From Microlunatus sagamiharensis (GTDB lineage: Bacteria; Actinomycetota; Actinomycetes; Propionibacteriales; Propionibacteriaceae), in the NCBI RefSeq assembly GCF_900105785.1, contig NZ_LT629799.1, positions 682,001-746,000 on the forward strand: a stretch of DNA of 64,000 nucleotides, given 5' to 3'. Of the stretch, positions 1 through 64,000 are shown one piece after another (the first letter of the stretch is position 1; each line of letters begins with the position of its first letter). The notes under the pieces are model-generated. The model had not been told where the DNA came from and ran no database searches. It was given only the letters and a program-made list of their open reading frames with translations. The position numbers and the translations under genes are program-made.

Positions 1-749
1 TCCGCACGTTCGGCCGGCTGCTCGAGCTGGGCGTCGTGCCCGTCGTCAACGAGAACGACACCGTCGCGACGCAGGAGATCCGCTTCGGCGACAACGACCG
101 GCTCGCGGCCCTCGTCGCCCACCTGGTCCACGCCGACGCGCTGGTCCTGCTCAGCGACGTCGACGCCCTGTGGACCGCGCACCCCGCCACCCCGGGCGCC
201 GAGCGGATCAGCCGGGTGGCCTCGGCGGCCGAGCTCGCCGACGTCGACGTGACCCGGCGCGGTTCGGCGGTCGGCACCGGCGGCATGCAGACCAAGATCG
301 AGGCCGCCGGCATCGCCACGTCCGCCGGCATCCCGGTCGTCCTGACGTCCGCCCCGCACGCCGGCGAGGCACTGGCCGGCGCGGAGGTCGGCACCCTGTT
401 CGCGCCCACGGGCAAGCGCCGCCCGACCCGCCTGCTCTGGTTGCGCCACGCCAGCGAGACCAAGGGCCGCCTCGTCCTCGACGCCGGCGCGGTGCGCGCG
501 GTCGTGCAGCGCAAGGCCTCCCTCCTGCCCGCCGGCGTCACCGGGGTCGAGGGCACCTTCACCGCCGGCGAGCCCGTCGACCTCGTCGGCCCCGACGACG
601 TCGTCGTCGCCCGCGGCCTCGTCGCGTACGACTCCGAGGAGCTCCCGGCCCTCCTCGGCCGCACGACCCAGGACCTCACGGCGGAGCTGGGCAGCGGTTA
701 CGAGCGCACCGTCGTGCACCGCGACGCCCTGGTCGTCCTCTCCGACTAG
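1..749 (+). CDS. proB: Glutamate 5-kinase, C-terminal part (5' end outside window)
   Basis: ProB phosphorylates glutamate to gamma-glutamyl phosphate, the first step of proline synthesis in the cytoplasm. The reading frame is open from base 3, so the start and the N-terminal third lie outside the window. The visible 248 residues begin inside the amino-acid-kinase fold, with the hallmark stretch VVNENDTV followed by FGDNDRLAA, then the GGMQTKIEAA segment. They end with a PUA domain (roughly the last 95 residues), as in full-length bacterial ProB. The partner gene proA lies further on at 2544, separated by three unrelated genes, so the two are probably not tightly co-translated. Confidence 0.95.
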   Translation, partial: RTFGRLLELGVVPVVNENDTVATQEIRFGDNDRLAALVAHLVHADALVLLSDVDALWTAHPATPGAERISRVASAAELADVDVTRRGSAVGTGGMQTKIEAAGIATSAGIPVVLTSAPHAGEALAGAEVGTLFAPTGKRRPTRLLWLRHASETKGRLVLDAGAVRAVVQRKASLLPAGVTGVEGTFTAGEPVDLVGPDDVVVARGLVAYDSEELPALLGRTTQDLTAELGSGYERTVVHRDALVVLSD

Positions 750-802
750 GCCACTGTCCCGGTCGTGGCGCCGCCGGTCCCTGCTGCGCTCCTCCTGACG
801 TG

Positions 803-984
803 AAGTGGTCCGTGCAGAGCCCGACGGGGCCCTCCGGCGGCCGCTTTCGGACCACTTACCGCCGAGCCGGTGCCTCTGCTTCGCTGCTGCTCGTCCTTCT
901 CGTCCGCTGCGGTCCGCCCGCATCGACCACTGGTCACTCCTCGTCGGCGGTACGCCGCGTACGCGACCACTGGTGACCAGTGGT
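803..984. promoter_or_regulatory. Cluster of GACCACT inverted repeats before the YdeI-like gene
   Basis: The 267-base gap after proB holds repeated forms of one element. AAGTGGTCCG (803-812) and CGGACCACTT (848-857) form a perfect 10-base inverted pair. GACCACTGGTC (925-935) is an 11-base palindrome with an odd centre. ACCACTGG-TGA-CCAGTGGT (966-984) is a perfect 8-base-arm palindrome ending about 30 bases before the GTG at 1017. The repetition of one half-site in several arrangements looks like multiple operator sites for a dimeric regulator. Which protein binds is not visible here. Confidence 0.45.
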
Positions 985-1016
985 CGTGACCACGGTCGGC
1001 TTGGGAGGATGAGCCC

Positions 1017-1481
1017 GTGAGCGAGGCGATCAGGTTCTCCGCGACGGTGGAGCTGCACGGCAAGAGCGCGACCGGGATCGAGGTGCCGGCCGAGGTCGTC
1101 GAACGGCTCGGTGCGGGCAGGCGGCCCGTCGTGCGCACCACCCTGAACCAGCACACGTACGCGACCACGCTCGGCGTGATGGGCGGGCGGACGCTGCTGC
1201 CGGTCAGCGCCGAGCAGCGGACGGCGGCCGGGATCGCCGCCGGTGACGAGGTCGAGGTCGCGCTCGTCGCCGACGACGCACCGCGGACGGTCGAGGTGCC
1301 CGACGACCTCGCGGCGGCGGTCGCGGCGGAGCCGGCGGCGCAGGCGACGTTCGACGGGTCCACGCCGAGCCAGCGCAAGGAGTGGGTCCGCTGGGTCACC
1401 GAGGCCAAGCGGGACCAGACGCGGACCGACCGGCTCGCCAGGACCGTCGAGGCGCTCGTGGCGGGACGGCGTACGCGATGA
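1017..1481 (+). CDS. DUF1905 / YdeI-OmpD-associated family protein
   Basis: This 154-residue soluble protein has an N-terminal DUF1905-type beta domain (about residues 3-95: opening FSATVELHGK, then a GIEVP strand) and a C-terminal YdeI/OmpD-associated helical tail (about 100-150, with PSQRKEWVRWVTEAK, the segment typical of that family). The biochemical role of the family is not established. The GTG start is supported by GGGAGGA at 1003-1009, seven bases upstream. Its stop overlaps the ATG of ogt by four bases (ATGA), so the two genes are probably co-translated. The promoter region upstream is rich in palindromes. Confidence 0.8.
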   Translation: MSEAIRFSATVELHGKSATGIEVPAEVVERLGAGRRPVVRTTLNQHTYATTLGVMGGRTLLPVSAEQRTAAGIAAGDEVEVALVADDAPRTVEVPDDLAAAVAAEPAAQATFDGSTPSQRKEWVRWVTEAKRDQTRTDRLARTVEALVAGRRTR

Positions 1482-1972
1482 GCGGGCTGTTCTTCGACCA
1501 GTACGACACCCAGGTCGGGGTCGTCGGGCTCCTGGCCGGACCGGCCGGTCTGCGACGGCTGGGCTGGGGCCTCGAGACGGGAGACGCCTCCCTCGAGCCG
1601 GACGAGACCGTGCAGCTCGTGCTCGGCCAGCTGCGGGAGTACTTCGCCGGCCAGCGGCTCGACTTCGACCTGCCGCTCGACCTGGCGCCGCTGGAGCCGA
1701 CGACGCTCGCCGTCCTCACCGCGCTGCAGGGCGTGCACGCGGGGGAGACCGTCACCTACGCCGAGCTGGCCCGGCGCAGCGGCACGGGCGTGCCGGCGCG
1801 GGCCGTCGGGTCAATCATGGCCGCGAACCCGGTGCCCCTCGTGATCCCGTGCCACCGGGTCGTCGCCGCGGACGGGCTCGGCGGCTACTCGGGCGGCGAG
1901 CCGGGCCACGAGCTGGAGACGAAGCGGTGGCTCCTGGAGCACGAGGGGGCGCTGCCACCCGCGCTCCTCTGA
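1478..1972 (+). CDS. ogt: Methylated-DNA--protein-cysteine S-methyltransferase
   Basis: The protein removes alkyl groups from O6-alkylguanine in DNA by transferring them to its own cysteine, in a suicide reaction. At 164 residues it matches the usual Ogt length. The catalytic motif IPCHRV is intact, with the acceptor Cys at 125, preceded by the DNA-binding helix-turn-helix (TYAELARRSG, RAVGSIMAANP with the Arg finger). The start ATG overlaps the stop of the upstream DUF1905/YdeI gene, implying translational coupling. An open frame continues further upstream, but it is the shadow of the neighbour. No Ada-type N-terminal regulatory domain is present. Confidence 0.93.
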   Translation: MSGLFFDQYDTQVGVVGLLAGPAGLRRLGWGLETGDASLEPDETVQLVLGQLREYFAGQRLDFDLPLDLAPLEPTTLAVLTALQGVHAGETVTYAELARRSGTGVPARAVGSIMAANPVPLVIPCHRVVAADGLGGYSGGEPGHELETKRWLLEHEGALPPALL

Positions 1973-1994
1973 GGACGCCTGGCAGTCTGAGCCC

Positions 1995-2504
1995 GTGGAC
2001 ATCTGCGAGCTGATCCTGTCCGACCACCACGAGCAGCGGCGCATGTTCGCCATGCTCGACGACGTGGCCAAGGAGGACACGAAGACCCTCGGTGCCCTGT
2101 GGAAGCGCCTCTCGACGATGCTCGAGGTGCACGCGCAGGCCGAGGAGGAGCTGTTCTACCCCGAGCTGCTCAAGCTCGGCGAGCGGCTGCACGACGACGC
2201 CGAGGTCGAGGAGACCGAGGACGCGATCGGCGACCACAACGACATCCGCGACGGCATCCTCGCCGCCCAGGACGCCGAGGTCGGCAGCGAGGCCTGGTGG
2301 AAGGGCGTCAACGACGCGCGGGAGGCCAACGACGAGCACATGGGCGAGGAGGAGCACGAGGGGCTCAAGGAGTTCCGCGAGCACGTCGACCTCGAGACCC
2401 GGCACCGCATCGGCGTGGCCTTCGCCGCGTACGAGGCCGAGCACGTCGACGGGGTCCCGATCGTCGACAAGGACCCCGAGGAGTACGTCCGCGACAACAG
2501 CTGA
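1995..2504 (+). CDS. Hemerythrin HHE-domain protein
   Basis: This 169-residue acidic, all-helical protein has the spaced histidines of the HHE cation-binding fold: His11/His12, His46 with Glu50 (HAQAEEE), His81 (GDHNDI) and His115 (DEHMGEEE). Members bind a di-iron centre and are linked to oxygen or nitric-oxide sensing, or to iron handling. No signal peptide or membrane segment is seen, so it is cytoplasmic. It starts at GTG 22 bases after ogt and may be read from the same transcript. The specific function cannot be named from the sequence. Confidence 0.85.
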   Translation: MDICELILSDHHEQRRMFAMLDDVAKEDTKTLGALWKRLSTMLEVHAQAEEELFYPELLKLGERLHDDAEVEETEDAIGDHNDIRDGILAAQDAEVGSEAWWKGVNDAREANDEHMGEEEHEGLKEFREHVDLETRHRIGVAFAAYEAEHVDGVPIVDKDPEEYVRDNS

Positions 2505-2531
2505 GCCGGGACCGGCGGGCGTCCGCGCCGC

Positions 2532-2537
2532 TACCGT
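2532..2537 (+). promoter_or_regulatory. TACCGT -10 box of proA (leaderless start)
   Basis: TACCGT ends six bases before the ATG of proA, the spacing expected when transcription starts at the start codon itself. There is no Shine-Dalgarno sequence between the box and the ATG. The identical hexamer at the identical distance precedes the CBS gene at 42887. This suggests proA has its own promoter despite the short gap from the hemerythrin gene. Confidence 0.5.
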
Positions 2538-2543
2538 AAACCC

Positions 2544-3782
2544 ATGAGCGTGCAGCACCAGGCCCTGGCCGCCCGCACCGCGGCGCAGACCCTCGCGACC
2601 GCGACCCGGGCGCAGAAGGACGCGGCGCTGCACGCGATGGCCGACGCCCTGTCCAAGGCCGAGACAGCGGTCCTCGAGGCCAACGCCCTCGACGTCGCCC
2701 GCGCCGAGCAGGCGGGGATGAGCGCCGCGATCGTCGACCGCCTCCGGCTCACCGCCGACCGCGTTGCCGGCATGGTCGACGGCCTGCGCGACGTCGCCGC
2801 CCTGCCCGACCCGGTCGGTGACGTGGTGCGCGGCTGGACCAACGCCAACGGCGTGGAGGTGCGCCAGGTGCGCGTGCCGTTCGGGGTGGTGGGCATGATC
2901 TACGAGGCCCGGCCCAACGTCACCGCCGACGCCGCCGGGCTCTGCCTCAAGTCGGGCAACGCCGTGCTGCTGCGCGGCTCCTCCTCGGCCGCGGACTCGA
3001 ACGCGGCCGTCGTCGAGGCCCTGCGCGACGGGCTCGCCGACGCCGGGCTGCCGGCGGACGCGGTACAGCTCGTGCCCGGCCCGCGCGAGGTCACCGACGA
3101 GCTGATGGCCGCGCGCGGCCTCGTCGACGTGCTGATCCCGCGCGGGGGAGCGGGCCTCATCGACCACGTCGTGCGCCACAGCGTCGTCCCGGTCATCGAG
3201 ACCGGTGTCGGCAACTGCCACCTCTACGTCGACGCCTCCGCCGACCCGGCGACGGCGCTGGCGATCCTGCTCAACGCCAAGACCCAGCGGCCCTCGGTCT
3301 GCAACGCGGTCGAGACGCTGCTCGTCCACGCCGACGCCGCGCCGCGCTTCCTGCCCGACGCGCTGGCCGCGCTCGCCGACGCCGGCGTGACCGTGCACGG
3401 CGACGAGGCGACCTCGTCGTACGGGCCCGGGGTCGTGCCCGCCGTCCAGGAGGACTGGGACACCGAGTACCTCTCGCTCGACCTCGCGGCCCGCGTGGTG
3501 AACTCGCTCGACGAGGCGATCGGGCACGTCCGCGACCACTCGACCGGGCACAGCGAGACGATCGTCACCGACTCGGCGTCGGCGGCGCAGCGCTTCACCG
3601 CCGAGGTCGACGCCGCGGCCGTGCTCGTGAACGCCTCGAGCCGGTTCGTCGACGGAGGAGAGTTCGGCTTCGGCGCCGAGATCGGCATCTCCACGCAGAA
3701 GCTCCACGCCCGTGGGCCGATGGGTCTGCCCGAGATGACGTCGACCAAGTACGTGGTGACCGGCTCCGGCCAGGTCCGCTGA
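2544..3782 (+). CDS. proA: Gamma-glutamyl phosphate reductase
   Basis: ProA reduces gamma-glutamyl phosphate to glutamate-5-semialdehyde with NADPH, the second step of proline synthesis. The 412 residues match the family length. The aldehyde-dehydrogenase fold is clear: IYEARPNVT (about 119-127), the [14 protein letters not shown] cofactor segment (about 136-149), GVGNCH, and QRPSVCNA with the catalytic Cys at 253. The C-terminus carries HARGPMGL as in other ProA proteins. It starts at an apparently leaderless ATG behind its own TACCGT box, so it can be expressed independently of the ogt-hemerythrin group. Confidence 0.97.
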
Positions 3783-3791
3783 ACCCGTAAA

Positions 3792-3805
3792 CGAACACTT
3801 GTTCA
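3792..3805. promoter_or_regulatory. LexA/SOS-box-like palindrome
   Basis: CGAACACTTGTTCA contains the palindrome GAAC-N4-GTTC, which fits the SOS-box pattern of Gram-positive and actinobacterial LexA (CGAAC-N4-GTTCG) except for its last base. It lies 75 bases before the ATG of the 46-residue membrane protein at 3880. It is a candidate only: a single 8-base match can occur by chance, and the distance to the -10 box is longer than usual. Confidence 0.35.
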
Positions 3806-3867
3806 CATCTGTGGACAAGACGGTGGACGGAGCGGGTGACGCACGCAGGGGCGTGCGCGGGACCCGC

Positions 3868-3873
3868 TAGAGT
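3868..3873 (+). promoter_or_regulatory. TAGAGT -10 box for the small membrane protein
   Basis: TAGAGT lies six bases before the ATG at 3880, the same geometry as the other leaderless starts in this window. No ribosome-binding sequence intervenes. It supports the short gene at 3880 as a real transcription unit. Confidence 0.45.
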
Positions 3874-3879
3874 GCGGGC

Positions 3880-4020
3880 ATGGAATTCGGACTGGCTCTG
3901 CTCGAGACCGAGCGCGAGCTGCCGATCCCCGCATGGGGCTTCGGGCTGATCGCCTTCGTGATCCTGCACGCGCTGCTGTTCATCACGATCGCCGTCGGCA
4001 AGGGCCGCCCGCACAGCTGA
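3880..4020 (+). CDS. Small single-pass membrane protein (46 aa)
   Basis: This short frame encodes 46 residues: an amphipathic, acidic N-terminus (about 1-17, with LLETERELP), one hydrophobic segment (about 18-40, from WGFGLIAF to ITIAV), and a short basic tail GKGRPHS. It would insert as a single-span membrane protein. Support for it being real comes from the TAGAGT box six bases upstream, actinobacterial codon use throughout, and its location between proA and nadD. I do not recognise a function. A LexA-like palindrome upstream raises the possibility of a DNA-damage-induced membrane peptide, but this is inference. Confidence 0.65.
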
Positions 4021-4079
4021 GCGGATCGAGCCCTGATCATCGCGACGACGACGGTCGCCCCCGCCCCGCCCGGGGTGGC

Positions 4080-4751
4080 GTGAGCCTCCGGTCGGGCGAG
4101 CACGTCCCCTCGACCGGTCTGGCACGGCAGCCGGGCAACGGCCGTCGACACCGTCTCGGCGTCATGGGTGGGACCTTCGACCCCATCCACCACGGCCACC
4201 TCGTGGCCGCGAGCGAGGTCGCGGGCCGCTTCGCGCTCGACGAGGTGGTCTTCGTCCCCACCGGGCAGCCGTGGCAGAAGGCCGACCGCGAGGTATCCGC
4301 CGCCGAGGACCGCTACCTCATGACCGTCATCGCGACGGCCTCCAACCCCCGCTTCAGCGTGAGCCGCGTCGACATCGAGCGGCCCGGCGACACGTACACC
4401 TACGACACGCTGCGCGACATCCGCGAGGAGCGCGGCGACGATGTCGACCTCTACTTCATCACCGGTGCGGACGCGCTCGACCAGATCCTCACCTGGCGCA
4501 ACGCCGACCAGCTCTTCGACCTGGCCCACTTCGTCGGCTGCACGCGGCCCGGCGTCGAGATCGACACCCCGAACATCGCCCAGCTGCCCCAGGAGCGGGT
4601 GACGCTCCTGGAGATCCCCGCGCTCTCGATCTCGTCGACGGCCTGCCGTCGGCGGGTCGCCGAGCAGGAGCCGGTCTGGTACCTCGTGCCCGACGGCGTG
4701 GTCCAGTACATCGCCAAGCGCGGTCTCTACCTGACCCCCGGGGACCAGTGA
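4080..4751 (+). CDS. nadD: Nicotinate-mononucleotide adenylyltransferase
   Basis: NadD adenylylates nicotinate mononucleotide to deamido-NAD, an essential step of NAD synthesis. The nucleotidyltransferase signature [11 protein letters not shown] is at residues 30-40 and the second nucleotide-binding motif ISSTACR at 184-190. The GTG at 4080 gives 223 residues with a short basic lead-in ([11 protein letters not shown]). An ATG at 4164 (MGGTFDP) is too close to the active-site loop to be a convincing start. The frame stays open further upstream over the small membrane gene, but that part has no family resemblance. It is followed closely by rsfS and a phosphatase, the usual actinobacterial order. 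Confidence 0.93.
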
Positions 4752-4842
4752 GCCCCGCCCCCGACTTGCCCCCGCCTGGCACGCTGGTCAGGTTGTGCCA
4801 GCTCCTGGGGAGTGGCAGCACCCCTGGACGAGAAGAGGCACC

Positions 4843-5211
4843 ATGACCGCCACCGAGCACGCGCTCGCGCTGACCCGCACCGCCGCCGAGGCGGCCGCCG
4901 ACAAGCTCGGCACCGAGATCGTCGCCTTCGACGTCTCCGACCAGCTCGCCATCACCGACGTCTTCCTGGTCGTGACGGCGAGCAACGAGCGCCAGGTCGG
5001 CGCCATCGTCGACGGCGTCGAGGAGGCCCTGCGCGGCATCGGCGAGAAGCCCGTACGCCGCGAGGGCGACCGCGAGCAGCGCTGGGTGCTCCTGGACTAC
5101 CTCGACGTGGTCGTGCACATCCAGCACAGCGACGAGCGCCGCTTCTACGCCCTCGAGCGGCTCTGGCAGGACACGCCGGGCATCCCGCTCGGGCTCGACG
5201 TCCGCCGCTGA
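4843..5211 (+). CDS. rsfS: Ribosomal silencing factor RsfS
   Basis: RsfS binds ribosomal protein uL14 on the 50S subunit and blocks subunit joining when nutrients are short. The 122-residue product matches the family throughout: AFDVSDQLAITDVFLVVTA near residues 27-45, ERQVGAIVDGVEE, and DYLDVVVHI near the middle of the protein. The ATG at 4843 follows AGAAGAGG at 4831-4838; an in-frame upstream start at 4795 would add an unconserved stretch. It lies 91 bases after nadD and 13 bases before the phosphatase, so the three genes are probably one operon. Confidence 0.95.
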   Translation: MTATEHALALTRTAAEAAADKLGTEIVAFDVSDQLAITDVFLVVTASNERQVGAIVDGVEEALRGIGEKPVRREGDREQRWVLLDYLDVVVHIQHSDERRFYALERLWQDTPGIPLGLDVRR

Positions 5212-5224
5212 GCCGGACGCCGCG

Positions 5225-5863
5225 ATGACCGCGGACCGCCTCGTCCTGTGGCGCCACGGCCAGACCGACTGGAACACCTCCGGACGGTTCCAGGGCCAGG
5301 CCGACATCCCGCTCAACGCGACCGGGGTCGAGCAGGCCCGCGACGCCGCCCGGGTGCTCGCCACCCTCGGTGCCGCGCAGCTCTGGTCGAGCGACCTGAC
5401 CCGTACGCGGCAGACCTCCGCCGCGCTCGGCGAGGCCACCGGTCTCGAGCCACGCCTCGACGAGCGCCTGCGCGAGGTGCACGTCGGCACGTGGGAGGGG
5501 CTGCGCGGTCCCGAGATCGCCGAGGTCGAGCCGGAGGCGTGGGCCGCGCTGCGCCGCGGCGAGGACGTCCGCCGCTCCGCGACCGGCGAGACCGTGTCCG
5601 AGGTGGGGGAGCGCGTGGCCGGGGCGCTCGTCGAGATCGCCGCGCAGGCGCCCGAGGGGTCCACCGTCGTCGTCACGACCCACGGGCTCGCCGGCCGGGC
5701 CGGGCTCTGCCGGCTGCTCGACCTGCCCTTCGGCCTGTGGCGCACGTTCGGGAGCCTGGACAACTGCGCGTGGTCGGTCCTGCACCGCCACCACGCCGGC
5801 GGCTACTGGCGGGTCGCCGAGCACAACGTCCGTCCGCTGTCCGTCCGGCAGACGATTTCGTGA
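5225..5863 (+). CDS. Histidine phosphatase family protein (GpgP-like)
   Basis: This 212-residue phosphoglycerate-mutase-like phosphatase has the catalytic RHG box at residues 10-12 (WRHGQTDWN), the supporting Arg60 (SDLTRTRQT), acid/base Glu84 (REVHVGTWEG) and the second catalytic His153 (TTHGLAGR). The neighbourhood nadD-rsfS-phosphatase is the same as for the mycobacterial glucosyl-3-phosphoglycerate phosphatase GpgP, so that activity is a reasonable guess. The superfamily is too broad for certainty. It starts 13 bases after rsfS and is followed by tRNA-Ala. Confidence 0.85.
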   Translation: MTADRLVLWRHGQTDWNTSGRFQGQADIPLNATGVEQARDAARVLATLGAAQLWSSDLTRTRQTSAALGEATGLEPRLDERLREVHVGTWEGLRGPEIAEVEPEAWAALRRGEDVRRSATGETVSEVGERVAGALVEIAAQAPEGSTVVVTTHGLAGRAGLCRLLDLPFGLWRTFGSLDNCAWSVLHRHHAGGYWRVAEHNVRPLSVRQTIS

Positions 5864-5935
5864 GGTCGCACCGGACTTGGTAGTCTTCTCGGGTTGCCGC
5901 GGGCCGGGTCACCGGAACGGACGGCACTCCCGCGA

Positions 5936-6011
5936 GGGGCTTTGGCGCAGTTGGTAGCGCGCTTCCATGGCATGGAAGAGGTCAGGGGTTCGAATCCCCT
6001 AAGCTCCACCA
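5936..6011 (+). tRNA. tRNA-Ala (anticodon GGC)
   Basis: The 76 bases fold as a standard cloverleaf. The acceptor stem GGGGCTT pairs with AAGCTCC. The D arm is GCGC-AGTTGGTA-GCGC. The anticodon stem CTTCC/GGAAG encloses the loop ATGGCAT, giving anticodon GGC (reads GCC). The T arm is AGGGG-TTCGAAT-CCCCT. The CCA end is encoded in the DNA (6009-6011). A possible promoter lies upstream (TAGTCT at 5881-5886 with a TTCGTG hexamer 18 bases earlier). No duplicated tRNA 3' end that would mark an integrated element was noticed nearby. Confidence 0.97.
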
Positions 6012-6331
6012 CCCAGGACCGGCGACGAGTCCGGTGCGGCTCGAAGGCGAGTGGCGTGGCGTCGTCCTCCATGTCCTAGCCGTGACAAGACCGGCGCCCC
6101 CGCCTCGGACGTCACCCGGCAGACGAAGTTCTCCCTGCGACCGGGAGTGCGCGAACGCCGTGCGGCTTCCAGCTCAACAAGGCTCCACCCGGACGACCAT
6201 GTGCGGGGCGCCGTACGAGCGGCTCGCTGCTGCGCTCGTGGCCTCGGGCCAGCGACCCTGCACAGGCCGCTGCACGTCGGGACCCTCCTCGGAAAGGCTC
6301 TCCGCCTGCCCGGCCGGCCCGGTGGTGCGGA
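6012..6331. other. 320-base gap without a recognisable gene
   Basis: Between tRNA-Ala and the end of the RbpA-like gene the frames are open only because of the high G+C content. Their products are Arg/Pro-rich and resemble nothing known. A weak hairpin (CTCCC...GGGAG) occurs just after the middle of the first half. I see no RNA gene, repeat or clear terminator in it. Confidence 0.5.
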
Positions 6332-6715
6332 TCAGGCGGCGTGCCTGGTCCTGGGGTTCAGCGGCCGAGGGGCGCCGGGTCCGATGTCGCCTACGCGGAG
6401 GAGCGCGAGGCGTTCGGCCAGCAGCGTCTCCAGCTCGGGCAGGGAGCGTCGCTCCCGCAGCATCTCCCAGTGGGTGCGGACGTGCTTGGGGGCTGACACG
6501 TCGACCAGGGTCCCGTCCGTCCGGGTGCTGACCGTCCAGCAGACCGGGCAGTCCCACGAGCTCGGCAGGGCCGCGTCCGCGGCGAAGACGACCGAGAAGT
6601 GGTGCCGGGCGGGGCAGTCGAAGTCGAGCTGCAGCCGGGGTGAGAGGACGACGCCCTTCTCGCTCTCGTGGCTCTTGTGCCCGAGACCGGCGGCCTTCAG
6701 CATCTGGTTGCGCAT
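6332..6715 (-). CDS. RNA polymerase-binding protein RbpA-like
   Basis: RbpA binds RNA polymerase and group 1/2 sigma factors in actinobacteria and stabilises promoter open complexes. This 127-residue product has the family layout. A basic N-terminal tail (1-27) is followed by a zinc-type core with Cys34, Cys56 and Cys59 (plus His38/His39 in place of the usual fourth ligand). The sigma-interaction helix THWEMLRERRSLPELE is at about 81-96, followed by ERLALLR. The C-terminal extension beyond residue 108 is unusual. The divergent core suggests it may be a second copy rather than the housekeeping RbpA. It is flanked by the tRNA gap and a short acidic gene, with no operon partner. Confidence 0.82.
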   Translation of the reverse strand: MRNQMLKAAGLGHKSHESEKGVVLSPRLQLDFDCPARHHFSVVFAADAALPSSWDCPVCWTVSTRTDGTLVDVSAPKHVRTHWEMLRERRSLPELETLLAERLALLRVGDIGPGAPRPLNPRTRHAA

Positions 6716-6893
6716 GACAGGCCTGCTTCCGACGAGGCGGAGGAGGCGCTGGACGCGTCCCTCCTGCCGGCGCCCACCCTAGGCTCGCGACCCTGACAGC
6801 ACGGGCGACCGGCGCTGCCGCAGCCCGGGGACCCGCACGCCATCTCCAGGGTCGAGCGGACCTGCCCCAGGTGTCCGGGTCCGCCCACCGCGC

Positions 6894-7073
6894 CTAGCGC
6901 ACGCCGACGGGGTGCTCGGTCGTCGCCGCCGCGTCGTCGTCAGCTCCCACCTCGGACCCGGTGTCGTCGGACTCGGTGTCGTCGTAGAGGTACGTCTCGT
7001 CCTCGTCGCCGTCGTCGCCGATGTCCCAGGCGACCTCCGCCACCGTCCATCGACGCTGGCTCTCACCCTCCAT
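6894..7073 (-). CDS. Small acidic protein of unknown function (59 aa)
   Basis: The frame encodes 59 residues starting MEGESQRRWTVAEVAWDIGD, followed by a strongly acidic tract rich in Asp, Glu, Thr and Tyr up to about residue 48. I do not recognise a family. The ATG at 7073 follows GAGG five bases upstream. A match to the response-regulator box YTCAG-N6-YTCAG lies 44 bases upstream of the start (7117-7132, read on this strand), which strongly suggests a real, regulated gene. It lies downstream of the membrane glycosyltransferase at 7193-8722, but the box between them indicates its own promoter. It is soluble, with no signal peptide or hydrophobic segment. Confidence 0.6.
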   Translation of the reverse strand: MEGESQRRWTVAEVAWDIGDDGDEDETYLYDDTESDDTGSEVGADDDAAATTEHPVGVR

Positions 7074-7116
7074 GAAGGCCTCGCTCTCGGTCGTGCCCCA
7101 TCGTCGCGAGCGGGGG

Positions 7117-7132
7117 CTGAGCCCGACCTGAG
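7117..7132 (-). promoter_or_regulatory. Response-regulator box 1 (CTCAG-N6-CTCAG)
   Basis: Read on the minus strand the site is CTCAG-GTCGGG-CTCAG, two 5-base direct repeats spaced 11 bases start to start, as expected for a tandem-bound OmpR/PhoB-type regulator. It lies 44 bases before the ATG of the 59-residue acidic protein. It is one of six such sites in the first 20 kb. Confidence 0.6.
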
Positions 7133-7192
7133 CGACGTCGGCGCCCGGGCCCCGACGGCGACGGCCTTGGGCCGGTGGTCCGACCGGGTCGG

Positions 7193-8722
7193 TCACCCGG
7201 TCGAGCCGTGGCCGCTCGAGGGTGGGGTCCGGACGAGGTAGCCGCCCACGTCGGCGAGCACGGGCCAGCGCGCGATGGTGGCGCGCGTCCGGCTGCTCAG
7301 CCCCGGCTGCCTCCGGAACCGGACGACCACGGCGGTGCTCCCGGCCGCCAGGTGGCTGCGGAGGAAGTCCTGCCACTGCGCGTTCTCCGCCCGCCCGGTG
7401 TGGTGGTCGGCCCCGGGGCGGAGGTCGTAGGAGTAGCCGCCGGGGTCGACGACCACGGGGCAGCGGCGGTCGAGGTTCCGTCCCAGGGCCCCGGTCTCGA
7501 TGAGCAGGACCGGGTCGTCGGTCGTCACGCACCCGGGCCGGGCCGCGAGGACCCGGTCCAGGCTGCGGCCCGGGAAGCGGCTCCCGAAGGTCAGCCCCGG
7601 CAGAGACGCCGCCCCGTACGCGAGCAGGCCCGCGACGACCACGGCGACGACGACCGGGCGCCCGCGGACGGAGCGGCGGGCCAGGCGCGCGACGCCCGAG
7701 CCGACGAGCAGGACGACCGCCGGCGCGGCGAGACCGGTGTAGGCGACCGACCACGGCGGGGAGAGCAGGAGGACGGCCCCGGTGACCGCGAGGAGCACGC
7801 AGGCGAGCCGCCCGAGCGGGTCCCGGAGCGCGAGGACGACGAGGACCGCGAGCAGGACGGCTGCCGCCGCGGCTAGGGCCTTGGTGCTCGTGATCCCGCG
7901 CAGCTCGGAGAACCCGGCCAGGTCGACCAGACGGCCGGCGAGGCCGCCGTCGACGCGCGGGCGGCCCAGCTGGTCGGAGACGACCATGCGCCACATCGCG
8001 CCGGGGGCGGCGAGGAAGAAGGGGAGGCAGACGACCGTCGCCCCGCCGACGGCGCCCGCCAGCACGAGGCCGGCGCGACGCGGCCCGACCCGGGCGACGG
8101 ACCAGGCGACGACCGCGAGCACGACGGCGGCGCCCCAGATCTTGGTGCCGGTCGCGACGCCGAGCAGGGCCTCGGCCGCGACGAGCGGCGCGGCGGCGCG
8201 CTGCGGCGCCCCGGCCGGACGGAGCAGGGCCAGGGCGCCGAGCAGGCACACCGAACCGACCGCCTCCAGCGACGTCGTGTGCTCGCTGACCACGGCGGGC
8301 ACGAAGACGGCGTAGCAGCCGGCCGCCGCCACCGCGGGCAGCAGCCCGCGCGGACGGAAGACGGCGAAGACCAGGGCCGTGCTCGTCGCGCCCAGCCCGA
8401 ACCAGGCGAGCCGGGCCGCCGCGAAGCCGTTCGCGTCGCCCAGCAGGCGGCCGAGCCCGGCGAAGGGCAGCAGGGCGGGCACGATGCCCGGCGGGTACAG
8501 CAGGAGGAAATCCCGGTACGGCAGGAGCCCGTGCGCGAGAGCCGCCGCCGCGGCGTAGTAGACCGACCCGTCGTAGCCGATCCGGCCGAAGAGCCCACCG
8601 CCCCGCAGCACCGTCTCGAGCCGGACGGCGAAGGCCAGCAGCGCGAGGCCCAGGGCCCACACCCACGTCGCCGCACGCGCAGGCGGGGAGCCGGCCACCT
8701 CCGGAAGGACGCTCGACGACAC
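7193..8722 (-). CDS. Polytopic membrane glycosyltransferase (GT39/GT87-like)
   Basis: This 509-residue integral membrane protein has about ten hydrophobic segments. The first extracytoplasmic loop carries GYDGSVYYAAAAALAHG and then YRDFLLLYPPG, the acidic-loop arrangement typical of polyprenyl-phosphate-sugar-dependent transferases. The C-terminal ~130 residues form a soluble domain. Such enzymes glycosylate cell-envelope lipids, polymers or proteins from the outer face of the membrane. The GTG at 8722 is chosen because GAGGAGG lies five bases upstream; the frame continues open far upstream only as a shadow of the COG4705 gene. The substrate cannot be read from the sequence. Confidence 0.82.
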   Translation of the reverse strand: MSSSVLPEVAGSPPARAATWVWALGLALLAFAVRLETVLRGGGLFGRIGYDGSVYYAAAAALAHGLLPYRDFLLLYPPGIVPALLPFAGLGRLLGDANGFAAARLAWFGLGATSTALVFAVFRPRGLLPAVAAAGCYAVFVPAVVSEHTTSLEAVGSVCLLGALALLRPAGAPQRAAAPLVAAEALLGVATGTKIWGAAVVLAVVAWSVARVGPRRAGLVLAGAVGGATVVCLPFFLAAPGAMWRMVVSDQLGRPRVDGGLAGRLVDLAGFSELRGITSTKALAAAAAVLLAVLVVLALRDPLGRLACVLLAVTGAVLLLSPPWSVAYTGLAAPAVVLLVGSGVARLARRSVRGRPVVVAVVVAGLLAYGAASLPGLTFGSRFPGRSLDRVLAARPGCVTTDDPVLLIETGALGRNLDRRCPVVVDPGGYSYDLRPGADHHTGRAENAQWQDFLRSHLAAGSTAVVVRFRRQPGLSSRTRATIARWPVLADVGGYLVRTPPSSGHGSTG

Positions 8723-8834
8723 CCTGACCTCCTCGGTGCCCTCCGGGTGAGGACGCCCGATCGTCCGCCGCCGCGCCTGTGCAGGAACTGAACGCGCCGT
8801 CTCGACGGGCCCGCGGGCACGGACCACCGCTCGG

Positions 8835-8850
8835 TTCAGGCCGTTCTCAG
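8835..8850 (+). promoter_or_regulatory. Response-regulator box 2 (TTCAG-N6-CTCAG)
   Basis: TTCAG-GCCGTT-CTCAG lies 52 bases before the GTG of the COG4705 membrane protein at 8903, in the gap shared with the divergent glycosyltransferase. It matches the two-repeat consensus found upstream of the response-regulator gene itself. Confidence 0.6.
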
Positions 8851-8902
8851 CGGACCGACGCGAGGGTCCTCGCACCATCACCGCCACCGCAGGAGGAACC
8901 TC

Positions 8903-10150
8903 GTGACCACCACCACCGTGAACGCACCGCCGGGCCGACGCGCGCTCTGGCAGACCAAGGTCCCCCTCATCACGGCCACCTTCTGGGTGATCAAGGTCCT
9001 GTCGACGACCGTGGGCGAGACGTTCGCCGACTTCCTCGCCGTGAACGTCGGCCTGGGGCCGGTCGTGACCGACCTCGCGATGCTGGCCGTCCTGGCCGTC
9101 GTCCTCACCCTCCAGCTGCGCCGGACGCGCTACACCCCGTGGGCCTACTGGTCGTCCGTCGTGCTCGTCAGCATCGTCGGCACCCAGCTCACCGACTTCT
9201 TCACCGACACGCTCGGCGTCAGCCTCTGGGTGAGCACCGCCGTGTTCGCGGTCGTCCTCGCCGTCGTCTTCACCGTCTGGTACCGCCAGGAGCACACCCT
9301 GGCCATCACCTCGGTCGACACCCCGCGCCGGGAGCGCTTCTACTGGGGCGCCATCCTCGTCACCTTCGCGCTGGGCACCGCCGCGGGCGACCTCGCCACG
9401 GAGGCGCTGAGCCTGGGCTTCCGCAACGGCGTCTGGATCTTCGGCGCGCTGATCGCCCTCACCTACCTCGCGCGTCGTCTGGGCGCGAGCGCCGTGGTCA
9501 CCTTCTGGGTCGCGTACGTCCTGACCCGACCGCTCGGCGCGTCCCTCGGCGACCTGCTCACCCAGGACACCTCGCTCGGCGGGCTGGGGCTGGGTGCCAG
9601 CCTGACCAGCGTCCTCTTCCTCGCCGTGATCGTCGTCCTGGTGGCCCGCGAGCAGCGGCTGGTCAACCGGTTCGGCGTGGCCGAGAAGGGGTCGGGGCCG
9701 CTCGGCGGGCGGCGCCGCGACCTCGGCTGGGCCCTGGGCGGAGCCGTCGGCATCACCGTGCTCGGCGTGGTGCTCGCCGGCCTGCACCCGGCGACGACCG
9801 CCTCGGCGGGCGGCGCCGCCGGTGCCCCCGTGCCGGCCGGGAGCCCGGCGGTGCACCCGACGACCGGTCTCGGCGACCTCAGCCGGTTCTCGGCGATGGT
9901 GTCGTCGGTGCAGGCCAAGATGGCGCAGGACGACCTCGTCGGGGCCAAGGCGAACGTCAAGGACCTCGAGGTGGCGTGGGACAGCGCCGAGGCCGGGCTC
10001 AAGCCTCGCGACCCCAAGGACTGGAGCACGCTCGACGGCCAGATCGACGACGTGCTGACCACGCTGCGCGCCGGGAGCCCGGTCCAGGCCGACTGCGCCG
10101 CGGCGTTGTCCACGCTCTCGACGACGCTGAGGACGTTCGACGGCGGCTGA
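8903..10150 (+). CDS. COG4705 membrane-anchored protein with C-terminal extracytoplasmic domain
   Basis: The 415-residue protein begins with the COG4705 membrane domain (about residues 15-260): KVPLITATFWVIKVLSTTVGE, two internal halves, FALGTAAGDLATE, and FWVAYVLTRPLGAS. This family was named for a proposed link to amylopullulanase regulation, but its function is unknown. Unlike its shorter paralogue at 15479, it has a further ~120 residues with one membrane span (about 275-292), a Ala/Gly/Pro linker and a helical domain near the end. The GTG at 8903 has AGGAGG eight bases ahead. A response-regulator box lies 52 bases upstream, so it is probably part of that regulon. Confidence 0.75.
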   Translation: MTTTTVNAPPGRRALWQTKVPLITATFWVIKVLSTTVGETFADFLAVNVGLGPVVTDLAMLAVLAVVLTLQLRRTRYTPWAYWSSVVLVSIVGTQLTDFFTDTLGVSLWVSTAVFAVVLAVVFTVWYRQEHTLAITSVDTPRRERFYWGAILVTFALGTAAGDLATEALSLGFRNGVWIFGALIALTYLARRLGASAVVTFWVAYVLTRPLGASLGDLLTQDTSLGGLGLGASLTSVLFLAVIVVLVAREQRLVNRFGVAEKGSGPLGGRRRDLGWALGGAVGITVLGVVLAGLHPATTASAGGAAGAPVPAGSPAVHPTTGLGDLSRFSAMVSSVQAKMAQDDLVGAKANVKDLEVAWDSAEAGLKPRDPKDWSTLDGQIDDVLTTLRAGSPVQADCAAALSTLSTTLRTFDGG

Positions 10151-10161
10151 GGACCGCGGAC

Positions 10162-10202
10162 GCCTCCCCGCGCGTCAGGGCGGTCCCTGCGCGCGGGGAG
10201 GC
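10162..10202. terminator. Strong hairpin between convergent genes
   Basis: GCCTCCCCGCGCG (10162-10174) pairs perfectly with CGCGCGGGGAGGC (10190-10202), a 13-base stem. It sits in the gap between the COG4705 gene and the convergent response-regulator gene. No T-tract follows, as is common in high-G+C terminators. It could serve both directions. Confidence 0.65.
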
Positions 10203-10235
10203 ATCCCGGTCGGGGCCGCCCCGGCGGACGACGGC

Positions 10236-10910
10236 TCAGACGTCGGGGTCGAGGCGGTACCCGAGGCCGCGGAGCGTGTGGAGGGTGACGAGGCCGAACG
10301 GGGTGTCGAGCTTCTTGCGTAGGTAGCCGATGTAGACCTCGACGATGTTGTCGCTGCCCTCGTAGGCGGAGTCCCACACGTTGTCGAGGATCTGCGCCTT
10401 GCTGACCACGTCGCCGGCGTTGCGCATGAGGTAGTGCAGCAGCCCGTACTCGCGGGCGGTCAGGGTGATGGGGACGCCGCCGCGGGCGACGGCGCGCCGG
10501 GCGGGGTCCAGGACCAGGGTGCCGACGGTGACGAGGACGGGTCGCTCGGGGGCGCCGCGGCGGACGAGCGCGCGCAGCCGGGCCATCAGGATCAGGAAGC
10601 TGAACGGCTTGGTGAGGTAGTCGTCGGCGCCGAGGTCGAAGGCGTCGGTCTGGTCGTACTCGCCGTCCTTGGCCGTGAGCATGAGGACCGGGGTCCAGAC
10701 CTTGCGCCCGCGCAGCTCCTTGAGCACGTCGTAGCCGTTGATCCCGGGCAGCATGATGTCGAGCACGATGGCGTCGTACGGGTTGGCGGTCGCGGCCCAG
10801 AGCCCGGTGATGCCGTCGCTGACGACGTCGACGGAGAAACCCTCGGCGACCAGGCCCTCCTTCACCACGCCGGCGAGGCGGTCCTCGTCCTCGACCAGCA
10901 GGATCTTCAT
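10236..10910 (-). CDS. OmpR/PhoB-family response regulator
   Basis: The 224-residue protein has a receiver domain (1-115; acidic pocket EDED at 7-10, phosphoacceptor Asp51 in VLDIMLPG, Thr79, Lys101 in LTKPF). A winged-helix DNA-binding domain follows (about 130-222, with LTAREYGLLHYL and VEVYIGYLRKKLD). It is transcribed away from a GT4 gene and a sensor kinase (12299-13798). No other two-component gene is nearby, so that kinase is its likely partner. A copy of the YTCAG-N6-CTCAG repeat lies 48 bases before its ATG, suggesting autoregulation, and five more copies mark candidate targets between 7117 and 19177. Confidence 0.93.
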   Translation of the reverse strand: MKILLVEDEDRLAGVVKEGLVAEGFSVDVVSDGITGLWAATANPYDAIVLDIMLPGINGYDVLKELRGRKVWTPVLMLTAKDGEYDQTDAFDLGADDYLTKPFSFLILMARLRALVRRGAPERPVLVTVGTLVLDPARRAVARGGVPITLTAREYGLLHYLMRNAGDVVSKAQILDNVWDSAYEGSDNIVEVYIGYLRKKLDTPFGLVTLHTLRGLGYRLDPDV

Positions 10911-10958
10911 GTGCGCTCCTCGTCAGGGGTGTCCAGGACGCATCGTCCGCCCTGCCGG

Positions 10959-10974
10959 CTGAGCCGGACCTGAA
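10959..10974 (-). promoter_or_regulatory. Response-regulator box 3 (TTCAG-N6-CTCAG)
   Basis: On the minus strand this reads TTCAG-GTCCGG-CTCAG, 48 bases upstream of the response-regulator start. It is part of a longer near-perfect inverted repeat with box 4 (10957-10973 against 11020-11036, 16 of 17 bases), so the two divergent promoters carry mirrored operators. Confidence 0.65.
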
Positions 10975-11018
10975 CGACGCTCCGGGCGCTCCGCCGGTCC
11001 CGACGGCCCGCGACGGCG

Positions 11019-11034
11019 CTCAGGTCCGACTCAG
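11019..11034 (+). promoter_or_regulatory. Response-regulator box 4 (CTCAG-N6-CTCAG)
   Basis: CTCAG-GTCCGA-CTCAG lies 24 bases before the ATG of the GT4 gene at 11059, which heads the apparent transcription unit leading to the sensor kinase. Its mirror image is box 3. Confidence 0.65.
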
Positions 11035-11058
11035 CCGACGTGGTCCACGGTGTCGGGC

Positions 11059-12266
11059 ATGAGGATCGTCGTGGGCGCGGACCAGTACCCCGAGTACATC
11101 AACGGGGCCGCCACGTTCACCGCCCGCCTGGCTGCCGGCCTCGCGGAGGCCGGCCACACGGTCGACCTGCTCTGGCCGTCCGCCCGCGGGGAGCGCGAGA
11201 CCCACCTCGACGGCGCGGTCCGGGTGCACCGGCTGAGCTCGCTCGGCCTGCCGGGTCGCCCGCGGATGCAGGTGCTCGACCCGCGCACGGCGCGCCGCCA
11301 GGTGGAGCAGGTCCTGCGGGTCGCCCGCCCCGACGTCGTCCACGTGCAGTCCCACCTCGGGCTGGGCCGCACGCTGATCCGCGCGGCCACCCGCGCGGGG
11401 GTGCCGGTCGTCGCCACCAACCACTTCATGCCCGAGAACCTGCTCCACCACGTGCCCGTCGCCCGGACCTTCCCGCAGACCGCGAGCCGGGTGGCCTGGC
11501 GCGACCTCGAGCGCGTGTACGCCGACGCCGACCTGCTCAGCGTGCCCACGCAGCGCGCCGCCGACCTGCTGGCCGTCTCGACCTCGCTGCCCGGCGCGGA
11601 GGTCGTCTCCTGCGGCATCGACCTCGACCGCTTCGCGGTGCCTGCGGCGCAGCGGGGGGCAGGGGCGCAGCGCGGCACGGGCGCGCCCACGCTGCTCTTC
11701 GTCGGCCGACTCGAGCAGGAGAAGCACGTCGACGAGCTGCTGCGCGCGGTCGGCCGGCTGCCGGGCGCGCTCGGCGCGCGCGTGGAGGTCGTGGGGATGG
11801 GCAGCCTGCGCCCCGGGCTGGAGGCGCTCGCCGCCGACCTCGGCCTGGCCGGGTCCGTGCGGTTCCTGGTGCGGTGGACGACGAGGTGCTGCTGGCGGCG
11901 TACGGCCGGGCCGACGTGTTCGTCATGCCCGGCACCGCCGAGCTGCAGAGCCTCGCCACGCTCGAGGCCATGGCGACCGGGCTGCCCGTCGTCGCCGCCG
12001 ACGCGATGGCCCTGCCGCACCTCGTGAGACCGGGGGTGAACGGGCACCTCTACGCGCCGGGCGACGTCGAGGGCCTGGCCGGCGCGCTCACCGACCTGCT
12101 GGCCGACCCGGTCGGGCGCGCCCGGCTGGGGCTGGGGAGCCGGGTCCTCGCGCAGGACCATGCCCTGCACCGCACGGTCGCGACCTTCGAGGACCACTAC
12201 GGCCGGCTCGCCGGGACGGCCGCCCGCCCCGCGTGGCCGCGGCGCGGGCTGGCCGTCGCGGCATGA
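11059..12266 (+). pseudogene. GT4-family glycosyltransferase with an apparent frameshift
   Basis: Both halves match a retaining GT-B glycosyltransferase of family 4. The N-terminal half has GAATFTARLAAGLAEAGH and VATNHFMPENL. The central LLFVGRLEQEKHVDELL is the donor-site loop. The C-terminal half has DVFVMPGTAELQS and LEAMATGLPVVA (the E-x7-E region). The frame changes near 11868: the bases TTCCTGGTGCGGTGGACG read correctly as FLGAVD only if one extra G is inserted. As written, the protein is garbled after residue ~270. This is either a one-base loss that kills the gene or a consensus error in a G run. The ATG at 11059 is preferred; a GTG nine bases earlier is possible. Confidence 0.75.
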
Positions 12267-12298
12267 GCGTGGTCTCCCGTCCCGCGCCGGGGAGGAGC

Positions 12299-13798
12299 AT
12301 GGGCACCATGACCCGGGAGACGCAGCGACCGGGCCTGCGCCCCGACCTGGCGCTCCGCCGCCCGTGGTCGTTCGACCGGTGGGGCTCGAGGCTCGGCGTC
12401 CGGGCGCGCTCGGTCCTCGTCGCCGTCGTGGTGGTCGTCGTCGCCCTCCTGCTCGGGGGGACCGGGCTGGTGTACGCCCTGCAGTCCTCCCTCGAGCAGG
12501 CGGTCGAGGCGACCGGGCGGGCCCGGGCCGCGGAGATCGTCTCCCGCATCACGACAAACGGCCTCGACGAGACCGTGGCCGCCCTGGGCGACCAGGCCAG
12601 GACCGACGCGGTCACCCTCGTGCTCGACGCCTCGGGGGCCGTGGTCGGCTCGTCGCGCCGTGCGACCACGACCGCCCTGTCGGACCAGCGGCCCGCCGTC
12701 GGGGCGTACACCTCGGTCGAGCGCGACATCGACACCCTCAACGAGGGCGGCGAGTGGAAGGTCGTGACCACCGCGCTGACCGCCGACCGGCAGACCTACT
12801 ACGTCCAGGTCGCGGTGCCCATCACCCTCCAGCGCACCACGGTCCAGACCGTGGCGGTCCTGCTGCTCGCCGGCACGCCTCTGCTCCTGCTCCTGGTCGC
12901 GGGGGCGGTGTGGGTGCTGGTCGGCCGCGCCCTGCGCTCGGTCGAGAGCATCCGGACCACGGTCGCCGAGATCGACGCGCGGGCGTTGACCGCCCGCCTC
13001 GACGTGCCGCAGACCCAGGACGAGATCGCCGCGCTGGCCACGACGATGAACGCCATGCTCGACCGGCTCCAGGCCTCGGACCGGGCCCAACGCGCCTTCG
13101 TGTCCGACGCGAGCCACGAGCTGCGCAGCCCGCTGGCCACCCTCAGCACGGCGGCCGAGCTCGCCGGGCGGACGCACGACGAGGAGGTCCGCACCCGGCT
13201 CCTGGGCACGATGAACGCCGAGCTGGACCGGATGCGCGAGCTGGTCGGGAACCTGATGTCGCTCGCCCGGGCGGAGTCGCCCGACGCCGTCGGTGCCGTC
13301 GTCGAGGTCGACCTCGACGACCTCGTCGACCACGAGGTCCGGCGGCTGCGCACCACGAGCGCCCTCCGGGTCGAGGGCCACGTCGAGCCGGTCCGGGTCC
13401 GGGCCGACCTGTCGCGGGTGGCGCAGCCGCTGCGCAACCTCGTGGACAACGCCGAGCGGCACGCCGACACCCAGGTGGCCCTCACCGTGACCACGCGGGG
13501 TGACGAGGCCGTGATCTGGGTCGACAACGACGGGCCGGAGGTCGACCCGGCCGACCGCGAGCGTGTCTTCGAGCGGTTCGTCCGTCTCGACGTCAGCCGC
13601 TCGCGCGACGTGGGCGGCAGCGGCCTGGGCCTGGCGATCGCCCGCGCGGCCGTCGCCTCGCAGGGCGGACGGGTCCAGGTCGTCGACCACCCGCGCGCCT
13701 GGTGCCGGTTCGAGATCGTGCTCCCGCTGGACCCGGCCGACGCCTCGACCGGCGCCGTCGACGACCCCCGCCCGCTCCCGTCCGAAGACTCCCCCTGA
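12299..13798 (+). CDS. Sensor histidine kinase (HAMP-containing)
   Basis: The 499-residue product has TM1 at about 37-60, an extracytoplasmic sensor domain (61-180), TM2 at about 181-208, and HAMP at about 209-262. The dimerisation/phosphoacceptor helix carries His273 (SDASHELRSPL). The HATPase domain has its N box (NLVDNAERHA), G1 (VDNDGP), F box (FERFVRLD) and G2 (GGSGLGLAI). It is the likely partner of the response regulator at 10236. Starts at 12299 and 12308 both follow GGAGG at 12291-12295. A longer start at 12263 overlapping the GT4 stop is also possible and would couple the two genes. Confidence 0.9.
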   Translation: MGTMTRETQRPGLRPDLALRRPWSFDRWGSRLGVRARSVLVAVVVVVVALLLGGTGLVYALQSSLEQAVEATGRARAAEIVSRITTNGLDETVAALGDQARTDAVTLVLDASGAVVGSSRRATTTALSDQRPAVGAYTSVERDIDTLNEGGEWKVVTTALTADRQTYYVQVAVPITLQRTTVQTVAVLLLAGTPLLLLLVAGAVWVLVGRALRSVESIRTTVAEIDARALTARLDVPQTQDEIAALATTMNAMLDRLQASDRAQRAFVSDASHELRSPLATLSTAAELAGRTHDEEVRTRLLGTMNAELDRMRELVGNLMSLARAESPDAVGAVVEVDLDDLVDHEVRRLRTTSALRVEGHVEPVRVRADLSRVAQPLRNLVDNAERHADTQVALTVTTRGDEAVIWVDNDGPEVDPADRERVFERFVRLDVSRSRDVGGSGLGLAIARAAVASQGGRVQVVDHPRAWCRFEIVLPLDPADASTGAVDDPRPLPSEDSP

Positions 13799-14487
13799 TG
13801 CTCACGCCCACCTGCGCGCTCTCCTCCCTGGTCCTGGCCCCGCTCCTGCTGCCGGGCTGGATGGACCCCGAGACCCTCATCCGCGCGTTCGGGCCGTACG
13901 TGCTGTGGGGCGTGGCCTTCGTCGTCTTCGCCGAGTGCGGTCTCTTCGCCGTGCTTCCGGGCGACTCGCTGCTCTTCACGGTCGGGCTCTTCGTCGCGAG
14001 CGGCGCGATCGGGCACTCCATGCTCTTCGTGTGCACCGTCGTCACCGCCTGCGCGATCGCGGGCAACGTCACCGGCTACTGGCTCGGCCGGCTGATCGGG
14101 CCGCCGCTGTTCAAGCCGCGGCGCGGGCTGGTCGGCAGGATCCTCGACCCGCGCCACGTCGCCCGGACCGAGGCCTTCTTCGACCGCTACGGCAACCGTG
14201 CGCTGATACTGGCGCGCTTCGTCCCCGTGGTGCGGACCTTCGTGACGCTCGTCGCCGGCGTGGGCCGGATGAGCTTTCGCCGCTTCATCACCTACACCGC
14301 GATCGGCGGCGTCCTGTGGGCGTGCGGGGTGACCGTCGCCGGCTACTACCTGGGCTCGGTGCCGCTGATCCGCGACAACGTCGACGCGGTGCTGGTCCTG
14401 ATCGTCCTCGTCTCCCTGGTCCCGATGGGCGTCGAGTGGTTGCTGCACCGTCGTCGCGCCCGGCTCGAGGGCTCCGGCACGCCGTGA
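13798..14487 (+). CDS. DedA-family membrane protein
   Basis: The 229-residue polytopic protein carries DedA/SNARE-associated features: ECGLFAVLPGDSLLFTVG near residues 42-60, FFDRYGNRALILARFVPVVRTFV in the middle with the conserved Arg residues, and GYYLGSVPLI. DedA proteins act as lipid scramblases or transporters that recycle polyprenyl-phosphate or phosphatidylethanolamine, and they help maintain membrane potential. The ATG shares one base with the kinase stop (TGATG), so it is translated with the kinase. A role in carrier-lipid supply for the nearby membrane glycosyltransferases is an inference. Confidence 0.9.
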   Translation: MLTPTCALSSLVLAPLLLPGWMDPETLIRAFGPYVLWGVAFVVFAECGLFAVLPGDSLLFTVGLFVASGAIGHSMLFVCTVVTACAIAGNVTGYWLGRLIGPPLFKPRRGLVGRILDPRHVARTEAFFDRYGNRALILARFVPVVRTFVTLVAGVGRMSFRRFITYTAIGGVLWACGVTVAGYYLGSVPLIRDNVDAVLVLIVLVSLVPMGVEWLLHRRRARLEGSGTP

Positions 14488-14539
14488 CGCCGGGCGTCGC
14501 GCGCAGGACGCGGGTGACGCAGGCCCGGGGGAGTGCCCG

Positions 14540-15349
14540 GTGACGACGCTGTCGGTGCACCTGGTCGTCGCCCTCGCCGTCCTCACGGCGCTGGCCGTCG
14601 TGGTCGCGGCGCTCAGCCGGCTGGGGACGGCGCGGCCCGACGCGGTGGCCGTGGCGCGGGCGGTCGGCCAGCTCGCGCTGGTCTCGCTCGTGCTGACCGC
14701 CGTGCTCGGCCGGGTCGTGTGGTCGCTGGCCTTCGCGGTGGTGATGCTCGGGGTCGCCGTCGCGACGTCGGCCCGCCGGATCGGCGCCGGCCGAGCCTGG
14801 CCCTGGGTCCTGGTCGCCGTCGCGTCCGGCGCGGTGCCCGTCCTGGTGGTGATCTTCGCCTCGGGCGCCGTGCCCTGGACCGGTCCGGCGATCGTCCCCA
14901 TGGCCGGGATCGTCATCGGCGGCTGCATGAGCGCCAGCAGCCTCAACGGTCGTCGCTGCTTCGCCGCGCTGCGCGAGGAGCGGGACACCTACGAGGGGGC
15001 GCTCGCCCTCGGGCTCGAGGTCCCCGTCGCGATCCGCCTGGTCATCAGCCGGCACCGGTCCGAGTCCCTCGTGCCCGGCCTCGACCAGACCCGTACGGTC
15101 GGTCTGGTCACGCTGCCGGGTGCCTTCGTCGGGGTCCTGCTCGGCGGCGGGAGCCCGGCCCAGGCCGGGGCCGCCCAGCTGCTGGTCCTGGTCGGGCTGC
15201 TCGCGGCCCAGACCGTCGTGGTCGTGGTCGGCTCGTGGCTCGTGGAGCGCGGCCGGCTGGTCCCGACCGACCTGGTCGCGGCCACGCGTCGCCGCGGCGG
15301 TCCCGTCGAGCCGTGGCCGGCCGAGGGCGCTCAGCCCGGGCTCAGGTGA
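14540..15349 (+). CDS. FetB/YbbM-family (UPF0014) ABC transporter permease
   Basis: This 269-residue membrane protein has about seven spans. It carries the family core segment MAGIVIGGCMSASSLNG, the cytoplasmic helix with LREERDTYEGALALG, and the diagnostic LVTLPGAFVGVLLGGGSPAQAGAAQLLVLVG run (residues about 195-225). FetB proteins pair with an ATPase (FetA) in iron export, but no ATPase gene is adjacent here. The GTG at 14540 is 52 bases after the DedA gene. Its 3' end overlaps response-regulator box 5, which serves the next gene. Confidence 0.82.
   Translation: MTTLSVHLVVALAVLTALAVVVAALSRLGTARPDAVAVARAVGQLALVSLVLTAVLGRVVWSLAFAVVMLGVAVATSARRIGAGRAWPWVLVAVASGAVPVLVVIFASGAVPWTGPAIVPMAGIVIGGCMSASSLNGRRCFAALREERDTYEGALALGLEVPVAIRLVISRHRSESLVPGLDQTRTVGLVTLPGAFVGVLLGGGSPAQAGAAQLLVLVGLLAAQTVVVVVGSWLVERGRLVPTDLVAATRRRGGPVEPWPAEGAQPGLR
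15330..15345 (+). promoter_or_regulatory. Response-regulator box 5 (CTCAG-N6-CTCAG)
   Basis: CTCAG-CCCGGG-CTCAG is at the very 3' end of the FetB-like gene and 133 bases before the GTG of the second COG4705 gene. The position inside coding sequence and the distance make it the weakest of the set by location, but the sequence match is exact. Confidence 0.45.
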
Positions 15350-15478
15350 GCCCTCCCAGACTAGGCCGAGCGGCCACCGGCCCCGAACGCCTGCACCACG
15401 GGGCCCGGGCGGGACCGCGGCGCCGAGACCACCGTCGCGCTCGGGCCCCCAGCGACCCCGCGCCCCGAAGGACCACCC

Positions 15479-16291
15479 GTGAGCTCTCCCTCCACCGGCA
15501 CGTTCGCTGCCGCCAACCCGTACGCCGGCCGGGCCAGCGCCGCGTCCCTGGCGGCGAAGGTTCCGGCGATCACCGCCCTGTTCTGGGTCCTCAAGACCCT
15601 CACCACGGGGATGGGGGAGGCGCTGTCGGACTACCTGGCTGGGTCGAACCTCGTCCTGGCCGTCTCCGTCGGCGTCCTCGGGCTGGCGGCCGCGCTCTGG
15701 CTCCAGCTGCGCACCCGCCACTACGTCGCCGGTGTCTACTGGCTCGCCGTCGCCATGGTCGCCGTCTTCGGGACCATGGCCGCCGACGCGGTGCACCTGG
15801 TCGGCCTGCCGTACGCGGTGACGACCGTCTTCTACCTCGCCGTGGTCGTCTGCCTCTTCCTGGTCTGGCGCCGCAGCGAGGGCACCCTGTCGATCCACAG
15901 CATCACGACGCGGCGCCGCGAGCTCTTCTACTGGGCCACGGTCCTGGCCAGCTTCGCGCTGGGCACCGCCGCGGGTGACCTCACCGCCGACCAGCTGCGG
16001 CTCGGCTACCTCCCCTCGGTGGCGGTGTTCGCGGTGGCGATCGCCGTGCCCGCGCTGGGCTGGCGCTTCTTCCGCATGAACCCGGTCGTCGCCTTCTGGG
16101 TCGCCTACGTCCTCACCCGCCCGCTCGGCGCCTCGGTCGCCGACTGGCTGGGCAAGCCCGCCTCGCACGGCGGGGGCCTGGGCCTGGGCGACGGAACCGT
16201 CGCGGCCACGGCCGGAGGCGTCATCGTCGTGCTCGTCGCCTACCTCTCGATCCGCCGCAGCGACGTGCAGGCCGTCGAGGCGCCGGCCTGA
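15479..16291 (+). CDS. COG4705 membrane protein (short paralogue)
   Basis: This is a 270-residue polytopic protein of about eight spans. It shares with the gene at 8903 the signatures KVPAITALFWVLKTLTTGMGE, RRRELFYWATVLASFALGTAAGD and VVAFWVAYVLTRPLGAS. The two halves of the protein resemble each other, suggesting internal duplication. It lacks the extracytoplasmic tail of the larger paralogue. GTG 15479 follows GAAGGA. The stop overlaps the ATG of the next transporter (TGATG), implying one transcript. Function is unknown; the shared upstream repeat suggests common control with its paralogue. Confidence 0.72.
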   Translation: MSSPSTGTFAAANPYAGRASAASLAAKVPAITALFWVLKTLTTGMGEALSDYLAGSNLVLAVSVGVLGLAAALWLQLRTRHYVAGVYWLAVAMVAVFGTMAADAVHLVGLPYAVTTVFYLAVVVCLFLVWRRSEGTLSIHSITTRRRELFYWATVLASFALGTAAGDLTADQLRLGYLPSVAVFAVAIAVPALGWRFFRMNPVVAFWVAYVLTRPLGASVADWLGKPASHGGGLGLGDGTVAATAGGVIVVLVAYLSIRRSDVQAVEAPA

Positions 16292-17250
16292 TGCCGCACC
16301 CGGGGGCGGGCGCCCTGCCGCTCCTGGCCGTCGGGCTGGCGACGCTGGGCGCCGTCCTGTTCGGTCTCGCCGCCGTCCGCCAGCACGGTGCGGTCCGATC
16401 CACGCTGTCCGCCGGTCGCGACCGTCCCTCGGGGCCCGAGCCGGGTCCGGCGGGCAGGGCTCGCCTCCTCGCCGGGTGGGCCGTCGTGAGGTCGCTCCTG
16501 CGGAACCGCGCGTGGCGCGTCGGCGTCGGCCAGGCCGGCCTCGGGGGCGTGCTGCACGTCGCGGCGCTCACGCTGGCGCCGATCACGCTCGTGCAACCCG
16601 TCGGGGTGCTCGCGGTCCCGGTGACGGTGGTCCGCTCCGCCCTCGGCCGCGGCCGGCGCCCCGGCGCCGCGCAGGTCGTCGGCGCCGCGGTCAGCGTCGT
16701 CGGGGTCGCGGCACTGACCGTGGTCCTGCTGGTCCCCGGCACGCACGCGGCCGTGCTGCCCCTCTGGACGACGCTCGCCGGCGCCGTGGCCGCGGTGGTC
16801 GGCGCCGCAGCGGTGCTGAGCGCGGCGCTGCGTCGAGCGCCGGAGCTCGTGGGCTGCGTCGCCCGGGCCACGAGCGCAGCCGCCCTGTTCGGGCTCACCT
16901 CGCTGCTGGTCCGGACGCTGGGTCAGGTGGCGACGACGAGGCCCGGCGGCTGGTTGCCGCTGACGGTCGTGGCCGTCCTCGGTCTCGCCTCGGCGCTCCC
17001 GCTCGGCCTGTGGTGCACGCAGGGCGCGTACGCCGTCGGCGCGCCCCAGGTGGTCGTCTGCTGCCTGACCCTCGTCGACCCGGTCACCGCCGTCGTCGGG
17101 GGGCGGCTCCTGCTGCGCGACGGTGCCGCCCTCGGCGGCGTGACCCTGCTCCTCGCGGTGGGCTGCGGGCTCCTCGCCGCCGTCGGCGTGGTCCTCCTCG
17201 CCGCGCACGGGCCCGAGGCGGGCCGGCTCCCCGCAGCAGAGCGCCCCTGA
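16291..17250 (+). CDS. DMT-superfamily (EamA/NIPA-like) membrane transporter
   Basis: The 319-residue protein has nine or ten hydrophobic segments, with GVLHVAALTLAPITLVQPVGVLAVP near residues 85-110 and CLTLVDPVTAVVGGRLLLRDG near 265-285. That pair of repeats is typical of the drug/metabolite transporter superfamily, including actinobacterial NIPA-like proteins. The substrate is unknown. It starts one base inside the stop of the COG4705 gene and ends 31 bases before the convergent DUF2127 gene. Confidence 0.7.
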   Translation: MPHPGAGALPLLAVGLATLGAVLFGLAAVRQHGAVRSTLSAGRDRPSGPEPGPAGRARLLAGWAVVRSLLRNRAWRVGVGQAGLGGVLHVAALTLAPITLVQPVGVLAVPVTVVRSALGRGRRPGAAQVVGAAVSVVGVAALTVVLLVPGTHAAVLPLWTTLAGAVAAVVGAAAVLSAALRRAPELVGCVARATSAAALFGLTSLLVRTLGQVATTRPGGWLPLTVVAVLGLASALPLGLWCTQGAYAVGAPQVVVCCLTLVDPVTAVVGGRLLLRDGAALGGVTLLLAVGCGLLAAVGVVLLAAHGPEAGRLPAAERP

Positions 17251-17281
17251 CGCGTGCCGCACGACCGGGCACCCGCTGCTC

Positions 17282-17860
17282 CTAGCGACCGCCGGGACGA
17301 CCGCTCCTGACCGGCTCGCGACGACCAGCCGCCCGCTGCACCCGCCACTCGCGCCACGTCAGCGCGACGACCAGGGCGTCGAAGACCGTGAGGGCGACCA
17401 GGCCGGGCGACGGCGAGAGGACGATCCGGTAGAGCTGGTAGGCGATGAAGGCGAGCAGCACGCCGATCATCCAGGGGTAGGCCCAGATCTTGTTGCGGAG
17501 CAGCGCCACGACGAGCACGACCTTCACGAGGCCGTGGACCAGCAGGTACACGGCCCCGAAGAGCACCGCGTCGCCGTTCAGGCCGTCGGAGGTGCGCAGC
17601 AGGGAGCGGGCCACGACGTCGTCCGGGTCCTCGGAGAGCTCGCCCAGGGTGAGGTCGGCGACCCAGCGGTGGAGGCGGTCCGGGCCGACGAGCAGCAGGA
17701 GCAGGCCGCCGACGAGCTCGGCGGCGCCGTTGAGCCCTTTCGCGACGATCCCGATCGCGAAGAGGCGGTCGAGCCAGCCGCGCGGCCGGAACCGCTCGGC
17801 GGTGACGGGTTGCCGGTCCACGTCGGCACCGTGCCGTCCCACGGCGGCGCCGTCGCTCAT
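17282..17860 (-). CDS. DUF2127 membrane protein
   Basis: The 192-residue product has four hydrophobic segments and the DUF2127 pattern: PRGWLDRLFAIGIVAKGLNGA near residues 25-45, LLVHGLVKVVLVVALLRNKIWAYPWMI near 105-132, and a basic C-terminal tail. The family is small and uncharacterised, often near envelope genes. It lies 61 bases downstream of the phosphodiester glycosidase in the same direction and may share its transcript and its upstream response-regulator box. Confidence 0.8.
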   Translation of the reverse strand: MSDGAAVGRHGADVDRQPVTAERFRPRGWLDRLFAIGIVAKGLNGAAELVGGLLLLLVGPDRLHRWVADLTLGELSEDPDDVVARSLLRTSDGLNGDAVLFGAVYLLVHGLVKVVLVVALLRNKIWAYPWMIGVLLAFIAYQLYRIVLSPSPGLVALTVFDALVVALTWREWRVQRAAGRREPVRSGRPGGR

Positions 17861-17921
17861 GCGTCGGGTCCGGAGCAGACGTCGGACGTGTCGGCCGGGG
17901 CGGGCACGTCGTCCATGGCGG

Positions 17922-19094
17922 TCATCGTCCTCTCTCGGGGAGCGTGAGGTAGAAGAAGTCCCGCTGGTCGGGCTGGAGGTAGCGGTTCGCGTCGTGCGCC
18001 ATCGACGCCAGGAGCTTCGTGGGGGTGTCGGCGCCGTGCGCGTGCTCCCACACGGCGAAGAACGGGAAGCCGTCGTGGACGTCGAGCTGCATCGCCCGTA
18101 CGGCGCCGGCGTCGCGCAGGGCCTGGGCGAGGACCTCGAGCGTCATGCCGGAGCCCGCGACGTAGACGAGGTCGCCCGAGCGGTCCACGCCGATCCCCGA
18201 GCGGTAGGTGAACTGGTGCTGGTTGTCGCGGTAGCCCCACTGGTGGTTCCGGTTGGAGCCCAGCCCGGCCGCGACCTGGCCCTGGTCGACCACCAGCGCC
18301 AGGTTCTGGCGTGCGGCGACGACGTCGCTCGAGACGCCGAAGTCCCGACCCCAGACCCCGACGTCGACCCGACCACGGCCGTCGACGACGGCGGTGGCCT
18401 GCCCGGGCTGCAGCCGCGGCCAGGTCTGGTTCCCGATCCTGAAGCCGCCCGAGATGTCCTGGGTCCGCCAGCCGGAGTTGAAGGTCGCCACCAGGGCGGG
18501 CACGTCGCGCGGCGGCACGTCGGCGTGACCCGGCCAGGCCGCGCCTCCCGGGATGGTCGTCCCGGCGACCAGGTGGGCCGTCACGCTCGTGCTCCGCACC
18601 CAGGCCACGGCCGCGACCACCCCGGCGTGCTCGGGGTCGGGCCGGACGAACGCGGTGGCGAGCAGGACCGCCCCGCGGGCGTCGAGCCGCCTCACCTGCC
18701 ACGTCCTTTCGCCGGCCACGGCGCGTCCGCCGTAGGCGTCGACGAGCTGCGGCAGCGCTGCTGCGCCATCGCGGCTCGGTGCGGACGCCGTGCTCACCGT
18801 GGGCAGGTCGCGAGCCTCGGGAGGCCTGTCGGAGGGTGGGTGCAGCCCGTACCAGAGGTTCTCGGCGGTGTCGACGAGCGGTGAAGCACCCCGGTCCCGC
18901 AGCCAGTCGACCGTGCGGGTCGTCCAGGCCGCGTCCCCTGGTGCCGTCAGCGCCTGGACGTAGGAACGGGCCGGCAGGACCGCTGCCATCAAGGCCGCGA
19001 CCAGGACGACGACCGCCAGACGGGCCCGAGACGCTCGCCGACCGGGACCCCTGGACGGTGCGGGGTGCCCGTCCCGGCTCTCGGGCTGGTCCAT
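17922..19094 (-). CDS. Phosphodiester glycosidase (NAGPA-domain) secreted protein
   Basis: The 390-residue protein has an N-terminal signal anchor (about 24-45) and a C-terminal NAGPA-type domain (about 190-385). Visible landmarks are VATFNSGW, GGFRIGNQ, NLALVVDQGQ, and GSGMTLEVLAQALRDAG with DVHDGFPFF. Such enzymes cleave sugar phosphodiesters such as GlcNAc-phosphodiesters outside the cell. ATG 19094 follows GGAAGGAG nine bases upstream. A response-regulator box lies 67 bases ahead, so its expression is probably tied to the two-component system at 10236/12299. The exact substrate is unknown. Confidence 0.85.
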   Translation of the reverse strand: MDQPESRDGHPAPSRGPGRRASRARLAVVVLVAALMAAVLPARSYVQALTAPGDAAWTTRTVDWLRDRGASPLVDTAENLWYGLHPPSDRPPEARDLPTVSTASAPSRDGAAALPQLVDAYGGRAVAGERTWQVRRLDARGAVLLATAFVRPDPEHAGVVAAVAWVRSTSVTAHLVAGTTIPGGAAWPGHADVPPRDVPALVATFNSGWRTQDISGGFRIGNQTWPRLQPGQATAVVDGRGRVDVGVWGRDFGVSSDVVAARQNLALVVDQGQVAAGLGSNRNHQWGYRDNQHQFTYRSGIGVDRSGDLVYVAGSGMTLEVLAQALRDAGAVRAMQLDVHDGFPFFAVWEHAHGADTPTKLLASMAHDANRYLQPDQRDFFYLTLPERGR

Positions 19095-19415
19095 GGTCCC
19101 TGCTCCTTCCGCCGTCCTCGTGCTCGAGGGCTCGTGGTCGGACCAGCCTGGGTGGAGCCCGCTGAAGGAGGCCTGAGCCTCGTCCAGGTCGGCCCGGGGC
19201 CGGACCTCGTCGGAGGCTCGCGGTGGTCTGCCCGCCTCCCTCTCCGACGCGGCAGGAGGACGCGTGGGGCCCGTGATCGGGATCTTCACCTGCTCGGGTG
19301 GGGACGGCCCGGGCCCGGGTGCGGGCCGGGCGAGGCAGGAGGTCGGTCCTGGGCTCGGGCTGACCAGAGCCCGCGGCCCGGCCGGGCCTTCCCACCGGTG
19401 ACCGATGATGGGGCG
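19095..19415. other. 321-base divergent promoter region
   Basis: This gap separates the leftward phosphodiester glycosidase from the rightward lipoprotein. It holds response-regulator box 6 (19162-19177) and the Shine-Dalgarno sequence of the glycosidase. No additional gene was recognised; open frames here are Arg/Pro/Gly-rich shadows. Confidence 0.6.
19162..19177 (-). promoter_or_regulatory. Response-regulator box 6 (CTCAG-N6-TTCAG)
   Basis: On the minus strand the site reads CTCAG-GCCTCC-TTCAG, 67 bases before the ATG of the phosphodiester glycosidase. Spacing and repeat sequence match the other five copies, with the T variant in the second rather than the first repeat. Confidence 0.55.
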
Positions 19416-20498
19416 GTGCCCCGCCGTGTCGCTCCCCGCCCGGAGCGGGCCGCGCTCGCGGCCTGCGTGACCCTGGGCCTGGTGGCCGCCTGCGGCACCG
19501 GCCAGGGTGCTGACCCCACCCCCGCGGCCGAGGCGCGTCCGCCGCTGTCCGGGCAGTTCACGCCCCGCCGGCTGCCGAGGCCCGTGCCGACCGCGGCCGA
19601 GCCGGCCGCCTCCCCGGTGACCACGACCACCCCGGCCGGGCGCACGATCGAGATCGGCAACGCCCCGGAGGGCATCGTGGCCGACGCGACCACCCGCCGT
19701 GTGGTGGTCGCGGTGCGCGGCCCCGACGAGCTGGTCCTGCTCGACCCGACCACGCTCGCCGTCCGGGGCCGTACGCCGTTGCCCGGCTCCCTGCGTCATC
19801 TCCAGCTCGCCGCGGCGGGCGGTCCCGTGCTCGTGCCGGACGAGAGCTCGACCTCGCTGCTGCGGGTGGCGCTGCCGTCGGGGCGGGTGCTGTCACGCAC
19901 CCCGACCGGGGCGATGCCGCACGACGCGAACCAGGCGCCGAACGGGACCGTGCTGGTGGCCGACGAGGCGGGCGCGACGCTCACGGCGATCCGGGACGAC
20001 CGCGTCGTCGCCACCTTCACCGACGTGACCCAGCCCGGCGGCATCGCGCACGTGGGGGACGTGTTCGGGGTGGTCGACGTCGGCGAGAACACGATCACCT
20101 TCGACGACGCCGCGACCCTGCAGCCGCTGACGGAGCTCTCCGCGGGCGACGGCCCGACCCACGTCGTCGCCGACAAGCACGGACGGCTGGTGGTCGTCGA
20201 CACGAGAGGGGGAGCGCTGCTGCTCTACTCCGCGCCCCCGCAGGCGGCCCAGGTCGCCCGGGTCGCGCTGCCCGGCCAGCCGTACGGGGTGGCCTACGAC
20301 GCCCGCCGCGACGAGCTGTGGGTCACCGTGACCGCGAGCAACGAGCTGGTGCGTCTGGACCTGTCGGGAGACCAGCCGCGCGAGACGGCCCGCTACCCGA
20401 CCGTCCAGCAGCCGAACACCGTCGCGGTGGACGAGACCACGGGCCGGGTCTTCGTCACCGGGACCACGCCCGGGCTGCTGCAGGTCGTCGACCCCTGA
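19416..20498 (+). CDS. Lipoprotein with YncE-like beta-propeller
   Basis: The 360-residue product has a basic N-terminus, a hydrophobic stretch and the lipobox LVAAC (Cys at about residue 24), so it should be a lipid-anchored surface protein. A Pro/Thr-rich spacer is followed from about residue 70 by repeated strands such as PEGIVADATTRRVVVAVRGPDELVLLD, VLVADEAGATLTAI and PYGVAYDARRDELWVTV, the pattern of a seven-bladed YVTN/YncE beta-propeller. GTG 19416 is chosen because it gives a proper signal peptide. Function is unknown; a ligand- or protein-binding role is usual. Confidence 0.75.
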   Translation: MPRRVAPRPERAALAACVTLGLVAACGTGQGADPTPAAEARPPLSGQFTPRRLPRPVPTAAEPAASPVTTTTPAGRTIEIGNAPEGIVADATTRRVVVAVRGPDELVLLDPTTLAVRGRTPLPGSLRHLQLAAAGGPVLVPDESSTSLLRVALPSGRVLSRTPTGAMPHDANQAPNGTVLVADEAGATLTAIRDDRVVATFTDVTQPGGIAHVGDVFGVVDVGENTITFDDAATLQPLTELSAGDGPTHVVADKHGRLVVVDTRGGALLLYSAPPQAAQVARVALPGQPYGVAYDARRDELWVTVTASNELVRLDLSGDQPRETARYPTVQQPNTVAVDETTGRVFVTGTTPGLLQVVDP

Positions 20499-20541
20499 CG
20501 GATCCCCACCGCGGGTGCGGGCCCGCCCGGGTCCCCGCGCG

Positions 20542-21903
20542 CTACGAGGCGGGGGAGTCACCCGCCGTACGCCGGGCGATCCGCCGCACGCTCTGACCCA
20601 GCTCGTCGAGCCGGGCCGTCTGGACGTCGTCGAGGTCCTGGTCGGCCACGGTGGCGTCGAGGCGACGGAGCTGGTCGAGCACGGCCGGCCGTTGCTCGGT
20701 CGACGCGTGCCAGGCCAGGTCCTCCAGCAGCGTGTAGAGCCGGGAGAGCACCTGGACGTCGGCCTTCCCGTACGAGCGGGGCTGGGCGACGCAGACCTCG
20801 AGCAGCTCGGCGAAGGCGGGTCGGTGCAGCACGACGCGCGCCTGGTCGTCGTCGTCGGTGAGGACGAGCGGGTCCAGCCGGTAGGTGGTCAGCTCGACGA
20901 GGAGGGCCGACATCTGGCCCAGCCCGTGGACCGCGGTCGTGGGGTCGTTGACGCCGGGGGAGAGGGCCTTGTTCACGATGTCGGTGACTTGCCGCAGCCC
21001 GTAGCCGACGTCCTGCGCGGCTGTGCGCTCGGGACCCTGGTTCACGGCCCCGGCCACGTCGGCCGCCAGCCGGTCCAGGGTCTCGGGGTCCAGCGGGCTC
21101 TCGCTGCGCGCCCAGACGCGACCGAGGGGGGTCCCCTGGACGACGAAGCTGCCGGGGTGGCGTTCGATGACGACACGCGCGTCGGCCCTGGTCGCGACGC
21201 CGACGAGGTCGTCCTGGTCGATGCTGGTCAGGAAGCCCGACGACCGGGCCCAGAGGACCTGGGCCGAGTGGGGCGGAGCTGGGGCCGGAGTGCCCTCGGC
21301 GGGGTCGTCGCGGCGCGTGAGGTTGGTCTGCATGGTGCCGACGGCGTCGTCGTAGACGTGCTGCAGCATCGTCTCGACCCGGATCTGGCGGGTCAGGTGC
21401 GCGAGGAAGAGGGTCAGGGACACGACGCTGGCCACGGCCAGGAGGAAGGCGATCGTGACCGAGATCCGCGGGACGAAGACGACGCCACCCTCGGAGGCGG
21501 AGCGCACCGAGCGGAGCACGGTCAGTGAGAAGGTGAACGTGGCCAGGAAGATCGCCAGGGTGACCTGGACGAACAGGTCCTGGGTGAAGGTCCGCAGGAG
21601 CCGCGGGGAGAACTGGCTGCTCGCGAGCTGCAGGGTGACCACCGTCAGCGAGAAGGTCAGCGACGTCACGGTGATCAGGGAGCTGGAGACGGCGCTCAGC
21701 ACGGTCCGGGCGGCGCCGGGGTCGCCGTTGAACACCAGGGTGTCGAGGACGCCGGGGAGCTGCTCGTCGATGCGGACGTCCAGCAGAGGGACCAGGATCC
21801 CGGCCGCGACCGCGAGGACGACGCCGAAGATCGGGAGCGGCCACAGCTGGGTCCGTACGCCGTCCTGGACCGTCTGGGCGGCGCGTCGGATCGACAGGTT
21901 CAT
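20542..21903 (-). CDS. DUF2254 membrane protein
   Basis: The 453-residue protein has four hydrophobic segments in the first ~200 residues. These include SSLITVTSLTFSLTVVTLQLAS and FSPRLLRTFTQD, the diagnostic core of DUF2254, followed by a large soluble domain with YGLRQVTDIVNKALSPGVNDP. The family is uncharacterised but often sits beside mechanosensitive channels and stress genes. Its ATG overlaps the stop of the MscS gene (ATGA), so the two are co-translated. The C-terminal ~80 residues are helical and charged. Confidence 0.88.
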   Translation of the reverse strand: MNLSIRRAAQTVQDGVRTQLWPLPIFGVVLAVAAGILVPLLDVRIDEQLPGVLDTLVFNGDPGAARTVLSAVSSSLITVTSLTFSLTVVTLQLASSQFSPRLLRTFTQDLFVQVTLAIFLATFTFSLTVLRSVRSASEGGVVFVPRISVTIAFLLAVASVVSLTLFLAHLTRQIRVETMLQHVYDDAVGTMQTNLTRRDDPAEGTPAPAPPHSAQVLWARSSGFLTSIDQDDLVGVATRADARVVIERHPGSFVVQGTPLGRVWARSESPLDPETLDRLAADVAGAVNQGPERTAAQDVGYGLRQVTDIVNKALSPGVNDPTTAVHGLGQMSALLVELTTYRLDPLVLTDDDDQARVVLHRPAFAELLEVCVAQPRSYGKADVQVLSRLYTLLEDLAWHASTEQRPAVLDQLRRLDATVADQDLDDVQTARLDELGQSVRRIARRTAGDSPAS

Positions 21904-22847
21904 GGGGTGGGGGCCTTCCGGTCGGGAGCGTGGTCTGAGGTCGGGGTGCGCGCGGGGGCCGGGGGCCAGCCCTCGCGCTGACGGGCGCGGTCGCCGTCGC
22001 CGTCCTCGGTCTGGTCGTGGAGCAGCACCTGCTGGGTCGGCAGCGGCAGGTCCACACCGGCACCGACCAGGGCCGGCTTGAGGGCGCTCAGCACCTGGTC
22101 CTGCACCTCGACGGCCTCGCGCCGGGCGGGCGGGCTGATCCAGAAGCGCACCTCGAGGTCGACGGTGAAGTCGCTGAGCGCCGTGACGAGCACGGTGGGG
22201 GCGGGGTCGTCGGCGACGCCCGGCAGCGTCGCGACCGTGCTCAGCACGACCCGCTTGGCGACGTCGATGTCGTCGCCGTACCCGATCCCCACGACGACGC
22301 TGAGCCGGCGCCGGGGGTACGCGGTGTTGACCGTGACCCGGTTGGTGTAGAGCTCGCTGTTGGGGATCACGACCCGGCGGTTGTCGTACGTCCGCAGGGT
22401 GGTGGCCCGCACCGCGATGTCCTCGACCGTGCCCTCGTGGCTGCCCGTGACGATCTGGTCGCCGATCCGGAACGGCCGGGTGAGCAGGATCAGCATCCCC
22501 GAGAGCAGGTTCTGCAGGACGTCCTTGAAGGCGAAGCCGATGGCGACGCTCCCGATCCCGAGCGCGCCGAACACCGAGGCGGGCGTCACCCCGGGGAAGA
22601 CGATGACCAGACCGACGAGCACTCCGAGCCCGACCGTTCCCCAGGTCGTCAGCCGGCCCAGGACGATCTGGACCCCCTTGGGCTGGCCGGCGCGGGTGAC
22701 GACCGAGCGCACCAGCCGCGCGAGCAGCCGGGCGAGGAGCCAGAAGAGCAGCAGCAACGCCAGCGCCACGGCCACGTTCGGGAGCGCGAGCACGACCGTC
22801 CGGCCCAGGGCGCGCAGCCGGTCGAGCAGGACGTCGCCGTCGATCAC
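21900..22847 (-). CDS. MscS-family mechanosensitive ion channel
   Basis: This 315-residue channel protein releases solutes on hypo-osmotic shock. It has two or three N-terminal membrane segments. The pore-lining helix and gate region are VFGALGIGSVAIGFAFKDVLQNLLSG (about residues 95-120), followed by the beta domain (TRPFRIGDQIV, GTVEDIAVRATTLRTYDNRRVVIPNS) and a cytoplasmic vestibule. The GTG at 22847 overlaps the stop of the upstream EcsC-like gene by four bases (GTGA). Together with the DUF2254 gene this makes a three-gene coupled unit. An acidic/basic tail after residue 270 is not conserved. Confidence 0.92.
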   Translation of the reverse strand: MIDGDVLLDRLRALGRTVVLALPNVAVALALLLLFWLLARLLARLVRSVVTRAGQPKGVQIVLGRLTTWGTVGLGVLVGLVIVFPGVTPASVFGALGIGSVAIGFAFKDVLQNLLSGMLILLTRPFRIGDQIVTGSHEGTVEDIAVRATTLRTYDNRRVVIPNSELYTNRVTVNTAYPRRRLSVVVGIGYGDDIDVAKRVVLSTVATLPGVADDPAPTVLVTALSDFTVDLEVRFWISPPARREAVEVQDQVLSALKPALVGAGVDLPLPTQQVLLHDQTEDGDGDRARQREGWPPAPARTPTSDHAPDRKAPTP

Positions 22848-23512
22848 CGCGCGAAGGCCTTGCGGGTGGCCTTGATCACGACCCCGGCGCTCGCGGCCCC
22901 GGTGATCCCGCCCACGGCCGCACCGGCGCCGAACGGCAGGAGCCGGGCCAGCGAGAGGGCGACCTGGGTGACCCCGAACTTCGCGAGGAACCGGCCCCGG
23001 AGCTGCCGGCCGACCTGCTGCACCACCTGGGCCGGGACCCCGTTTGCGAGCAGCGTGCCCCACCGGGCGTCGGAGTTGCCGAGCGCCTTCTCCACCAGCG
23101 CGGTCCCGTCCTTCCCGAGGAGCACGGCCATCAGGAGCACCCGCCTCCGGTCGACGTCGTCGACCGCGACGCCGGTGGCCTCGGCGTAGGACAGCACGTA
23201 GAGCATCGTGGCCTCGAGGGTGGCCAGGACCTGCGCGCCCGACAGCGCGACGCCGGCCGCGGTGCCGAAGCCGGGCACGATCGCGGAGGCGCCGACCGCC
23301 GCGCTCGAGCCGGCCACGGTCGAGCGGTACTGCCGGTCGAGGCGCTTCAGCAGCGCCGTGCCGCTCTTGCCGCCGCCGAAGCGGGCGACGTGGCGCCGGG
23401 CGAGGTCGGCGTTCATCGAGACCGCGCGGTTCAAGGCGCGCTCGACCAGCCCGTCACGGTCGTCGGAGCCCTCCTCGGCGGAGGGTCCTCGGGGGGCGGC
23501 GGGGTCGGTCAT
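22844..23512 (-). CDS. EcsC-like protein
   Basis: The 222-residue product has an acidic start and a central region with AIVPGFGTAAGVALSGAQVLATLEATMLYVLSYAEATGV (about residues 80-120) and LLARLLPFGAGAAVGG near the end. It resembles EcsC-family proteins, which are membrane-associated and of unknown biochemical role. Confidence in the family assignment is moderate. It opens the three-gene coupled unit with the MscS channel and DUF2254 protein, pointing to an envelope or osmotic function. Confidence 0.6.
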   Translation of the reverse strand: MTDPAAPRGPSAEEGSDDRDGLVERALNRAVSMNADLARRHVARFGGGKSGTALLKRLDRQYRSTVAGSSAAVGASAIVPGFGTAAGVALSGAQVLATLEATMLYVLSYAEATGVAVDDVDRRRVLLMAVLLGKDGTALVEKALGNSDARWGTLLANGVPAQVVQQVGRQLRGRFLAKFGVTQVALSLARLLPFGAGAAVGGITGAASAGVVIKATRKAFAR

Positions 23513-23560
23513 GGCTCGGTCCTGTCTGGTCGGCGTCCACGGTCGGCGTGCACGGTCGGT

Positions 23561-24664
23561 CTACGAGTCGTTCACGGGCGTGCGGCCCGGCGGCGGGTGC
23601 GGGACGGTCGAGCTGATCAGGGTGCCGACCCAGCGCCCGTCACGGGTGTGGTCGACCAGGAGCAGCTTGACGAACAGGGTCGCCGGGACCGCGAGGAGCG
23701 CACCCAGCGCCCCGAGCAGGAAGGCCCAGACGATCAAGGACAGGAAGGCGACCGTACCGGTCAGGCCGACCGCGTCGCCGGTGAACCGCGGTTGGACCAG
23801 CCCCTGGATGACGACGTTCAGCACGATGTAGACGACGAGGACGGCGACGGCCGAGCCGGGGCCGTTCTCGAGCAGCGCGATCAGGGTCGGGGGCACCAGC
23901 CCGAGCAGGAAGCCGACGTTCGGGATGTAGTTGGTGACGAAGGCCAGCAGCCCCCAGGTGAAGGCGAGCGGGACCCCGATGATCTCCAGACCGACGACGT
24001 CCAGGACCGCGACCGCCAGTCCGAAGATCGTCGTGACGACCCAGTACCGGCGCACGCTGGACGCGAAGTCGGTGAACGCGTCGGCGACCCGCGGACGGAA
24101 CCCGCGCAGGGCGTCGAGGCGCTCGGCGAACCCGGAGCCGTCGACGACCACGAAGGCGACCGTGGCCAGCATCAGCGCGAGCAGCGACAACCCGCTCGTC
24201 AGGCCGTTCAGCACCTGCTGCGCGACCCCGGCGAAGTTCGACAGCTGGAGGGAGGAGACGGCGTTCTCCAGCATCGCCCGGCTCAGACCGAGCTCGGCGG
24301 CGCGGTCGAGCGCCGCGGTGAGGAGCTGGGCGAGCTGAGGACCGTAGTCGAGCAGCGCGGTGGTGAGCCGGACCAGGCACCAGACGACCGAGCCCAGCAC
24401 CACGAGGAGGACGACGTAGACGGCGAGCAGCGCGACGACGGTCGCGGCGAGCGCGGGCACCCGGTGCTTCCGCATCCAGGTCCGCAGCGGGTGCACCGTG
24501 ATCGCCAGGGTGAGGACGAGGAAGACCGGGCCCACGATGCTGGACGCGGTCTTGAGGCCGGCGGCGGCCACGACCAGCGCGGCGAGCACGACGAGACCGG
24601 AGAACGGTGGCGTCGACCGGTCGGCCGACGGTCGTGGGGCGGAGGTCGGGTGGCTGTCGTGCAC
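23561..24664 (-). CDS. AI-2E family transporter
   Basis: The 367-residue membrane protein has about eight spans. It shows the family signatures ITVHPLRTWMRKHRVPALAA near residues 55-75, the long extracytoplasmic helical region, VPLAFTWGLLAFVTNYIPNVGFLLGLVPP near 235-262, and VVIQGLVQPRFTGDAVGL. Members of this family export autoinducer-2 or act as Na+/H+ antiporters. The GTG at 24664 follows AAGGA. It is 48 bases upstream of the EcsC-MscS-DUF2254 unit and may be read into it. Confidence 0.88.
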   Translation of the reverse strand: MHDSHPTSAPRPSADRSTPPFSGLVVLAALVVAAAGLKTASSIVGPVFLVLTLAITVHPLRTWMRKHRVPALAATVVALLAVYVVLLVVLGSVVWCLVRLTTALLDYGPQLAQLLTAALDRAAELGLSRAMLENAVSSLQLSNFAGVAQQVLNGLTSGLSLLALMLATVAFVVVDGSGFAERLDALRGFRPRVADAFTDFASSVRRYWVVTTIFGLAVAVLDVVGLEIIGVPLAFTWGLLAFVTNYIPNVGFLLGLVPPTLIALLENGPGSAVAVLVVYIVLNVVIQGLVQPRFTGDAVGLTGTVAFLSLIVWAFLLGALGALLAVPATLFVKLLLVDHTRDGRWVGTLISSTVPHPPPGRTPVNDS

Positions 24665-24787
24665 GAGGCGTCCTTGGGATGGGGAGCGGGGGAGCGGCCG
24701 AGAACGGCCCGGACGGAACCGACGGGCTCGTGCACGCCGGGTGGTCCGGTGCGCACGAGCCCGCGGTGCCGAGAGGCCGCGCGCTGG

Positions 24788-25471
24788 TCAGCGAGCGGTG
24801 GTGCCCGTCTCGGCGGTGAGGTCCGCGCGGTCGACCTTGCGGTGGAAGCGCATGCCGGCGAGTCCACCGATCAGCGCCCCGACCAGGGCGGCGACGACGA
24901 CGGCCACCGCGGTGATGACGCCCGCGAGGGTGAGCGTGCCCTCGTTGACCGGGATCCGCGGGACGCCGTTCAGGTTGGTCAGCACGTTGAGCCGCGAGCC
25001 GGCGATCAGCCCGAGGATCGCCACGACGACGGCCACGACGACGGCCCAGAGCCAGACGCCGAGCCCCTGCTTGAGCCCGTTGAACCGGGCCATCCGCCCG
25101 GCCACGTAGCCGCCGGCGAGGTAGGCCACCAGGACGACGACCAGCAGGGCGATGGCGCCCGCGAGGCCGATGGTCCCGGCGTTCTCGGTGGCCTGCTCGA
25201 CCGTGCCGTCCTGCGCGAAGCCGAACACCGCGCCGGCCGCGCCGAGCAGGGCGGTCAGCAGCACCGCGGTGCCGGTGGCGGTCAGCCAGCCGAAGAAGCA
25301 GGCGCCGAACTTCATGCCGCCGAAGCGCTCCTTCTGGAGCCGGACGGTCTCGTCGGCCTCGGCGCGGCGGTCGGCGTGGGTGGTGACGACCGGTACCGTA
25401 CGGCTCTGATGACCGGAGGTCTGGCCGGCCTCCGTGCGCTCGTCATCCGCGGGGTTGATGGCGGTGCTCAT
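24788..25471 (-). CDS. Four-span membrane protein of unknown function
   Basis: The 227-residue protein has a charged cytoplasmic N-terminus (about 1-55, with RLQKERFGGMKFGACFFGW leading into the first span). Four hydrophobic segments follow at roughly 58-85, 98-120, 133-155 and 172-200, with AYLAGGYVAGRMARFNGLKQG between the second and third. The C-terminus is short and charged. It resembles actinobacterial TIGR04086-like membrane proteins, but no function is known. ATG 25471 follows GAGGA. It precedes the AI-2E gene in the same direction with a 123-base gap. Confidence 0.7.
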   Translation of the reverse strand: MSTAINPADDERTEAGQTSGHQSRTVPVVTTHADRRAEADETVRLQKERFGGMKFGACFFGWLTATGTAVLLTALLGAAGAVFGFAQDGTVEQATENAGTIGLAGAIALLVVVLVAYLAGGYVAGRMARFNGLKQGLGVWLWAVVVAVVVAILGLIAGSRLNVLTNLNGVPRIPVNEGTLTLAGVITAVAVVVAALVGALIGGLAGMRFHRKVDRADLTAETGTTAR

Positions 25472-25788
25472 GGGTAGTCCTCGTTCTCGGGTGGGGGCTT
25501 GGCTGGTGCGCAGAGCGCGCGTCGAGCTAGGTGGCGTCGACGACGGGAGCGCCGCCGGCACTGCGGCGGCCTGGTGCGCAGGCGGGTCGTGCTCGTGAAG
25601 GTGCACGCGGTCGTGGGACACGGGTGTCCTCGGGTGTTCCCGGCCTCGAGCGGAGGTGCTCGACCGGGTGCGGCGTACGACGCGGCGACCCAGGTCCCAG
25701 GACGGCTGCTCAGGGCAGCACGGGGTGTTACCCGCCGTTCTGCACGGAAAACATCCGGCCGACCGTCCGCCCGAGCGGTCGGCGCGTG
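25472..25788. other. 317-base gap without a recognisable gene
   Basis: Between the DUF421 gene and the start of the four-span membrane protein. The promoter of the latter should lie at the left edge. Frames in the remainder are short or Arg-rich shadows. No repeat, RNA or clear hairpin was recognised. Confidence 0.5.
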
Positions 25789-26289
25789 TCACAGGTCGAT
25801 GGACGCCGAACCGCTCCCGGCCTGGCTGGTCGGGATCACGCTGAGCTTGCCGTTCGTCTCGAGGACGACGAGGGCCACGAGCTCGAGCCCGCCGTAGCCG
25901 GCGCTGCGGACGCTCTGGCGCAGGCTCTGCTCGGTGATCCGCTGCGCGAGCAGGGCGTCGAGGTCCGGCCGCCCGTCGCGGAGCAGGACCGAGGGTTCGG
26001 CGGTGACCGCGCGTCGAAGCGCGGACACGTGCACCGACGCCCAGGCCGCGACCAGCTGCAGCAGCGCGAGCAGACCCAGGGCCAGCGCCCCCTCGGCCAG
26101 GGAGACGCTGTTGCTCAGGACGACGGTGGCCAGCGTGGAGCCGAGCGCGACGGTGACGATGAAGTCGAAGGCGTTGAGCTGGGCCAGCGTCCGCTTGCCG
26201 GTGACCCGCAGGACGGCGATGAGCCACACGTACGCCAGCGGGGCGACGACCAGGACGCGCAGCAGGCCGGTCAGGTTGTCGTAGAACAC
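25789..26289 (-). CDS. DUF421 (YetF-like) membrane protein
   Basis: The 166-residue product has three N-terminal hydrophobic segments and a small cytoplasmic domain. It includes the family motifs LRVTGKRTLAQLNAFDFIVTVALGS (about 27-51) and PSVLLRDGRPDLDALLAQRIT (about 99-120). DUF421 proteins are uncharacterised; Bacillus members affect membrane composition and spore germination. The GTG at 26289 is the only start giving the complete first span. It lies between the fasciclin lipoprotein and the four-span membrane protein, all leftward. Confidence 0.85.
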   Translation of the reverse strand: MFYDNLTGLLRVLVVAPLAYVWLIAVLRVTGKRTLAQLNAFDFIVTVALGSTLATVVLSNSVSLAEGALALGLLALLQLVAAWASVHVSALRRAVTAEPSVLLRDGRPDLDALLAQRITEQSLRQSVRSAGYGGLELVALVVLETNGKLSVIPTSQAGSGSASIDL

Positions 26290-26368
26290 CGGGGAAGGTC
26301 CGATCTGTCGAGATGGGGGGTGCGCTCCTCGACCAGGTCGACGGCGCCGGTGGTCGAGGCCCGGGAGG

Positions 26369-27082
26369 TCAGCGCGTCATCAGCACGTGGTCGATGACGT
26401 AGACGGTGGCGTTGGCCGTCTGGACGTTGCCGCAGACGACCCGCGCGTTGCCGTTCACCGTGAAGTCCTCACCGGACCCGGTCACGGTGATCGACGAGCC
26501 GCTCAGCGTCTTGTGCGTGCCGGCGAGGTCGGCGGGGGCGAGCCGGCCCTCGACCACGTGGGTCGTGAGGATCGTGGTCAGCTGCGACCGGTCGGCCAGG
26601 ACCTTGGTCAGGGTGGTCTTGCCCAGGGCAGCGAACGCGTCGTCGTCGGGGGCGAACACGGTGACGTCCTCGGTGTTGTTCAGCGTGTCGACCAGGCCCG
26701 CCCGCTTCACCGCGACGACCAGCGTCGACAGCAGGGGGTTGTTGCCGGCGGCGGTCGCGACACCGTCGGTCGACGTCCCGTCGAAGGACCCCTTCCCCGA
26801 CGTCGGGACCTTCGAGCACCCCGGGCCGAAGGTGGCGCCGGCCGCTCCTGCCGACCCGGCGGACGCGGTGGCCGAGCCCGGGGCCGTCGGCTCAGGCGTC
26901 GCGGCCTGCGAGGGAGCGGGAGTCATCGGCAGCGGCGGGTCCGACACCGGGGGCGCGGTGAGCGAGCTCGGGCCCGCCTGCGGGTCGCTCGGGTCCGAGG
27001 AGCCGCACGCGGCCAGGGGCAGGGAGAGCGAGCCGAGGACGGCGAGCAGGGCGAGGGTGCGGGTGGGGACGGGTGAGAGCAC
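26369..27082 (-). CDS. Fasciclin-domain lipoprotein
   Basis: This is a secreted, lipid-anchored adhesion-type protein of 237 residues: signal peptide with lipobox LPLAAC (Cys26), a Pro/Ala/Ser-rich spacer to about residue 85, and one FAS1 domain (about 95-237). The domain carries TVFAPDDDAFAAL, LTTILTTHVVEGRL and the terminal YVIDHVLM. The layout resembles mycobacterial MPT70/MPT83, which are controlled by SigK. The GTG at 27082 follows AAGGAGAT. A paralogue lies at 44702-45379, and a SigK-like sigma factor lies at 42084. Confidence 0.9.
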   Translation of the reverse strand: MLSPVPTRTLALLAVLGSLSLPLAACGSSDPSDPQAGPSSLTAPPVSDPPLPMTPAPSQAATPEPTAPGSATASAGSAGAAGATFGPGCSKVPTSGKGSFDGTSTDGVATAAGNNPLLSTLVVAVKRAGLVDTLNNTEDVTVFAPDDDAFAALGKTTLTKVLADRSQLTTILTTHVVEGRLAPADLAGTHKTLSGSSITVTGSGEDFTVNGNARVVCGNVQTANATVYVIDHVLMTR

Positions 27083-27414
27083 GGAGATCTCCTTGAGAGG
27101 AGCCCAGGAGGGCGAGGTCGATAGGTGCGTACCGCGAGCTCTGGGTGAACCCCGGGTGTCCGGGGGACCTCCGACGGGGGTCTGGTGCTGCCCAGGCCGG
27201 CGCGCCGCTCGGTCGTCGCCCACCTGGTCCGAGCCGGTCCGTGCCGCGCTCCGTGGTCGACGGCGCGATGTCGGGCGGGGTCCGGCAGACCTGGGTCGCC
27301 GCTCGGCGGATCCCGGTCCGTTGGTCACGGTAGCGCGGGCGTGCAGGGTCGTCCGGGGCCGCCGCGCACCGTCCGGCGCCGCCACCCGGCCGGGGACCTG
27401 CTAGTGATGGTGCG
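27083..27414. other. 332-base divergent promoter region
   Basis: The gap between the leftward fasciclin gene and the rightward ROK kinase must hold both promoters. I see GC-rich sequence without a repeated motif, RNA gene or convincing small gene. A weak TAGTGAT box lies seven bases before the GTG of the ROK gene. Confidence 0.45.
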
Positions 27415-28377
27415 GTGACAGCATCGGAGCGGGACCTCCTCGTCGCCGGGGTGGACGTGGGCGGCACGAACATCGAGGTCGGCCTGGTGGACGACCGGCA
27501 CGAGGTGCACGGGCGGGCGAAGGCGCCGACGCCGACGGGTGGTCCCGACGAGGTGCTGGACACGATCTCCCGCCTGATCGCCTCCCTGGACGCGGACCCG
27601 GTCGCCGTCGGCGTCGGCATCCCGGGCGTGGTGCACGAGGGCGCCGTGCTGACCGTGCCGAACCTGGCCGGCTGGCACGAGCGCTTCGACCTCGTCGCGT
27701 CCCTGCAGGAGCGGATCGACCTGCCGATCGCCCTCGGCAACGACGCGAACGTCGGGCTCCTCGGCGAGTGGCTCGCCGGGGCCGCCCGGGGTGCCCGCAA
27801 CGTCCTCGGGCTGTGGATGGGGACCGGCGTCGGCGGCGGCCTGATCCTCGACGGGCGGCCCTTCAACGGCGCGCGTGGCGCGGCCGGGGAGATCGGGCAC
27901 GTCGTCGTGCTCGCCGGTGGCGCCCTCTGCACGTGCGGCCGGCGGGGCTGCGCCGAGGCGTACGCGGGACGCCGGTCCATGCGGGGCGTGGCGTCCGCGA
28001 TGGTCGACGCGGGCTGGACGACGTCGCTCTTCGACATCCGCGACGACGAGGACAAGTCCTCGCTCACCTCGAAGGTGTGGGCGAGGGCGCTCGACGAGGA
28101 CGACGCGCTGGCCACCAAGCTCTTCGACACGGCCGTCGAGACCCTGGGGGTCGCGGTCGGGTCGGCGATCAACCTGCTCGACCTCGAGGTCGTGGTCGTG
28201 GGCGGCGGCCTGGCCGAGAAGCTCGGTTCCGACCTGGCCGACCGGATCGCGGCGGCGGCGGAGCCGTGGATGCTGCGCCCCTCGCCCGACCTCCGCTTCG
28301 TCGTGTCCGAGCTCGAGGACGACGCCGGGGTGGTCGGCGCCGCATCGTTGGCCCGGGCCGCGATCGTCACCGGCTGA
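27415..28377 (+). CDS. ROK-family sugar kinase (glucokinase-like)
   Basis: The 320-residue protein phosphorylates a hexose, probably glucose, with ATP or polyphosphate. It has the N-terminal phosphate loop GVDVGGTNIEVGLVD (about 13-27), the catalytic Asp in GNDANVGLLGEW (about 111-122), the GTGVGGG loop and the ROK zinc-site CTCGRRGCAEAY (about 167-178). The C-terminal adenosine site is VVVGGGLAEKL. ROK glucokinases in actinobacteria take part in catabolite control. It is monocistronic, with a divergent lipoprotein on one side and the remnant pair at 28411-29572 on the other. Confidence 0.9.
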   Translation: MTASERDLLVAGVDVGGTNIEVGLVDDRHEVHGRAKAPTPTGGPDEVLDTISRLIASLDADPVAVGVGIPGVVHEGAVLTVPNLAGWHERFDLVASLQERIDLPIALGNDANVGLLGEWLAGAARGARNVLGLWMGTGVGGGLILDGRPFNGARGAAGEIGHVVVLAGGALCTCGRRGCAEAYAGRRSMRGVASAMVDAGWTTSLFDIRDDEDKSSLTSKVWARALDEDDALATKLFDTAVETLGVAVGSAINLLDLEVVVVGGGLAEKLGSDLADRIAAAAEPWMLRPSPDLRFVVSELEDDAGVVGAASLARAAIVTG

Positions 28378-28410
28378 GCCACCCTGGCCGGCCCGGCCGT
28401 GCCCTCCGCC

Positions 28411-28775
28411 TCAGGCGGCGCGTGCCCCGATCTGGCTGCGGAGCGCGATCACGCCGTCGCGGACGCGGCTCTTCACCGTCCCCACGGGGACGTCGAGCAG
28501 CGTCGCGGCCTCCTGCATGGTGTGGCCGTGAGGTAGGTCAGGGTCACGGCGTTGCGCTGCTTGTGCGGCAGCCGGTCGACGGCGCCGCGGATGCCCCTGG
28601 CCTCCTGCGCGTCCACGACGGCCTCGGCGACGTCGCCGGTGGTCTCGCCGGTTCGATGGAACTCCCTCTGGTCCCGCAGCACCGCGCTCGTCACCGAACG
28701 CACGCGGTCCACCGCACGGCGGTGGGTCAGCATCAGCAGCCAGCTGAGCACGGACGCCTTCGCCGGGTCGTACGT
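28411..28775 (-). pseudogene. 3' remnant of a SigK-like RNA polymerase sigma factor
   Basis: The minus strand encodes the C-terminal two-thirds of an ECF sigma factor close to the intact one at 42084. It has SVLSWLLMLTHRRAVDRVR (region 2.4), then GAVDRLPHKQRNAVTLTYL and, in another frame, GHTMQEAATLLDVPVGTVKSR with the terminal IGARAA (region 4). The frame breaks near 28528, where one base is missing compared with the paralogue. Sequence identity ends abruptly around 28775, so the N-terminal third and the promoter are absent. The remnant abuts a 5'-truncated desaturase on the opposite strand. Confidence 0.85.
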
Positions 28776-28782
28776 CAGCGCG

Positions 28783-29572
28783 TGCGCTGGAACGACTGGA
28801 CGAGCCTGGTCGTCGCCAACCTGCTCGTCGGCATCAGCTACGGCTGGTGGCAGAGCAAGCACACCCGCCACCACGCCCGGCCCAACACCGAGGGCCACGA
28901 CCCCGACCTCGACATTGCGGCCGTGGCCATGACCCCGGCCATGGCGACGCGGCACCGGCACCCGCTCCTGCGCCGGCTCGTCGCCCACCAGGGCCGGTAC
29001 TTCTTCCCGCTGCTGCTGCTCGAGGGGCTGTCCCTCCACGTGGAAGGGGTCAAGCGCGTCACGTCGCGCGGACCCGTGCCGCGACGCCTCGTCGAGGCCG
29101 GGTTCCTCGCCCTGCGGCTGGGCGGCCTGCTGGCCCTCGTGCTGCTGATCCTGCCGCTCGGCAAGGCGGCCGCCGTCCTCGGCGTGGAGGTCGGGCTGTT
29201 CGGGCTCTACATGGGCTCGGCCTTCGCGCCCAACCACATCGGCATGCCGCTGGTGCCGCCCCGCCTCAAGCTCGACTTCCTCCGGCGCCAGGTCCTCACC
29301 AGCCGCAACGTCTCCGGCGGGTGGTGGCTGTCGGTCGCGATGGGCGGGCTGAACCACCAGGTCGAGCACCACCTCTTCCCGTCCATGGCCCGTCCGCACC
29401 TGCGTCGGCTGGCGCCGCTGGTCCGGCCCACTGCGCTGCCGAAGGCGTCCCGTACACGCAGACCGGCCTGCGGGCTGCGTACCGCGACGTCCTCGACCAC
29501 CTCGACACCGTCGGGGTCAAGGGCACCGACCCGTTCCTGTGCCCGCTCGTCGCGCAACGACGGGCGCTCTGA
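28783..29572 (+). pseudogene. 5'-truncated fatty-acid desaturase with a frameshift
   Basis: The plus strand encodes a membrane fatty-acid desaturase from just after the first histidine box. It has LLVGISYGWWQSKHTRHHARPN (second box HTRHH), several membrane spans, FAPNHIGMP, and GLNHQVEHHLFPSM (third box). The first box HDxxH and everything before it are missing. Near 29427 the frame shifts: the conserved C-terminus (HCAAEGVPYTQTGLR to the stop at 29570) is in the next frame and is restored by one inserted base. The gene is therefore broken twice. It should be non-functional unless the frameshift is a sequence error and another start is used. Confidence 0.85.
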
Positions 29573-29799
29573 GCGCGACAGCCGCCGACCGCCGGAGCGG
29601 CCCGGCTCGCCCGTACGCCGGTCCGGCCGTCGTCGTGCCGCGCAGCGACGGAGGGCGCGCGGGCTGCATCCGCGTGCCCGGGTGGGAGGAATACCCCGTG
29701 CGACGCGGCTCCTGCTGAGGGAGCCGCGTCCACGTCGACCACCACCGGTCCGCGGACCTCCGCCGGCCGACCGCCACGTCGCCCTCGAGGAGATCGCTC
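29573..29799. promoter_or_regulatory. Leader region of the HAD-TauD-MysC-MysD genes
   Basis: This gap holds a mini-frame and a hairpin. GGGAGGA (29684-29690) precedes GTG 29698, which opens a six-codon frame ending Ser-Cys-stop (29698-29718). Overlapping it, GACGCGGCTCC (29702-29712) pairs perfectly with GGAGCCGCGTC (29720-29730) around a seven-base loop. A proper ribosome site, GAGGAGAT (from 29788), precedes the HAD start at 29800. The arrangement could be a translated leader with an attenuator, or simply a terminator for the decayed desaturase. Confidence 0.45.
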
Positions 29800-30468
29800 G
29801 TGCCCACCGTCCTGTTCGGGTCCATCAGCACCGTCGCCGACACGTCCGAGCTGCAGCGCGCCGCCTTCAACCAGGCGTTCGCCGACCACGGTCTCGACTG
29901 GCGGTGGGACCGCGACGAGTACGCCGCGCTGCTGACCGGCGCCGGGGGGCGCGACCGCATCGCCTCGTACGCGGCGGAGCGCGGCGTCGACGTCGACGCC
30001 GACGCCGTGCACGCGACGAAGTCGTCGCTCTTCCAGCGCTCGCTGGCCACCGCCGACCTGGCGGCGCGTCCCGGCGTGCTCGACACGGTTCGCGGGGCCA
30101 AGGGCGCCGGGCTCAAGGTCGGCTTCGTCACCTCCACCTCGGCCGAGAACGTCGCCGCGGTGCTCTCCGCCCTCGGTCCGGAGCTGGGTGCGGACGACTT
30201 CGACGTCATCACCGACTCCTCGACGGTGCCGGCCACCAAGCCCGACCCCGCGCCGTACCTGACGGCGCTGTCGGCGCTGGGGGAGAGCGCCGAGCAGTGC
30301 GTCGCGATCGAGGACAACGTCGACGGCGTCGCGGCCGCCCGGGCGGCGGGAGTGGCGTGCGTCGCCTTCCCGAACGACAACACCGCGGGCCACGACTTCT
30401 CCGCCGCGCAGAGCCGGGTCGACCACCTCGAGCTCGCCCAGCTGCGCTCGCTCATCCCCGCCTCCTGA
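29800..30468 (+). CDS. HAD-fold protein lacking the usual nucleophile
   Basis: The 222-residue protein follows the HAD subfamily IA fold. Motif II is VTSTS (about 108-112), motif III the Lys of ATKPDPAPY, and motif IV AIEDNVDGVAAA. Motif I, normally DxDGT, reads FGSIST, so the nucleophile Asp and the second Asp are both replaced. A phosphatase of the standard mechanism is therefore unlikely; a binding or isomerase-like role, or a changed active site, must be considered. GTG start with GAGGAGAT upstream. It heads the TauD-MysC-MysD set, separated from TauD by 114 bases that contain a strong hairpin. Confidence 0.8.
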   Translation: MPTVLFGSISTVADTSELQRAAFNQAFADHGLDWRWDRDEYAALLTGAGGRDRIASYAAERGVDVDADAVHATKSSLFQRSLATADLAARPGVLDTVRGAKGAGLKVGFVTSTSAENVAAVLSALGPELGADDFDVITDSSTVPATKPDPAPYLTALSALGESAEQCVAIEDNVDGVAAARAAGVACVAFPNDNTAGHDFSAAQSRVDHLELAQLRSLIPAS

Positions 30469-30473
30469 GCCGG

Positions 30474-30504
30474 GCGCGTCCCGCCGCCCGGCGGCGGGAC
30501 GCGC
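30474..30504. terminator. 13-base-stem hairpin between the HAD and TauD genes
   Basis: GCGCGTCCCGCCG (30474-30486) pairs perfectly with CGGCGGGACGCGC (30492-30504) around the five-base loop CCCGG. It starts six bases after the HAD stop. With no T-tract it may be a terminator, a partial attenuator, or a processing signal that sets different levels for the HAD and the TauD-MysC-MysD messages. Confidence 0.55.
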
Positions 30505-30582
30505 ACCAGACCCGTCGAACCGTCCGCCCCGGCACCCGGCGGGCGCCCCCGCGCGGACCCCCGCGCACGCCCCAGGAGAACC

Positions 30583-31377
30583 ATGATCATCACCCGGACC
30601 GAGCCGCTCGGCGCCCGCGTCGAGGACGTCGACCTCACCCGCCTCGGCGACGACGACGTGTCCGCGCTGACCGGGCTGCTGGCCGCGCAGGGCGTCGTCG
30701 TCTTCCCCGGCCAGCGGCTCGACGACGCCGAGTTCACCGCGTTCCTGCGGCGCTTCGGACGGCTGGTCTTCACGGTCGGGGAGACCCCGGTCCCGGACCA
30801 CCCCGACCTCAACGTGATCAGCAACGTCGGGCGCACCACCGCACCGAGGAGCACGTTCCACGTCGACTCGAGCTACTTCGCCGCCCCGCCCGCGTACACG
30901 GCGCTGCGGACCGTCACGGTGCCCCGCGAGGGCGGGCAGACCGAGTTCAGCAACCAGTACCGCGCCCACGACACGCTCGAGGCCGGACTGCGCGAGCGGC
31001 TCGAGGGTCGCACCCTGACCCACGTGGTGACCGGGGTCGAGCTGTCCGACGACGACGAGTCCTCCGCGGTCCACCCGCTGCTGCGTCGCCACCCGGTCTC
31101 GGGGCGCACCTCGCTCTACCTCACCACCCCGGCGCGGTGCGCGAGCATCAGCGGGCTCGACGCGGAGCAGACGAAGGAGCTGGTCGAGCGCCTGTACGCG
31201 CACTCGACGCGCCCGGACAACCTCTACCGCCACGCCTGGGCCGAGGGCGACGTCGTGATGTGGGACAACGGGTGCGTGCTCCACCGGGCCGACCACTCCG
31301 GCGTCGTCGGGGACCGGGTCATGCACCGGGGCATGGCGACCGGCTACGCGACCGCCGACCCCGGTCTGCTCGTGTGA
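30583..31377 (+). CDS. TauD/TfdA-family Fe(II)/2-oxoglutarate dioxygenase
   Basis: The 264-residue enzyme has the iron-binding facial triad: His93 and Asp95 (TFHVDSS) and the distal His234 (CVLHRADH). The 2-oxoglutarate-binding Arg is near 249 (MHRGMA). GVVVFPGQ and the opening EPLGARVEDVDL match TauD/TfdA enzymes that hydroxylate small acids such as taurine or 2,4-D. ATG 30583 follows CAGGAGAA. Its stop overlaps the start of the MysC-type gene, so the two are translated together. A role in making or tailoring a mycosporine is inferred from position only. The known mycosporine oxygenase MysH belongs, as far as I recall, to a different (PhyH-like) branch. Confidence 0.88.
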   Translation: MIITRTEPLGARVEDVDLTRLGDDDVSALTGLLAAQGVVVFPGQRLDDAEFTAFLRRFGRLVFTVGETPVPDHPDLNVISNVGRTTAPRSTFHVDSSYFAAPPAYTALRTVTVPREGGQTEFSNQYRAHDTLEAGLRERLEGRTLTHVVTGVELSDDDESSAVHPLLRRHPVSGRTSLYLTTPARCASISGLDAEQTKELVERLYAHSTRPDNLYRHAWAEGDVVMWDNGCVLHRADHSGVVGDRVMHRGMATGYATADPGLLV

Positions 31378-32747
31378 CCACCTCCGCGCCGCCCCGGGTC
31401 GGGGCCGGCGTCCCCGACGCGCCCACCGGAGCCGACCGAGGCCGTCGGGCCGCTGCCGTCGGCAAGACCCTCGGTGCGCTCGGGCTGCTCCAGCTCGCGC
31501 TGCCGCTGAACGCGGCCGTCAGCGCCGTGGCCCTGGCGTACGCCGCCGTCGTGCCCCTGCGGCGCGCCGTGGCGACGACGCCGAGGACGATCATGGTCAG
31601 CGGCGGCAAGATGACCAAGTCGCTGCACCTGGCGCGCGCGTTCCACCAGGCCGGGCACCGGGTGGTCATGGTCGAGTCGGAGAAGTACCGCTGGACCGGC
31701 CACCGCTTCTCGAGGGCGGTCGCCGCGTTCCACACCGTGCCCGACTCCCGCTCACCGGCGTACGCGGAGGCGCTCGCCGAGGTCGTCCGCGCCGAGGGCG
31801 TCGACGTCTACGTCCCGGTCTGCAGCCCGGCGGCGAGCTACCACGACGCCGCGGCCAAGTCCGCGCTCGAGGGCCTCTGCGAGGTCGTCCACCTCGACGC
31901 CGAGGTGGTGGCGGCGCTCGACGACAAGCACATGTTCGCCGAGCTGGCCGCCTCGCTGGGCCTGCCCGTGCCCGACTCGGTCCTCGTCACCGATCCCGAC
32001 GAGGTCGTCGGCGCGCTCGCGACGCGGGAGGGGCCGTACGTGCTGAAGAGCATCGCGTACGACCCCGTGCACCGGCTCGACCTCACGCCCCTGCCGCGGC
32101 CCACGGTCGAGGAGACGACCGCCTTCGCGCGCGCCCGGCCGATCACGCCCGACAACCCGTGGCTGCTGCAGCAGCTGGTGACCGGAGAGGAGTTCTGCGC
32201 CCACGCGACCGCCCGGCGCGGGGTCGTCCAGGTCTACGCCTGCTCGGCGTCGTCGGCCTTCCAGGTCAACTACGCCTCCGTCGACGAGCCGGCGATCGAG
32301 ACGTGGGTGCGGACGTTCGTCGCGGCCCTGGGGCTCACCGGCCAGGTGTCGTTCGACGTGATCAAGACCGCGGACGGGCAGGTGCACGTGATCGAGTGCA
32401 ACCCGCGGACCCACTCGGCGGTCACGATGCTCGACGACCCGGTGGCGCTGTCGCGCGCCTACCTCGAGGACGGTGTGCCGACGGTGCGGCCATGCGCGAC
32501 GAGCAGGCCGACCTACTGGCTCTACCACGAGGCGTGGCGACTGCTGGCCGAGCCGGGCCGCCGGGCCCGGCTCCGGACGATCGCGGCCGGCACCGACGCG
32601 ATCTTCGCCTGGTCCGACCCGTTGCCGTTCCTGCTGGAGCACCACCTGCAGGTCCCGCGGCTGCTGCTGGCGAACCTGCGCCGCGGCCGGGGCTGGATCC
32701 GCATCGACTTCAACATCGGCAAGCTGGTCGAGGCCGACGGTGACTGA
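31374..32747 (+). CDS. mysC: MysC-type ATP-grasp ligase (mycosporine-glycine synthase)
   Basis: MysC activates 4-deoxygadusol with ATP and joins it to glycine, giving mycosporine-glycine. This 457-residue protein has the family length and landmarks. After a hydrophobic N-terminal segment (about 33-62) come MVSGGKMTKSLHLARAFHQAGHR, ESEKYRWTGHRFS, VDVYVPVCSPAASY, VLKSIAYDPVHRLDLTPLP, GEEFCAHATARRG, SSAFQVNYASVD, and the metal-site IECNPRTHSAVTM, followed by SRPTYWLYHE. The GTG at 31374 overlaps the TauD stop by four bases, and the 3' end overlaps the MysD-type start by eight. The family call rests on recalled similarity to cyanobacterial and actinobacterial MysC. Confidence 0.85.
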   Translation: MTTSAPPRVGAGVPDAPTGADRGRRAAAVGKTLGALGLLQLALPLNAAVSAVALAYAAVVPLRRAVATTPRTIMVSGGKMTKSLHLARAFHQAGHRVVMVESEKYRWTGHRFSRAVAAFHTVPDSRSPAYAEALAEVVRAEGVDVYVPVCSPAASYHDAAAKSALEGLCEVVHLDAEVVAALDDKHMFAELAASLGLPVPDSVLVTDPDEVVGALATREGPYVLKSIAYDPVHRLDLTPLPRPTVEETTAFARARPITPDNPWLLQQLVTGEEFCAHATARRGVVQVYACSASSAFQVNYASVDEPAIETWVRTFVAALGLTGQVSFDVIKTADGQVHVIECNPRTHSAVTMLDDPVALSRAYLEDGVPTVRPCATSRPTYWLYHEAWRLLAEPGRRARLRTIAAGTDAIFAWSDPLPFLLEHHLQVPRLLLANLRRGRGWIRIDFNIGKLVEADGD

Positions 32748-34278
32748 GGTCGGTCCGGGCGTGGAGCGCCCGCTCCGGGTGCTCCACCTGGTCGGCTCGG
32801 CGGTCGACGACTTCCACGCCGACCTGTCGCGGCTCTACGCGGGCGACTGCCTCCGCTCGACCGCCGACCCGGCCCACCGGAGCGACCACGTCGCGTGGGT
32901 CGAGCCCGGCGGGACCTGGCGCTTCCCCGCCGACCTGTCCCGAGAGGCCCTCGCCGGCGCTCCCGTGCTGACGCTCGCGCAGGCGCTGGTCCGACTCGAG
33001 GAGCTGGCGCCCGACGTCGTGGTGCCGCAGATGTTCTGCCGGCCCGGCATGACCACCTACCGCGCGCTCGTCGAGCTGCTCGGGCTCCCGATGGTCGGCA
33101 ACCCGGCCGAGGTGATGGCGCTGGCCACGGACAAGGCCCGCACGCGCGCGGTGGTCGCGGCCGCCGGCGTCGCGGTCCCCGACGGCGAGGTGCTCCGGCC
33201 GGGCGAGCGGCCGACCCTGCTGCCGCCGGTCGTGGTCAAGCCGGTCGACGCGGACAACTCCGACGGCGTGAGCCTGGTCCGGTCCGAGGCCGAGCTCGCG
33301 GGTGCGCTCGAGGCCGCCTTCCGCCTCGGGCGCGAGGTGCTCGTGGAGGCGTACGTGCCCCTGGGCCGCGAGGTCCGCTGCGGCGTGCTCGAGCGCGGGG
33401 AGGAGCTGGTCTGCCTCCCGCTCGAGGAGTACGCCGTCGACGAGGTGACCAAGCCCGTCCGGCTGGCCGACGACAAGCTGCGCCGGGATCCCGACGGCGA
33501 GCTGGCGCTGGTGGCGAAGTCCGTGACCCACGCCTGGATCGTCGACCCGGCCGACCCGGCCGACCCGGTCGTCGCGGGCGTCCACGCGGCCGCCCGTGCG
33601 GCGCACCGCGCGCTCGGCTGCCGCGACTACAGCCTCTTCGACTTCCGGATCGACCCGGACGGCGGCGTGTGGTTCCTCGAGGCGGGCCTCTACTGCTCGT
33701 TCGCCCGGCAGAGCGTCGTCCCGACGATGGCCGAGGCCGCGGGGATCGCGCTTCGGGACCTGTTCCGCGCCGCGCTCGCGGGCGCGGCGGGACGCGGTCG
33801 AGGGACCGTCCCCCCGGAATGGGGCGCCTCCGCACGGCGTTCCCCGGCCATGGGCACGTCCGACTTCGACCTCACCCTCCAGGCCCTCGGGGCCGCTCGC
33901 CGGAACGGTCCCGAGTCGGCCTACCGGACCGCGTACGACCTGCTCGCGCAGCGCTCGCCGGCCGAGGCCCTGGAGGTCATCGAGCCCGCTCTCGAGCAGG
34001 ACCCGCGCAACACCGGCCTGCGGTCGCTGCGTGCCTGGGCGTTCATGATGCGCGCGCAGCTGCACAAGGCCGAGGCCGAGCTGCGGGGGCTGGTCGAGGA
34101 CACGCCCGACGACCTGTGGTCGCGGCACGCGCTCGGGCGGGTGCTCGAGCGCCAGAGCCGGTTCCAGGAGGCCCTGCCGCACCTGCGGCTCGCGGCGGTG
34201 ATGAGCGGGGACCTCGAGCGCGAGGTCGACGCGCTCCGGGTCGAGCGGCTGATCATGACGAGTCGCGAGAACGACTGA
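32740..34278 (+). CDS. mysD: MysD-type ATP-grasp ligase with C-terminal TPR domain
   Basis: MysD (D-Ala-D-Ala-ligase-like) condenses mycosporine-glycine with serine or threonine, giving shinorine or porphyra-334. Residues about 10-360 carry the MysD signatures: VLHLVGSAVDDFHADLSRLY, PQMFCRPGMTTYRALVELL, VVVKPVDADNSDGVSLV, VEAYVPLGREVRCGV, LPLEEYAVDE, YSLFDFRIDPDGGVWFLEAGLYCSF. The protein then continues in frame through a Pro/Arg/Ala linker into about 140 residues of tetratricopeptide-like helices (371-512; EALEVIEPALEQDPRN, HALGRVLERQSRFQEALPHL). MysD proteins normally end near residue 340-350, so the tail is unusual. An internal ATG at 33850 has no ribosome site. Confidence 0.85.
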   Translation: MTEVGPGVERPLRVLHLVGSAVDDFHADLSRLYAGDCLRSTADPAHRSDHVAWVEPGGTWRFPADLSREALAGAPVLTLAQALVRLEELAPDVVVPQMFCRPGMTTYRALVELLGLPMVGNPAEVMALATDKARTRAVVAAAGVAVPDGEVLRPGERPTLLPPVVVKPVDADNSDGVSLVRSEAELAGALEAAFRLGREVLVEAYVPLGREVRCGVLERGEELVCLPLEEYAVDEVTKPVRLADDKLRRDPDGELALVAKSVTHAWIVDPADPADPVVAGVHAAARAAHRALGCRDYSLFDFRIDPDGGVWFLEAGLYCSFARQSVVPTMAEAAGIALRDLFRAALAGAAGRGRGTVPPEWGASARRSPAMGTSDFDLTLQALGAARRNGPESAYRTAYDLLAQRSPAEALEVIEPALEQDPRNTGLRSLRAWAFMMRAQLHKAEAELRGLVEDTPDDLWSRHALGRVLERQSRFQEALPHLRLAAVMSGDLEREVDALRVERLIMTSREND

Positions 34279-34295
34279 CGCCCGCCGCCCCGGGC

Positions 34296-34329
34296 CCCGT
34301 CCCGCGCCGCCGGACGCGGTCGGGACGGG
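34296..34329. terminator. Hairpin between mysD and the convergent sortase gene
   Basis: CCCGTCCC (34296-34303) pairs with GGGACGGG (34322-34329), with further pairing possible inside the loop. It fills the short gap between the stops of the two convergent genes and can terminate both transcripts. Confidence 0.6.
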
Positions 34330-35004
34330 TCAGGTCGTCGCGGTGGCGAAGACGACGGTGTTGTCGACGTAGGACCCGACGGTGCGGTCGTACGGGCCGC
34401 CGCAGGTGATGAGCCGGAGCTCGGCGTCAGGGGTCGGCCCGAAGACCTCGTCGGTCGGGAAGCCGTCCTTCGGGGTGGTGACGACCCGGTCCGCGACGAA
34501 GGTCGTCGAGGTGCCGTCGGTCAGCTCGACGGTGATCCGGTCCCCCCGGCCCACCTTCCGGAGGTCGAAGAAGACCGCGGGTCCGGTGGTGGAGTCGACG
34601 TGGCCGGCGATCACCGCGGGGCCGGTCTCGCCCGGGACGGTCCCGTCGGCGTACCAGCCCGCCCGGTCGGGGTCCTTCGGGGCCTCGAGCACGCCGTGCC
34701 GGTCGGTGGTCAGCTTCTCGAGCTTCGTGGTGCGGACGCCGATCGAGTCGATCGTGACCCTCCGGACGGCGACCTCGGCCGTCTTGGGCAGAGGGGCAGG
34801 GCCGCGCCGAGCCGGGCTCGCCGCCTCCGTGGGAGTGGCGGGGGCGACGGTCGGCGTCGGCGCGGCGGCTGTGGTGTCGGGCGCGGTGTCGACCGGGCTG
34901 CCGGCCGAGGTGCCCTGCGGCGCGCAGCCGGTCAGCAGGGCCGCGGCCAGGAGCGCCGTCGCGGCCGCGGCCCTGAGGGTGCGCCCACGCACGGAGGGCC
35001 TCAC
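34330..35004 (-). CDS. Class F-like sortase
   Basis: Sortases attach proteins covalently to the cell wall or other surface acceptors. This 224-residue product has an N-terminal membrane/lipoprotein-like segment with LLTGC, a Pro/Ala/Thr-rich spacer and a sortase barrel (about 95-224). Catalytic residues are visible as His in VIAGHVDS, Cys in LRLITCGGPYDR, and Arg just after. The compact barrel without extra domains fits class F. The GTG at 35004 overlaps the stop of the GH8 gene (GTGA). It closes a five-gene overlapping operon, and the DUF4397 protein two genes upstream is its most likely substrate. Confidence 0.87.
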   Translation of the reverse strand: MRPSVRGRTLRAAAATALLAAALLTGCAPQGTSAGSPVDTAPDTTAAAPTPTVAPATPTEAASPARRGPAPLPKTAEVAVRRVTIDSIGVRTTKLEKLTTDRHGVLEAPKDPDRAGWYADGTVPGETGPAVIAGHVDSTTGPAVFFDLRKVGRGDRITVELTDGTSTTFVADRVVTTPKDGFPTDEVFGPTPDAELRLITCGGPYDRTVGSYVDNTVVFATATT

Positions 35005-36164
35005 CGGGCGAGCGGCGGGCAGCCGCCGAGGACGGGGTCGGTCAGCAGCATCCGGCCGAGCGCGTCCCACGCGCCGCCGTAGTAGGTGGGGACCTGCTGC
35101 TGCAGGTGGTCGGCCCGCACCAGCGCGGCGTCGGCGGACGCCTGGTCACCGGTGCTCGCCGCCACCGCGGCCTCCGCGGCCACGGCGACGACCGAGCTGT
35201 CGGCGGTCAGGGGCTGACCACCGAGGTCACGCGCGGCCGGGGAGCCGCCGAAGCGGCCGAGGGCGGGCGCGAGACGGGCGGCGAGGGCCTGGTCCTCCGC
35301 CGAGCACGACTCGGCGTAGCGCAGCGGGAGCCGGGTGGCGTCGTAGCCGTAGCGGACGCCGTCGTTGCCGCGCCCGGCAGCGCCGGGCATCGGGTCCACC
35401 CGGCCGTCGGCGTGGACCTGCGCCCAGTCCGGCGGGAGGTCGGTGGCGGCCAGGACACGGGTGGTCGCGGCGCGGCTGCCCTCCTCGAGCTCGGCCCAGC
35501 GCTGGTCGTCGGAGGCCTTGGCGAGCACGTCGTAGGCGGCGGGGGAGGCGTAGCTGGGGTTGTAGGCGTACGGCTCCGCGGTCGCCCAGGTGCCGGCCGT
35601 GAGGACGCGGCCCAGCTTCGTCTCGACCGTCTCGGCGTCGAGGATCGCGGTCCCCAGCGTGGTCCCGGCGTCGGTGAGGGACGGGTCGTCGAACCGGTCG
35701 CCGGCGACGACCAGGGCACGCGCGGCGTCCAGGTCGGCGTCGGAGGCGGACTCGGGGTCCACGACGGCCCCGTCCGCCCACCGCCAGCTCAGGGTGCCGT
35801 CGGGGCGCAGCAGGTTCGCCCGCGTCCACGACCACACGGAGGTGAAGGTGGTGCGGTCCCCGACGGCGGCGGCCACGAGCATCGCGTACGCCTGACCCTC
35901 GCTCACGGTGTCGCCGCCCTGGTCGCGGCGCACGACACGGCCGTCCGGGTCGACGTAGCCGGAGAGGAACGCCTGACCGGCCTCCTCGGCGGTCAGCTGC
36001 CGCAGCGTCGGGCTCGGGTCGGGGGTGCCGGGTGCCCCGGACGCGCCGGCGGCCGAGCTGCCGGGCTCCGGACCCGGTCGGGTGGAGACCAGGGCGAGGA
36101 CGGCGGCGACCAGCACGGCGAGCACGCCGACGACCGCGACGCGGCGGACGACCGGGGCCCTCAT
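35001..36164 (-). CDS. Secreted glycoside hydrolase family 8 (BcsZ-like)
   Basis: GH8 enzymes cleave beta-1,4-glucans and related polymers; BcsZ-type members work with cellulose synthases. The 387-residue protein has a signal anchor (about 8-27), a short Pro/Ser-rich spacer, and a GH8 domain. Landmarks are GDTVSEGQAYAMLVAAAVGD with the acid Glu (about 88), VWSWTRANL, LSWRWADGAV and ESASDADLDAARAL with the conserved Asp pair, followed by the (alpha/alpha)6 helices and RYGYDATRLPLR. It overlaps the DUF4397 gene upstream and the sortase gene downstream by four bases each. The glucan made by the GT2 protein of the operon is the natural candidate substrate. Confidence 0.88.
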   Translation of the reverse strand: MRAPVVRRVAVVGVLAVLVAAVLALVSTRPGPEPGSSAAGASGAPGTPDPSPTLRQLTAEEAGQAFLSGYVDPDGRVVRRDQGGDTVSEGQAYAMLVAAAVGDRTTFTSVWSWTRANLLRPDGTLSWRWADGAVVDPESASDADLDAARALVVAGDRFDDPSLTDAGTTLGTAILDAETVETKLGRVLTAGTWATAEPYAYNPSYASPAAYDVLAKASDDQRWAELEEGSRAATTRVLAATDLPPDWAQVHADGRVDPMPGAAGRGNDGVRYGYDATRLPLRYAESCSAEDQALAARLAPALGRFGGSPAARDLGGQPLTADSSVVAVAAEAAVAASTGDQASADAALVRADHLQQQVPTYYGGAWDALGRMLLTDPVLGGCPPLAR

Positions 36165-36961
36165 CGGCGACCTCCGACGAAGCTGGTCGCGGTGCCGCCG
36201 CCCCCGGTGTCGACGCCGGTGCCCTTCTTGGGCGCCTTGGGCGAGGCCGAGGCGTCCTTGACGACCTTGGCGGTGACCTGCCCGCTGGGACCGTCGAGCA
36301 GCACGATCGTGTTGACGCTGCCCGGCTGCGCCGTGACCGTCGTGTCGACGGGCGCGGCCCCCGCGGGCGCGATCTGGACGTCCCAGACGCCCGCCTCGAT
36401 GGTGGCGTAGCCCGTCGAGGAGCCGAAGGCGGCGTCCTGGGCGAGCACCGGCCCGCCGACGGCGGTGACGGTCGCGGTCGGTGCCGAGACGGCGGCCTGC
36501 AGCAGCCGGACCTTGGCCGAGCCGGCCTTCGGTGTGCGCAGGTCGTCGTCGAGGACGGTGCCGCGCAGGTTCGCGTTGTCGCCGACGGCGGCGACGGTGT
36601 AGGCGCGGCCGTCCGCGACGGTGACGGCCTGGGTGATCGACGGCGTGCTCTGCGCGGTCCCGCCGGCCGGGGTCATCGACGCCACGTAGCGGCCCGCCGG
36701 CACCTTCTGGTAGGCCGACACGTCGCCGTAGCCGACGTCGCTCAGCTTGAGCATGGACTCGCTGCCGCCGAACGAGGTGAGGGACACGTTCACCGACGGC
36801 GTGTCCGGGGAGAGGTGGGCCAGCCGGACCCAGCCGGCCCCGGACTCCTTGGCCGCGGCGGGCGCCGCGGAGGGGGCGAGGCCGACGAGGGCGAGCAGCA
36901 GGCCCAGGACCAGCAGCAGGGCGGTGCGGGAACGACGGGCGGTCGGGAGAAGGGTGGTCAT
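36161..36961 (-). CDS. DUF4397 surface protein, candidate sortase substrate
   Basis: The 266-residue secreted protein has a signal peptide (about 1-38, ending APAAAK). Two DUF4397 repeats follow, the first with WVRLAHLSPDTPSVNVSL and YQKVPAGRYVASMTPAG, the second with AKVRLLQAAVSAP and GYATIEAGVWDVQIAPAG. The C-terminus is KGTGVDTGGGGTA followed by a short basic tail. There is no LPXTG or hydrophobic anchor, but the VDTGGGG element before a basic end resembles tails of other actinobacterial DUF4397 proteins that sit beside class F sortases. ATG 36961 follows GAGGAG. It overlaps the GH8 gene. Confidence 0.85.
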   Translation of the reverse strand: MTTLLPTARRSRTALLLVLGLLLALVGLAPSAAPAAAKESGAGWVRLAHLSPDTPSVNVSLTSFGGSESMLKLSDVGYGDVSAYQKVPAGRYVASMTPAGGTAQSTPSITQAVTVADGRAYTVAAVGDNANLRGTVLDDDLRTPKAGSAKVRLLQAAVSAPTATVTAVGGPVLAQDAAFGSSTGYATIEAGVWDVQIAPAGAAPVDTTVTAQPGSVNTIVLLDGPSGQVTAKVVKDASASPKAPKKGTGVDTGGGGTATSFVGGRR

Positions 36962-37017
36962 GAGGTGCTCCTCGGTCGGAGGTGGGGTCGGGCGGGACAT
37001 CGGTCGGGATCCGCTCG

Positions 37018-39066
37018 TCATGCCGGCGCGAGCAGACCGGTCGGGCCGTCGGTGGCGTAGGTGACGAGCAGGCCCTGGGACGTGGGCGTCGTCGACAGGG
37101 GCCGGAACGGCTCCGGCTGGCCGGCCCAGAAGGCCTGGAGCCGAGCGGTCTCGCTCGCGTCCGACGCCAGCGGGCGCCCGTCGACCGCGCTGATCAGGAC
37201 CTGGCGTCGAGGCAGGTCGGGCAACGACTCCTCACCCGGCGCCGGGGGGACGTCGTCGACGGTCAGCGGGCCCGTCACGGCGGCCTGGGGCAGCGTGATG
37301 AGGATCCGGGCGTCCACCCGGCCGCCGGTGAACAGGTCGCGCACGGCGGGGCTCCTCAGGTCGAGGTCGGGGTTCGTCGCCAGCTCGGTCCCCGCCTCGA
37401 CCCGTCCGGCCTGGTCGCGGGCGGCCTGCTCGCGGGTGGCGTCCGCGCCGGAGCGGTTGATGCGGTACACCTGCACGGCCTTGTCCCCGGTGCCGAAGGA
37501 CGCGACCTCGGTCGCGTTGTCGAGCGCCTGGGCGACGGTCGGCGACCCGTCGGGGAACGTCCGCATCGAGTTGGTGCTGACGACGTAGTCGTAGTCGCGC
37601 CAGCCGTTGGGCGCCAGCGCCTGGACGGCGGGGTCGGTGTCGACCTTGTAGTACCAGACGACGTTGTCGCGCGGACGTCCGTCGCGCACGAGGTCGACCC
37701 ACATCGAGTCGTCCACCACGACGCGATAGCTGCGGTCCACGTTGGCCGAGACCCAGGCCTCGGCCTGGACCATCGGCTGGTCCAGGTCGGCCAGCAGCAG
37801 CCCGCGGAGCTGCACGGCCCAGAGCGGGGCCGCGAACGACACGGCGACCAGGCTCAGCAGCACCACCACGGCCCGGACGAGACGACGGAGCGCGACGGAG
37901 GTCGCGCCGCCGGCCCGCCGCCACCAGATCTCGACGGCTGCCGGGACCAGCAGGGCGGCGAACGGCAGCATGCCGATCACGTACGGGATGGGCAGGTAGC
38001 CCGGCCGCAGCATGAAGACGAACAGGAAGAGGAAGGCGCCCGCGACGGGCCACCAGCGCCGCGAACGCAGGGCGAGGAGGGCGGCCAGCGGCGCGGCGAC
38101 CGCGATCACCGGGTCGAGCTGCAGCCACTGACCGGTGGTCACCCTGGCCTGGCTGGCCGCGTCGAAGAGGCTGCCGCTGGCGGTCCGGCCGGCCAGCTGG
38201 AAGCCGATCCCCGACAGCAGGCTGACCCGGCCGGCGCCGGGCACGAGCTCGCCCTTCAGCACCGACAGCAGCACGTAGGTCAGCCCGAGCAGGACGACGA
38301 TCGCGCCGGCCACCGAGACGGTGTAGCGCCGGGTGCCCCGGTAGGCGGAGCGCCACGTCTGCCAGGCGAGGAACGGCAGGAACAGCGCGTACGTCTCCTT
38401 GGAGAGCACCGCCACCGCGAAGCACACGGCGGCGCCCGCGAAGGCGGCTAGCTGGCGCCGCGGCGCGAGCACCAGCACGAAGGCGGCCAGCAGCCAGGGC
38501 GTGGCGACGTTGTCGAGGAACACGGTCCGGTGGAACTGCACCGCGAGGGGCGACAGCCCGAAGATCGCCACGGCGGCCGCGACGGCGGGGCGCGACATCC
38601 CCAGACGACGGCCGAGCATCCACAGCAGGGCGGCGCTCGCGAGGGAGCAGACCACCATGAACTCGCGCCCGGCCATGACCGCGCTCGTGTAGCGCTCGAA
38701 GCCGCCGGTCAGCGTCGTCCAGCCGGCGATCTGGATCCAGCCCAGCGGCGGGTGGTCGTACCAGTAGGTGTAGTGCGTCAGCGAGCCGAGCTCCTGGATC
38801 GCGTACGCCTGCGCGACGTAGGTGCCCTCGTCGTCGATCCGCTGCGGCGAGCCGGTCATGTTGACCAGCTGCACCACGGCTGACAGCACGAGCAGCGGGC
38901 TGAACCAGGCGAGCGAGGTGCGCCGGTCGCGCAGGAGGGCGAGCAGCCGTGCCCTCCTCGTCTCCGGACGCGGCGGGCCCGGGGCCTGCGCGGGCTCCTC
39001 CGCCGTCGGCAGCCGGTCGAGGTCGCCGGGGAAGGAGAGGGTCTGGTGGTCGAGGGTCTGGGTCAT
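37018..39066 (-). CDS. GT39-like membrane glycosyltransferase (PMT/ArnT fold)
   Basis: The 682-residue polytopic protein has about eleven spans. Its first extracytoplasmic loop holds the catalytic acidic pair (IDDEGTYVAQAYAI, about 73-86) and TYWYDHPPLGW, as in GT39/GT83 polyprenyl-phosphate-sugar transferases. QFHRTVFLDNVATPWLLAAFVL and LSKETYALFLPFLAW follow. The C-terminal ~200 residues are soluble and extracytoplasmic. ATG 39066 follows GGGAGG and overlaps the stop of the GT2 gene (ATGA). It probably decorates the polymer or an acceptor on the outer face. An open frame runs on through the GT2 gene but is only a shadow. Confidence 0.88.
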   Translation of the reverse strand: MTQTLDHQTLSFPGDLDRLPTAEEPAQAPGPPRPETRRARLLALLRDRRTSLAWFSPLLVLSAVVQLVNMTGSPQRIDDEGTYVAQAYAIQELGSLTHYTYWYDHPPLGWIQIAGWTTLTGGFERYTSAVMAGREFMVVCSLASAALLWMLGRRLGMSRPAVAAAVAIFGLSPLAVQFHRTVFLDNVATPWLLAAFVLVLAPRRQLAAFAGAAVCFAVAVLSKETYALFLPFLAWQTWRSAYRGTRRYTVSVAGAIVVLLGLTYVLLSVLKGELVPGAGRVSLLSGIGFQLAGRTASGSLFDAASQARVTTGQWLQLDPVIAVAAPLAALLALRSRRWWPVAGAFLFLFVFMLRPGYLPIPYVIGMLPFAALLVPAAVEIWWRRAGGATSVALRRLVRAVVVLLSLVAVSFAAPLWAVQLRGLLLADLDQPMVQAEAWVSANVDRSYRVVVDDSMWVDLVRDGRPRDNVVWYYKVDTDPAVQALAPNGWRDYDYVVSTNSMRTFPDGSPTVAQALDNATEVASFGTGDKAVQVYRINRSGADATREQAARDQAGRVEAGTELATNPDLDLRSPAVRDLFTGGRVDARILITLPQAAVTGPLTVDDVPPAPGEESLPDLPRRQVLISAVDGRPLASDASETARLQAFWAGQPEPFRPLSTTPTSQGLLVTYATDGPTGLLAPA

Positions 39067-40673
39067 CGGGAACCTCCCGCGCCCGCACCGGTGAGGACCG
39101 GCTGGGCGGTGCCTGGTGCGGACGGGCTCTGGACGGCGGGGCGGTGGGCCCCGGTGTGCTCGGTCTTCTCCCAGGCGTTGATGCCGCGGACCTCCCGCAC
39201 CACCGACCGGACGGCCGCCGCGGCGAGGAACACCTGGTAGGGGAAGGTGCCGAGCAGCAGCCGGACGTAGTCGCGGGGACGGACCTTGACCCCGTAGACG
39301 CGGCGGAAGTCGCCGAGCCCGGCGGTCTCGACGACCAGGGTGATCAGCGTCGGCACGATCGGCAGGAAGGTCAGCAGCGCGATCCCCGTCGGCACCTTCG
39401 CGAACAGGATCAGCAGCAGCGACACGGGGATCATCGCGCCCGTGAAGGCCTGCAGGAAGGGCATCGACAGCAGGTAGCGCGCCATCAGCCGCTGGCGCCA
39501 GGTCGGCAGCTGACGCCACTCGCCCTTGCGCAGCACCTGCAGGAAGCCCTGGTTCCAGCGGGTGCGCTGCTTGTACAGGCTCGTCAGCGTGGGCGGCGTC
39601 TCCTCGCGGGTGACGACGTCGGGGTCGTACGCGACGACGACCTTCTTGCCGCGCGTCGACAGCCGGACCCCCAGCTCGCAGTCCTCGGCCAGGCACTCGG
39701 GGTCCCAGCCGTCGACCTCGCGCAGCACCTCGGCGCGGGCGAAGACCGTGTTGCCGCCGAGCGGGATGAACCGGGCGCCGGCGTGGAAGTGCAGGCGGCT
39801 GCGGAACCAGAAGTAGTACTCCAGGCAGTTGCGCAGCGACCACCACGACGACTCGATGTTCATCAGCTGCACCCCGCCCTGGACGACGTCGGCACCGGTG
39901 TCGTGGAAGCGCGCGTCGACCAGCCGCAGCAGCTCGGGGTGGACCTCGTCCTCGGCGTCGAAGACCCCGACGACGTCGCCCCGGCACTCGGGAAGGGCGG
40001 TGTTCATGCCCTTGGGCTTGTTCTTGGGGACGCTGTGGTCCATGACCACGCGGACGATCTCGGGGTGCCGCGCGGCCGCGGCCCGGGCCACGGCCTCGGT
40101 GCCGGGGTCGTCGTGACCGATGATCGCGATCACCTCGTAGTCGGGGTGGTCCAGCTGCGCCAGCTTGTCGAGCGTGTCCCCGAGCACCTCCTCCTCGTGG
40201 CGCGCGGGCACGAGGAGCGAGAAGGACAGGCTCGGCTCCCGGCCGGACCGGACGAAGCCGGTGGCCTCCAGGTGCGAGGGGCTGCGCCAGGCGTGCAGCA
40301 TCCAGGCGAGGGTCGTGAAGGCGACGCCGGCGAGGGCGAGCGACACGACGGACAGCGCGAGGAAGCCCGCCACCTGGCCGCCGCTGACGTCGTCGAGCAG
40401 ACCCGGCACGGCGGCCGGCTCGGTCGCCGGACCCCGGTTGGGCGCGCTGGTCTCGCTCGGGGCCGGACCGGCCGGGAACAGCTGGGACGCGCTGGGCGCG
40501 GGCTCCGGCGTCGGCGCGGCCGAGGCCGGGGAGACCGGCAGGAAGAGGCTGCAGAGGAGCACCAGCGCGGTGGCCGCGAGGCCGAGGACGGCTCTGCTGG
40601 TGCGTGGAGCCCGGGCTGCTGCGGCCGGGCTGATGGACTGAGGCGACTGAGCGCCAGGTGTGCGGATGAGCAC
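39063..40673 (-). CDS. GT2 processive glycosyltransferase (cellulose-synthase-like)
   Basis: The 536-residue protein has a signal/TM segment (about 27-55), a spacer, and a second span (about 104-125). The cytoplasmic GT-A domain follows (about 145-400): LLVPARHEEEVLGDTLDKLAQ, NKPKGMNTALPECRGDVVGVFDAEDEV with the DxE/DxD metal site, ECLAEDCELGVRL with the catalytic Asp region, and QRTRWNQGFLQVL, the Q-x-x-R-W polymer-holding motif. Three or four C-terminal spans form the translocation channel. Such enzymes polymerise a beta-linked glycan across the membrane. GTG 40673 follows a G-rich ribosome site. It is the first gene of the five-gene operon. Confidence 0.9.
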   Translation of the reverse strand: MLIRTPGAQSPQSISPAAAARAPRTSRAVLGLAATALVLLCSLFLPVSPASAAPTPEPAPSASQLFPAGPAPSETSAPNRGPATEPAAVPGLLDDVSGGQVAGFLALSVVSLALAGVAFTTLAWMLHAWRSPSHLEATGFVRSGREPSLSFSLLVPARHEEEVLGDTLDKLAQLDHPDYEVIAIIGHDDPGTEAVARAAAARHPEIVRVVMDHSVPKNKPKGMNTALPECRGDVVGVFDAEDEVHPELLRLVDARFHDTGADVVQGGVQLMNIESSWWSLRNCLEYYFWFRSRLHFHAGARFIPLGGNTVFARAEVLREVDGWDPECLAEDCELGVRLSTRGKKVVVAYDPDVVTREETPPTLTSLYKQRTRWNQGFLQVLRKGEWRQLPTWRQRLMARYLLSMPFLQAFTGAMIPVSLLLILFAKVPTGIALLTFLPIVPTLITLVVETAGLGDFRRVYGVKVRPRDYVRLLLGTFPYQVFLAAAAVRSVVREVRGINAWEKTEHTGAHRPAVQSPSAPGTAQPVLTGAGAGGSR

Positions 40674-41069
40674 GGGACTTCCCCCCGGAAGTGGCGTTCG
40701 TGTACCGAGAGATACGGGTCCGGACGGAGCAGGGCTTGGTCCGGGAGCGTGTGACAACGGTTACCCGCCACGCGTCTTGCCCTCCGCGCGGCCTGGTGGC
40801 ACGCGTGCGCGCGGTGCGCCGCACCCCGACGGCCGAGCACCGTCGCGGCACCAGGCCCGCCCTGGCGGCCCGGCGCGACGAACCCCGCAGGGACCCAAAC
40901 CCTCCGCGAGGTCGGTCCGAAGCCCGGGTGCAGGACGGCCTCGGGGGTCGCCGCTCGTGCGGGTTCACGGGCGCTCTCTCCGGTGCCGCCGGACGTACAG
41001 GGGGAGCCGTCCCGATGTCGGCCGAACAGACCCTGTGGGCCCGGACCAACGACAGACGAGGAGTCTGCG
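40674..41069. other. 396-base divergent promoter region
   Basis: The gap separates the leftward polysaccharide operon from the rightward ferritin-like gene and must carry both promoters. The ribosome site ACGAGGAG of the ferritin-like gene is at its right edge. No repeated operator, RNA element or additional gene was recognised. Open frames on both strands are Arg-rich shadows. Confidence 0.5.
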
Positions 41070-42002
41070 ATGTTCGGACGCAAGACCGTGGTTGACATGA
41101 TCAACCGCAGCGCCGAGAACGAGAACGACCGGCGCAACTTCCTCAAGAAGGCCGGCCTGACCGGCATGGGCGTCGTCGGCGGGGCCGCGCTGATGGGCTC
41201 CAACGCCACGACCGCCATGGCCGACGACCCGATCAGCGACGGGGCCATCCTCAACTTCGCCCTGCAGCTGGAGTACCTCGAGGCCGAGTTCTACTCCTAC
41301 GCCGTCAACGGCACCGGCATCTCGTCGTCGTTGACCGACGGCAGCGGAAGCATCGGCCGGGTCACCGGCGGGGCGAAGGTGCCGTTCAAGACCAAGGCCA
41401 TCCAGCAGTACGCCGCCGAGATCGCCGGCGACGAGCTCGCCCACGTGAAGTTCCTCCGCACCGCCCTCGGCGGCGCGAAGACGGCCCGACCGAACATCGA
41501 CCTCAAGAGCAGCTTCACCAAGGCCGCCCAGGCGGCCGGGCTGATCGGGGCCGGGCAGAGCTTCAACCCCTTCGCCGACGAGGACAGCTTCCTGCTCGGC
41601 GCCTTCATCTTCGAGGACGTCGGCGTGACCGCGTACAAGGGCGCGGCCCCGCTGATCAGCAACAAGACCTACCTCGACGCGGCCGCCGGGATCCTCTCGG
41701 TCGAGGCGTACCACGCCGGGATCGTGCGGACCTCGCTCTTCACCAAGGGGCTGGGCGCGGCCGCGAACAAGATCTCGAACGCCCGTGACTCCCTCGACGG
41801 CAAGACCGACGACGACCAGGGCATCCTGACGTCGTCGGGCACCGCCAACCTCGTGCCGACCGACAGCAACGCCCTGGTCTACGGTCGCACCCCCGGGCAG
41901 GTGCTGAACATCGTCTACCTCAACCCGGGGCAGGTCAGCGAGGGTGGCTTCTTCCCCAACAGCGTCAACGGCACCATCCGCGTCAGCACCAGGAACAGCT
42001 GA
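41070..42002 (+). CDS. Tat-exported ferritin-like protein
   Basis: The 310-residue protein carries a twin-arginine-type signal (NDRRNFLKKAGLTGMG, about residues 18-33, cleavage after TAMA). A four-helix ferritin-like (ferritin_2/desiccation-related) domain follows: ILNFALQLEYLEAEFYSYAV, EIAGDELAHVKFLRTAL, FNPFADEDSFLLGAFIFEDVGVTAYKGAAPLI and GILSVEAYHAGIVRTSLF. The spaced Glu/His residues could hold two metal ions. Related proteins are linked to desiccation and oxidative-stress survival. ATG 41070 follows ACGAGGAG. It converges on a SigK-like sigma gene across a strong hairpin; co-regulation is possible but not shown. Confidence 0.87.
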   Translation: MFGRKTVVDMINRSAENENDRRNFLKKAGLTGMGVVGGAALMGSNATTAMADDPISDGAILNFALQLEYLEAEFYSYAVNGTGISSSLTDGSGSIGRVTGGAKVPFKTKAIQQYAAEIAGDELAHVKFLRTALGGAKTARPNIDLKSSFTKAAQAAGLIGAGQSFNPFADEDSFLLGAFIFEDVGVTAYKGAAPLISNKTYLDAAAGILSVEAYHAGIVRTSLFTKGLGAAANKISNARDSLDGKTDDDQGILTSSGTANLVPTDSNALVYGRTPGQVLNIVYLNPGQVSEGGFFPNSVNGTIRVSTRNS

Positions 42003-42030
42003 CCCCGAGCCCGAGCCGCACGAAGCGAAG

Positions 42031-42063
42031 GAGGTGCACGGCGCGCTCGGCGCCGTGCACCTC
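42031..42063. terminator. 14-base-stem bidirectional terminator
   Basis: GAGGTGCACGGCGC (42031-42044) pairs perfectly with GCGCCGTGCACCTC (42050-42063) around a five-base loop. It lies between the stops of the convergent ferritin-like and sigma-factor genes. Confidence 0.75.
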
Positions 42064-42083
42064 GCTCCCGCGGACGTGCTCCG

Positions 42084-42686
42084 TCAGGCGGCCTGCGCGC
42101 CGAGGTGGTCGCGCAGCGCGGCGACGCCGTCCCGGGTGCGCGTCTTCACGGTCCCCTCGGGGATCCCCAGGATCCCGGCGGCCTCCCGCACCGTGTAGCC
42201 CTGCAGGTAGGTCAGGGTGACCGCGGTGCGCTGCTTCTCCGACAGCCCCCGCACCGCGATCCGGAGCCGGCTCGCCTCGTGCCGGGCGACGCCGAGGTCG
42301 GCGACGTCGGGGGTGCTGGTGTCGCTGCGGTGGAAGTCGCGCTGGTCCCGCAGCCTCGCGCTGGTCTCCGTGCGCACCCGGTCCACCGCCCTGCGGTGGG
42401 TCAGCATGACCAGCCAGCCCAGCACCGGGCCACGCTCGAGGTCGAAGTCCCGCGCGCGCTGCCAGGCGTGGACGTACACCTCCTGCACCACCTCGGCCGC
42501 GTGCTCCGGGGACCGGGTGGTGCGTAGGGCGGTCGCGTGCACCACGGCGACGCTGTGGTCGTACAGGTCGCGGAAGGCGTCGTGGTCCCCGTCCTGCACC
42601 CGGGCCATCAGGGGCGCCAGCCCGGTGCCTCGCGGGTCGGGCCGGTGCGGCGTGGGAGGGCGGGATGATCGCGACGAGGCGGTCAT
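42084..42686 (-). CDS. SigK-like ECF RNA polymerase sigma factor
   Basis: The 200-residue ECF sigma factor has region 2 at about 25-95 (DAFRDLYDHSVAVVHATALRTT, AAEVVQEVYVHAWQRA, LGWLVMLTHRRAVDRVR). Region 4 is at about 135-195 (GLSEKQRTAVTLTYLQGYTVREAAGILGIPEGTVKTRTRDG). It resembles SigK of mycobacteria, which drives fasciclin-type MPT70/83 genes; two fasciclin lipoproteins occur in this window (26369, 44702). No anti-sigma RskA gene is adjacent. ATG 42686 is preferred because residues before it are not sigma-like. A decayed relative lies at 28411. Confidence 0.88.
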   Translation of the reverse strand: MTASSRSSRPPTPHRPDPRGTGLAPLMARVQDGDHDAFRDLYDHSVAVVHATALRTTRSPEHAAEVVQEVYVHAWQRARDFDLERGPVLGWLVMLTHRRAVDRVRTETSARLRDQRDFHRSDTSTPDVADLGVARHEASRLRIAVRGLSEKQRTAVTLTYLQGYTVREAAGILGIPEGTVKTRTRDGVAALRDHLGAQAA

Positions 42687-42874
42687 GGGAAGCCGATCTG
42701 TCAGACGAGCCGGTCCGGCCCCCGAGCCGACCCGACCGACCATGCCACACCGGACGCCGTCCCCGGCCACGGCAGCGCGCGACCGGGACCATCGATGCAC
42801 GATCGTCACCTCCGCCACCTCCGCGCCGTCCGCCGCTCCTGATGACGGCGGCGCTCGCGGGGCCGGGGAGTCGC

Positions 42875-42880
42875 TACCGT
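42875..42880 (+). promoter_or_regulatory. TACCGT -10 box of the CBS-domain gene
   Basis: TACCGT ends six bases before the GTG at 42887, the same hexamer and spacing as before proA. It supports a leaderless message and the choice of the 42887 start over the in-frame ATG at 42842. Confidence 0.5.
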
Positions 42881-42886
42881 GGCCGG

Positions 42887-43336
42887 GTGCGTGCAGGAGA
42901 GATCGCGGAGGAGTACCCCGTCGTCGGGGTCGACGTGCCGGCGCTGGAAGCGGTTCGGCTGCTGTCGGAGCGGCGCCTGCCGGGACTGGTGGTGACGGAG
43001 GTGGACGGCCGGCCCAAGGCGGTCCTGCCGGCCTCGCAGATCGTGCGCTACATCGTGCCCGACTACGTCCAGCGCGACCCGTCGCTGGCCGGGGTGCTGG
43101 GGGAGAAGGCCGCCGACAAGATCGCCCAGCGGCTCGTCAGCGCCACGGTGGGCGACCTCCTGCCGGACCGGCCGCAGGAGCTGCCCCTGCTGCAGGCCGA
43201 CGACACCGTGCTCGAGCTCGCCGCGGTGATGGCACGGCTCAAGAGCCCGCTGTGCGCGGTGCTCGACCACGGGCGCATCGTCGGGGTGGTCACCGCGGCG
43301 CACCTGCTCGAGCTGGTCTGCGGGCCCCTCACCTGA
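42887..43336 (+). CDS. CBS-domain pair protein
   Basis: The 149-residue cytoplasmic protein consists of two CBS motifs. The first is at about 5-55 (YPVVGVDVPALEAVRLLSERRLPGLVVTEVDG), and the second at about 85-140 (LLQADDTVLELAAVMARLKSPLCAVLDHGRIVGVVTAAHLLEL), with a helical linker between. CBS pairs bind adenine nucleotides and tune transporters or enzymes. Its stop shares one base with the ATG of the ArsB/NhaD-type permease, so it is very probably the regulatory partner of that transporter. Confidence 0.85.
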   Translation: MRAGEIAEEYPVVGVDVPALEAVRLLSERRLPGLVVTEVDGRPKAVLPASQIVRYIVPDYVQRDPSLAGVLGEKAADKIAQRLVSATVGDLLPDRPQELPLLQADDTVLELAAVMARLKSPLCAVLDHGRIVGVVTAAHLLELVCGPLT

Positions 43337-44610
43337 TGCTGTGGGTCGCGGTCGTCGTCTTCGTCGTCGTCTACGCCCTCATCGCCTCCGAGAAGGTCAA
43401 CCGGGTGGTGGCCGCCCTGGCCGGGGCGGGCGTCGTCCTCGCCGTGGGCATCGTGGGGCCCGAGCAGGCGTTCTTCTCCGAGGAGACCGGGGTCGACTGG
43501 AACGTCGTCTTCCTGCTCTTCGGGATGATGGTGATCGTCGGGGTGCTGCGCCAGACCGGCGTGTTCGAGTACGTGGCCATCTGGGCGGCCAAGCGCGCCC
43601 GTGGGCGACCCTTCCGGGTGATGGCGCTGCTCTGCCTGATCACCGCCGTCGCCTCCGCCGGGCTGGACAACGTGACCACGGTCCTGCTCGTGGCGCCGGT
43701 GACGCTGCTGGTCTGCGACCGCATCGGGGTCCGACCCGTCCCGTACCTGATCGCGGAGGCGCTCGCCTCGAACATCGGCGGCACGGCGACGCTGATCGGC
43801 GACCCGCCGAACCTGATCGTCGCGAGCCGGGCAGGGTTCACCTTCAACGACTTCCTCGTGAACCTGGCGCCCGTGGTGGCCGTGATGCTCGTCGCCTTCG
43901 TGCTGCTGTGCCGGGTGCTGTTCCGGCGGGACTTCACCGCCGACCCCGACCAGGTCGCCGAGGTGATGGAGCTCGACGAGCGCGAGGCGATCCGCGACCG
44001 GAGCCTGCTGGTCCGCAGCCTCGCCGTCCTCGCGGCCGTGCTGGCCGCCTTCAGCCTGCACCCGGTGCTCCACCTGGAGCCGTCGGTGGTGGCGCTGCTC
44101 GGTGCCGGCCTGCTGGTGGCGATCAGCGGCCTCAGCCCGCAGACCTACCTCGCCGACATCGAGTGGGAGACGCTGCTCTTCTTCGCCGGCCTGTTCATCC
44201 TCGTCGGGTCGCTGGTCGAGGTGGGCGCCGTCGGGCACCTCGCGGACGGGCTGGCGGCGGCGATCGGGGACAGCCCGGTGCGCGGGATGATGCTGCTGCT
44301 CTGGGGGTCGGCGGTGCTGTCGGCCGCGGTCGACAACATCCCCTACGTCGCCACGATGGCGCCGGTGGTGCAGCAGCTCACCGCCGAGGGTCCGCTGGCC
44401 GGGCGCGAGGGCCTGTGGTGGGCCCTGCTGCTCGGGGCCGACCTCGGTGGCAACGCCACGGCCATCGGCGCCAGCGCGAACGTCGTGGTGACGGGCATCG
44501 CCAAGCGCAACGGCCACCCGATCTCGTTCTGGGAGTTCACCAAGTACGGCTCGGTCGTCGCGGTCGTGACGCTGGCGATCGCGACGCCCTACGTGCTGCT
44601 GCGCTACTGA
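43336..44610 (+). CDS. ArsB/NhaD-type ion transporter (IT superfamily)
   Basis: This 424-residue membrane protein has about eleven spans. It has the ion-transporter family hallmarks VVFLLFGMMVIVGVLRQTGVFEY, AGLDNVTTVLLVAPVTLLV and ASNIGGTATLIGDPPN in the first half, and the matching ETLLFFAGLFILVGSLVE, AAVDNIPYVATMAPVVQ and ADLGGNATAIGASANVVV in the second. Members move arsenite, Na+/H+ or dicarboxylates. The nearest named group is the ArsB/NhaD/P-protein branch; the substrate cannot be decided here. It is translationally linked to the CBS protein. Confidence 0.88.
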   Translation: MLWVAVVVFVVVYALIASEKVNRVVAALAGAGVVLAVGIVGPEQAFFSEETGVDWNVVFLLFGMMVIVGVLRQTGVFEYVAIWAAKRARGRPFRVMALLCLITAVASAGLDNVTTVLLVAPVTLLVCDRIGVRPVPYLIAEALASNIGGTATLIGDPPNLIVASRAGFTFNDFLVNLAPVVAVMLVAFVLLCRVLFRRDFTADPDQVAEVMELDEREAIRDRSLLVRSLAVLAAVLAAFSLHPVLHLEPSVVALLGAGLLVAISGLSPQTYLADIEWETLLFFAGLFILVGSLVEVGAVGHLADGLAAAIGDSPVRGMMLLLWGSAVLSAAVDNIPYVATMAPVVQQLTAEGPLAGREGLWWALLLGADLGGNATAIGASANVVVTGIAKRNGHPISFWEFTKYGSVVAVVTLAIATPYVLLRY

Positions 44611-44664
44611 CGCGCCGCGGGTCCGGGGTCGGGTGCAGGCCGGGTCCCTGCTCACCCACGAGCG

Positions 44665-44684
44665 CCGGCGGGTCGGCCCGCCGG
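44665..44684. terminator. Hairpin between convergent transporter and fasciclin genes
   Basis: CCGGCGGG (44665-44672) pairs with CCCGCCGG (44677-44684) around TCGG, a stable tetraloop. It is in the 91-base gap between the converging genes and can terminate both. Confidence 0.6.
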
Positions 44685-44701
44685 TCCCGCGGGGTGGCAC
44701 C

Positions 44702-45379
44702 TCAGCGCGGCACCAGCACCCGGTCGATGACGTAGATCGTCGCGTTCGACGTCCGGATGTTGCCGCAGACGACCCGGGCGTCCCCGTCGACGGTCAGGTC
44801 CGTGCCGGAGCCGGTCACCTCGACCGTCGCCCCGCTGAGGGCCTGGTGGCGACCGACCAGCTCCTCGGGTCCCAGCCGCTCGGGCAGGACGTGCGTCCGC
44901 ACCACCCGCACCAGCGTCGAGCGGTCTCCCAGCAGGCGGGCCGCGTCCGCGCGGCCGAGCCTCGAGAACGCCTCGTCGTCCGGTGCGAGCAGGGTGGCAC
45001 CGTCCTCGCCCTCGAGCTCCTGCACGAGACCTGCCTCCCCGACCGCCCGCCCGAGCCGGGTCAGCGTCGGGCTCTGGGAGAGCGCGTCGACCACGTCGGA
45101 CGCGGACAGCCGCTCCACGTCCGCCTCGTCGTCCCCGAGGATGCGGGAGCACCCGGGGCCGAAGGGACGTGTGCCGGTGGACGCGTCGTCCCGGGACGGG
45201 CTGGGGGTCGTGCCGGACGGCGTCGACACGAGGGAGGGCACGCTGGGCGACGGCGTGACCAGCGAGGTCCCCGGGGACGAGGGGGTCTCGGTGCTCGACG
45301 TGCACCCGACGAGGGCGAGCGGCAGGAGCGCGACCAGGGCACGGGTGCGCGGGACGTGCCCTCCACGGCGTCTGGACAT
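44702..45379 (-). CDS. Fasciclin-domain lipoprotein (second copy)
   Basis: The 225-residue lipoprotein has a basic N-terminus, lipobox ALVGC (Cys26), a Ser/Pro/Thr spacer with RPFGPGCSRIL, and one FAS1 domain (about 85-225). The domain includes TLLAPDDEAFSRL, LVRVVRTHVLPERL and the terminal YVIDRVLVPR. The C-terminal third matches the copy at 26369 almost word for word (TVEVTGSGTDLTVDGDARVVCGN against ITVTGSGEDFTVNGNARVVCGN), so the two are paralogues. ATG 45379 follows AGAGG. It lies about 2 kb from the SigK-like gene, which may regulate it. Confidence 0.9.
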   Translation of the reverse strand: MSRRRGGHVPRTRALVALLPLALVGCTSSTETPSSPGTSLVTPSPSVPSLVSTPSGTTPSPSRDDASTGTRPFGPGCSRILGDDEADVERLSASDVVDALSQSPTLTRLGRAVGEAGLVQELEGEDGATLLAPDDEAFSRLGRADAARLLGDRSTLVRVVRTHVLPERLGPEELVGRHQALSGATVEVTGSGTDLTVDGDARVVCGNIRTSNATIYVIDRVLVPR

Positions 45380-45513
45380 CGGACCTCTTCCGTCGGTGCT
45401 GCCCCGGCCGGACCCGAGCGACGGGCCGCACGGGGGACGCCAGCGTAGACCCGCCGCTGCTCCGGTGGTCCGCGCGCGGCCGGCGTCGGGGCGGGCCGAC
45501 CGCGGCGGGGCGG

Positions 45514-47274
45514 TCAGCGCACCTGCGCCGCGGTGGCGGGCCGCTCGGGCACGGACGGCCCGCCGAAGGCCGCGAGCACGTCGCGGGCCCCGACCCACCC
45601 GACGAGGGTGTCCTGGTCGTCGACGACGGCGACCGCGGGCGCCCCTGCGTCGAGCAGCCGTACGGCCCTGCTCAGCGGCTCGGACACGTGCGCCGACTCC
45701 GCGGGCGAGCAGAGCGACCCCACGTCGGTGTCCTCGCCGGACGCCACCGCGTCCATGATCTCGTGCGCGCTGAGGACCCCGAGGTAGCGGCCGTCCGGGT
45801 CGAGCACCGGCAGCGAACCCGCTCCCGAGGAGGCGAACAGCGCGGCGACCTCGCGCAGCGGGGTGTCGGCGACGACCGACGGGGGCGTCGGACCCATGAC
45901 CGTGCCCAGCGGCTGGCGCGCGAGCCGGGCGTCGGCCGGTTCGTCGATGTCGATGTCGCGGCGCAGCAGCTTGCGGGTGTAGACGGTGTCGTGCGAGACG
46001 AGGTGGCTGATCCCGGTCGCGAGCACGATCGCGAGCATCAGCGGGAGGATGATCGTGTACTCGCCGGTGAGCTCGAAGAGCATCACCACCGCCGTGATCG
46101 GCGCGCGTGCCGCGCCGGCGAAGACGGCACCCATGCCGACCAGGGCGAAGGCGCCCACCGACCCGCCGGCCGACGGGGCGACGGCCTGGACGACCTCGCC
46201 GAACGCCGCGCCGACCATGGCGCCGCAGAAGAGGCTCGGGGCGAAGACGCCGCCGGAGCCGCCGATCCCGATCGTGAGGCTGCAGGCGATGACCTTGCCC
46301 ACCAGCAGGACGAGGAGGAAGGCGATCGCGTACCCGCCGTCGACGGCCCGGCCGAGGACGGGGTAGCCGACGCCGTACATCTGGGGCAGGACCAGCAGCA
46401 GCCCGCCGAGCACCACACCGCCCACCATCGGCCTCAGCCACTCCGGTCCTCGCCAGGCCCAGTCGCAGAGGTCCTCGACGAGGTAGAGCACCCGCGAGAA
46501 GCCCACCCCGGTGAGACCCGCCACGAGCCCGAGCAGCGCGAAGAGGGGGTACTCGACGAGGTGCTCGACGTGGAACGGCGGCAGCGGCAGGAAGGGGACG
46601 TCGCCGAGGAGACCGCGGGCGACGACGCTCGAGGTCACCGAGGCCACGACGACCATGCCGAAGGAGTCGGCGGCCCACTGGCGCAGGATCAGCTCCATGG
46701 CGAAGAACACGCCGGCCAGGGGCGCGTTGAAGGTCGCGGAGATGCCGCCGGCAGCCCCGCAGGCCACCAGCAGCCGGATCCGCCGCTCGTCCAGCCGGCA
46801 GAGCTGGGCCAGCGACGACCCGAGCGCCGACCCGATCTGCACGATCGGGCCCTCACGTCCCACCGACCCGCCGCCGGCGATGCAGAGGGCGCTGGCCGCG
46901 GCCTTGACCGCCGCCACCTGAGGTCGGATGCGGCCGCCGTTGCGGGCGACGGCCAGCATGACCTCGGGGACGCCGTGGCCCCGGGCCTCACGCGCGAAGC
47001 GCTGGACCAACGGCCCGTACACGGCCCCGGCCAGCACGGGGGCCAGCACCACGAACCAGCCGCCGACCCCGGGCAGGTACCCGTGCGCGCGCCCGGGGAC
47101 CGCGGCGTAGTCGGTGTAGCCGGTGAACAGCCGGGTCAGGTTCTCGATCATCAGGCGGAACAGCACCGCGCCGAGCCCGGCGCCGAGCCCGACCAGCAGG
47201 GCCAGCGCCAGCAGACCCAGCCGACGCGAGCGCACCACCCGACCCGCAGGCCCGACCACCGCCACCCTCGCCAC
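45514..47274 (-). CDS. ClC-family chloride channel/antiporter with CBS pair
   Basis: The 586-residue protein has the ClC membrane domain (about 20-430): GGGSVGREGPIVQIGSALGS (the GREGP anion-site loop), GGISATFNAPLAGVFFAMELIL, and GSGGVFAPSLFCGAMVG. A CBS pair follows in the last 140 residues (GTVMGPTPPSVVADTPLREVAALFASSGAGSLPVLDPDG and CSPAESAHVSEPLSRAVRLL). The gating Glu of GREGP suggests exchange rather than pure channel activity. The GTG at 47274 lies 20 bases from a TTGCGC-N2-GCGCAA palindrome, so a repressor bound there would block its transcription. Confidence 0.92.
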   Translation of the reverse strand: MARVAVVGPAGRVVRSRRLGLLALALLVGLGAGLGAVLFRLMIENLTRLFTGYTDYAAVPGRAHGYLPGVGGWFVVLAPVLAGAVYGPLVQRFAREARGHGVPEVMLAVARNGGRIRPQVAAVKAAASALCIAGGGSVGREGPIVQIGSALGSSLAQLCRLDERRIRLLVACGAAGGISATFNAPLAGVFFAMELILRQWAADSFGMVVVASVTSSVVARGLLGDVPFLPLPPFHVEHLVEYPLFALLGLVAGLTGVGFSRVLYLVEDLCDWAWRGPEWLRPMVGGVVLGGLLLVLPQMYGVGYPVLGRAVDGGYAIAFLLVLLVGKVIACSLTIGIGGSGGVFAPSLFCGAMVGAAFGEVVQAVAPSAGGSVGAFALVGMGAVFAGAARAPITAVVMLFELTGEYTIILPLMLAIVLATGISHLVSHDTVYTRKLLRRDIDIDEPADARLARQPLGTVMGPTPPSVVADTPLREVAALFASSGAGSLPVLDPDGRYLGVLSAHEIMDAVASGEDTDVGSLCSPAESAHVSEPLSRAVRLLDAGAPAVAVVDDQDTLVGWVGARDVLAAFGGPSVPERPATAAQVR

Positions 47275-47294
47275 CCCTGCATCGTGCCAGATGC

Positions 47295-47308
47295 TTGCGC
47301 CAGCGCAA
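47295..47308. promoter_or_regulatory. MarR-type operator 1 (TTGCGC-N2-GCGCAA)
   Basis: TTGCGCCAGCGCAA is a perfect palindrome with a two-base centre. It lies between the divergent ClC gene (20 bases from its start) and the MMPL-containing operon (106 bases before 47415). The same 14-base frame recurs in front of the MarR gene and in front of the small membrane protein at 52966. Confidence 0.6.
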
Positions 47309-47414
47309 ACACCGGCCTGGCCGACCGGGGACCTCCCGTCCCTGCACGTAGGGTCTCGCTCACGACGGGCGCGCCGAGACCGACCCGTCTGACCGCTGAG
47401 CGTCGGGAGGGCGA

Positions 47415-47951
47415 GTGGCCGAGGAGGAAGGGCCGGACGCGGGTGCGCCGTCGGCGAGCGAGTCCCACGACGACGAGGGGCTGGGGCACCGCCGGCCCGG
47501 TTCCACGGCGCTGTGGACGAAGATCGTCCTGTTCGCGGCGGGCCTCGTGGTCGGCGTGCTGGTCGTGGGCCTGCTGGACGTGACCACGCCGGACTTCGTG
47601 TCGGCCTCCCGCGCCGGGAGCGGGGGGACCGCCGAGCCGGGGCCGGGGCAGGACCGGACCGTGCCCCCCGGCGCGGAGGTCCGCGTCAACGCCGCCTGCC
47701 TCGGGGTCCTCAACGAGGCCCAGGACGTGTACGCCGTGCTCGGTGACCTCGGCCGCGCGGTCGACGAGGTGGACCTGATGGCGCTCGACGACGTCGTGCG
47801 GCGGCTGCAACCCGTCGAGCCCCGGCTCGCGCGCGACCTGGCGGACTGCCGCGTGGGTGCGGCTGTGGGCGGTGACCCCTCGGACGCGCCGACGGCTCCG
47901 CTCACCACGCCGCCGCCCGTGGTCCCCTCGACGCCCGGCCCGACCCGTTGA
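47415..47951 (+). CDS. Membrane-anchored protein of unknown function (first gene of MMPL operon)
   Basis: The 178-residue product has an acidic cytoplasmic N-terminus, one membrane span (about 33-56), and an extracytoplasmic part. That part has two Cys residues (CLGVLNEAQDVYAVLGDLGRAVDEVD and RDLADCRV) framing a helical segment, then a Pro/Thr-rich tail. I do not recognise a family. The GTG at 47415 follows GGGAGGGCGA. The next gene (MMPL) starts at a TTG overlapping this stop, so they are co-translated; an accessory or periplasmic adaptor role for the exporter is likely. Confidence 0.65.
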   Translation: MAEEEGPDAGAPSASESHDDEGLGHRRPGSTALWTKIVLFAAGLVVGVLVVGLLDVTTPDFVSASRAGSGGTAEPGPGQDRTVPPGAEVRVNAACLGVLNEAQDVYAVLGDLGRAVDEVDLMALDDVVRRLQPVEPRLARDLADCRVGAAVGGDPSDAPTAPLTTPPPVVPSTPGPTR

Positions 47952-50200
47952 CGAGGACGGTCCTCGGGCGCGCGTCGGCACGGGCGGGACGCGCCTACCG
48001 CGCCGCCGTCACGTCCGGACGCTGGGTCGTCGTCGGCGCCTGGCTCCTGCTCGCCACCCTGATCACGCTCCTGGTGCCCTCGCACGGCGGCGGGGGCGGC
48101 GGCTTCGGCGACCTGGTCTCGCCCACGAGCCCGGTGCTGCAGGTCGAGCAGCGGATCCTCGAGCAGTTCCGGGTGCCCGTGCTAACCGGCACGACGCTGG
48201 TCGTGCACCAGCCCGACGGGCTGAGCGTGCTGACCCGCGCCGACTCCGTGCTGTGGGCCCTCGGGACGACGCAGGACGTCCTCGACGCGCCGGGCGGCGC
48301 CCCTCCCGGGTCGATCGAGGCCGCGATCCCGCTGCCCACCGGGCGCTCGGACACCACGGTCACGTACCTGTTCATGTCCGACGGGACGGGTCTGCGCAAC
48401 TCCGTCCGCCTGGGGCAGGAGTACGCGTCGCACTTCAACAACCAGGTGGGCGTGCAGACGTACGTCACCGGGTTCGTCCCCGCCCAGGTGGCCCAGGGCG
48501 AGTACCTGCGCTCACGGCTCCGGCTCTTCGAGATCGCCAGCGTCCTGCTCATCGTCCTCGTCGTCGCGGCCGCCTTCCGCTCGTTGCTCGCCCCGCTGAC
48601 GGTGCTCGCCGTCGCGGGCACCGGCTACGCGGTGTACTTCCCGCTGCTGTCCTCGATCGCCGACCGGCTGGGCTTCGAGGTGCCGTCCCAGCTCGAGCCG
48701 GTGCTGGTGGCCCTGCTGCTCGGGGTCGTCACCGACTACTGCGTGCTGCTCTTCGCCGCCTTCCGCGACGGCCTCGACGAGGGCCGGACCTCCGTGCTCG
48801 CCGCTCGGGGTGCCCTGCGGCGGGAGGGCTCGGTCGTGGCGGTCGCCGGCCTGACGGTGGCCGGGGGGACCATCGCGCTGCTGGCGGCACCGTTCGGCGT
48901 GTTCCGGGGGCTCGGGCCGGCCCTGGCCCTGACCGTGCTGGTCGGCCTGGCCCTGTGCCTGACGCTCACACCGGCCCTCATGACCGTCATGGGCTGGAGG
49001 CTGTTCACGGTGCTCCCGATCCGCGGGTCCCGCCGGGCGGCGACCCGCCGTCGAGCGCGACGACGCCAGGACGGCGACCGCCTCGAGGGTCTCGTGCGCA
49101 GGCTGACGCGACGGGGGCCGGCCGCGGTCGCCGTGCTGATGGTGGTCGCGGTGCTCGGGATCGCCGTCCTGCCGCTCGCCCACGCACGCCTCGACCTCTC
49201 CTTCACGGCGGGCCTGCCCCGCGACGACGGCGTCTACCGGGGCGCCCAGCTCCTGGGTGACGCGGGGCTGCGGGGCATCACGGCCCCCACCGAAGTCCTC
49301 GTCGAGCAGGAGGGGGTCGCGGCGCAGCGCCCCGAGCTGGCGCGGCTGGAGGACGAGCTCGCGCGCCAGCCCGGCGTGGCCCGGGTCATCGGGCCGGCCG
49401 ACCTGCCCTCGGACCGGGCCCGCGGCCTCGTGCTCTCCACCTCCGGCGACGCCGCGCGCTACCTGGTCGTCTTCGACAGCGACCCCCTGGCTGCGAGGGC
49501 CGTCTCCAACGCCCGCCTGCTGCAGCAGCGCGCCGCGGGGCTGGCCGCCTCCTCGGGGCTGCCGGACGCCCGGGTCGCCCTCACCGGGCAGACGTTGATC
49601 GCGGGCGAGGTCGGCCAGCTCACGCGCAGCAGCCTGGAGATCACCCTGCTCGTGGCGATGGCCATCGAGCTGGTCATCCTCGCCCTCTACCTGCGTGCCC
49701 TGCTGGCACCGGTGGTCCTCCTGGCGTGCAGCGTGCTGAGCGTGGCCGCGGCGCTGGGTCTCACGACCTGGCTCTTCCAGGACGTCCTCGGTCAGGAGGG
49801 GCTGACCTTCTACGCGCCGTTCGCCGCCGCGGTGCTGCTCGTCGCCCTCGGCGCGGACTACACCGTCTTCTCGGTCGGCGCGATCTGGAACGAGGCCCGG
49901 CGTCGCCCGATGGACGAGGCGCTGGTCGTCGCGGTGCCGCGGGCCTCCCACGCCATCACGACGGCCGGGGCCATCCTCGCCGCGACCTTCGCGCTGGTCG
50001 CGGTGATCCCGCTCGCGACGTTCCGCCAGATCGCCTTCGCCATGAGCGTCGGTCTGCTGCTCGACACCTTCGTCGTGCGTCCGTTCCTCACGCCCGCGGT
50101 CCTGACGCTGCTCGGACGGCTCGCGCTCTGGCCCCGCCGCGCTCCCCGCGCGGGGCTCTTCCCACCCGACCCGGAACCGGCAGGAGGCAGCCGTGGCTGA
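47948..50200 (+). CDS. MMPL-family (RND) transporter
   Basis: The 750-residue protein has twelve predicted spans in two halves, each led by a large extracytoplasmic loop. The proton-relay helices carry LLGVVTDYCVLLFAAFRDGLDEGR in the first half and LVALGADYTVFSVGAIWNEARR in the second, the Asp-Tyr pairs typical of MmpL proteins. Such pumps export lipids or hydrophobic drugs. The TTG start at 47948 overlaps the upstream stop (TTGA). An LmeA-like gene starts eight bases inside its 3' end. The operon is preceded by a MarR-type operator. Confidence 0.92.
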   Translation: MTRTVLGRASARAGRAYRAAVTSGRWVVVGAWLLLATLITLLVPSHGGGGGGFGDLVSPTSPVLQVEQRILEQFRVPVLTGTTLVVHQPDGLSVLTRADSVLWALGTTQDVLDAPGGAPPGSIEAAIPLPTGRSDTTVTYLFMSDGTGLRNSVRLGQEYASHFNNQVGVQTYVTGFVPAQVAQGEYLRSRLRLFEIASVLLIVLVVAAAFRSLLAPLTVLAVAGTGYAVYFPLLSSIADRLGFEVPSQLEPVLVALLLGVVTDYCVLLFAAFRDGLDEGRTSVLAARGALRREGSVVAVAGLTVAGGTIALLAAPFGVFRGLGPALALTVLVGLALCLTLTPALMTVMGWRLFTVLPIRGSRRAATRRRARRRQDGDRLEGLVRRLTRRGPAAVAVLMVVAVLGIAVLPLAHARLDLSFTAGLPRDDGVYRGAQLLGDAGLRGITAPTEVLVEQEGVAAQRPELARLEDELARQPGVARVIGPADLPSDRARGLVLSTSGDAARYLVVFDSDPLAARAVSNARLLQQRAAGLAASSGLPDARVALTGQTLIAGEVGQLTRSSLEITLLVAMAIELVILALYLRALLAPVVLLACSVLSVAAALGLTTWLFQDVLGQEGLTFYAPFAAAVLLVALGADYTVFSVGAIWNEARRRPMDEALVVAVPRASHAITTAGAILAATFALVAVIPLATFRQIAFAMSVGLLLDTFVVRPFLTPAVLTLLGRLALWPRRAPRAGLFPPDPEPAGGSRG

Positions 50201-50924
50201 CGACGTACGGCGCAGAGGGGGCTGGCTGCCGGCCGCCCTCGTGGTCCTGGCCCTGCTGCTCCTCACCTGGGGCGCCGACGTGCTCGCGAGGGTGGGCGCG
50301 GAGTCCCTCGTCGCGCAGGACGTGCAGGCGGCCACCGGAGTCGCCGAGGAGCCCGTCGTCGAGATCGACGGCCGGTTCTTCCTCCCGCAGGTCGTCCGGG
50401 GCGCGTACGGGCGGGTGCACGTCTCGGCGCGCGGCCTGAGGAACGGCCCGCTGGTCGTCGAGTCCCTCGACGCCGACCTCACCGACGTCCGGGTGCCGTT
50501 CCACGACGTCCTCGTGCGCGACGTCCGCGCCATCGGCGTCGGGCACTCCGAGGAGACGGCCGTCCTCACCTACCCGGCCCTGAACTCCTACCTCGAGGCG
50601 ACCGGGCGCCCGCTGACGGTCGCTCCCGGACCGGACGGTGAGGGCGTCACGCTCACGGGCTCGGTGGAGGTGCTCGGCAAGCAGGTCGACGCGAGCGCCG
50701 ACGTCACGCTCTCCGTCGACGAGGGGAACCTCCAGCTGACGCCGCAGGCGGTCACCAGCGGATCGGTGCTCGGCGACGCCGCCCGGCTCCTGCTCGGGCA
50801 GCGCCTCAGCGTGACCGTGCCCCTGGGCAGCCTGCCGTTCTCGCAGCGCCTCACGGGCGTCCGGCCGACGGCCGACGGCCTGGTCGTCCAGGCGGCCGGG
50901 GACGCCGTCGTGCTGCAGCCCTGA
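50193..50924 (+). CDS. DUF2993 (LmeA-like) lipid-binding protein
   Basis: The 243-residue protein has an N-terminal signal anchor (about 11-30). A DUF2993 domain follows, with VVEIDGRFFLPQVVRGAYGRVHVSARGL near residues 53-80 and the C-terminal LPFSQRLTGVRPTADGLVVQAAG. Mycobacterial LmeA binds acidic phospholipids and assists lipoglycan synthesis. The GTG at 50193 follows CAGGAGG and overlaps the MMPL gene by eight bases, so this is probably the lipid-handling partner of the exporter. Confidence 0.87.
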   Translation: MADDVRRRGGWLPAALVVLALLLLTWGADVLARVGAESLVAQDVQAATGVAEEPVVEIDGRFFLPQVVRGAYGRVHVSARGLRNGPLVVESLDADLTDVRVPFHDVLVRDVRAIGVGHSEETAVLTYPALNSYLEATGRPLTVAPGPDGEGVTLTGSVEVLGKQVDASADVTLSVDEGNLQLTPQAVTSGSVLGDAARLLLGQRLSVTVPLGSLPFSQRLTGVRPTADGLVVQAAGDAVVLQP

Positions 50925-50984
50925 CGCGACCGCCGACCCCGGACCGGCGCCCGGGCCCGCGACCGCCGGAACCGTCCGCACGGC

Positions 50985-52232
50985 ATGATGCGGACGGTGA
51001 TGCTGGTGCTGCTGTTCGCGGTCTGCCTGCTGGTCTCGGTGCTCGTCTCCGGGGTGGCAGCGCGGACCGTGCTCTCCACCTCGCTGGTCTTCCTGCTGGC
51101 CGGGGCGCTGGTCGGGGAGGGCGGCTTCGGCCTGGTGCGGCTCGACCCCGACAGCCCGATCGTGGGAGACCTGGCCGACCTCGCGCTGTTCACCGTGCTG
51201 TTCGTCGACGGGACCGCCCTGCGGACGCTGCGCGGGGAGGGGTCGTGGCGCCAGCCCGCCCGCGCCCTCGGCATCGGCATGCCGCTGGCCTTCGGCGGGG
51301 TCGCCGTGCTCGCGCACTGGGTGGCCGGCTTCGACTGGGTCACCGCGATGCTGGTGGCGGCCGTGCTGGCCCCGACCGACCCCGTCTTCGCCTCGGCCAT
51401 CGTCGGGCGCCGTGACGTCCCCGCCCGCCTCCGCCGGCTGCTGAGCGTCGAGAGCGGCCTCAACGACGGGTTGGCGCTCCCGGTGGTCGTGATCCTGATC
51501 AGCGCGGCCGGGAGCCCCGGGGGCGGCGGCGAGCACACCGGGCTCGGCGCGGTGGCGCTGGAGCTCGTCGGAGGTCTGGCGCTCGGCGTGGTGGTGCCGG
51601 TGCTGATCCACCTGCTGCTCCGGATCCCCGGGCTGGGTGCGGAGCCCCGGCTGCAGCCGCTCGGGCCGCTGGCCGTCGGCATCCTGCTCTACGCCGTCGC
51701 CCACCTGAGCGGCGCCAACGCGTACCTCGCCGCCTTCGCCGGCGGTGCGGTGGTGGCGCGGCTCAACCCTGCTGCTCAGGAGTCGTTCTCCGAGCTGGGT
51801 GAGCAGCTCGCCGAGCTGGCGAAGTTCGCGGCCCTGCTCGTCTTCGGGGCCCTGCTGACGCCGAGCCTCTTCGCGAGCATCGGCCTGGGCGGCTGGGTCG
51901 TGGCCGTCCTGTCGCTGGTGCTCGTCCGGCCGGCGTCCCTGGTGCTCTCCCTGCTGGGCAGCCCGCTCGAGCGCAAGGAGCTGTTCGCCGCGGCGTGGTT
52001 CGGGCCCAAGGGGTTCGCCTCGGTCGTGTACGGCCTGCTGGTGCTGCACTCCGGGATCCCGCAGGCCGTCGACGCCTACGAGCTGATCGCGGTCTGCATC
52101 GGTCTGAGCATCGTCGCCCACTCCAGCACCGACGTCCCCGTGGCCCGGCTCTTCAGCGTCGAGGAGATCGCGGGCGTGCCGGACGACAGGAAGCGGCCGC
52201 AGCCCGAGACCGCGCACCCCGTCGACCGGTAG
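50985..52232 (+). CDS. CPA1-type Na+(K+)/H+ antiporter
   Basis: The 415-residue membrane protein has about twelve spans. It has the cation:proton antiporter hallmarks VFLLAGALVGEGGFG, ALFTVLFVDGT, LAPTDPVFASAIVGR (the TDP motif of CPA1 exchangers, about 123-137), and RRLLSVESGLNDGLALPVVV with the ND pair. It maintains pH and ion balance. It follows the LmeA gene after 60 bases but is probably a separate unit. It ends three bases before the convergent SDR gene. Confidence 0.9.
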   Translation: MMRTVMLVLLFAVCLLVSVLVSGVAARTVLSTSLVFLLAGALVGEGGFGLVRLDPDSPIVGDLADLALFTVLFVDGTALRTLRGEGSWRQPARALGIGMPLAFGGVAVLAHWVAGFDWVTAMLVAAVLAPTDPVFASAIVGRRDVPARLRRLLSVESGLNDGLALPVVVILISAAGSPGGGGEHTGLGAVALELVGGLALGVVVPVLIHLLLRIPGLGAEPRLQPLGPLAVGILLYAVAHLSGANAYLAAFAGGAVVARLNPAAQESFSELGEQLAELAKFAALLVFGALLTPSLFASIGLGGWVVAVLSLVLVRPASLVLSLLGSPLERKELFAAAWFGPKGFASVVYGLLVLHSGIPQAVDAYELIAVCIGLSIVAHSSTDVPVARLFSVEEIAGVPDDRKRPQPETAHPVDR

Positions 52233-52235
52233 CCG

Positions 52236-52886
52236 TCAGGTCCAGGGGTCGTCGTCGACCGCCGCGACGACCGCACGGGCGGTGCCCTCGGGCTCGGGCG
52301 CCGTCACCGGCACGATCGTCAGGTGCACGCGGCTCCGGAGACGACCGAGCTCGCCGAGCAGCGAGCCGTGGAAGCCCTCGATCGCCCGCGCCGTCCCCGG
52401 GCCGTCGGGCCCGTCCTCGGCGCAGCGCCCGGCCTCGGCCCGGCTCACCTGGACGACGGTCCCGCGGTCGCGCTCGATCATGGGCGCGAGCACCGCCTTC
52501 GTCGTGTAGACCGAGCCCAGGTAACCCACCTCGGACAGGTGCTGGCGGTCGGCCGGACCCATGGCCCCGTCGGACGCGGCACGGTCGGCCGGGGCGTTCA
52601 CCCACACGTCGATCGGCCCCACCTCCGCCTCGACGCGATCCACCGCGGCGGCGACGGCCGTCGGGTCGCCGACGTCGAGCGGCAGGACGACCGCTGTGCC
52701 TCCGGTGGCCCGCACCTCCTCCGCCGCCCGCCTCAGACCCTCACCCTCGAGCGGACGCGAGTCCCGGTCGGCCATCAGCACGACGCGCGTACGGGAGGCC
52801 GCGAAGGCTCGCGCGGTGGCCCGTCCGATCCTGCCGGAGGCCCCGGTCACCGCGACGACCCGGCTCCTGCGCGGCTGCGTGCTCAC
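52236..52886 (-). CDS. SDR-family protein with degenerate active site
   Basis: The 216-residue product has the Rossmann nucleotide-binding start VVAVTGASGRIGRATA (about 10-25), the Asp in MADRDSRPLEG, LDVGDPTAV and VNAPA in place of NAG. Where short-chain dehydrogenases have Ser then Tyr-x3-Lys, this protein reads VVQVSRAEAGRC and GTARAIEGFHGSL, so the Tyr and Lys are missing. It may bind NAD(P) without oxidoreductase activity, or act as a regulator. GTG 52886. It stands alone between the antiporter and the small membrane protein. Confidence 0.75.
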   Translation of the reverse strand: MSTQPRRSRVVAVTGASGRIGRATARAFAASRTRVVLMADRDSRPLEGEGLRRAAEEVRATGGTAVVLPLDVGDPTAVAAAVDRVEAEVGPIDVWVNAPADRAASDGAMGPADRQHLSEVGYLGSVYTTKAVLAPMIERDRGTVVQVSRAEAGRCAEDGPDGPGTARAIEGFHGSLLGELGRLRSRVHLTIVPVTAPEPEGTARAVVAAVDDDPWT

Positions 52887-52965
52887 CGGGAGGTCCCCCT
52901 CTCCAGCGCCGGCGGACGAGCAGCCGGCACGTCCGACGTCGACGACCCCGCTCCCGCGTGCACGC

Positions 52966-53202
52966 TCAGGGCAGGGGGCGGTCCGTCGCCGCCCGGCGGG
53001 GACCCGGTGCGTCCTGGTCGTCGACCGGCTCGGGCTCCACCACCGCCGGTCCGTCGCCCCCGACGGCGCCGAGGGGAGGGAGCCCGATGGTCTCCGACTG
53101 CTGGCGCCGTCGTCCCCTCCGCGCGATGGTCACCGCCACCAGCACGGCCGCCACGACCACCACCACGATCAACGTGACCAGCCAGGTCTCCACGGCTGCC
53201 AC
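52966..53202 (-). CDS. Small single-span membrane protein (78 aa)
   Basis: The protein starts with a membrane span (about 6-28, TWLVTLIVVVVVAAVLVAVTI), then a basic cluster RRGRRR, and an unstructured acidic/Pro-rich cytoplasmic tail. No family is recognised. The GTG at 53202 follows AGGAAGG. A MarR-type operator lies 68 bases upstream (53271-53284), so the gene is probably controlled with the MarR gene at 53364 that points the same way upstream. Confidence 0.65.
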   Translation of the reverse strand: MAAVETWLVTLIVVVVVAAVLVAVTIARRGRRRQQSETIGLPPLGAVGGDGPAVVEPEPVDDQDAPGPRRAATDRPLP

Positions 53203-53270
53203 CGTCCTTCCTGAGCTCTGCGCGGCGAGCGTCAGCCGCCGCTCGGATGAACCCAGCGTTGCCGCATCAA

Positions 53271-53284
53271 TTGCTCAGACGCAA
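53271..53284. promoter_or_regulatory. MarR-type operator 2 (TTGCTC-N2-ACGCAA)
   Basis: TTGCTCAGACGCAA keeps the TTGC...GCAA ends and spacing of the other two sites, with mismatches inside. It lies 68 bases upstream of the small membrane protein at 52966-53202 and within 80 bases after the MarR gene. Confidence 0.5.
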
Positions 53285-53363
53285 ACATTGCCGCTCAGTC
53301 GTTACCGGTTCGTGATGTCCGTGTGCGCTGGGGGCGGGGTCGGGGCCGCTGTCCGGCACCGGG

Positions 53364-53864
53364 TCAGGGCAGGTAGGCGCGCGGGGCGCGGAGGACCTGG
53401 TCCGCCGCGCGGGTGAAGTCGGCGAGCGCGTCGCTGAGTGCGGCCTGCTGCGACGCCGGGAGCAGGCCGAGGACCTCGGTGAAGACCGCGCGACGGTGGT
53501 CCGTCACCGTCTCGAGCAGCTGGGTGCCGCGCTCGGTGATCGTCAGCTGCACCTGCCGGCGGTCGCTGGGGGAGTCGCGCCGAGCGAGCAGGCCCGCCTG
53601 CACGAGGCGTTCGCACAGCCGGCTGGCGTTGGAGATGTGGACGCCCAGGGCGGAGGCGATCTCACCGTTGCTGAGGGCTCCCCGCGTGGCGGTCAGCGTC
53701 AGCACCCGGAGCTGGGGCAGGGTGACGCTGTCGCCCGCCTGGGCGATGGACTCCGCCGTCACCGCGGAGAAGACGCGCGCAGCCCCGACGACGACCTCCA
53801 CCGGGTCCCTCTCGGCCGCCGCCGACCCGTGGGTCTCAGGCTCCGTGGCGTCCGTGCTCGTCAC
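53364..53864 (-). CDS. MarR-family transcriptional regulator
   Basis: The 166-residue winged-helix dimeric regulator has recognition-helix region NGEIASALGVHISNASRLCERLVQAGLLARRDSPSDRRQVQLTITERG (about 67-115), the standard MarR wing. GTG 53864 is preferred; an in-frame ATG further out would add a nonconserved stretch running across the promoter. A TACGAT -10-like box precedes the start on this strand, and the operator TTGCTC-N2-GCGCAA lies 48 bases upstream, suggesting autorepression. Matching sites occur before the small membrane protein and in the ClC/MMPL gap. Confidence 0.9.
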   Translation of the reverse strand: MTSTDATEPETHGSAAAERDPVEVVVGAARVFSAVTAESIAQAGDSVTLPQLRVLTLTATRGALSNGEIASALGVHISNASRLCERLVQAGLLARRDSPSDRRQVQLTITERGTQLLETVTDHRRAVFTEVLGLLPASQQAALSDALADFTRAADQVLRAPRAYLP

Positions 53865-53912
53865 CTGCTGATCGTATCGGTCCGCGGCCCTTGGTCGCGC
53901 TGGCAAAGGACC

Positions 53913-53926
53913 TTGCTCTAGCGCAA
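53913..53926. promoter_or_regulatory. MarR-type operator 3 (TTGCTC-N2-GCGCAA)
   Basis: TTGCTCTAGCGCAA lies 48 bases before the MarR start and 140 bases before the divergent secreted protein at 54067. It differs from the perfect palindrome at 47295 in one arm by two bases. Confidence 0.6.
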
Positions 53927-54066
53927 GAGTTGCGGTAAGTTTCGTTTTCTCGAAGGGTTCGGCACAGGTCACCCGTCGGTCCGAGACCCGCGCCCCTGGT
54001 CCTCACGCCGTCCACCAAACCGACCCGCTCCAGGCCGAGGCCGGAGCCAAGGAGCAGCTCGACACG

Positions 54067-54990
54067 ATGAGAGCACTCGTCCGGACGTATCTCACCCTCC
54101 TCGCGTCGGCCCTCGTCCTGGTCGCGCTGGCCGGACCGGCTGCCGCGGCGGTCCCGGGACCCAGGACGGGGGTCGACGTCTCCTGGCCGCAGTGCGGCAC
54201 GCAACCCTCCGACCGCTTCGCCTTCGCCGTCGTCGGCGTCAACGGGGGGATCTCCTCGACGACGAACCCCTGCCTCGCCGAGCAGCTGGCCTGGGCGCAC
54301 GCGATCCCGGGCAGCATCGTGCCGGGGCAGCCGCGCGTCCAGCTCTACGTCAACACGGCGAACCCCGGGAAGGTCCTCGAGGCGTACGCCGTCACCACGT
54401 GGCCCACCGACGACGTCGATCCCCGGGGACGGCGCTCCACCGGGACGGTCGACGAGCGGCGCCGCAACCCGTACGGCCCGTGCACGACCACCCAAGGTCG
54501 CACCTCGGGCGCGAACGACCTCGCCTGCTCCTGGCAGTACGGGTGGAACCGCGCCGTGGAGAGCGTCGACGAGCGGTTCGCGCCCGCGGCCCGGGAGGCC
54601 GGGCTCAGCGACAGGGCGGCGGACTACACCTGGTGGCTGGACGTCGAGACCATGAACTCGTGGCAGGAGGGCGGCACCGGCGCGCTGGCGCGCAACACCG
54701 CCGCGCTCGAGGGCATGGCGCAGATGTACCGCTCCGAGGGCGCACGCGTCGGGCTGTACTCGACGGCCCACCAGTGGCGGCAGGTCGTCGGTGGCACGCT
54801 CGACGTCGCTCCCGGTGCGGTCCCCGTCGTGGGCGCGGCGCTGCTCGGGCTGCCGAGCTGGCTGGCCGGTGCCTCGGACGCCCACGACGCGCGCCTGACC
54901 TGCGCGGCCGCGACCGGCCTGACCGGGGGCCAGGTCGTGATGGTCCAGCACGTCGTCGGGGAGCTCGACCACGACACGAGCTGCCTCTGA
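54067..54990 (+). CDS. Secreted glycoside-hydrolase-like (DUF1906-type) protein
   Basis: The 307-residue protein has a signal peptide (cleavage near GPAAAA, about residue 28) and one alpha/beta-barrel-like domain. The domain starts TGVDVSWPQCG and contains FAVVGVNGG, YTWWLDVETMNSW with acidic residues at strand ends, and ARVGLYSTAHQWRQVVGG. The pattern is that of GH25/DUF1906-like proteins of actinobacteria, which may cleave peptidoglycan or have lost activity. Two conserved Cys pairs suggest disulfides. ATG 54067 has AAGGAG about 14 bases upstream. It is divergent from the MarR gene and could respond to it. Confidence 0.75.
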   Translation: MRALVRTYLTLLASALVLVALAGPAAAAVPGPRTGVDVSWPQCGTQPSDRFAFAVVGVNGGISSTTNPCLAEQLAWAHAIPGSIVPGQPRVQLYVNTANPGKVLEAYAVTTWPTDDVDPRGRRSTGTVDERRRNPYGPCTTTQGRTSGANDLACSWQYGWNRAVESVDERFAPAAREAGLSDRAADYTWWLDVETMNSWQEGGTGALARNTAALEGMAQMYRSEGARVGLYSTAHQWRQVVGGTLDVAPGAVPVVGAALLGLPSWLAGASDAHDARLTCAAATGLTGGQVVMVQHVVGELDHDTSCL

Positions 54991-55389
54991 GCGGGACCAG
55001 CCGGCTCGGACGGGCCTGCGGGCAGAGCCAGCCGGGAGGGCGACCGTGGGGCCGCCCTCTCCGACCTCGCGACCCGCGCTCGAGAGCCCGCGGCCGCGGT
55101 CGGCGGACGGACACCCCGGAACGGCCGCCGACGCCGGCACCAGGCTTACCGCGTAAGCCCGCTCCGACGCAACGGGCGGCCCCGCCGCTCTCCGTTATGC
55201 GAACGTGACTGCGCGGAGGCACCCCGGACCCGCCAGGGCGACGAACCACCCACCAGACCGCCGACGCCCCGCGGGAGCCGCTCTCCGACAGCGCACCCGC
55301 GTACGGGCGGGTCGGTGGCACGGTGCTCGTCACCGTGCGTGCGGTGTCGGGGGGCGAGCCCAACCTCGCTCCCCGGCACCCTTCACGCG
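54991..55389. other. 399-base gap with a 7-base-arm palindrome
   Basis: Between the secreted protein and the end of arsC. The only structure seen is GGCTTAC-CGC-GTAAGCC (55143-55159), a perfect palindrome with a three-base centre. It could be an operator or a small terminator hairpin. No gene, RNA or repeat array was recognised. Confidence 0.5.
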
Positions 55390-55794
55390 TCAGGCCGGGA
55401 GGAGCCCGGCGACGAGGTCCTCGACGCGGCGGCGGATCTCGTCGCGGATCGGGCGCACCGCCTCCAGGCCCTGGCCGGCGGGGTCGTCGAGGACCCAGTC
55501 CTCGTAGCGCTTGCCGGGGTAGAAGGGGCAGGTGTCGCCGCACCCCATCGTGACGACCACGTCGGAGGCGACGACGGCGGCGTCGGTGAGGACCTTCGGC
55601 CTCTCCGCGGTGATGTCGATGCCCACCTCGGCCATCGCCGCGACCGCGGCGGGGTTCACCTGGTCCGCCGGCGCCGAGCCGGCGGAGCGGACCTCGATGC
55701 GTCCCCCGGAGAGGGCCGTGAGGAACGCCGCGGCCATCTGCGACCGGCCGGCGTTGTGGACGCAGACGAACAGCACGCTCGGCCTGGCGCTCAT
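55390..55794 (-). CDS. arsC: Arsenate reductase (low-molecular-weight phosphatase type)
   Basis: ArsC reduces arsenate to arsenite so that it can be exported. The 134-residue protein has the phosphatase-like loop C-x5-R as CVHNAGRS (Cys11, Arg17), VRSAGSAPADQVNP, and the redox-loop Cys residues in TMGCGDTCPFYPG. WVLDDPAGQ supplies the general-acid Asp. Reduction in actinobacteria uses thioredoxin or mycothiol. It is the last gene of the arsR-ACR3-arsC operon, nine bases after the ACR3 stop. Confidence 0.93.
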   Translation of the reverse strand: MSARPSVLFVCVHNAGRSQMAAAFLTALSGGRIEVRSAGSAPADQVNPAAVAAMAEVGIDITAERPKVLTDAAVVASDVVVTMGCGDTCPFYPGKRYEDWVLDDPAGQGLEAVRPIRDEIRRRVEDLVAGLLPA

Positions 55795-55803
55795 GGCTGC
55801 TCC

Positions 55804-56928
55804 TCAGCTCTCGTACGCGGGTGCCGGGACCCCCGGCTCGACCGGCTCGGTGGGCTCGGGAAAGAGGTGCCTGCGCGCCCAGAGGCTCAGGTGGACCAGG
55901 CCGACCAGGGCCGGCACCTCGATCAGCGGGCCGACGACGCCGGCGAGCGCCTGGCCGGAGGTGACGCCGAAGGTCGCGACGGCGACGGCGATGGCGAGCT
56001 CGAAGTTGTTGCCGGCGGCGGTGAACGCCAGCGTCGTGGCCCGCGGGTAGCCCAGCCGCAGGGCCCGGCCGACGAGCAGGCTCGCCGTGAACACGACCGC
56101 GAAGTAGACGAGCAGCGGCAGCGCGATGCGGGCGACGTGCAGCGGCTCGGAGGTGATCGTCCGGCCCTGCAGGGCGAACAGGACGACGACGGTGAACAGC
56201 AGCCCGTACAGGGCCCATGGCCCGATCCTCGGCAGCACCCGCCTCTCGTAGCCCTCGCGGCCGAGCCGCCGTTCCCCGACCGTCCGGGTCAGGAGGCCGA
56301 GGACGAGCGGGACGCCGAGGAACACCAGGACGCTCGCCGTGACGGCCCGGACGGAGAAGCCGGCCGAGGTCGTCGGCAGCCCGAGCCAGGAGGGCAGCAC
56401 CTGCAGGTAGAACCAGCCGAGGAGACCGAACGCGAGGACCTGGAACACGGAGTTGAGCGCCACCAGCACGGCGGCGGCCTCGCGGTCGCCGCAGGCGAGG
56501 TCGTTCCAGATCAGCACCATCGCGATGCACCGCGCGAGGCCGACGACGATCAGCCCGGTGCGGTACTCGGGCAGGTCGGGCAGGAAGAGCCAGGCCAGGG
56601 CGAACATGAAGGCCGGCGCGACGACCCAGTTGATCACCAGGGACGTGATCATCAGGCGACGGTCGGCCAGCACGCGGTGGGTCTCGTCGTAGCGGACCTT
56701 GGCCAGCACCGGGTACATCATCACCAGCAGGCCGAGCGCGATCGGCAGCGACACCGAGCCGATCGTGACCGCGTCGAGGGCGCCGGCCAGCCCGGGGACC
56801 ACCCGCCCGAGGAGCAGGCCGAGGGCCATCGCCGCGACGATCCAGACCGGCAGGAGCCGGTCGACGGTGGACAGGCGGGCGCGGGTCGCCGGCTCGGGCC
56901 TCGCCCGCTCGACGGTGCGGCCGCTCAC
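55804..56928 (-). CDS. ACR3-family arsenite exporter
   Basis: The 374-residue membrane protein has ten spans. It carries the ACR3 signatures MMYPVLAKVRYDE, APAFMFALAWLFLP, VVGLARCIAMVLIWNDLACGD (with the essential Cys, about residues 125-145) and AFTAAGNNFELAIAVAVATFG. It expels arsenite using the proton gradient. GTG 56928 has AAGGAG upstream and overlaps the arsR stop (GTGA), so regulator and exporter are co-translated. Confidence 0.95.
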   Translation of the reverse strand: MSGRTVERARPEPATRARLSTVDRLLPVWIVAAMALGLLLGRVVPGLAGALDAVTIGSVSLPIALGLLVMMYPVLAKVRYDETHRVLADRRLMITSLVINWVVAPAFMFALAWLFLPDLPEYRTGLIVVGLARCIAMVLIWNDLACGDREAAAVLVALNSVFQVLAFGLLGWFYLQVLPSWLGLPTTSAGFSVRAVTASVLVFLGVPLVLGLLTRTVGERRLGREGYERRVLPRIGPWALYGLLFTVVVLFALQGRTITSEPLHVARIALPLLVYFAVVFTASLLVGRALRLGYPRATTLAFTAAGNNFELAIAVAVATFGVTSGQALAGVVGPLIEVPALVGLVHLSLWARRHLFPEPTEPVEPGVPAPAYES

Positions 56929-57305
56929 GGGCAGCTCCTTGAGGACGCCGTGCCGGCGGTGGGCGCGAGGAGCGCGGCGAGGTCGATGAGCACCCCGGGG
57001 CGTACGCGGTAGTAGACCCAGGTCCCGCGCTTCTCCCGCTCGAGCAGCCCGGCCGTGTGCAGCACCTTGAGGTGGTGGCTGATCGTCGGCTGGGAGAGCT
57101 CGAAGCAGGCGAGGAGGTCGCAGACGCACGCCTCGCCCCCGTCGTGGGACGCCACGATCGACATCAGCCGGAGCCGCACGGGGTCCGCGAGCGCCTTCAG
57201 CACCGGCGCGACCTGCTCCGCCTGCTCGTGGGTCAGCGGCTCGCGCGCGAGCGGCGCGCAGCAGGCCACCGCCTCGGTCGGGTCGAGGACCACGGACGTC
57301 GTCAC
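56925..57305 (-). CDS. arsR: ArsR-family arsenic-responsive repressor
   Basis: The 126-residue winged-helix repressor has ALADPVRLRLMSIV, EACVCDLLACFELSQPTISHHLKVLHTAGLLEREKRGTWVYYRV (about 58-104) and metalloid-binding candidates Cys60/Cys62. Additional Cys15/Cys16 lie near the N-terminus and one Cys near the end. Arsenite binding releases it from its operator. GTG 57305 follows directly on a TATAGAG-like promoter with a 12-base palindrome upstream. It leads the arsenic operon. Confidence 0.94.
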   Translation of the reverse strand: MTTSVVLDPTEAVACCAPLAREPLTHEQAEQVAPVLKALADPVRLRLMSIVASHDGGEACVCDLLACFELSQPTISHHLKVLHTAGLLEREKRGTWVYYRVRPGVLIDLAALLAPTAGTASSRSCP

Positions 57306-57310
57306 CGCTC

Positions 57311-57330
57311 TATATTGACATCGATCGATG
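57311..57330 (-). promoter_or_regulatory. arsR promoter/operator
   Basis: CATCGATCGATG (57319-57330) is a perfect 12-base palindrome, and TATTGACATCGAT has the ATTGAnATCnAT look of ArsR/SmtB operators. On the minus strand the -10-like CAATATAGAG lies between it and the GTG of arsR. The local drop in G+C is conspicuous. Confidence 0.7.
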
Positions 57331-57353
57331 CAGGGCGGGCTGCGCGTCCTGGG

Positions 57354-58073
57354 TCAGGGCTGCGCGAACCCCTCCAGCGACCGGGCCACCGCGGCCTCGA
57401 CGTGGAGGCGGGTCGTGGGGTAGACCGCGACGGCGCTGTCCTCGTCGCCGATCAGCAGCTCGATCTCCGTGCAGCCGAGCACGACGCCCTGGGCACCGGC
57501 GGCGACCAGGCGCTCGATCACCTCGCGGTACGCCTGGCGCGAGGCCGGGTCGACGATCCCCAGGCAGAGCTCGGAGTAGATGACCCGGTGCACCAGGGCC
57601 CGGTCCCCGGCGTCCGGCACGAGCACGTCCAGGCCGTGGGCGGCGAGCCGGTCGCGGTAGAAGGCCTTCTCCATCGTGAAGGTCGTGCCGAGCAGGCCCA
57701 CCGTCGTGAGCCCGTCGCGGCGTACGGCGGCGGCGGTCGCGTCGGCGAGGTGGAGCAGCGGCACCGAGACCGCCGCCTGCACCTGGTCGGCGACGACGTG
57801 CATCGTGTTGGTGCACAGCAGCAGCATCTCCGCACCGGCGGCCTCGACGCCCCGGGCGGCCTCGGCGAGCAGCCTCCCGGCGTCCTCCCACCGTCCCGCG
57901 GCCTGGAGCCGCTCGACGTCGGCGAAGTCGACGGAGGCGAGCACGAGACGCGCGGAGTGCAGGCCGCCGAGCCGTTCGCGCACGAGCTCGTTGGCCAGCC
58001 GGTAGTACTCGGCGCTGGACTCCCAGCTCATCCCGCCCAGCAACCCGATGACCCGGGGTCCGTCCGTCGGCAC
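57354..58073 (-). CDS. Aspartate/glutamate racemase family protein
   Basis: The 239-residue enzyme interconverts L- and D- forms of an acidic amino acid without cofactor. Both catalytic Cys are present: the first in LLLCTNTMHVVAD (about 85), the second in GVVLGCTEIELL (about 199). GLLGGMSWESSAEYYRLANE opens the protein and TTVGLLGTTFTMEKAFYRDRL follows the first site, as in YgeA/RacX-type racemases. It lies 48 bases before the arsR promoter, facing away from the iron-uptake gene. The exact substrate is not evident. Confidence 0.9.
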   Translation of the reverse strand: MPTDGPRVIGLLGGMSWESSAEYYRLANELVRERLGGLHSARLVLASVDFADVERLQAAGRWEDAGRLLAEAARGVEAAGAEMLLLCTNTMHVVADQVQAAVSVPLLHLADATAAAVRRDGLTTVGLLGTTFTMEKAFYRDRLAAHGLDVLVPDAGDRALVHRVIYSELCLGIVDPASRQAYREVIERLVAAGAQGVVLGCTEIELLIGDEDSAVAVYPTTRLHVEAAVARSLEGFAQP

Positions 58074-58187
58074 GACCCGAGCATGCCAGTCCGGCTGCCC
58101 GGCGCCGCGACGGGGACAGGCCCCCGCCCACCCTGCCCACGTCTCAGATCGACCGGCCGTCGATCGTGCACGACCAGGGACGCGGCC

Positions 58188-58193
58188 TAGGGT
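58188..58193 (+). promoter_or_regulatory. TAGGGT -10 box before the FtsX-like remnant
   Basis: TAGGGT lies six bases before GTG 58200, repeating the leaderless geometry seen at proA and the CBS gene. It suggests that a normal gene once began at 58200. Confidence 0.35.
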
Positions 58194-58199
58194 GCGCGG

Positions 58200-58453
58200 G
58201 TGTCGCCGACCGCTGCTGAGCAGGCCTGGTGCCGTCGGCGCACCGGTGGGTCGGTGACGCCTTCCGCAGCCGTCCGTTGGTCACGGTGCTGCTCGTGGTG
58301 CTCTCGGCGCTGGCCGTCCTGCTCTCCGCGCTGGGACCCCTCCTGGTCCGGGCCGACGGCCAGGCCGGGCTGAGGCGGAGCCGCACCGAGGTGGTCGGGT
58401 GTGGAGCGAGCCCGCGGACGAAGCCCGGAGTGAGGAGGAGCACCCGTCGGTAG
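58200..58453 (+). pseudogene. Possible N-terminal remnant of an FtsX-like permease
   Basis: From about 58229 the frame reads SAHRWVGDAFRSRP and then LVTVLLVVLSALAVLLSALG with GPLLVRA, which looks like the first membrane helix of an actinobacterial FtsX-type ABC permease. The plausible leaderless GTG at 58200 is in a different frame, so one base seems to be missing near 58225. After residue ~42 the sequence turns into low-complexity Arg-rich text and stops at 58453, far short of a permease. It is best read as a decayed fragment. Confidence 0.35.
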
Positions 58454-58585
58454 GAGGGAAGGAGGTCTCGACCCCGGTCATCCGGACAACTCGCTCGCCC
58501 GTACTCAGCAGGCGCACCAGCGCTCGCTGCCAGCCGATCGTCACCACCTCCACCGTGGAAGCGACCTCGGGCCATTCGCTAGGGC

Positions 58586-58604
58586 TTAGGTTAGCCTAAC
58601 CTCA
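58586..58604. promoter_or_regulatory. DtxR/IdeR iron box
   Basis: TTAGGTTAGCCTAACCTCA matches the 19-base DtxR/IdeR consensus TWAGGTTAGSCTAACCTWA at nearly every position. It lies 65 bases before GTG 58669 of the siderophore-binding lipoprotein, so the gene should be repressed when ferrous iron is plentiful. Confidence 0.88.
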
Positions 58605-58668
58605 TGTTGATCACTGACGACGTCTCCACGAATGCACGCGAGCGAGCGGGAGGACCGGCGCCACGGCG

Positions 58669-59653
58669 GTGATCCCGCGTCGTCGTCGGTGCTCTCCTCG
58701 GCGGGGTCCTGCTCCTCGCCGGCTGCAGCACCGCTCCCGGGCCCTCGGGTGCCGCGCCCAGCACCTCGTCGGGCGCTGCCTTCCCGGTGAGCGTGGAGCA
58801 CACGTTCGGCACCGCCACGATCCCGGCCAAGCCTCAGCGGGTGGTCGTGCTGGGGGTGACCGACGTCGACACGGTGCTGGCGCTGGGGACCACCCCGGTC
58901 GCGACCACCGGCTACGCGTTCTTCCCCGACCGCCTGGGACCCTGGGCGGAGGCGCTGGTGACGGGGGACAAGCCCGAGGTGCTGCAGAGCGACTCCGAGC
59001 CCAACCTCGAGCAGGTCGCCGCGCTCGCGCCCGACCTGATCGTCGGGGTGTCGGCCGGGTTCGACGACGGGGTCTACGCCCAGCTCAGCCAGATCGCGCC
59101 CGTCGTCGCGCGACCGGCCGGGGTCGCGGCGTACACGGCCAGCCGCAACGACGCGACGCGTCTGATCGCGAAGGCGATGGGGGAGGTGGACCGCGCCGAG
59201 GAGCTGATCGCCACGGCCGACGCCGCCTTCGACGCGGCGGTGGAGGCCAACCCCCGGTTCGCCGGCGCCACCGCTACGGCGGTCCTGCCCTACCAGAACC
59301 AGTACGGCGCGTACCTCTCGGGCGACGCCCGCGGCCAGGTCCTGGACCAGCTCGGCTTCGAGCTGCCGGCCGAGATCGCGGCGCTCGACAAGGGGGACAG
59401 CTTCTTCGTGCCCGTCTCGTCCGAGCGGGTCGACCTGCTGGACGGCGACGTGGTCGTCATGCTGACCGACGAGGCGTCGCGCGCGCAGGTCGAGGGGGAC
59501 AAGATCCTCGCGGGGCTCCCCGTCGCGAAGCGGGGCGCGATCGTCCAGCCCGACATCGACCTCCGCGGCGCGATGACCTACAACACCGTGCTGTCGGCCC
59601 CGTACGCGGTCGAGCAGCTGACCCCGCTGCTCGCCGAGGCGCTGGGCCGCTGA
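58669..59653 (+). CDS. Iron-siderophore ABC transporter substrate-binding lipoprotein (frameshifted 5' end)
   Basis: The protein binds ferric siderophores outside the cell for uptake by an ABC transporter, whose other genes are not in the window. From 58787 the frame encodes a full Peripla_BP_2 domain: TIPAKPQRVVVLGVTDVDTVLALG, EQVAALAPDLIVGV, LIAKAMGEVDRAEELI. In the same frame upstream lies a lipoprotein signal (GGVLLLAGC, Cys near 58721), but no start codon precedes it; a TGA at 58670 intervenes. GTG 58669, with GGGAGGA upstream, is one frame away. A small frameshift near 58680 would join them, so the start is probably damaged or misread. Confidence 0.8.
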
Positions 59654-59665
59654 GCGGTCCGGCAG

Positions 59666-60529
59666 TCAGGTCTGCAGGACGGCCTCGACGTCGACCGAGA
59701 CGCGCAAGGTGGTGCCGAAGACGGCGATGCCCGCGCTGACCGCCTGGTTCCAGCTGAGCCGGAAGTCCTGCCGCTTCAGCTCGGTGCTCGCGCTGAACGC
59801 GGCGCGGACGCCGCCCCAGGGGTCCGGGCCGGACCCGAGGTAGGAGAGCTGCAGCTCGACCGGTCGCGTGGTGCCGACGAGGGTGAGCCGGCCCGGCAGC
59901 ACCCAGCCGGTGCCCTCCCGCCGCGGGTGCTCGGCCTCGAACCGCAGGGTCGGGTGGCGCTCGACGTCGAGGAAGTCGGGCGAGCGCAGGTGGGCGTCGC
60001 GCTGGGCGTTCCCGGTCTCGATCGAGCAGGCGACGATCTCCACGTCGACGCGCGAGCGGGTCACGTCCTCGTCGACGGTGATCGCGCCGGCGAAGTCGGT
60101 GAACCGGCCGGTGACGGTGGCCAGCCCGAGGTGGTGGGCCCGCGCGCTCACGGTGGAGTGCGCGGTGTCCAGCACGTAGATCCCGGGCGCGGGCACACCC
60201 GTGCCGCCCAGGCGGGTCAGCCTCAGGTCGCCCATGCCCCAGCCGGGCTGGGCCGGGACGACGACGGTCTGCGCCTTCGGCTCGTGGGCCGCCGCGGCGA
60301 CCAGGAGCGTCCCCGGGCCGGGCGGCAGGCCCGGCAGCGTGAACCCGCCGTCGTCGCCGGCGACCGCACGGGCGAGCTGCTGCCCGTCGGCACCCAGCAC
60401 GGTGACCGTGGCCCCGGCGACCGGCCAGCCCTCGCCCGTGAGGACGCGGCCCGACGCGGTCGTCCCCGGGGTCGCGGCGACCGGTCCCGTGCCCGTCCGG
60501 GTCCCGGGGAGCGGGCCCGTCGTGCTCAT
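59666..60529 (-). CDS. YceI-family protein with N-terminal carboxypeptidase-regulatory-like domain
   Basis: The 287-residue protein combines a carboxypeptidase-regulatory-like beta-sandwich (about 20-105; SGRVLTGEGWPVAGATVTVLGADG, GGFTLPGLPPG) with a YceI lipocalin-like domain (about 115-285). The second part has YVLDTAHSTVSARAHHLGLATVTGRFTDFAG, HLRSPDFLDVERHPTLRFEA and LTLVGTTRPVELQLSY. YceI proteins bind isoprenoid lipids. No signal peptide is seen. It overlaps the MFS gene by four bases, and the MFS protein carries the same kind of beta-sandwich at its C-terminus. Confidence 0.88.
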   Translation of the reverse strand: MSTTGPLPGTRTGTGPVAATPGTTASGRVLTGEGWPVAGATVTVLGADGQQLARAVAGDDGGFTLPGLPPGPGTLLVAAAAHEPKAQTVVVPAQPGWGMGDLRLTRLGGTGVPAPGIYVLDTAHSTVSARAHHLGLATVTGRFTDFAGAITVDEDVTRSRVDVEIVACSIETGNAQRDAHLRSPDFLDVERHPTLRFEAEHPRREGTGWVLPGRLTLVGTTRPVELQLSYLGSGPDPWGGVRAAFSASTELKRQDFRLSWNQAVSAGIAVFGTTLRVSVDVEAVLQT

Positions 60530-63174
60530 CGGTGGTCCACGGACGCGTCCGCGCGCACGTCCTGCTGCTCGGCGCCCGCGCCCAGGGTGACCCGGAGCGC
60601 GGAGACCGCGTCCTCCTCGACCGTGACGGGGAGCGCGACGGGCGCGTACCCGGCCGCGGTGAGCGTGTACCGGCCGGCGCCGAGGTCGTCGAACAGGTAG
60701 TCGCCGTCCTCGCCGGTGGTCGCCGCGGCCACCACCTGGCCCTCGGCGTCGACCAGCGTCACCGTGGCCTCGCGCACGGCGCGACCGTCGCCGGCGACCA
60801 CGGTCCCGGCCAGTCGACCGCCCCCGGTGACCACCAGGTCGCAGGCGAGCGCACCGGACTCGGCCACCTCGATGCCGCGGGCCAGCGGCCGGTGGTCGGG
60901 GGACTGCGCGGTCAGCACGTAGCTGCCGCCCATCAGCCGCTCGAAGCTGTAGCCGCCGTCGGACCCGGTCCGCGTCGAGCCCACGACCTCGCCGGTGACG
61001 TCGGTCAGGGTGACCAGCGCGTCGGCCACCGGCTGGTCGCTGTCGTCCTGGCGCTCGTGGCGCAGCACGCGCCCGGTGATGGCCGAGCGGCCGGCGAGGG
61101 TGACGTCACGGACCACCGGCTGGTCGCCGATCGCGACCAGGCTGGCGGTCGGGGCGAGCTGGGCGGCGGCGACGATCAGCAGGAAGGTGCCGCCGTGGGC
61201 CAGGGGGAGCGTGTAGCGGCCGTCGGCGTCGCTGACCGTGCGTCCGACCTGGCGCCCGGACTGGTCGGCCAGCGTGACCTGCGCGTCCGCGAGCGGGCGG
61301 GAGGCGCTCTGGCGCACGACCCCGGAGACCTGCAGCTGCGGCGGGGCGGGTTCCGGCTCGGGGTAGGGGTGCGCCTGCGTCGGCGGGATCCTGGGGTCCA
61401 GCTCGTGGCTGACGCCGTCGACCGCGCGGCGGGCCGTGCCGTTGGCCGGGCCCCCGGCGCTGACCAGGCCGTTGCTCCGGTTCGGGTGGACGCCGTGGTG
61501 GTCGGTGGTCTGCTGGACCGTCCGGGCCTGCTCGCTGCCCGCGTGGTCCTCCGGGGCGTTCCAGTGCTGCTCGACCTCGCCGCCGAACGCCTCGGCGGTC
61601 TGCTCCTGGCGACCGCGGAGGACGACCTCCTTGAGGAAGAGCGAGACGACGAAGGCCAGCAGCGCGAAGGGCGCGGCGACGAGGAAGACGTCGGCGATCG
61701 AGGCCCCGTACGCGCTCTGCACGATCGTGCGGATCGGCCCGGGCAGCGCCGAGAGGTTCGGGATGCCCCCGCCGCCCGCCGCGCCCGCCTGGCCGGGGTC
61801 GATCCCGGCGGCGGCGAGGCCGTCGGTGAGGTGGCTGGTGACCCGGTGCCCGAGCAGGGCCCCGAGGGCGGAGACGCCGATGGCGCCACCCAGCGAGCGG
61901 GTAAAGGCGATGAAGGAGCTCGCCGCGCCCAGGTCCTGCGGGGCGATGATGTTCTGCACCGCGAGGACCAGGTTCTGCATCATCATGCCCACGCCGGCGC
62001 CGATGAGCAGCATGTAGGGCGCGACGACCCAGTAGTTGGTGTCGTACGCGATCGTGCCCATGAGGCCGAGCCCCGCCGTGAGCAGGACGCCGCCGGACAC
62101 GACGAAGGCCTTCCACCGACCGGTCCGGCTGATCACGAGGCCGGAGATGGTCGAGGACAGGAAGAGCCCCGCGATCAGCGGGATCGTCTTGACCCCCGCC
62201 ATCGTCGGGGTCTCGCCGCGGGCGAGCTGGAAGTACTGGCTGAGGAACACGGTCGCACCGAACATCGCGATGCCGACGAAGAGGCTGGTCAGCGCGGACA
62301 TGACGACCGTGCGGTTGCGGAAGAAGCGCAGGGGGATGATCGGCTCGGGCGCGGTGCGCTCGGCCAGCACGGTCAGGGCGATCAGAGCGACGCCGCCGCC
62401 GACCATGAGCCAGGTCTGCCAGGACCACCAGTCGAAGCTCTTGCCGGCGAGCGAGACCCAGATGAGCAGCGAGGAGACGCCCGCCGCCAGCAGGATCGAG
62501 CCGAGGTAGTCGATGTGCACCTTGCGCTTGACCACCGGCAGCTTGAGCGTGACCTGGAGGGCGATGAAGGCGGCCACCGCGAACGGGATGCCGACGTAGA
62601 AGCACCAGTGCCACGACAGGTGCTGGGTGAGCGCCCCGCCGATCAGCGGGCCACCGACGGTGGCGAGCGCGAAGGTGGCGCCGAGGTAGCCGGAGTACTT
62701 GCCGCGCTCGCGCGGCGCGATCATCGAGGCCATGATCACCTGCGCCAGCGCGGTGAGGCCACCACCGCCGATGCCCTGCACGACGCGCATCGTGATCAGC
62801 GTGCCCATGTTCTGCGACAGCCCGGCCACGGCGGAGGCGACCACGAAGAGCACGAGCGCGATCTGGACCAGCAGCTTCTTGGAGAAGAGGTCGGAGAGCT
62901 TGCCCCAGATCGGGGTCGAGATGGTCGTGGCCAGCAACGCCGCCGTCACCACCCAGGTGTAGCCGGACTCGCTGCCACCGAGGTCGGGGATGATCACCGG
63001 CAGCGCGTTGGACACGACCGTCGAGGACAGGATCGCGACGAACATGCCGAGCAGGAGGCCGGTCAGGGCCTCCAGGATCTGGCGGTGCGACATCGTGAAC
63101 TGCGGAGCGCCGTCGTGCGGAGCGGTCTCCTGGGTGGTCGCCGTGGGTGGGGCGATCGTGGCTGCTTGACTCAT
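60526..63174 (-). CDS. DHA2-type MFS multidrug exporter fused to three carboxypeptidase-regulatory-like domains
   Basis: The first ~515 of 882 residues form a 14-span drug:proton antiporter of the EmrB/QacA type: GLLLGMFVAILSSTVVSNALPVIIPDLGG, WVVTAALLATTISTPIWGKLSDLFSKK (motif A region), RVVQGIGGGGLTALAQVIMASMI and GATFALATVGGPLIGGALTQHLSWHWCFYVGIP (motif C). A charged linker leads to three tandem carboxypeptidase-regulatory-like domains (about 615-700, 705-790, 795-870), each with a G-x-V...A-x-V-T-L and DG-x-Y pattern. The fusion is unusual for an efflux pump. It starts four bases inside the MarR gene, which probably represses it. Confidence 0.92.
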   Translation of the reverse strand: MSQAATIAPPTATTQETAPHDGAPQFTMSHRQILEALTGLLLGMFVAILSSTVVSNALPVIIPDLGGSESGYTWVVTAALLATTISTPIWGKLSDLFSKKLLVQIALVLFVVASAVAGLSQNMGTLITMRVVQGIGGGGLTALAQVIMASMIAPRERGKYSGYLGATFALATVGGPLIGGALTQHLSWHWCFYVGIPFAVAAFIALQVTLKLPVVKRKVHIDYLGSILLAAGVSSLLIWVSLAGKSFDWWSWQTWLMVGGGVALIALTVLAERTAPEPIIPLRFFRNRTVVMSALTSLFVGIAMFGATVFLSQYFQLARGETPTMAGVKTIPLIAGLFLSSTISGLVISRTGRWKAFVVSGGVLLTAGLGLMGTIAYDTNYWVVAPYMLLIGAGVGMMMQNLVLAVQNIIAPQDLGAASSFIAFTRSLGGAIGVSALGALLGHRVTSHLTDGLAAAGIDPGQAGAAGGGGIPNLSALPGPIRTIVQSAYGASIADVFLVAAPFALLAFVVSLFLKEVVLRGRQEQTAEAFGGEVEQHWNAPEDHAGSEQARTVQQTTDHHGVHPNRSNGLVSAGGPANGTARRAVDGVSHELDPRIPPTQAHPYPEPEPAPPQLQVSGVVRQSASRPLADAQVTLADQSGRQVGRTVSDADGRYTLPLAHGGTFLLIVAAAQLAPTASLVAIGDQPVVRDVTLAGRSAITGRVLRHERQDDSDQPVADALVTLTDVTGEVVGSTRTGSDGGYSFERLMGGSYVLTAQSPDHRPLARGIEVAESGALACDLVVTGGGRLAGTVVAGDGRAVREATVTLVDAEGQVVAAATTGEDGDYLFDDLGAGRYTLTAAGYAPVALPVTVEEDAVSALRVTLGAGAEQQDVRADASVDHR

Positions 63175-63632
63175 GATTCCTTCGTTTCGGTGTTCCGGCC
63201 GGCGGGCGGCTGTTCGTACGCCGCGACGCTGCGGGTGAAGCGGTCGAGCAGGGAGACGAGCGCGGCGACCTCGTCGTCGCCCCAGTGGTCGAGGCGTTCG
63301 GCCAGCCCGGCGCTGAGCGCGGCCCTGCGCCGCTCGAGCTCGGCCGCACCCTCCTCGGTCAGGCCGATGCGGCGGCTGCGGGCGTCCCGGCTGTCGGTCT
63401 CGGCGGCCACCAGCGCGAGCCGGCGGAGGGAGGCCAGCTGTCGGCTGACGGTGGACCCGGTGAGCCCGAGGTCACGGGCGAGGTCGGACTGGCTCGGCTG
63501 ACCGAGCCGTTCGACCGCGTCGAGCAGGAGCACGCCCGGCGTCATCGACGGGCCCCGGACGAGGTCGCGCTCGACCTTGACCAGCCCCGCCAGGGTGCCG
63601 ACCAGCTCGTCGCAGGCCGTCACCGTCGCCAC
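63171..63632 (-). CDS. MarR-family repressor of the MFS operon
   Basis: The 153-residue winged-helix protein has GQPSQSDLARDLGLTGSTVSRQLASLRRLALVAAETDSRDARSRRIGLTEEG (about 54-105) as its DNA-binding unit, flanked by dimerisation helices. GTG 63632. The stop overlaps the ATG of the MFS gene (ATGA). MarR-MFS pairs are commonly autoregulated and drug-responsive. An imperfect palindrome GCATA-N7-TATGC (63695-63711) upstream is a candidate operator and differs from the TTGC-type sites of the other MarR gene. Confidence 0.9.
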   Translation of the reverse strand: MATVTACDELVGTLAGLVKVERDLVRGPSMTPGVLLLDAVERLGQPSQSDLARDLGLTGSTVSRQLASLRRLALVAAETDSRDARSRRIGLTEEGAAELERRRAALSAGLAERLDHWGDDEVAALVSLLDRFTRSVAAYEQPPAGRNTETKES

Positions 63633-63694
63633 CTACGCCTCCCCCGGGGTCGAGCGCGGGCTGGGCCCGCGTCTGCCTGACGTGCTGATCCTCC

Positions 63695-63711
63695 GCATAT
63701 CCGCACTATGC
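63695..63711. promoter_or_regulatory. Candidate operator GCATA-N7-TATGC
   Basis: This inverted repeat lies in the A+T-richer divergent gap between the MarR-MFS operon (63 bases before the MarR start) and the TetR gene at 63802. It may serve either regulator. Confidence 0.4.
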
Positions 63712-63801
63712 AAACTGTAACTCAAGAGGAGGAATTCCCTCCGCTTTGCGACGTCGATCACGATTCTGGTCGGACGTGCGCGGCGAGACAGGGCAGAGTG
63801 G

Positions 63802-64000
63802 GTGATCGTGAGCCAGGCGTCCCGGATCCCGCTGCGGGCCGACGCCGCCCGCAACCTGCGCCGGATCCTGACGGCCGCCGCCGAGGCCTTCGCCGAGCAG
63901 GGCGGCGACGTGGCCATGGAGGAGGTCGCCCGTCGGGCCGGCGTGGGGGTCGGGACCCTCTACCGGCGCTTCCCCGACCGCGAGGCGCTCGTCGTCGCGG
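63802..64000 (+). CDS. TetR-family regulator, N-terminal part (cut by window end)
   Basis: The visible ~66 residues hold the TetR helix-turn-helix: LRRILTAAAEAFAEQGGDVAMEEVARRAGVGVGTLYRRFPDREALVV. The ligand-binding domain lies beyond the window. Two GTG codons (63802, 63808) are possible starts; the first is listed. It is divergent from the MarR-MFS operon and may take part in its control. Confidence 0.88.
   Translation, partial: MIVSQASRIPLRADAARNLRRILTAAAEAFAEQGGDVAMEEVARRAGVGVGTLYRRFPDREALVVA

Follow-up and report, generated by a model that had tools for sequence, protein, structure and literature searches.

Clusters for mycosporine-like amino acids (MAAs) that contain a HAD protein and a TauD have already been described in actinobacteria, in a 2025 preprint on GATOR-GC (PMC11888242). 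The same preprint cites unpublished work in which a Rhodococcus operon with both genes is said to yield shinorine, palythine and palythine-serine. According to PMC11284840, mycosporine-glycine was made in Streptomyces by MysABC of Rhodococcus fascians. Judging by the title of Pope 2015, an AroB-dependent MAA route has been proposed in cyanobacteria and is said to need an O-methyltransferase too.

The window analysed here is a stretch of 64,000 nt (NZ_LT629799.1, GCF_900105785.1, forward strand, 682,001–746,000) of Microlunatus sagamiharensis, whose whole genome of 4.4 Mb is a single contig. As a preliminary description of this DNA had noted, it carries four rightward genes, of which those for TauD, MysC and MysD overlap (Table 1). 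All four ORFs are intact, and the overlaps measure 4 bases for TauD/MysC and 8 bases for MysC/MysD. Upstream lie a truncated sigma-factor gene and a desaturase remnant, and the surroundings look rearranged. A Pfam survey of five neighbouring genes found no transporter among them.

Table 1. Cluster features, in positions of the window
Feature	Position	Strand	Basis
HAD-superfamily protein, CbbY-like, without catalytic aspartates	29800..30468	+	PDB matches, motif alignment
HAD–TauD gap; site of mysA-mysB in related six-gene clusters	30469..30582		no mysA/mysB remnant seen
TauD/TfdA Fe(II)/2-oxoglutarate oxygenase (predicted), mycosporine-cluster type	30583..31377	+	motifs, identity to cluster TauDs
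MysC, predicted ATP-grasp 4-deoxygadusol:glycine ligase	31374..32747	+	PRK06849, Nostoc HK-01 identity, tree
MysD, predicted D-Ala-D-Ala-ligase-like mycosporine-glycine:amino acid ligase	32740..33849	+	54% to Nostoc HK-01 MysD
TPR protein continuing the MysD reading frame, no intervening stop	33850..34278	+	own possible ATG at 33850

The two ATP-grasp proteins are, to judge from sequence, MysC and MysD. They are 52% and 54% identical, respectively, to their counterparts in the plasmid-borne mysABCD cluster of Nostoc sp. HK-01, in which mysA and mysB are present but no match to HAD or TauD occurs within the 25 kb compared. Against PRK06849, the window MysC scores 401 bits, slightly below the cut-off of 406. 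In the combined MysC and MysD tree, the window sequence pairs with that of Microlunatus flavus (100) inside the actinobacterial clusters, and neither protein fell outside the MysC/MysD clades, which bears out the original identification. Tree neighbours of the Microlunatus pair carry mysB and mysA as far as their contigs reach; these quick trees have weak deep forks and do not fix the place of the pair among Actinomycetota. The second ATP-grasp gene had been taken to extend to 34278. Its identity as MysD held but its extent did not, as MysD homology stops near residue 354 (about 33800) and the remaining ORF is a TPR domain. This region may be a C-terminal fusion to MysD, or it may form a distinct gene starting at an ATG of its own. 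The M. flavus TPR homologue (70% identity) lies on a different contig from the cluster, and the TPR protein is outside regular cluster membership.

We then asked whether MysA and MysB, missing according to the preliminary description, are encoded anywhere in the genome. When 16 MysA/MysB proteins were used as queries against the window, no match was better than E 0.15, and no convincing mysAB remnant was found beside the M. flavus cluster (best E 0.009 over 44 residues). The queries for MysA were one protein and an eight-row alignment in both genomes, plus the Pfam family in M. sagamiharensis; those for MysB were one protein in M. sagamiharensis and an eight-row alignment in both. M. sagamiharensis encodes one DHQ-synthase-family protein, namely AroB, which scores above the NCBIfam aroB cut-off and adjoins aroC, and the MysA searches of M. 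flavus returned a single AroB-level match and nothing else. The best MysB match in M. sagamiharensis is a 26%-identical stretch (profile E 1e-15); a comparable level is reached in 19 of 20 genus genomes, and 18 of these 20 have no MysC. These searches rule out a hidden MysA or MysB elsewhere in both Microlunatus genomes, so that the reported absence extends from the window to the whole genome: of the components of an MAA cluster, MysC-type ATP-grasp protein and MysD for the second amino acid are present, and MysA and MysB are found neither in the cluster nor in the genome.

Since AroB is the only family member, 4-deoxygadusol would not come from a known sedoheptulose 7-phosphate cyclase. The cells might have an unrecognised route of their own, for instance from 3-dehydroquinate via AroB with a methyltransferase encoded elsewhere, or through enzymes without homology to the known ones. 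AroB is indeed present, and conservation and constraint extend to each of the four downstream proteins. However, conversion of the dehydroquinate carboxylate to a hydroxymethyl group requires additional chemical steps, the cluster offers no candidate gene, and the best MysB match is at the level common to nearly the whole genus. We regard such a route as unlikely, even though the shikimate route has also been linked to MAA formation in Anabaena, as PMC7693272 reports.

How typical is a cluster without MysA and MysB? Among the best 80 of 110 relatives, 64 loci had enough flank to be counted, and 63 of them contain both genes; the sole exception is M. flavus. The other 16 have short flanks: nine show MysA and MysB, two show MysB only (MysA falling past the end of the contig), four lie on contigs that begin within 300 bases of mysC, and the Nostoc sp. 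NMS7 locus (L069) has mysC with 8 kb upstream, at this locus, lacking mysAB. For the 32 Actinomycetota loci with enough flank, HAD was found in 32, TauD in 28, MysA and MysB in 31, and HAD together with TauD beside MysC/MysD in 28. The usual actinobacterial order is HAD-MysA-MysB-TauD-MysC-MysD. In a sample of genomes from the taxonomic order (top few candidates scored per genome), mysB adjoins mysC in 15 of 17 mysC genomes, the two lacking it being the two Microlunatus. Within the genus, the cluster occurs in 2 of 20 genomes, M. sagamiharensis and M. flavus, in both without mysAB.

The window thus has the actinobacterial type of cluster, with cluster-type HAD and TauD adjoining MysC/MysD, and the survey shows that the two are not accidental neighbours. 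Their frequency alongside MysA/MysB makes them standing cluster members and indicates that mysAB dropped out. The preliminary description had instead put HAD and TauD in the place of MysA and MysB, which can be read as making them the producers of the core. Both do occupy the mysAB position, yet they sit beside MysA/MysB in most Actinomycetota loci, the HAD protein has no nucleophile, and neither fold is known to cyclise sedoheptulose 7-phosphate. Replacement is therefore rejected, and core synthesis by these two proteins is barely credible.

The closest PDB matches of the HAD protein are the CbbY structures 4uat and 4uar (E 1e-39); CbbY is a xylulose-1,5-bisphosphatase. Despite the shared family and overall sequence likeness, FDVDGT of CbbY motif I aligns with FGSIST in the window protein, so both DxD aspartates, the nucleophile and the acid that characterise these phosphatases, are gone. 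Of 41 HADs from other clusters, all have GS[IL] and none has DxDG. (The HAD and TauD motif counts come from simple pattern matching over loci as far as L111, after removal of 15 that were duplicates or not clusters, and with some rows cut at locus ends.) The window protein is probably no phosphatase. Its retention after loss of MysA/MysB suggests that it most likely serves the MysC/MysD/TauD half as a binding or partner protein without catalytic activity. Pseudo-HADs with FGSIGT are also found apart from MAA genes, as on a Roseobacter plasmid (L123), so an FGSI-type motif does not by itself mark an MAA cluster.

TauD carries an HVD and a WDNGCVLH motif, the pattern in Fe(II)/2OG oxygenases being HxD...H. 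The HxD pattern is present in 41 of 45 cluster TauDs, at least one of them by chance (L103). The window protein is 84% identical to that of M. flavus and mostly 47–68% identical to the TauDs found in other mycosporine clusters, apart from a partial match (L040) at 33%; the 30 plasmid TauDs listed, of 435 records, are all distant, at 31–35%. By analogy with MysI/MysH, a palythine-forming role is proposed. The idea that HAD is a strict partner of TauD is weakened by the 4 of 32 Actinomycetota loci with HAD and no TauD. A genome-wide search of those four Actinomycetospora genomes and of G034, validated by two positive controls (61%), found no cluster-type TauD, only 31–35% matches or nothing at E 1e-20.

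We next considered whether the four remaining genes still work. None has an internal stop in either Microlunatus species, and between the two the dN/dS values are 0.28 (HAD), 0.23 (TauD), 0.24 (MysC) and 0.23 (MysD); the four genes are under purifying selection. The corresponding ratios of AroB and AroC are lower (0.17 and 0.08), and wrong-frame rows in the AroB/AroC output have ratios mostly >1, with a few that do not. Of the columns conserved in other loci, the Microlunatus proteins retain 98/100 in MysC, 77/78 in MysD, 65/66 in TauD and 49/49 in HAD. Nine control clades from mysAB-bearing groups (in members L016 and L061 the contig ends before mysA, so that just mysB is visible) have 0–4 changes in MysC and 0–2 in the other proteins; Microlunatus falls within this range, several control clades having fewer altered MysC columns. 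Together, selection and retained columns make the four genes look functional, with an unchanged substrate. The earlier suggestion that a different acid is condensed, with MysC/MysD joining another cyclic diketone or acid to amino acids to give a non-mycosporine product, would explain both core-gene losses in one go. It is disfavoured by the retained columns, and there is neither a MysA/MysB remnant nor an evident new core-making gene adjoining the cluster; we find it very doubtful. A decaying relic, in which mysAB are gone and the remainder is on its way out, would fit the rearranged-looking surroundings, the run of MysD into the TPR gene and the restriction to two genomes of the genus, but reading frames open in two species at dS 0.34–0.54, together with the constraint just described, make it quite unlikely.

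The dS of the cluster genes resembles that of AroB (0.45) and AroC (0.46), so loss of mysAB seems to date back to the species split. Although the genomic surroundings differ between M. sagamiharensis and M. flavus, this similarity does not support a recent transfer of the cluster between them. The simplest history, in which comparison shows the absence and parsimony suggests the direction, is that mysA and mysB were lost from a six-gene HAD-MysA-MysB-TauD-MysC-MysD cluster before the two species diverged.

The finishing half of a sunscreen pathway has been kept intact without its known core genes, and the starting molecule probably has an outside source or arises by some unknown route; of the options first offered, a core that originates elsewhere or through a different route is the best reading. 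We consider it rather likely that this is a mycosporine pathway without recognisable sedoheptulose-7-phosphate cyclase or MysB, living by salvage and remodelling of neighbours' 4-deoxygadusol or MAAs, or obtaining the core by an undiscovered non-homologous route. The fuller version, a core-less module acting on outside (or unknown-route) 4-deoxygadusol with the product trimmed by TauD, has about an even chance. By comparison with relatives, MysC would activate 4-deoxygadusol with ATP and add glycine to give mycosporine-glycine, MysD would attach Ser or Thr, yielding an MAA of the shinorine or porphyra type, and TauD may hydroxylate the amino acid side chain, which is then lost, leaving a palythine-type MAA. 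The 4-deoxygadusol would most likely be taken up from neighbours or released from environmental MAAs. Import of finished MAAs would make MysC redundant, which speaks against salvage; the explanation as a whole must also accommodate a core-less state in two genomes only, cluster surroundings that differ between them, no uptake gene among the five neighbours surveyed, dN/dS values above those of AroB and AroC, and a window MysD that lacks its own stop.

For MAA biosynthesis, the locus amounts to a deletion experiment performed by nature, in which the core-making half, MysA-MysB, is split from HAD-TauD-MysC-MysD and the latter is selected independently. This split points to a role after core formation for the so far unexplained HAD protein. 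Use of outside 4-deoxygadusol would imply that members of microbial communities share MAA precursors; synthesis by the cells themselves would imply a second route to the core. Searches that demand MysA and MysB overlook such clusters. The GATOR-GC search, as outlined in PMC11888242, required DHQ-synthase- and O-methyltransferase-type genes, so the core-less form would not be expected among its results.

What is new here is this core-less form of the actinobacterial MAA cluster; membership of HAD and TauD had been reported. The nearest parallel to the missing core is Nostoc sp. UHCC 0926, where, as described in PMC10510106, a mysD-mysC2-mysC3 group likewise lacks adjoining mysAB; these genes lie elsewhere in that genome, whereas M. 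sagamiharensis has none. The TauD/TfdA dioxygenase of that strain, MysI, is its proposed palythine maker, and the window TauD is likened to it by family. Compared with the actinobacterial HAD/TauD clusters of PMC11888242 (e.g., Rhodococcoides fascians A44A, L035), which have mysA and mysB placed between HAD and MysC, both Microlunatus clusters lack these two genes and share the contiguous set of HAD, TauD, MysC and MysD.

The window's two ATP-grasp proteins are, by sequence, MysC and MysD, and here the preliminary description holds. Pfam assigned the four proteins of the cluster to HAD, TauD, a weak ATP-grasp, and a D-Ala-D-Ala ligase C-terminus plus TPR. Against NCBIfam PRK06849 the first ATP-grasp scored 401 bits (cut-off 406), compared with 560 for Nostoc MysC. 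Among 72,556 plasmid records, the best match of both ATP-grasps was a single stretch of Nostoc sp. HK-01 plasmid1 (52% and 54%), in which both ATP-grasp genes follow those for MysA, of the 3-dehydroquinate-synthase type, and for the O-methyltransferase MysB. MysC and MysD were concatenated for a quick tree (61 rows, with weak deep forks), where the sequences of the window and of Microlunatus flavus, a member of the same genus, paired with support 100 among actinobacterial sequences.

Genes of the cluster in the window
Gene	Position	Strand
HAD	29800-30468	rightward
TauD	30583-31377	rightward
MysC	31374-32747	rightward
MysD	from 32740 on	rightward

TauD and MysC overlap by 4 bases, and MysC and MysD by 8. 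No stop codon closes MysD; its frame continues into a TPR domain (window 33800-34278) with its own possible ATG at 33850, and a MysD-TPR fusion protein is possible. In M. flavus the TPR homologue and the cluster lie on different contigs; therefore, the TPR is no regular part of the cluster. Directly 5' of the HAD gene (window 28420-29572), a minus-strand stretch encoding the C-terminal portion of a sigma factor abuts a fatty acid desaturase-like stretch, which lacks its start and changes frame near 29420 (translations judged by eye). This junction is likely a recombination scar. The surroundings of the cluster are unlike between the window's genome and M. flavus, and thus either the cluster was relocated or rearrangement affected its flanks.

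The absence of MysA and MysB, previously noted only beside the cluster, extends to the whole genome (4.4 Mb, single contig). MysA-type searches of it, using the DHQ-synthase family, Nostoc MysA and an eight-row MysA alignment, returned one protein only. Since this protein passes the NCBIfam aroB cut-off (338 bits versus 305) and adjoins chorismate synthase, it is AroB. None of 20 genus genomes had a MysA-level match; with the eight-row alignment all 20 matched only at the AroB level (best E 6e-37). For comparison, the MysA of another genome, G034, gave E 2e-162 with the Nostoc MysA query. The only MysB match in the window's genome was a 26%-identical stretch (profile E 1e-15). Matches at such a level occur in 19 of the 20 genus genomes, the best (E 1e-35) being in G009, a genome without MysC. 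No mysA or mysB remnants were seen within the window.

It had been proposed that HAD and TauD take the place of MysA and MysB. A MysC-alignment scan of genome contigs, from which the best 80 of 110 relatives were kept, does not bear this out. Gene content was counted in the 64 of these 80 loci that extend at least 3.5 kb upstream and at least 2.5 kb downstream of mysC. MysA and MysB were present in 63, the exception being M. flavus. All 32 Actinomycetota loci among the 64 carry HAD, 28 carry TauD and 31 carry MysA and MysB. HAD-A-B-TauD-C-D and HAD-A-B-C-D-TauD are common gene orders. The association of HAD and TauD with MysC and MysD is thus conserved in other genomes, but both proteins are standing companions of MysA and MysB, and we rejected them as substitutes. 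In an order-wide sample, MysC was found in 17 of 391 genomes; MysB adjoins it in 15, as does MysA if the short locus extends far enough. The remaining two are M. flavus and the window's genome. A phylum sample had MysC in 7 of 396 genomes, with MysB beside it in all five that are not among the genomes above. The simplest account is that the Microlunatus line lost mysAB.

The four remaining genes look functional at the sequence level. Between the window and M. flavus, dN/dS was 0.28 for HAD, 0.23 for TauD, 0.24 for MysC and 0.23 for MysD (dS 0.34-0.54). For AroB and AroC of the same species pair it was 0.17 and 0.08 (dS 0.45 and 0.46), so that the cluster is under purifying selection, looser than that on AroB and AroC. 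Columns at least 97% conserved among the other loci are retained in 98 of 100 cases for MysC, 77 of 78 for MysD, 65 of 66 for TauD and 49 of 49 for HAD; in nine control clades, 0-4 conserved MysC columns were changed, and none in five of the nine. Selection and retained columns together speak against both a decaying cluster and a changed substrate.

The HAD protein is closest to CbbY, with Gly and Ile at the positions of two catalytic Asp residues, and all 41 other HADs from the loci share a GS[IL] motif. Because HAD persists where MysA and MysB are missing and, at 4 of the 32 Actinomycetota loci, where TauD is missing, our best guess is a non-catalytic role with MysC and MysD. A HAD on a Roseobacter litoralis plasmid (L123:4986-5657) has the same aspartate-less FGSIGT motif; its neighbours are genes for Trk potassium uptake and L,D-transpeptidase, and the 10.6 kb stretch carries no annotated mycosporine-like amino acid (MAA) gene. 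Pseudo-HADs therefore extend beyond MAA clusters.

As to the pathway, MysC would probably join glycine to 4-deoxygadusol and MysD would probably add a second amino acid; by analogy, TauD would then probably oxidise a side chain to give a palythine-type MAA. In Nostoc, a TauD/TfdA dioxygenase, MysI, has been put forward as the enzyme that forms palythines (PMC10510106). For a Rhodococcus operon that includes HAD and TauD, a 2025 preprint cites unpublished work in which shinorine, palythine and palythine-serine are said to be the products (PMC11888242). A Rhodococcus fascians mysABC construct yielded mycosporine-glycine in Streptomyces, so HAD is dispensable for that step there (PMC11284840). 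No transporter gene was identified near the cluster among the five neighbouring genes assigned with Pfam.

Among the papers listed by keyword searches of a literature covering few subscription journals, no title or abstract opening describes a MAA cluster with MysA and MysB missing genome-wide. Nostoc sp. NMS7 mysC (L069:8010-9362) has no mysA or mysB match in the 8 kb upstream at its locus, and the contig ends just downstream. In G034, which also has a full MAA cluster, locus L092 holds a second MysA-like cyclase (about 40% to MysA); roughly 0.7 kb downstream of it lies a HAD match (32%). Passages of the same preprint report HAD and TauD as conserved in such clusters, from a search that required MysA- and MysB-type genes, and state that neither is present in Cyanobacteriota (PMC11888242). 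However, five cyanobacterial loci carry HAD beside mysABCD here: four also have TauD (L014, L015, L018 and L053, three of them MAG contigs by title), and L056 has HAD alone.
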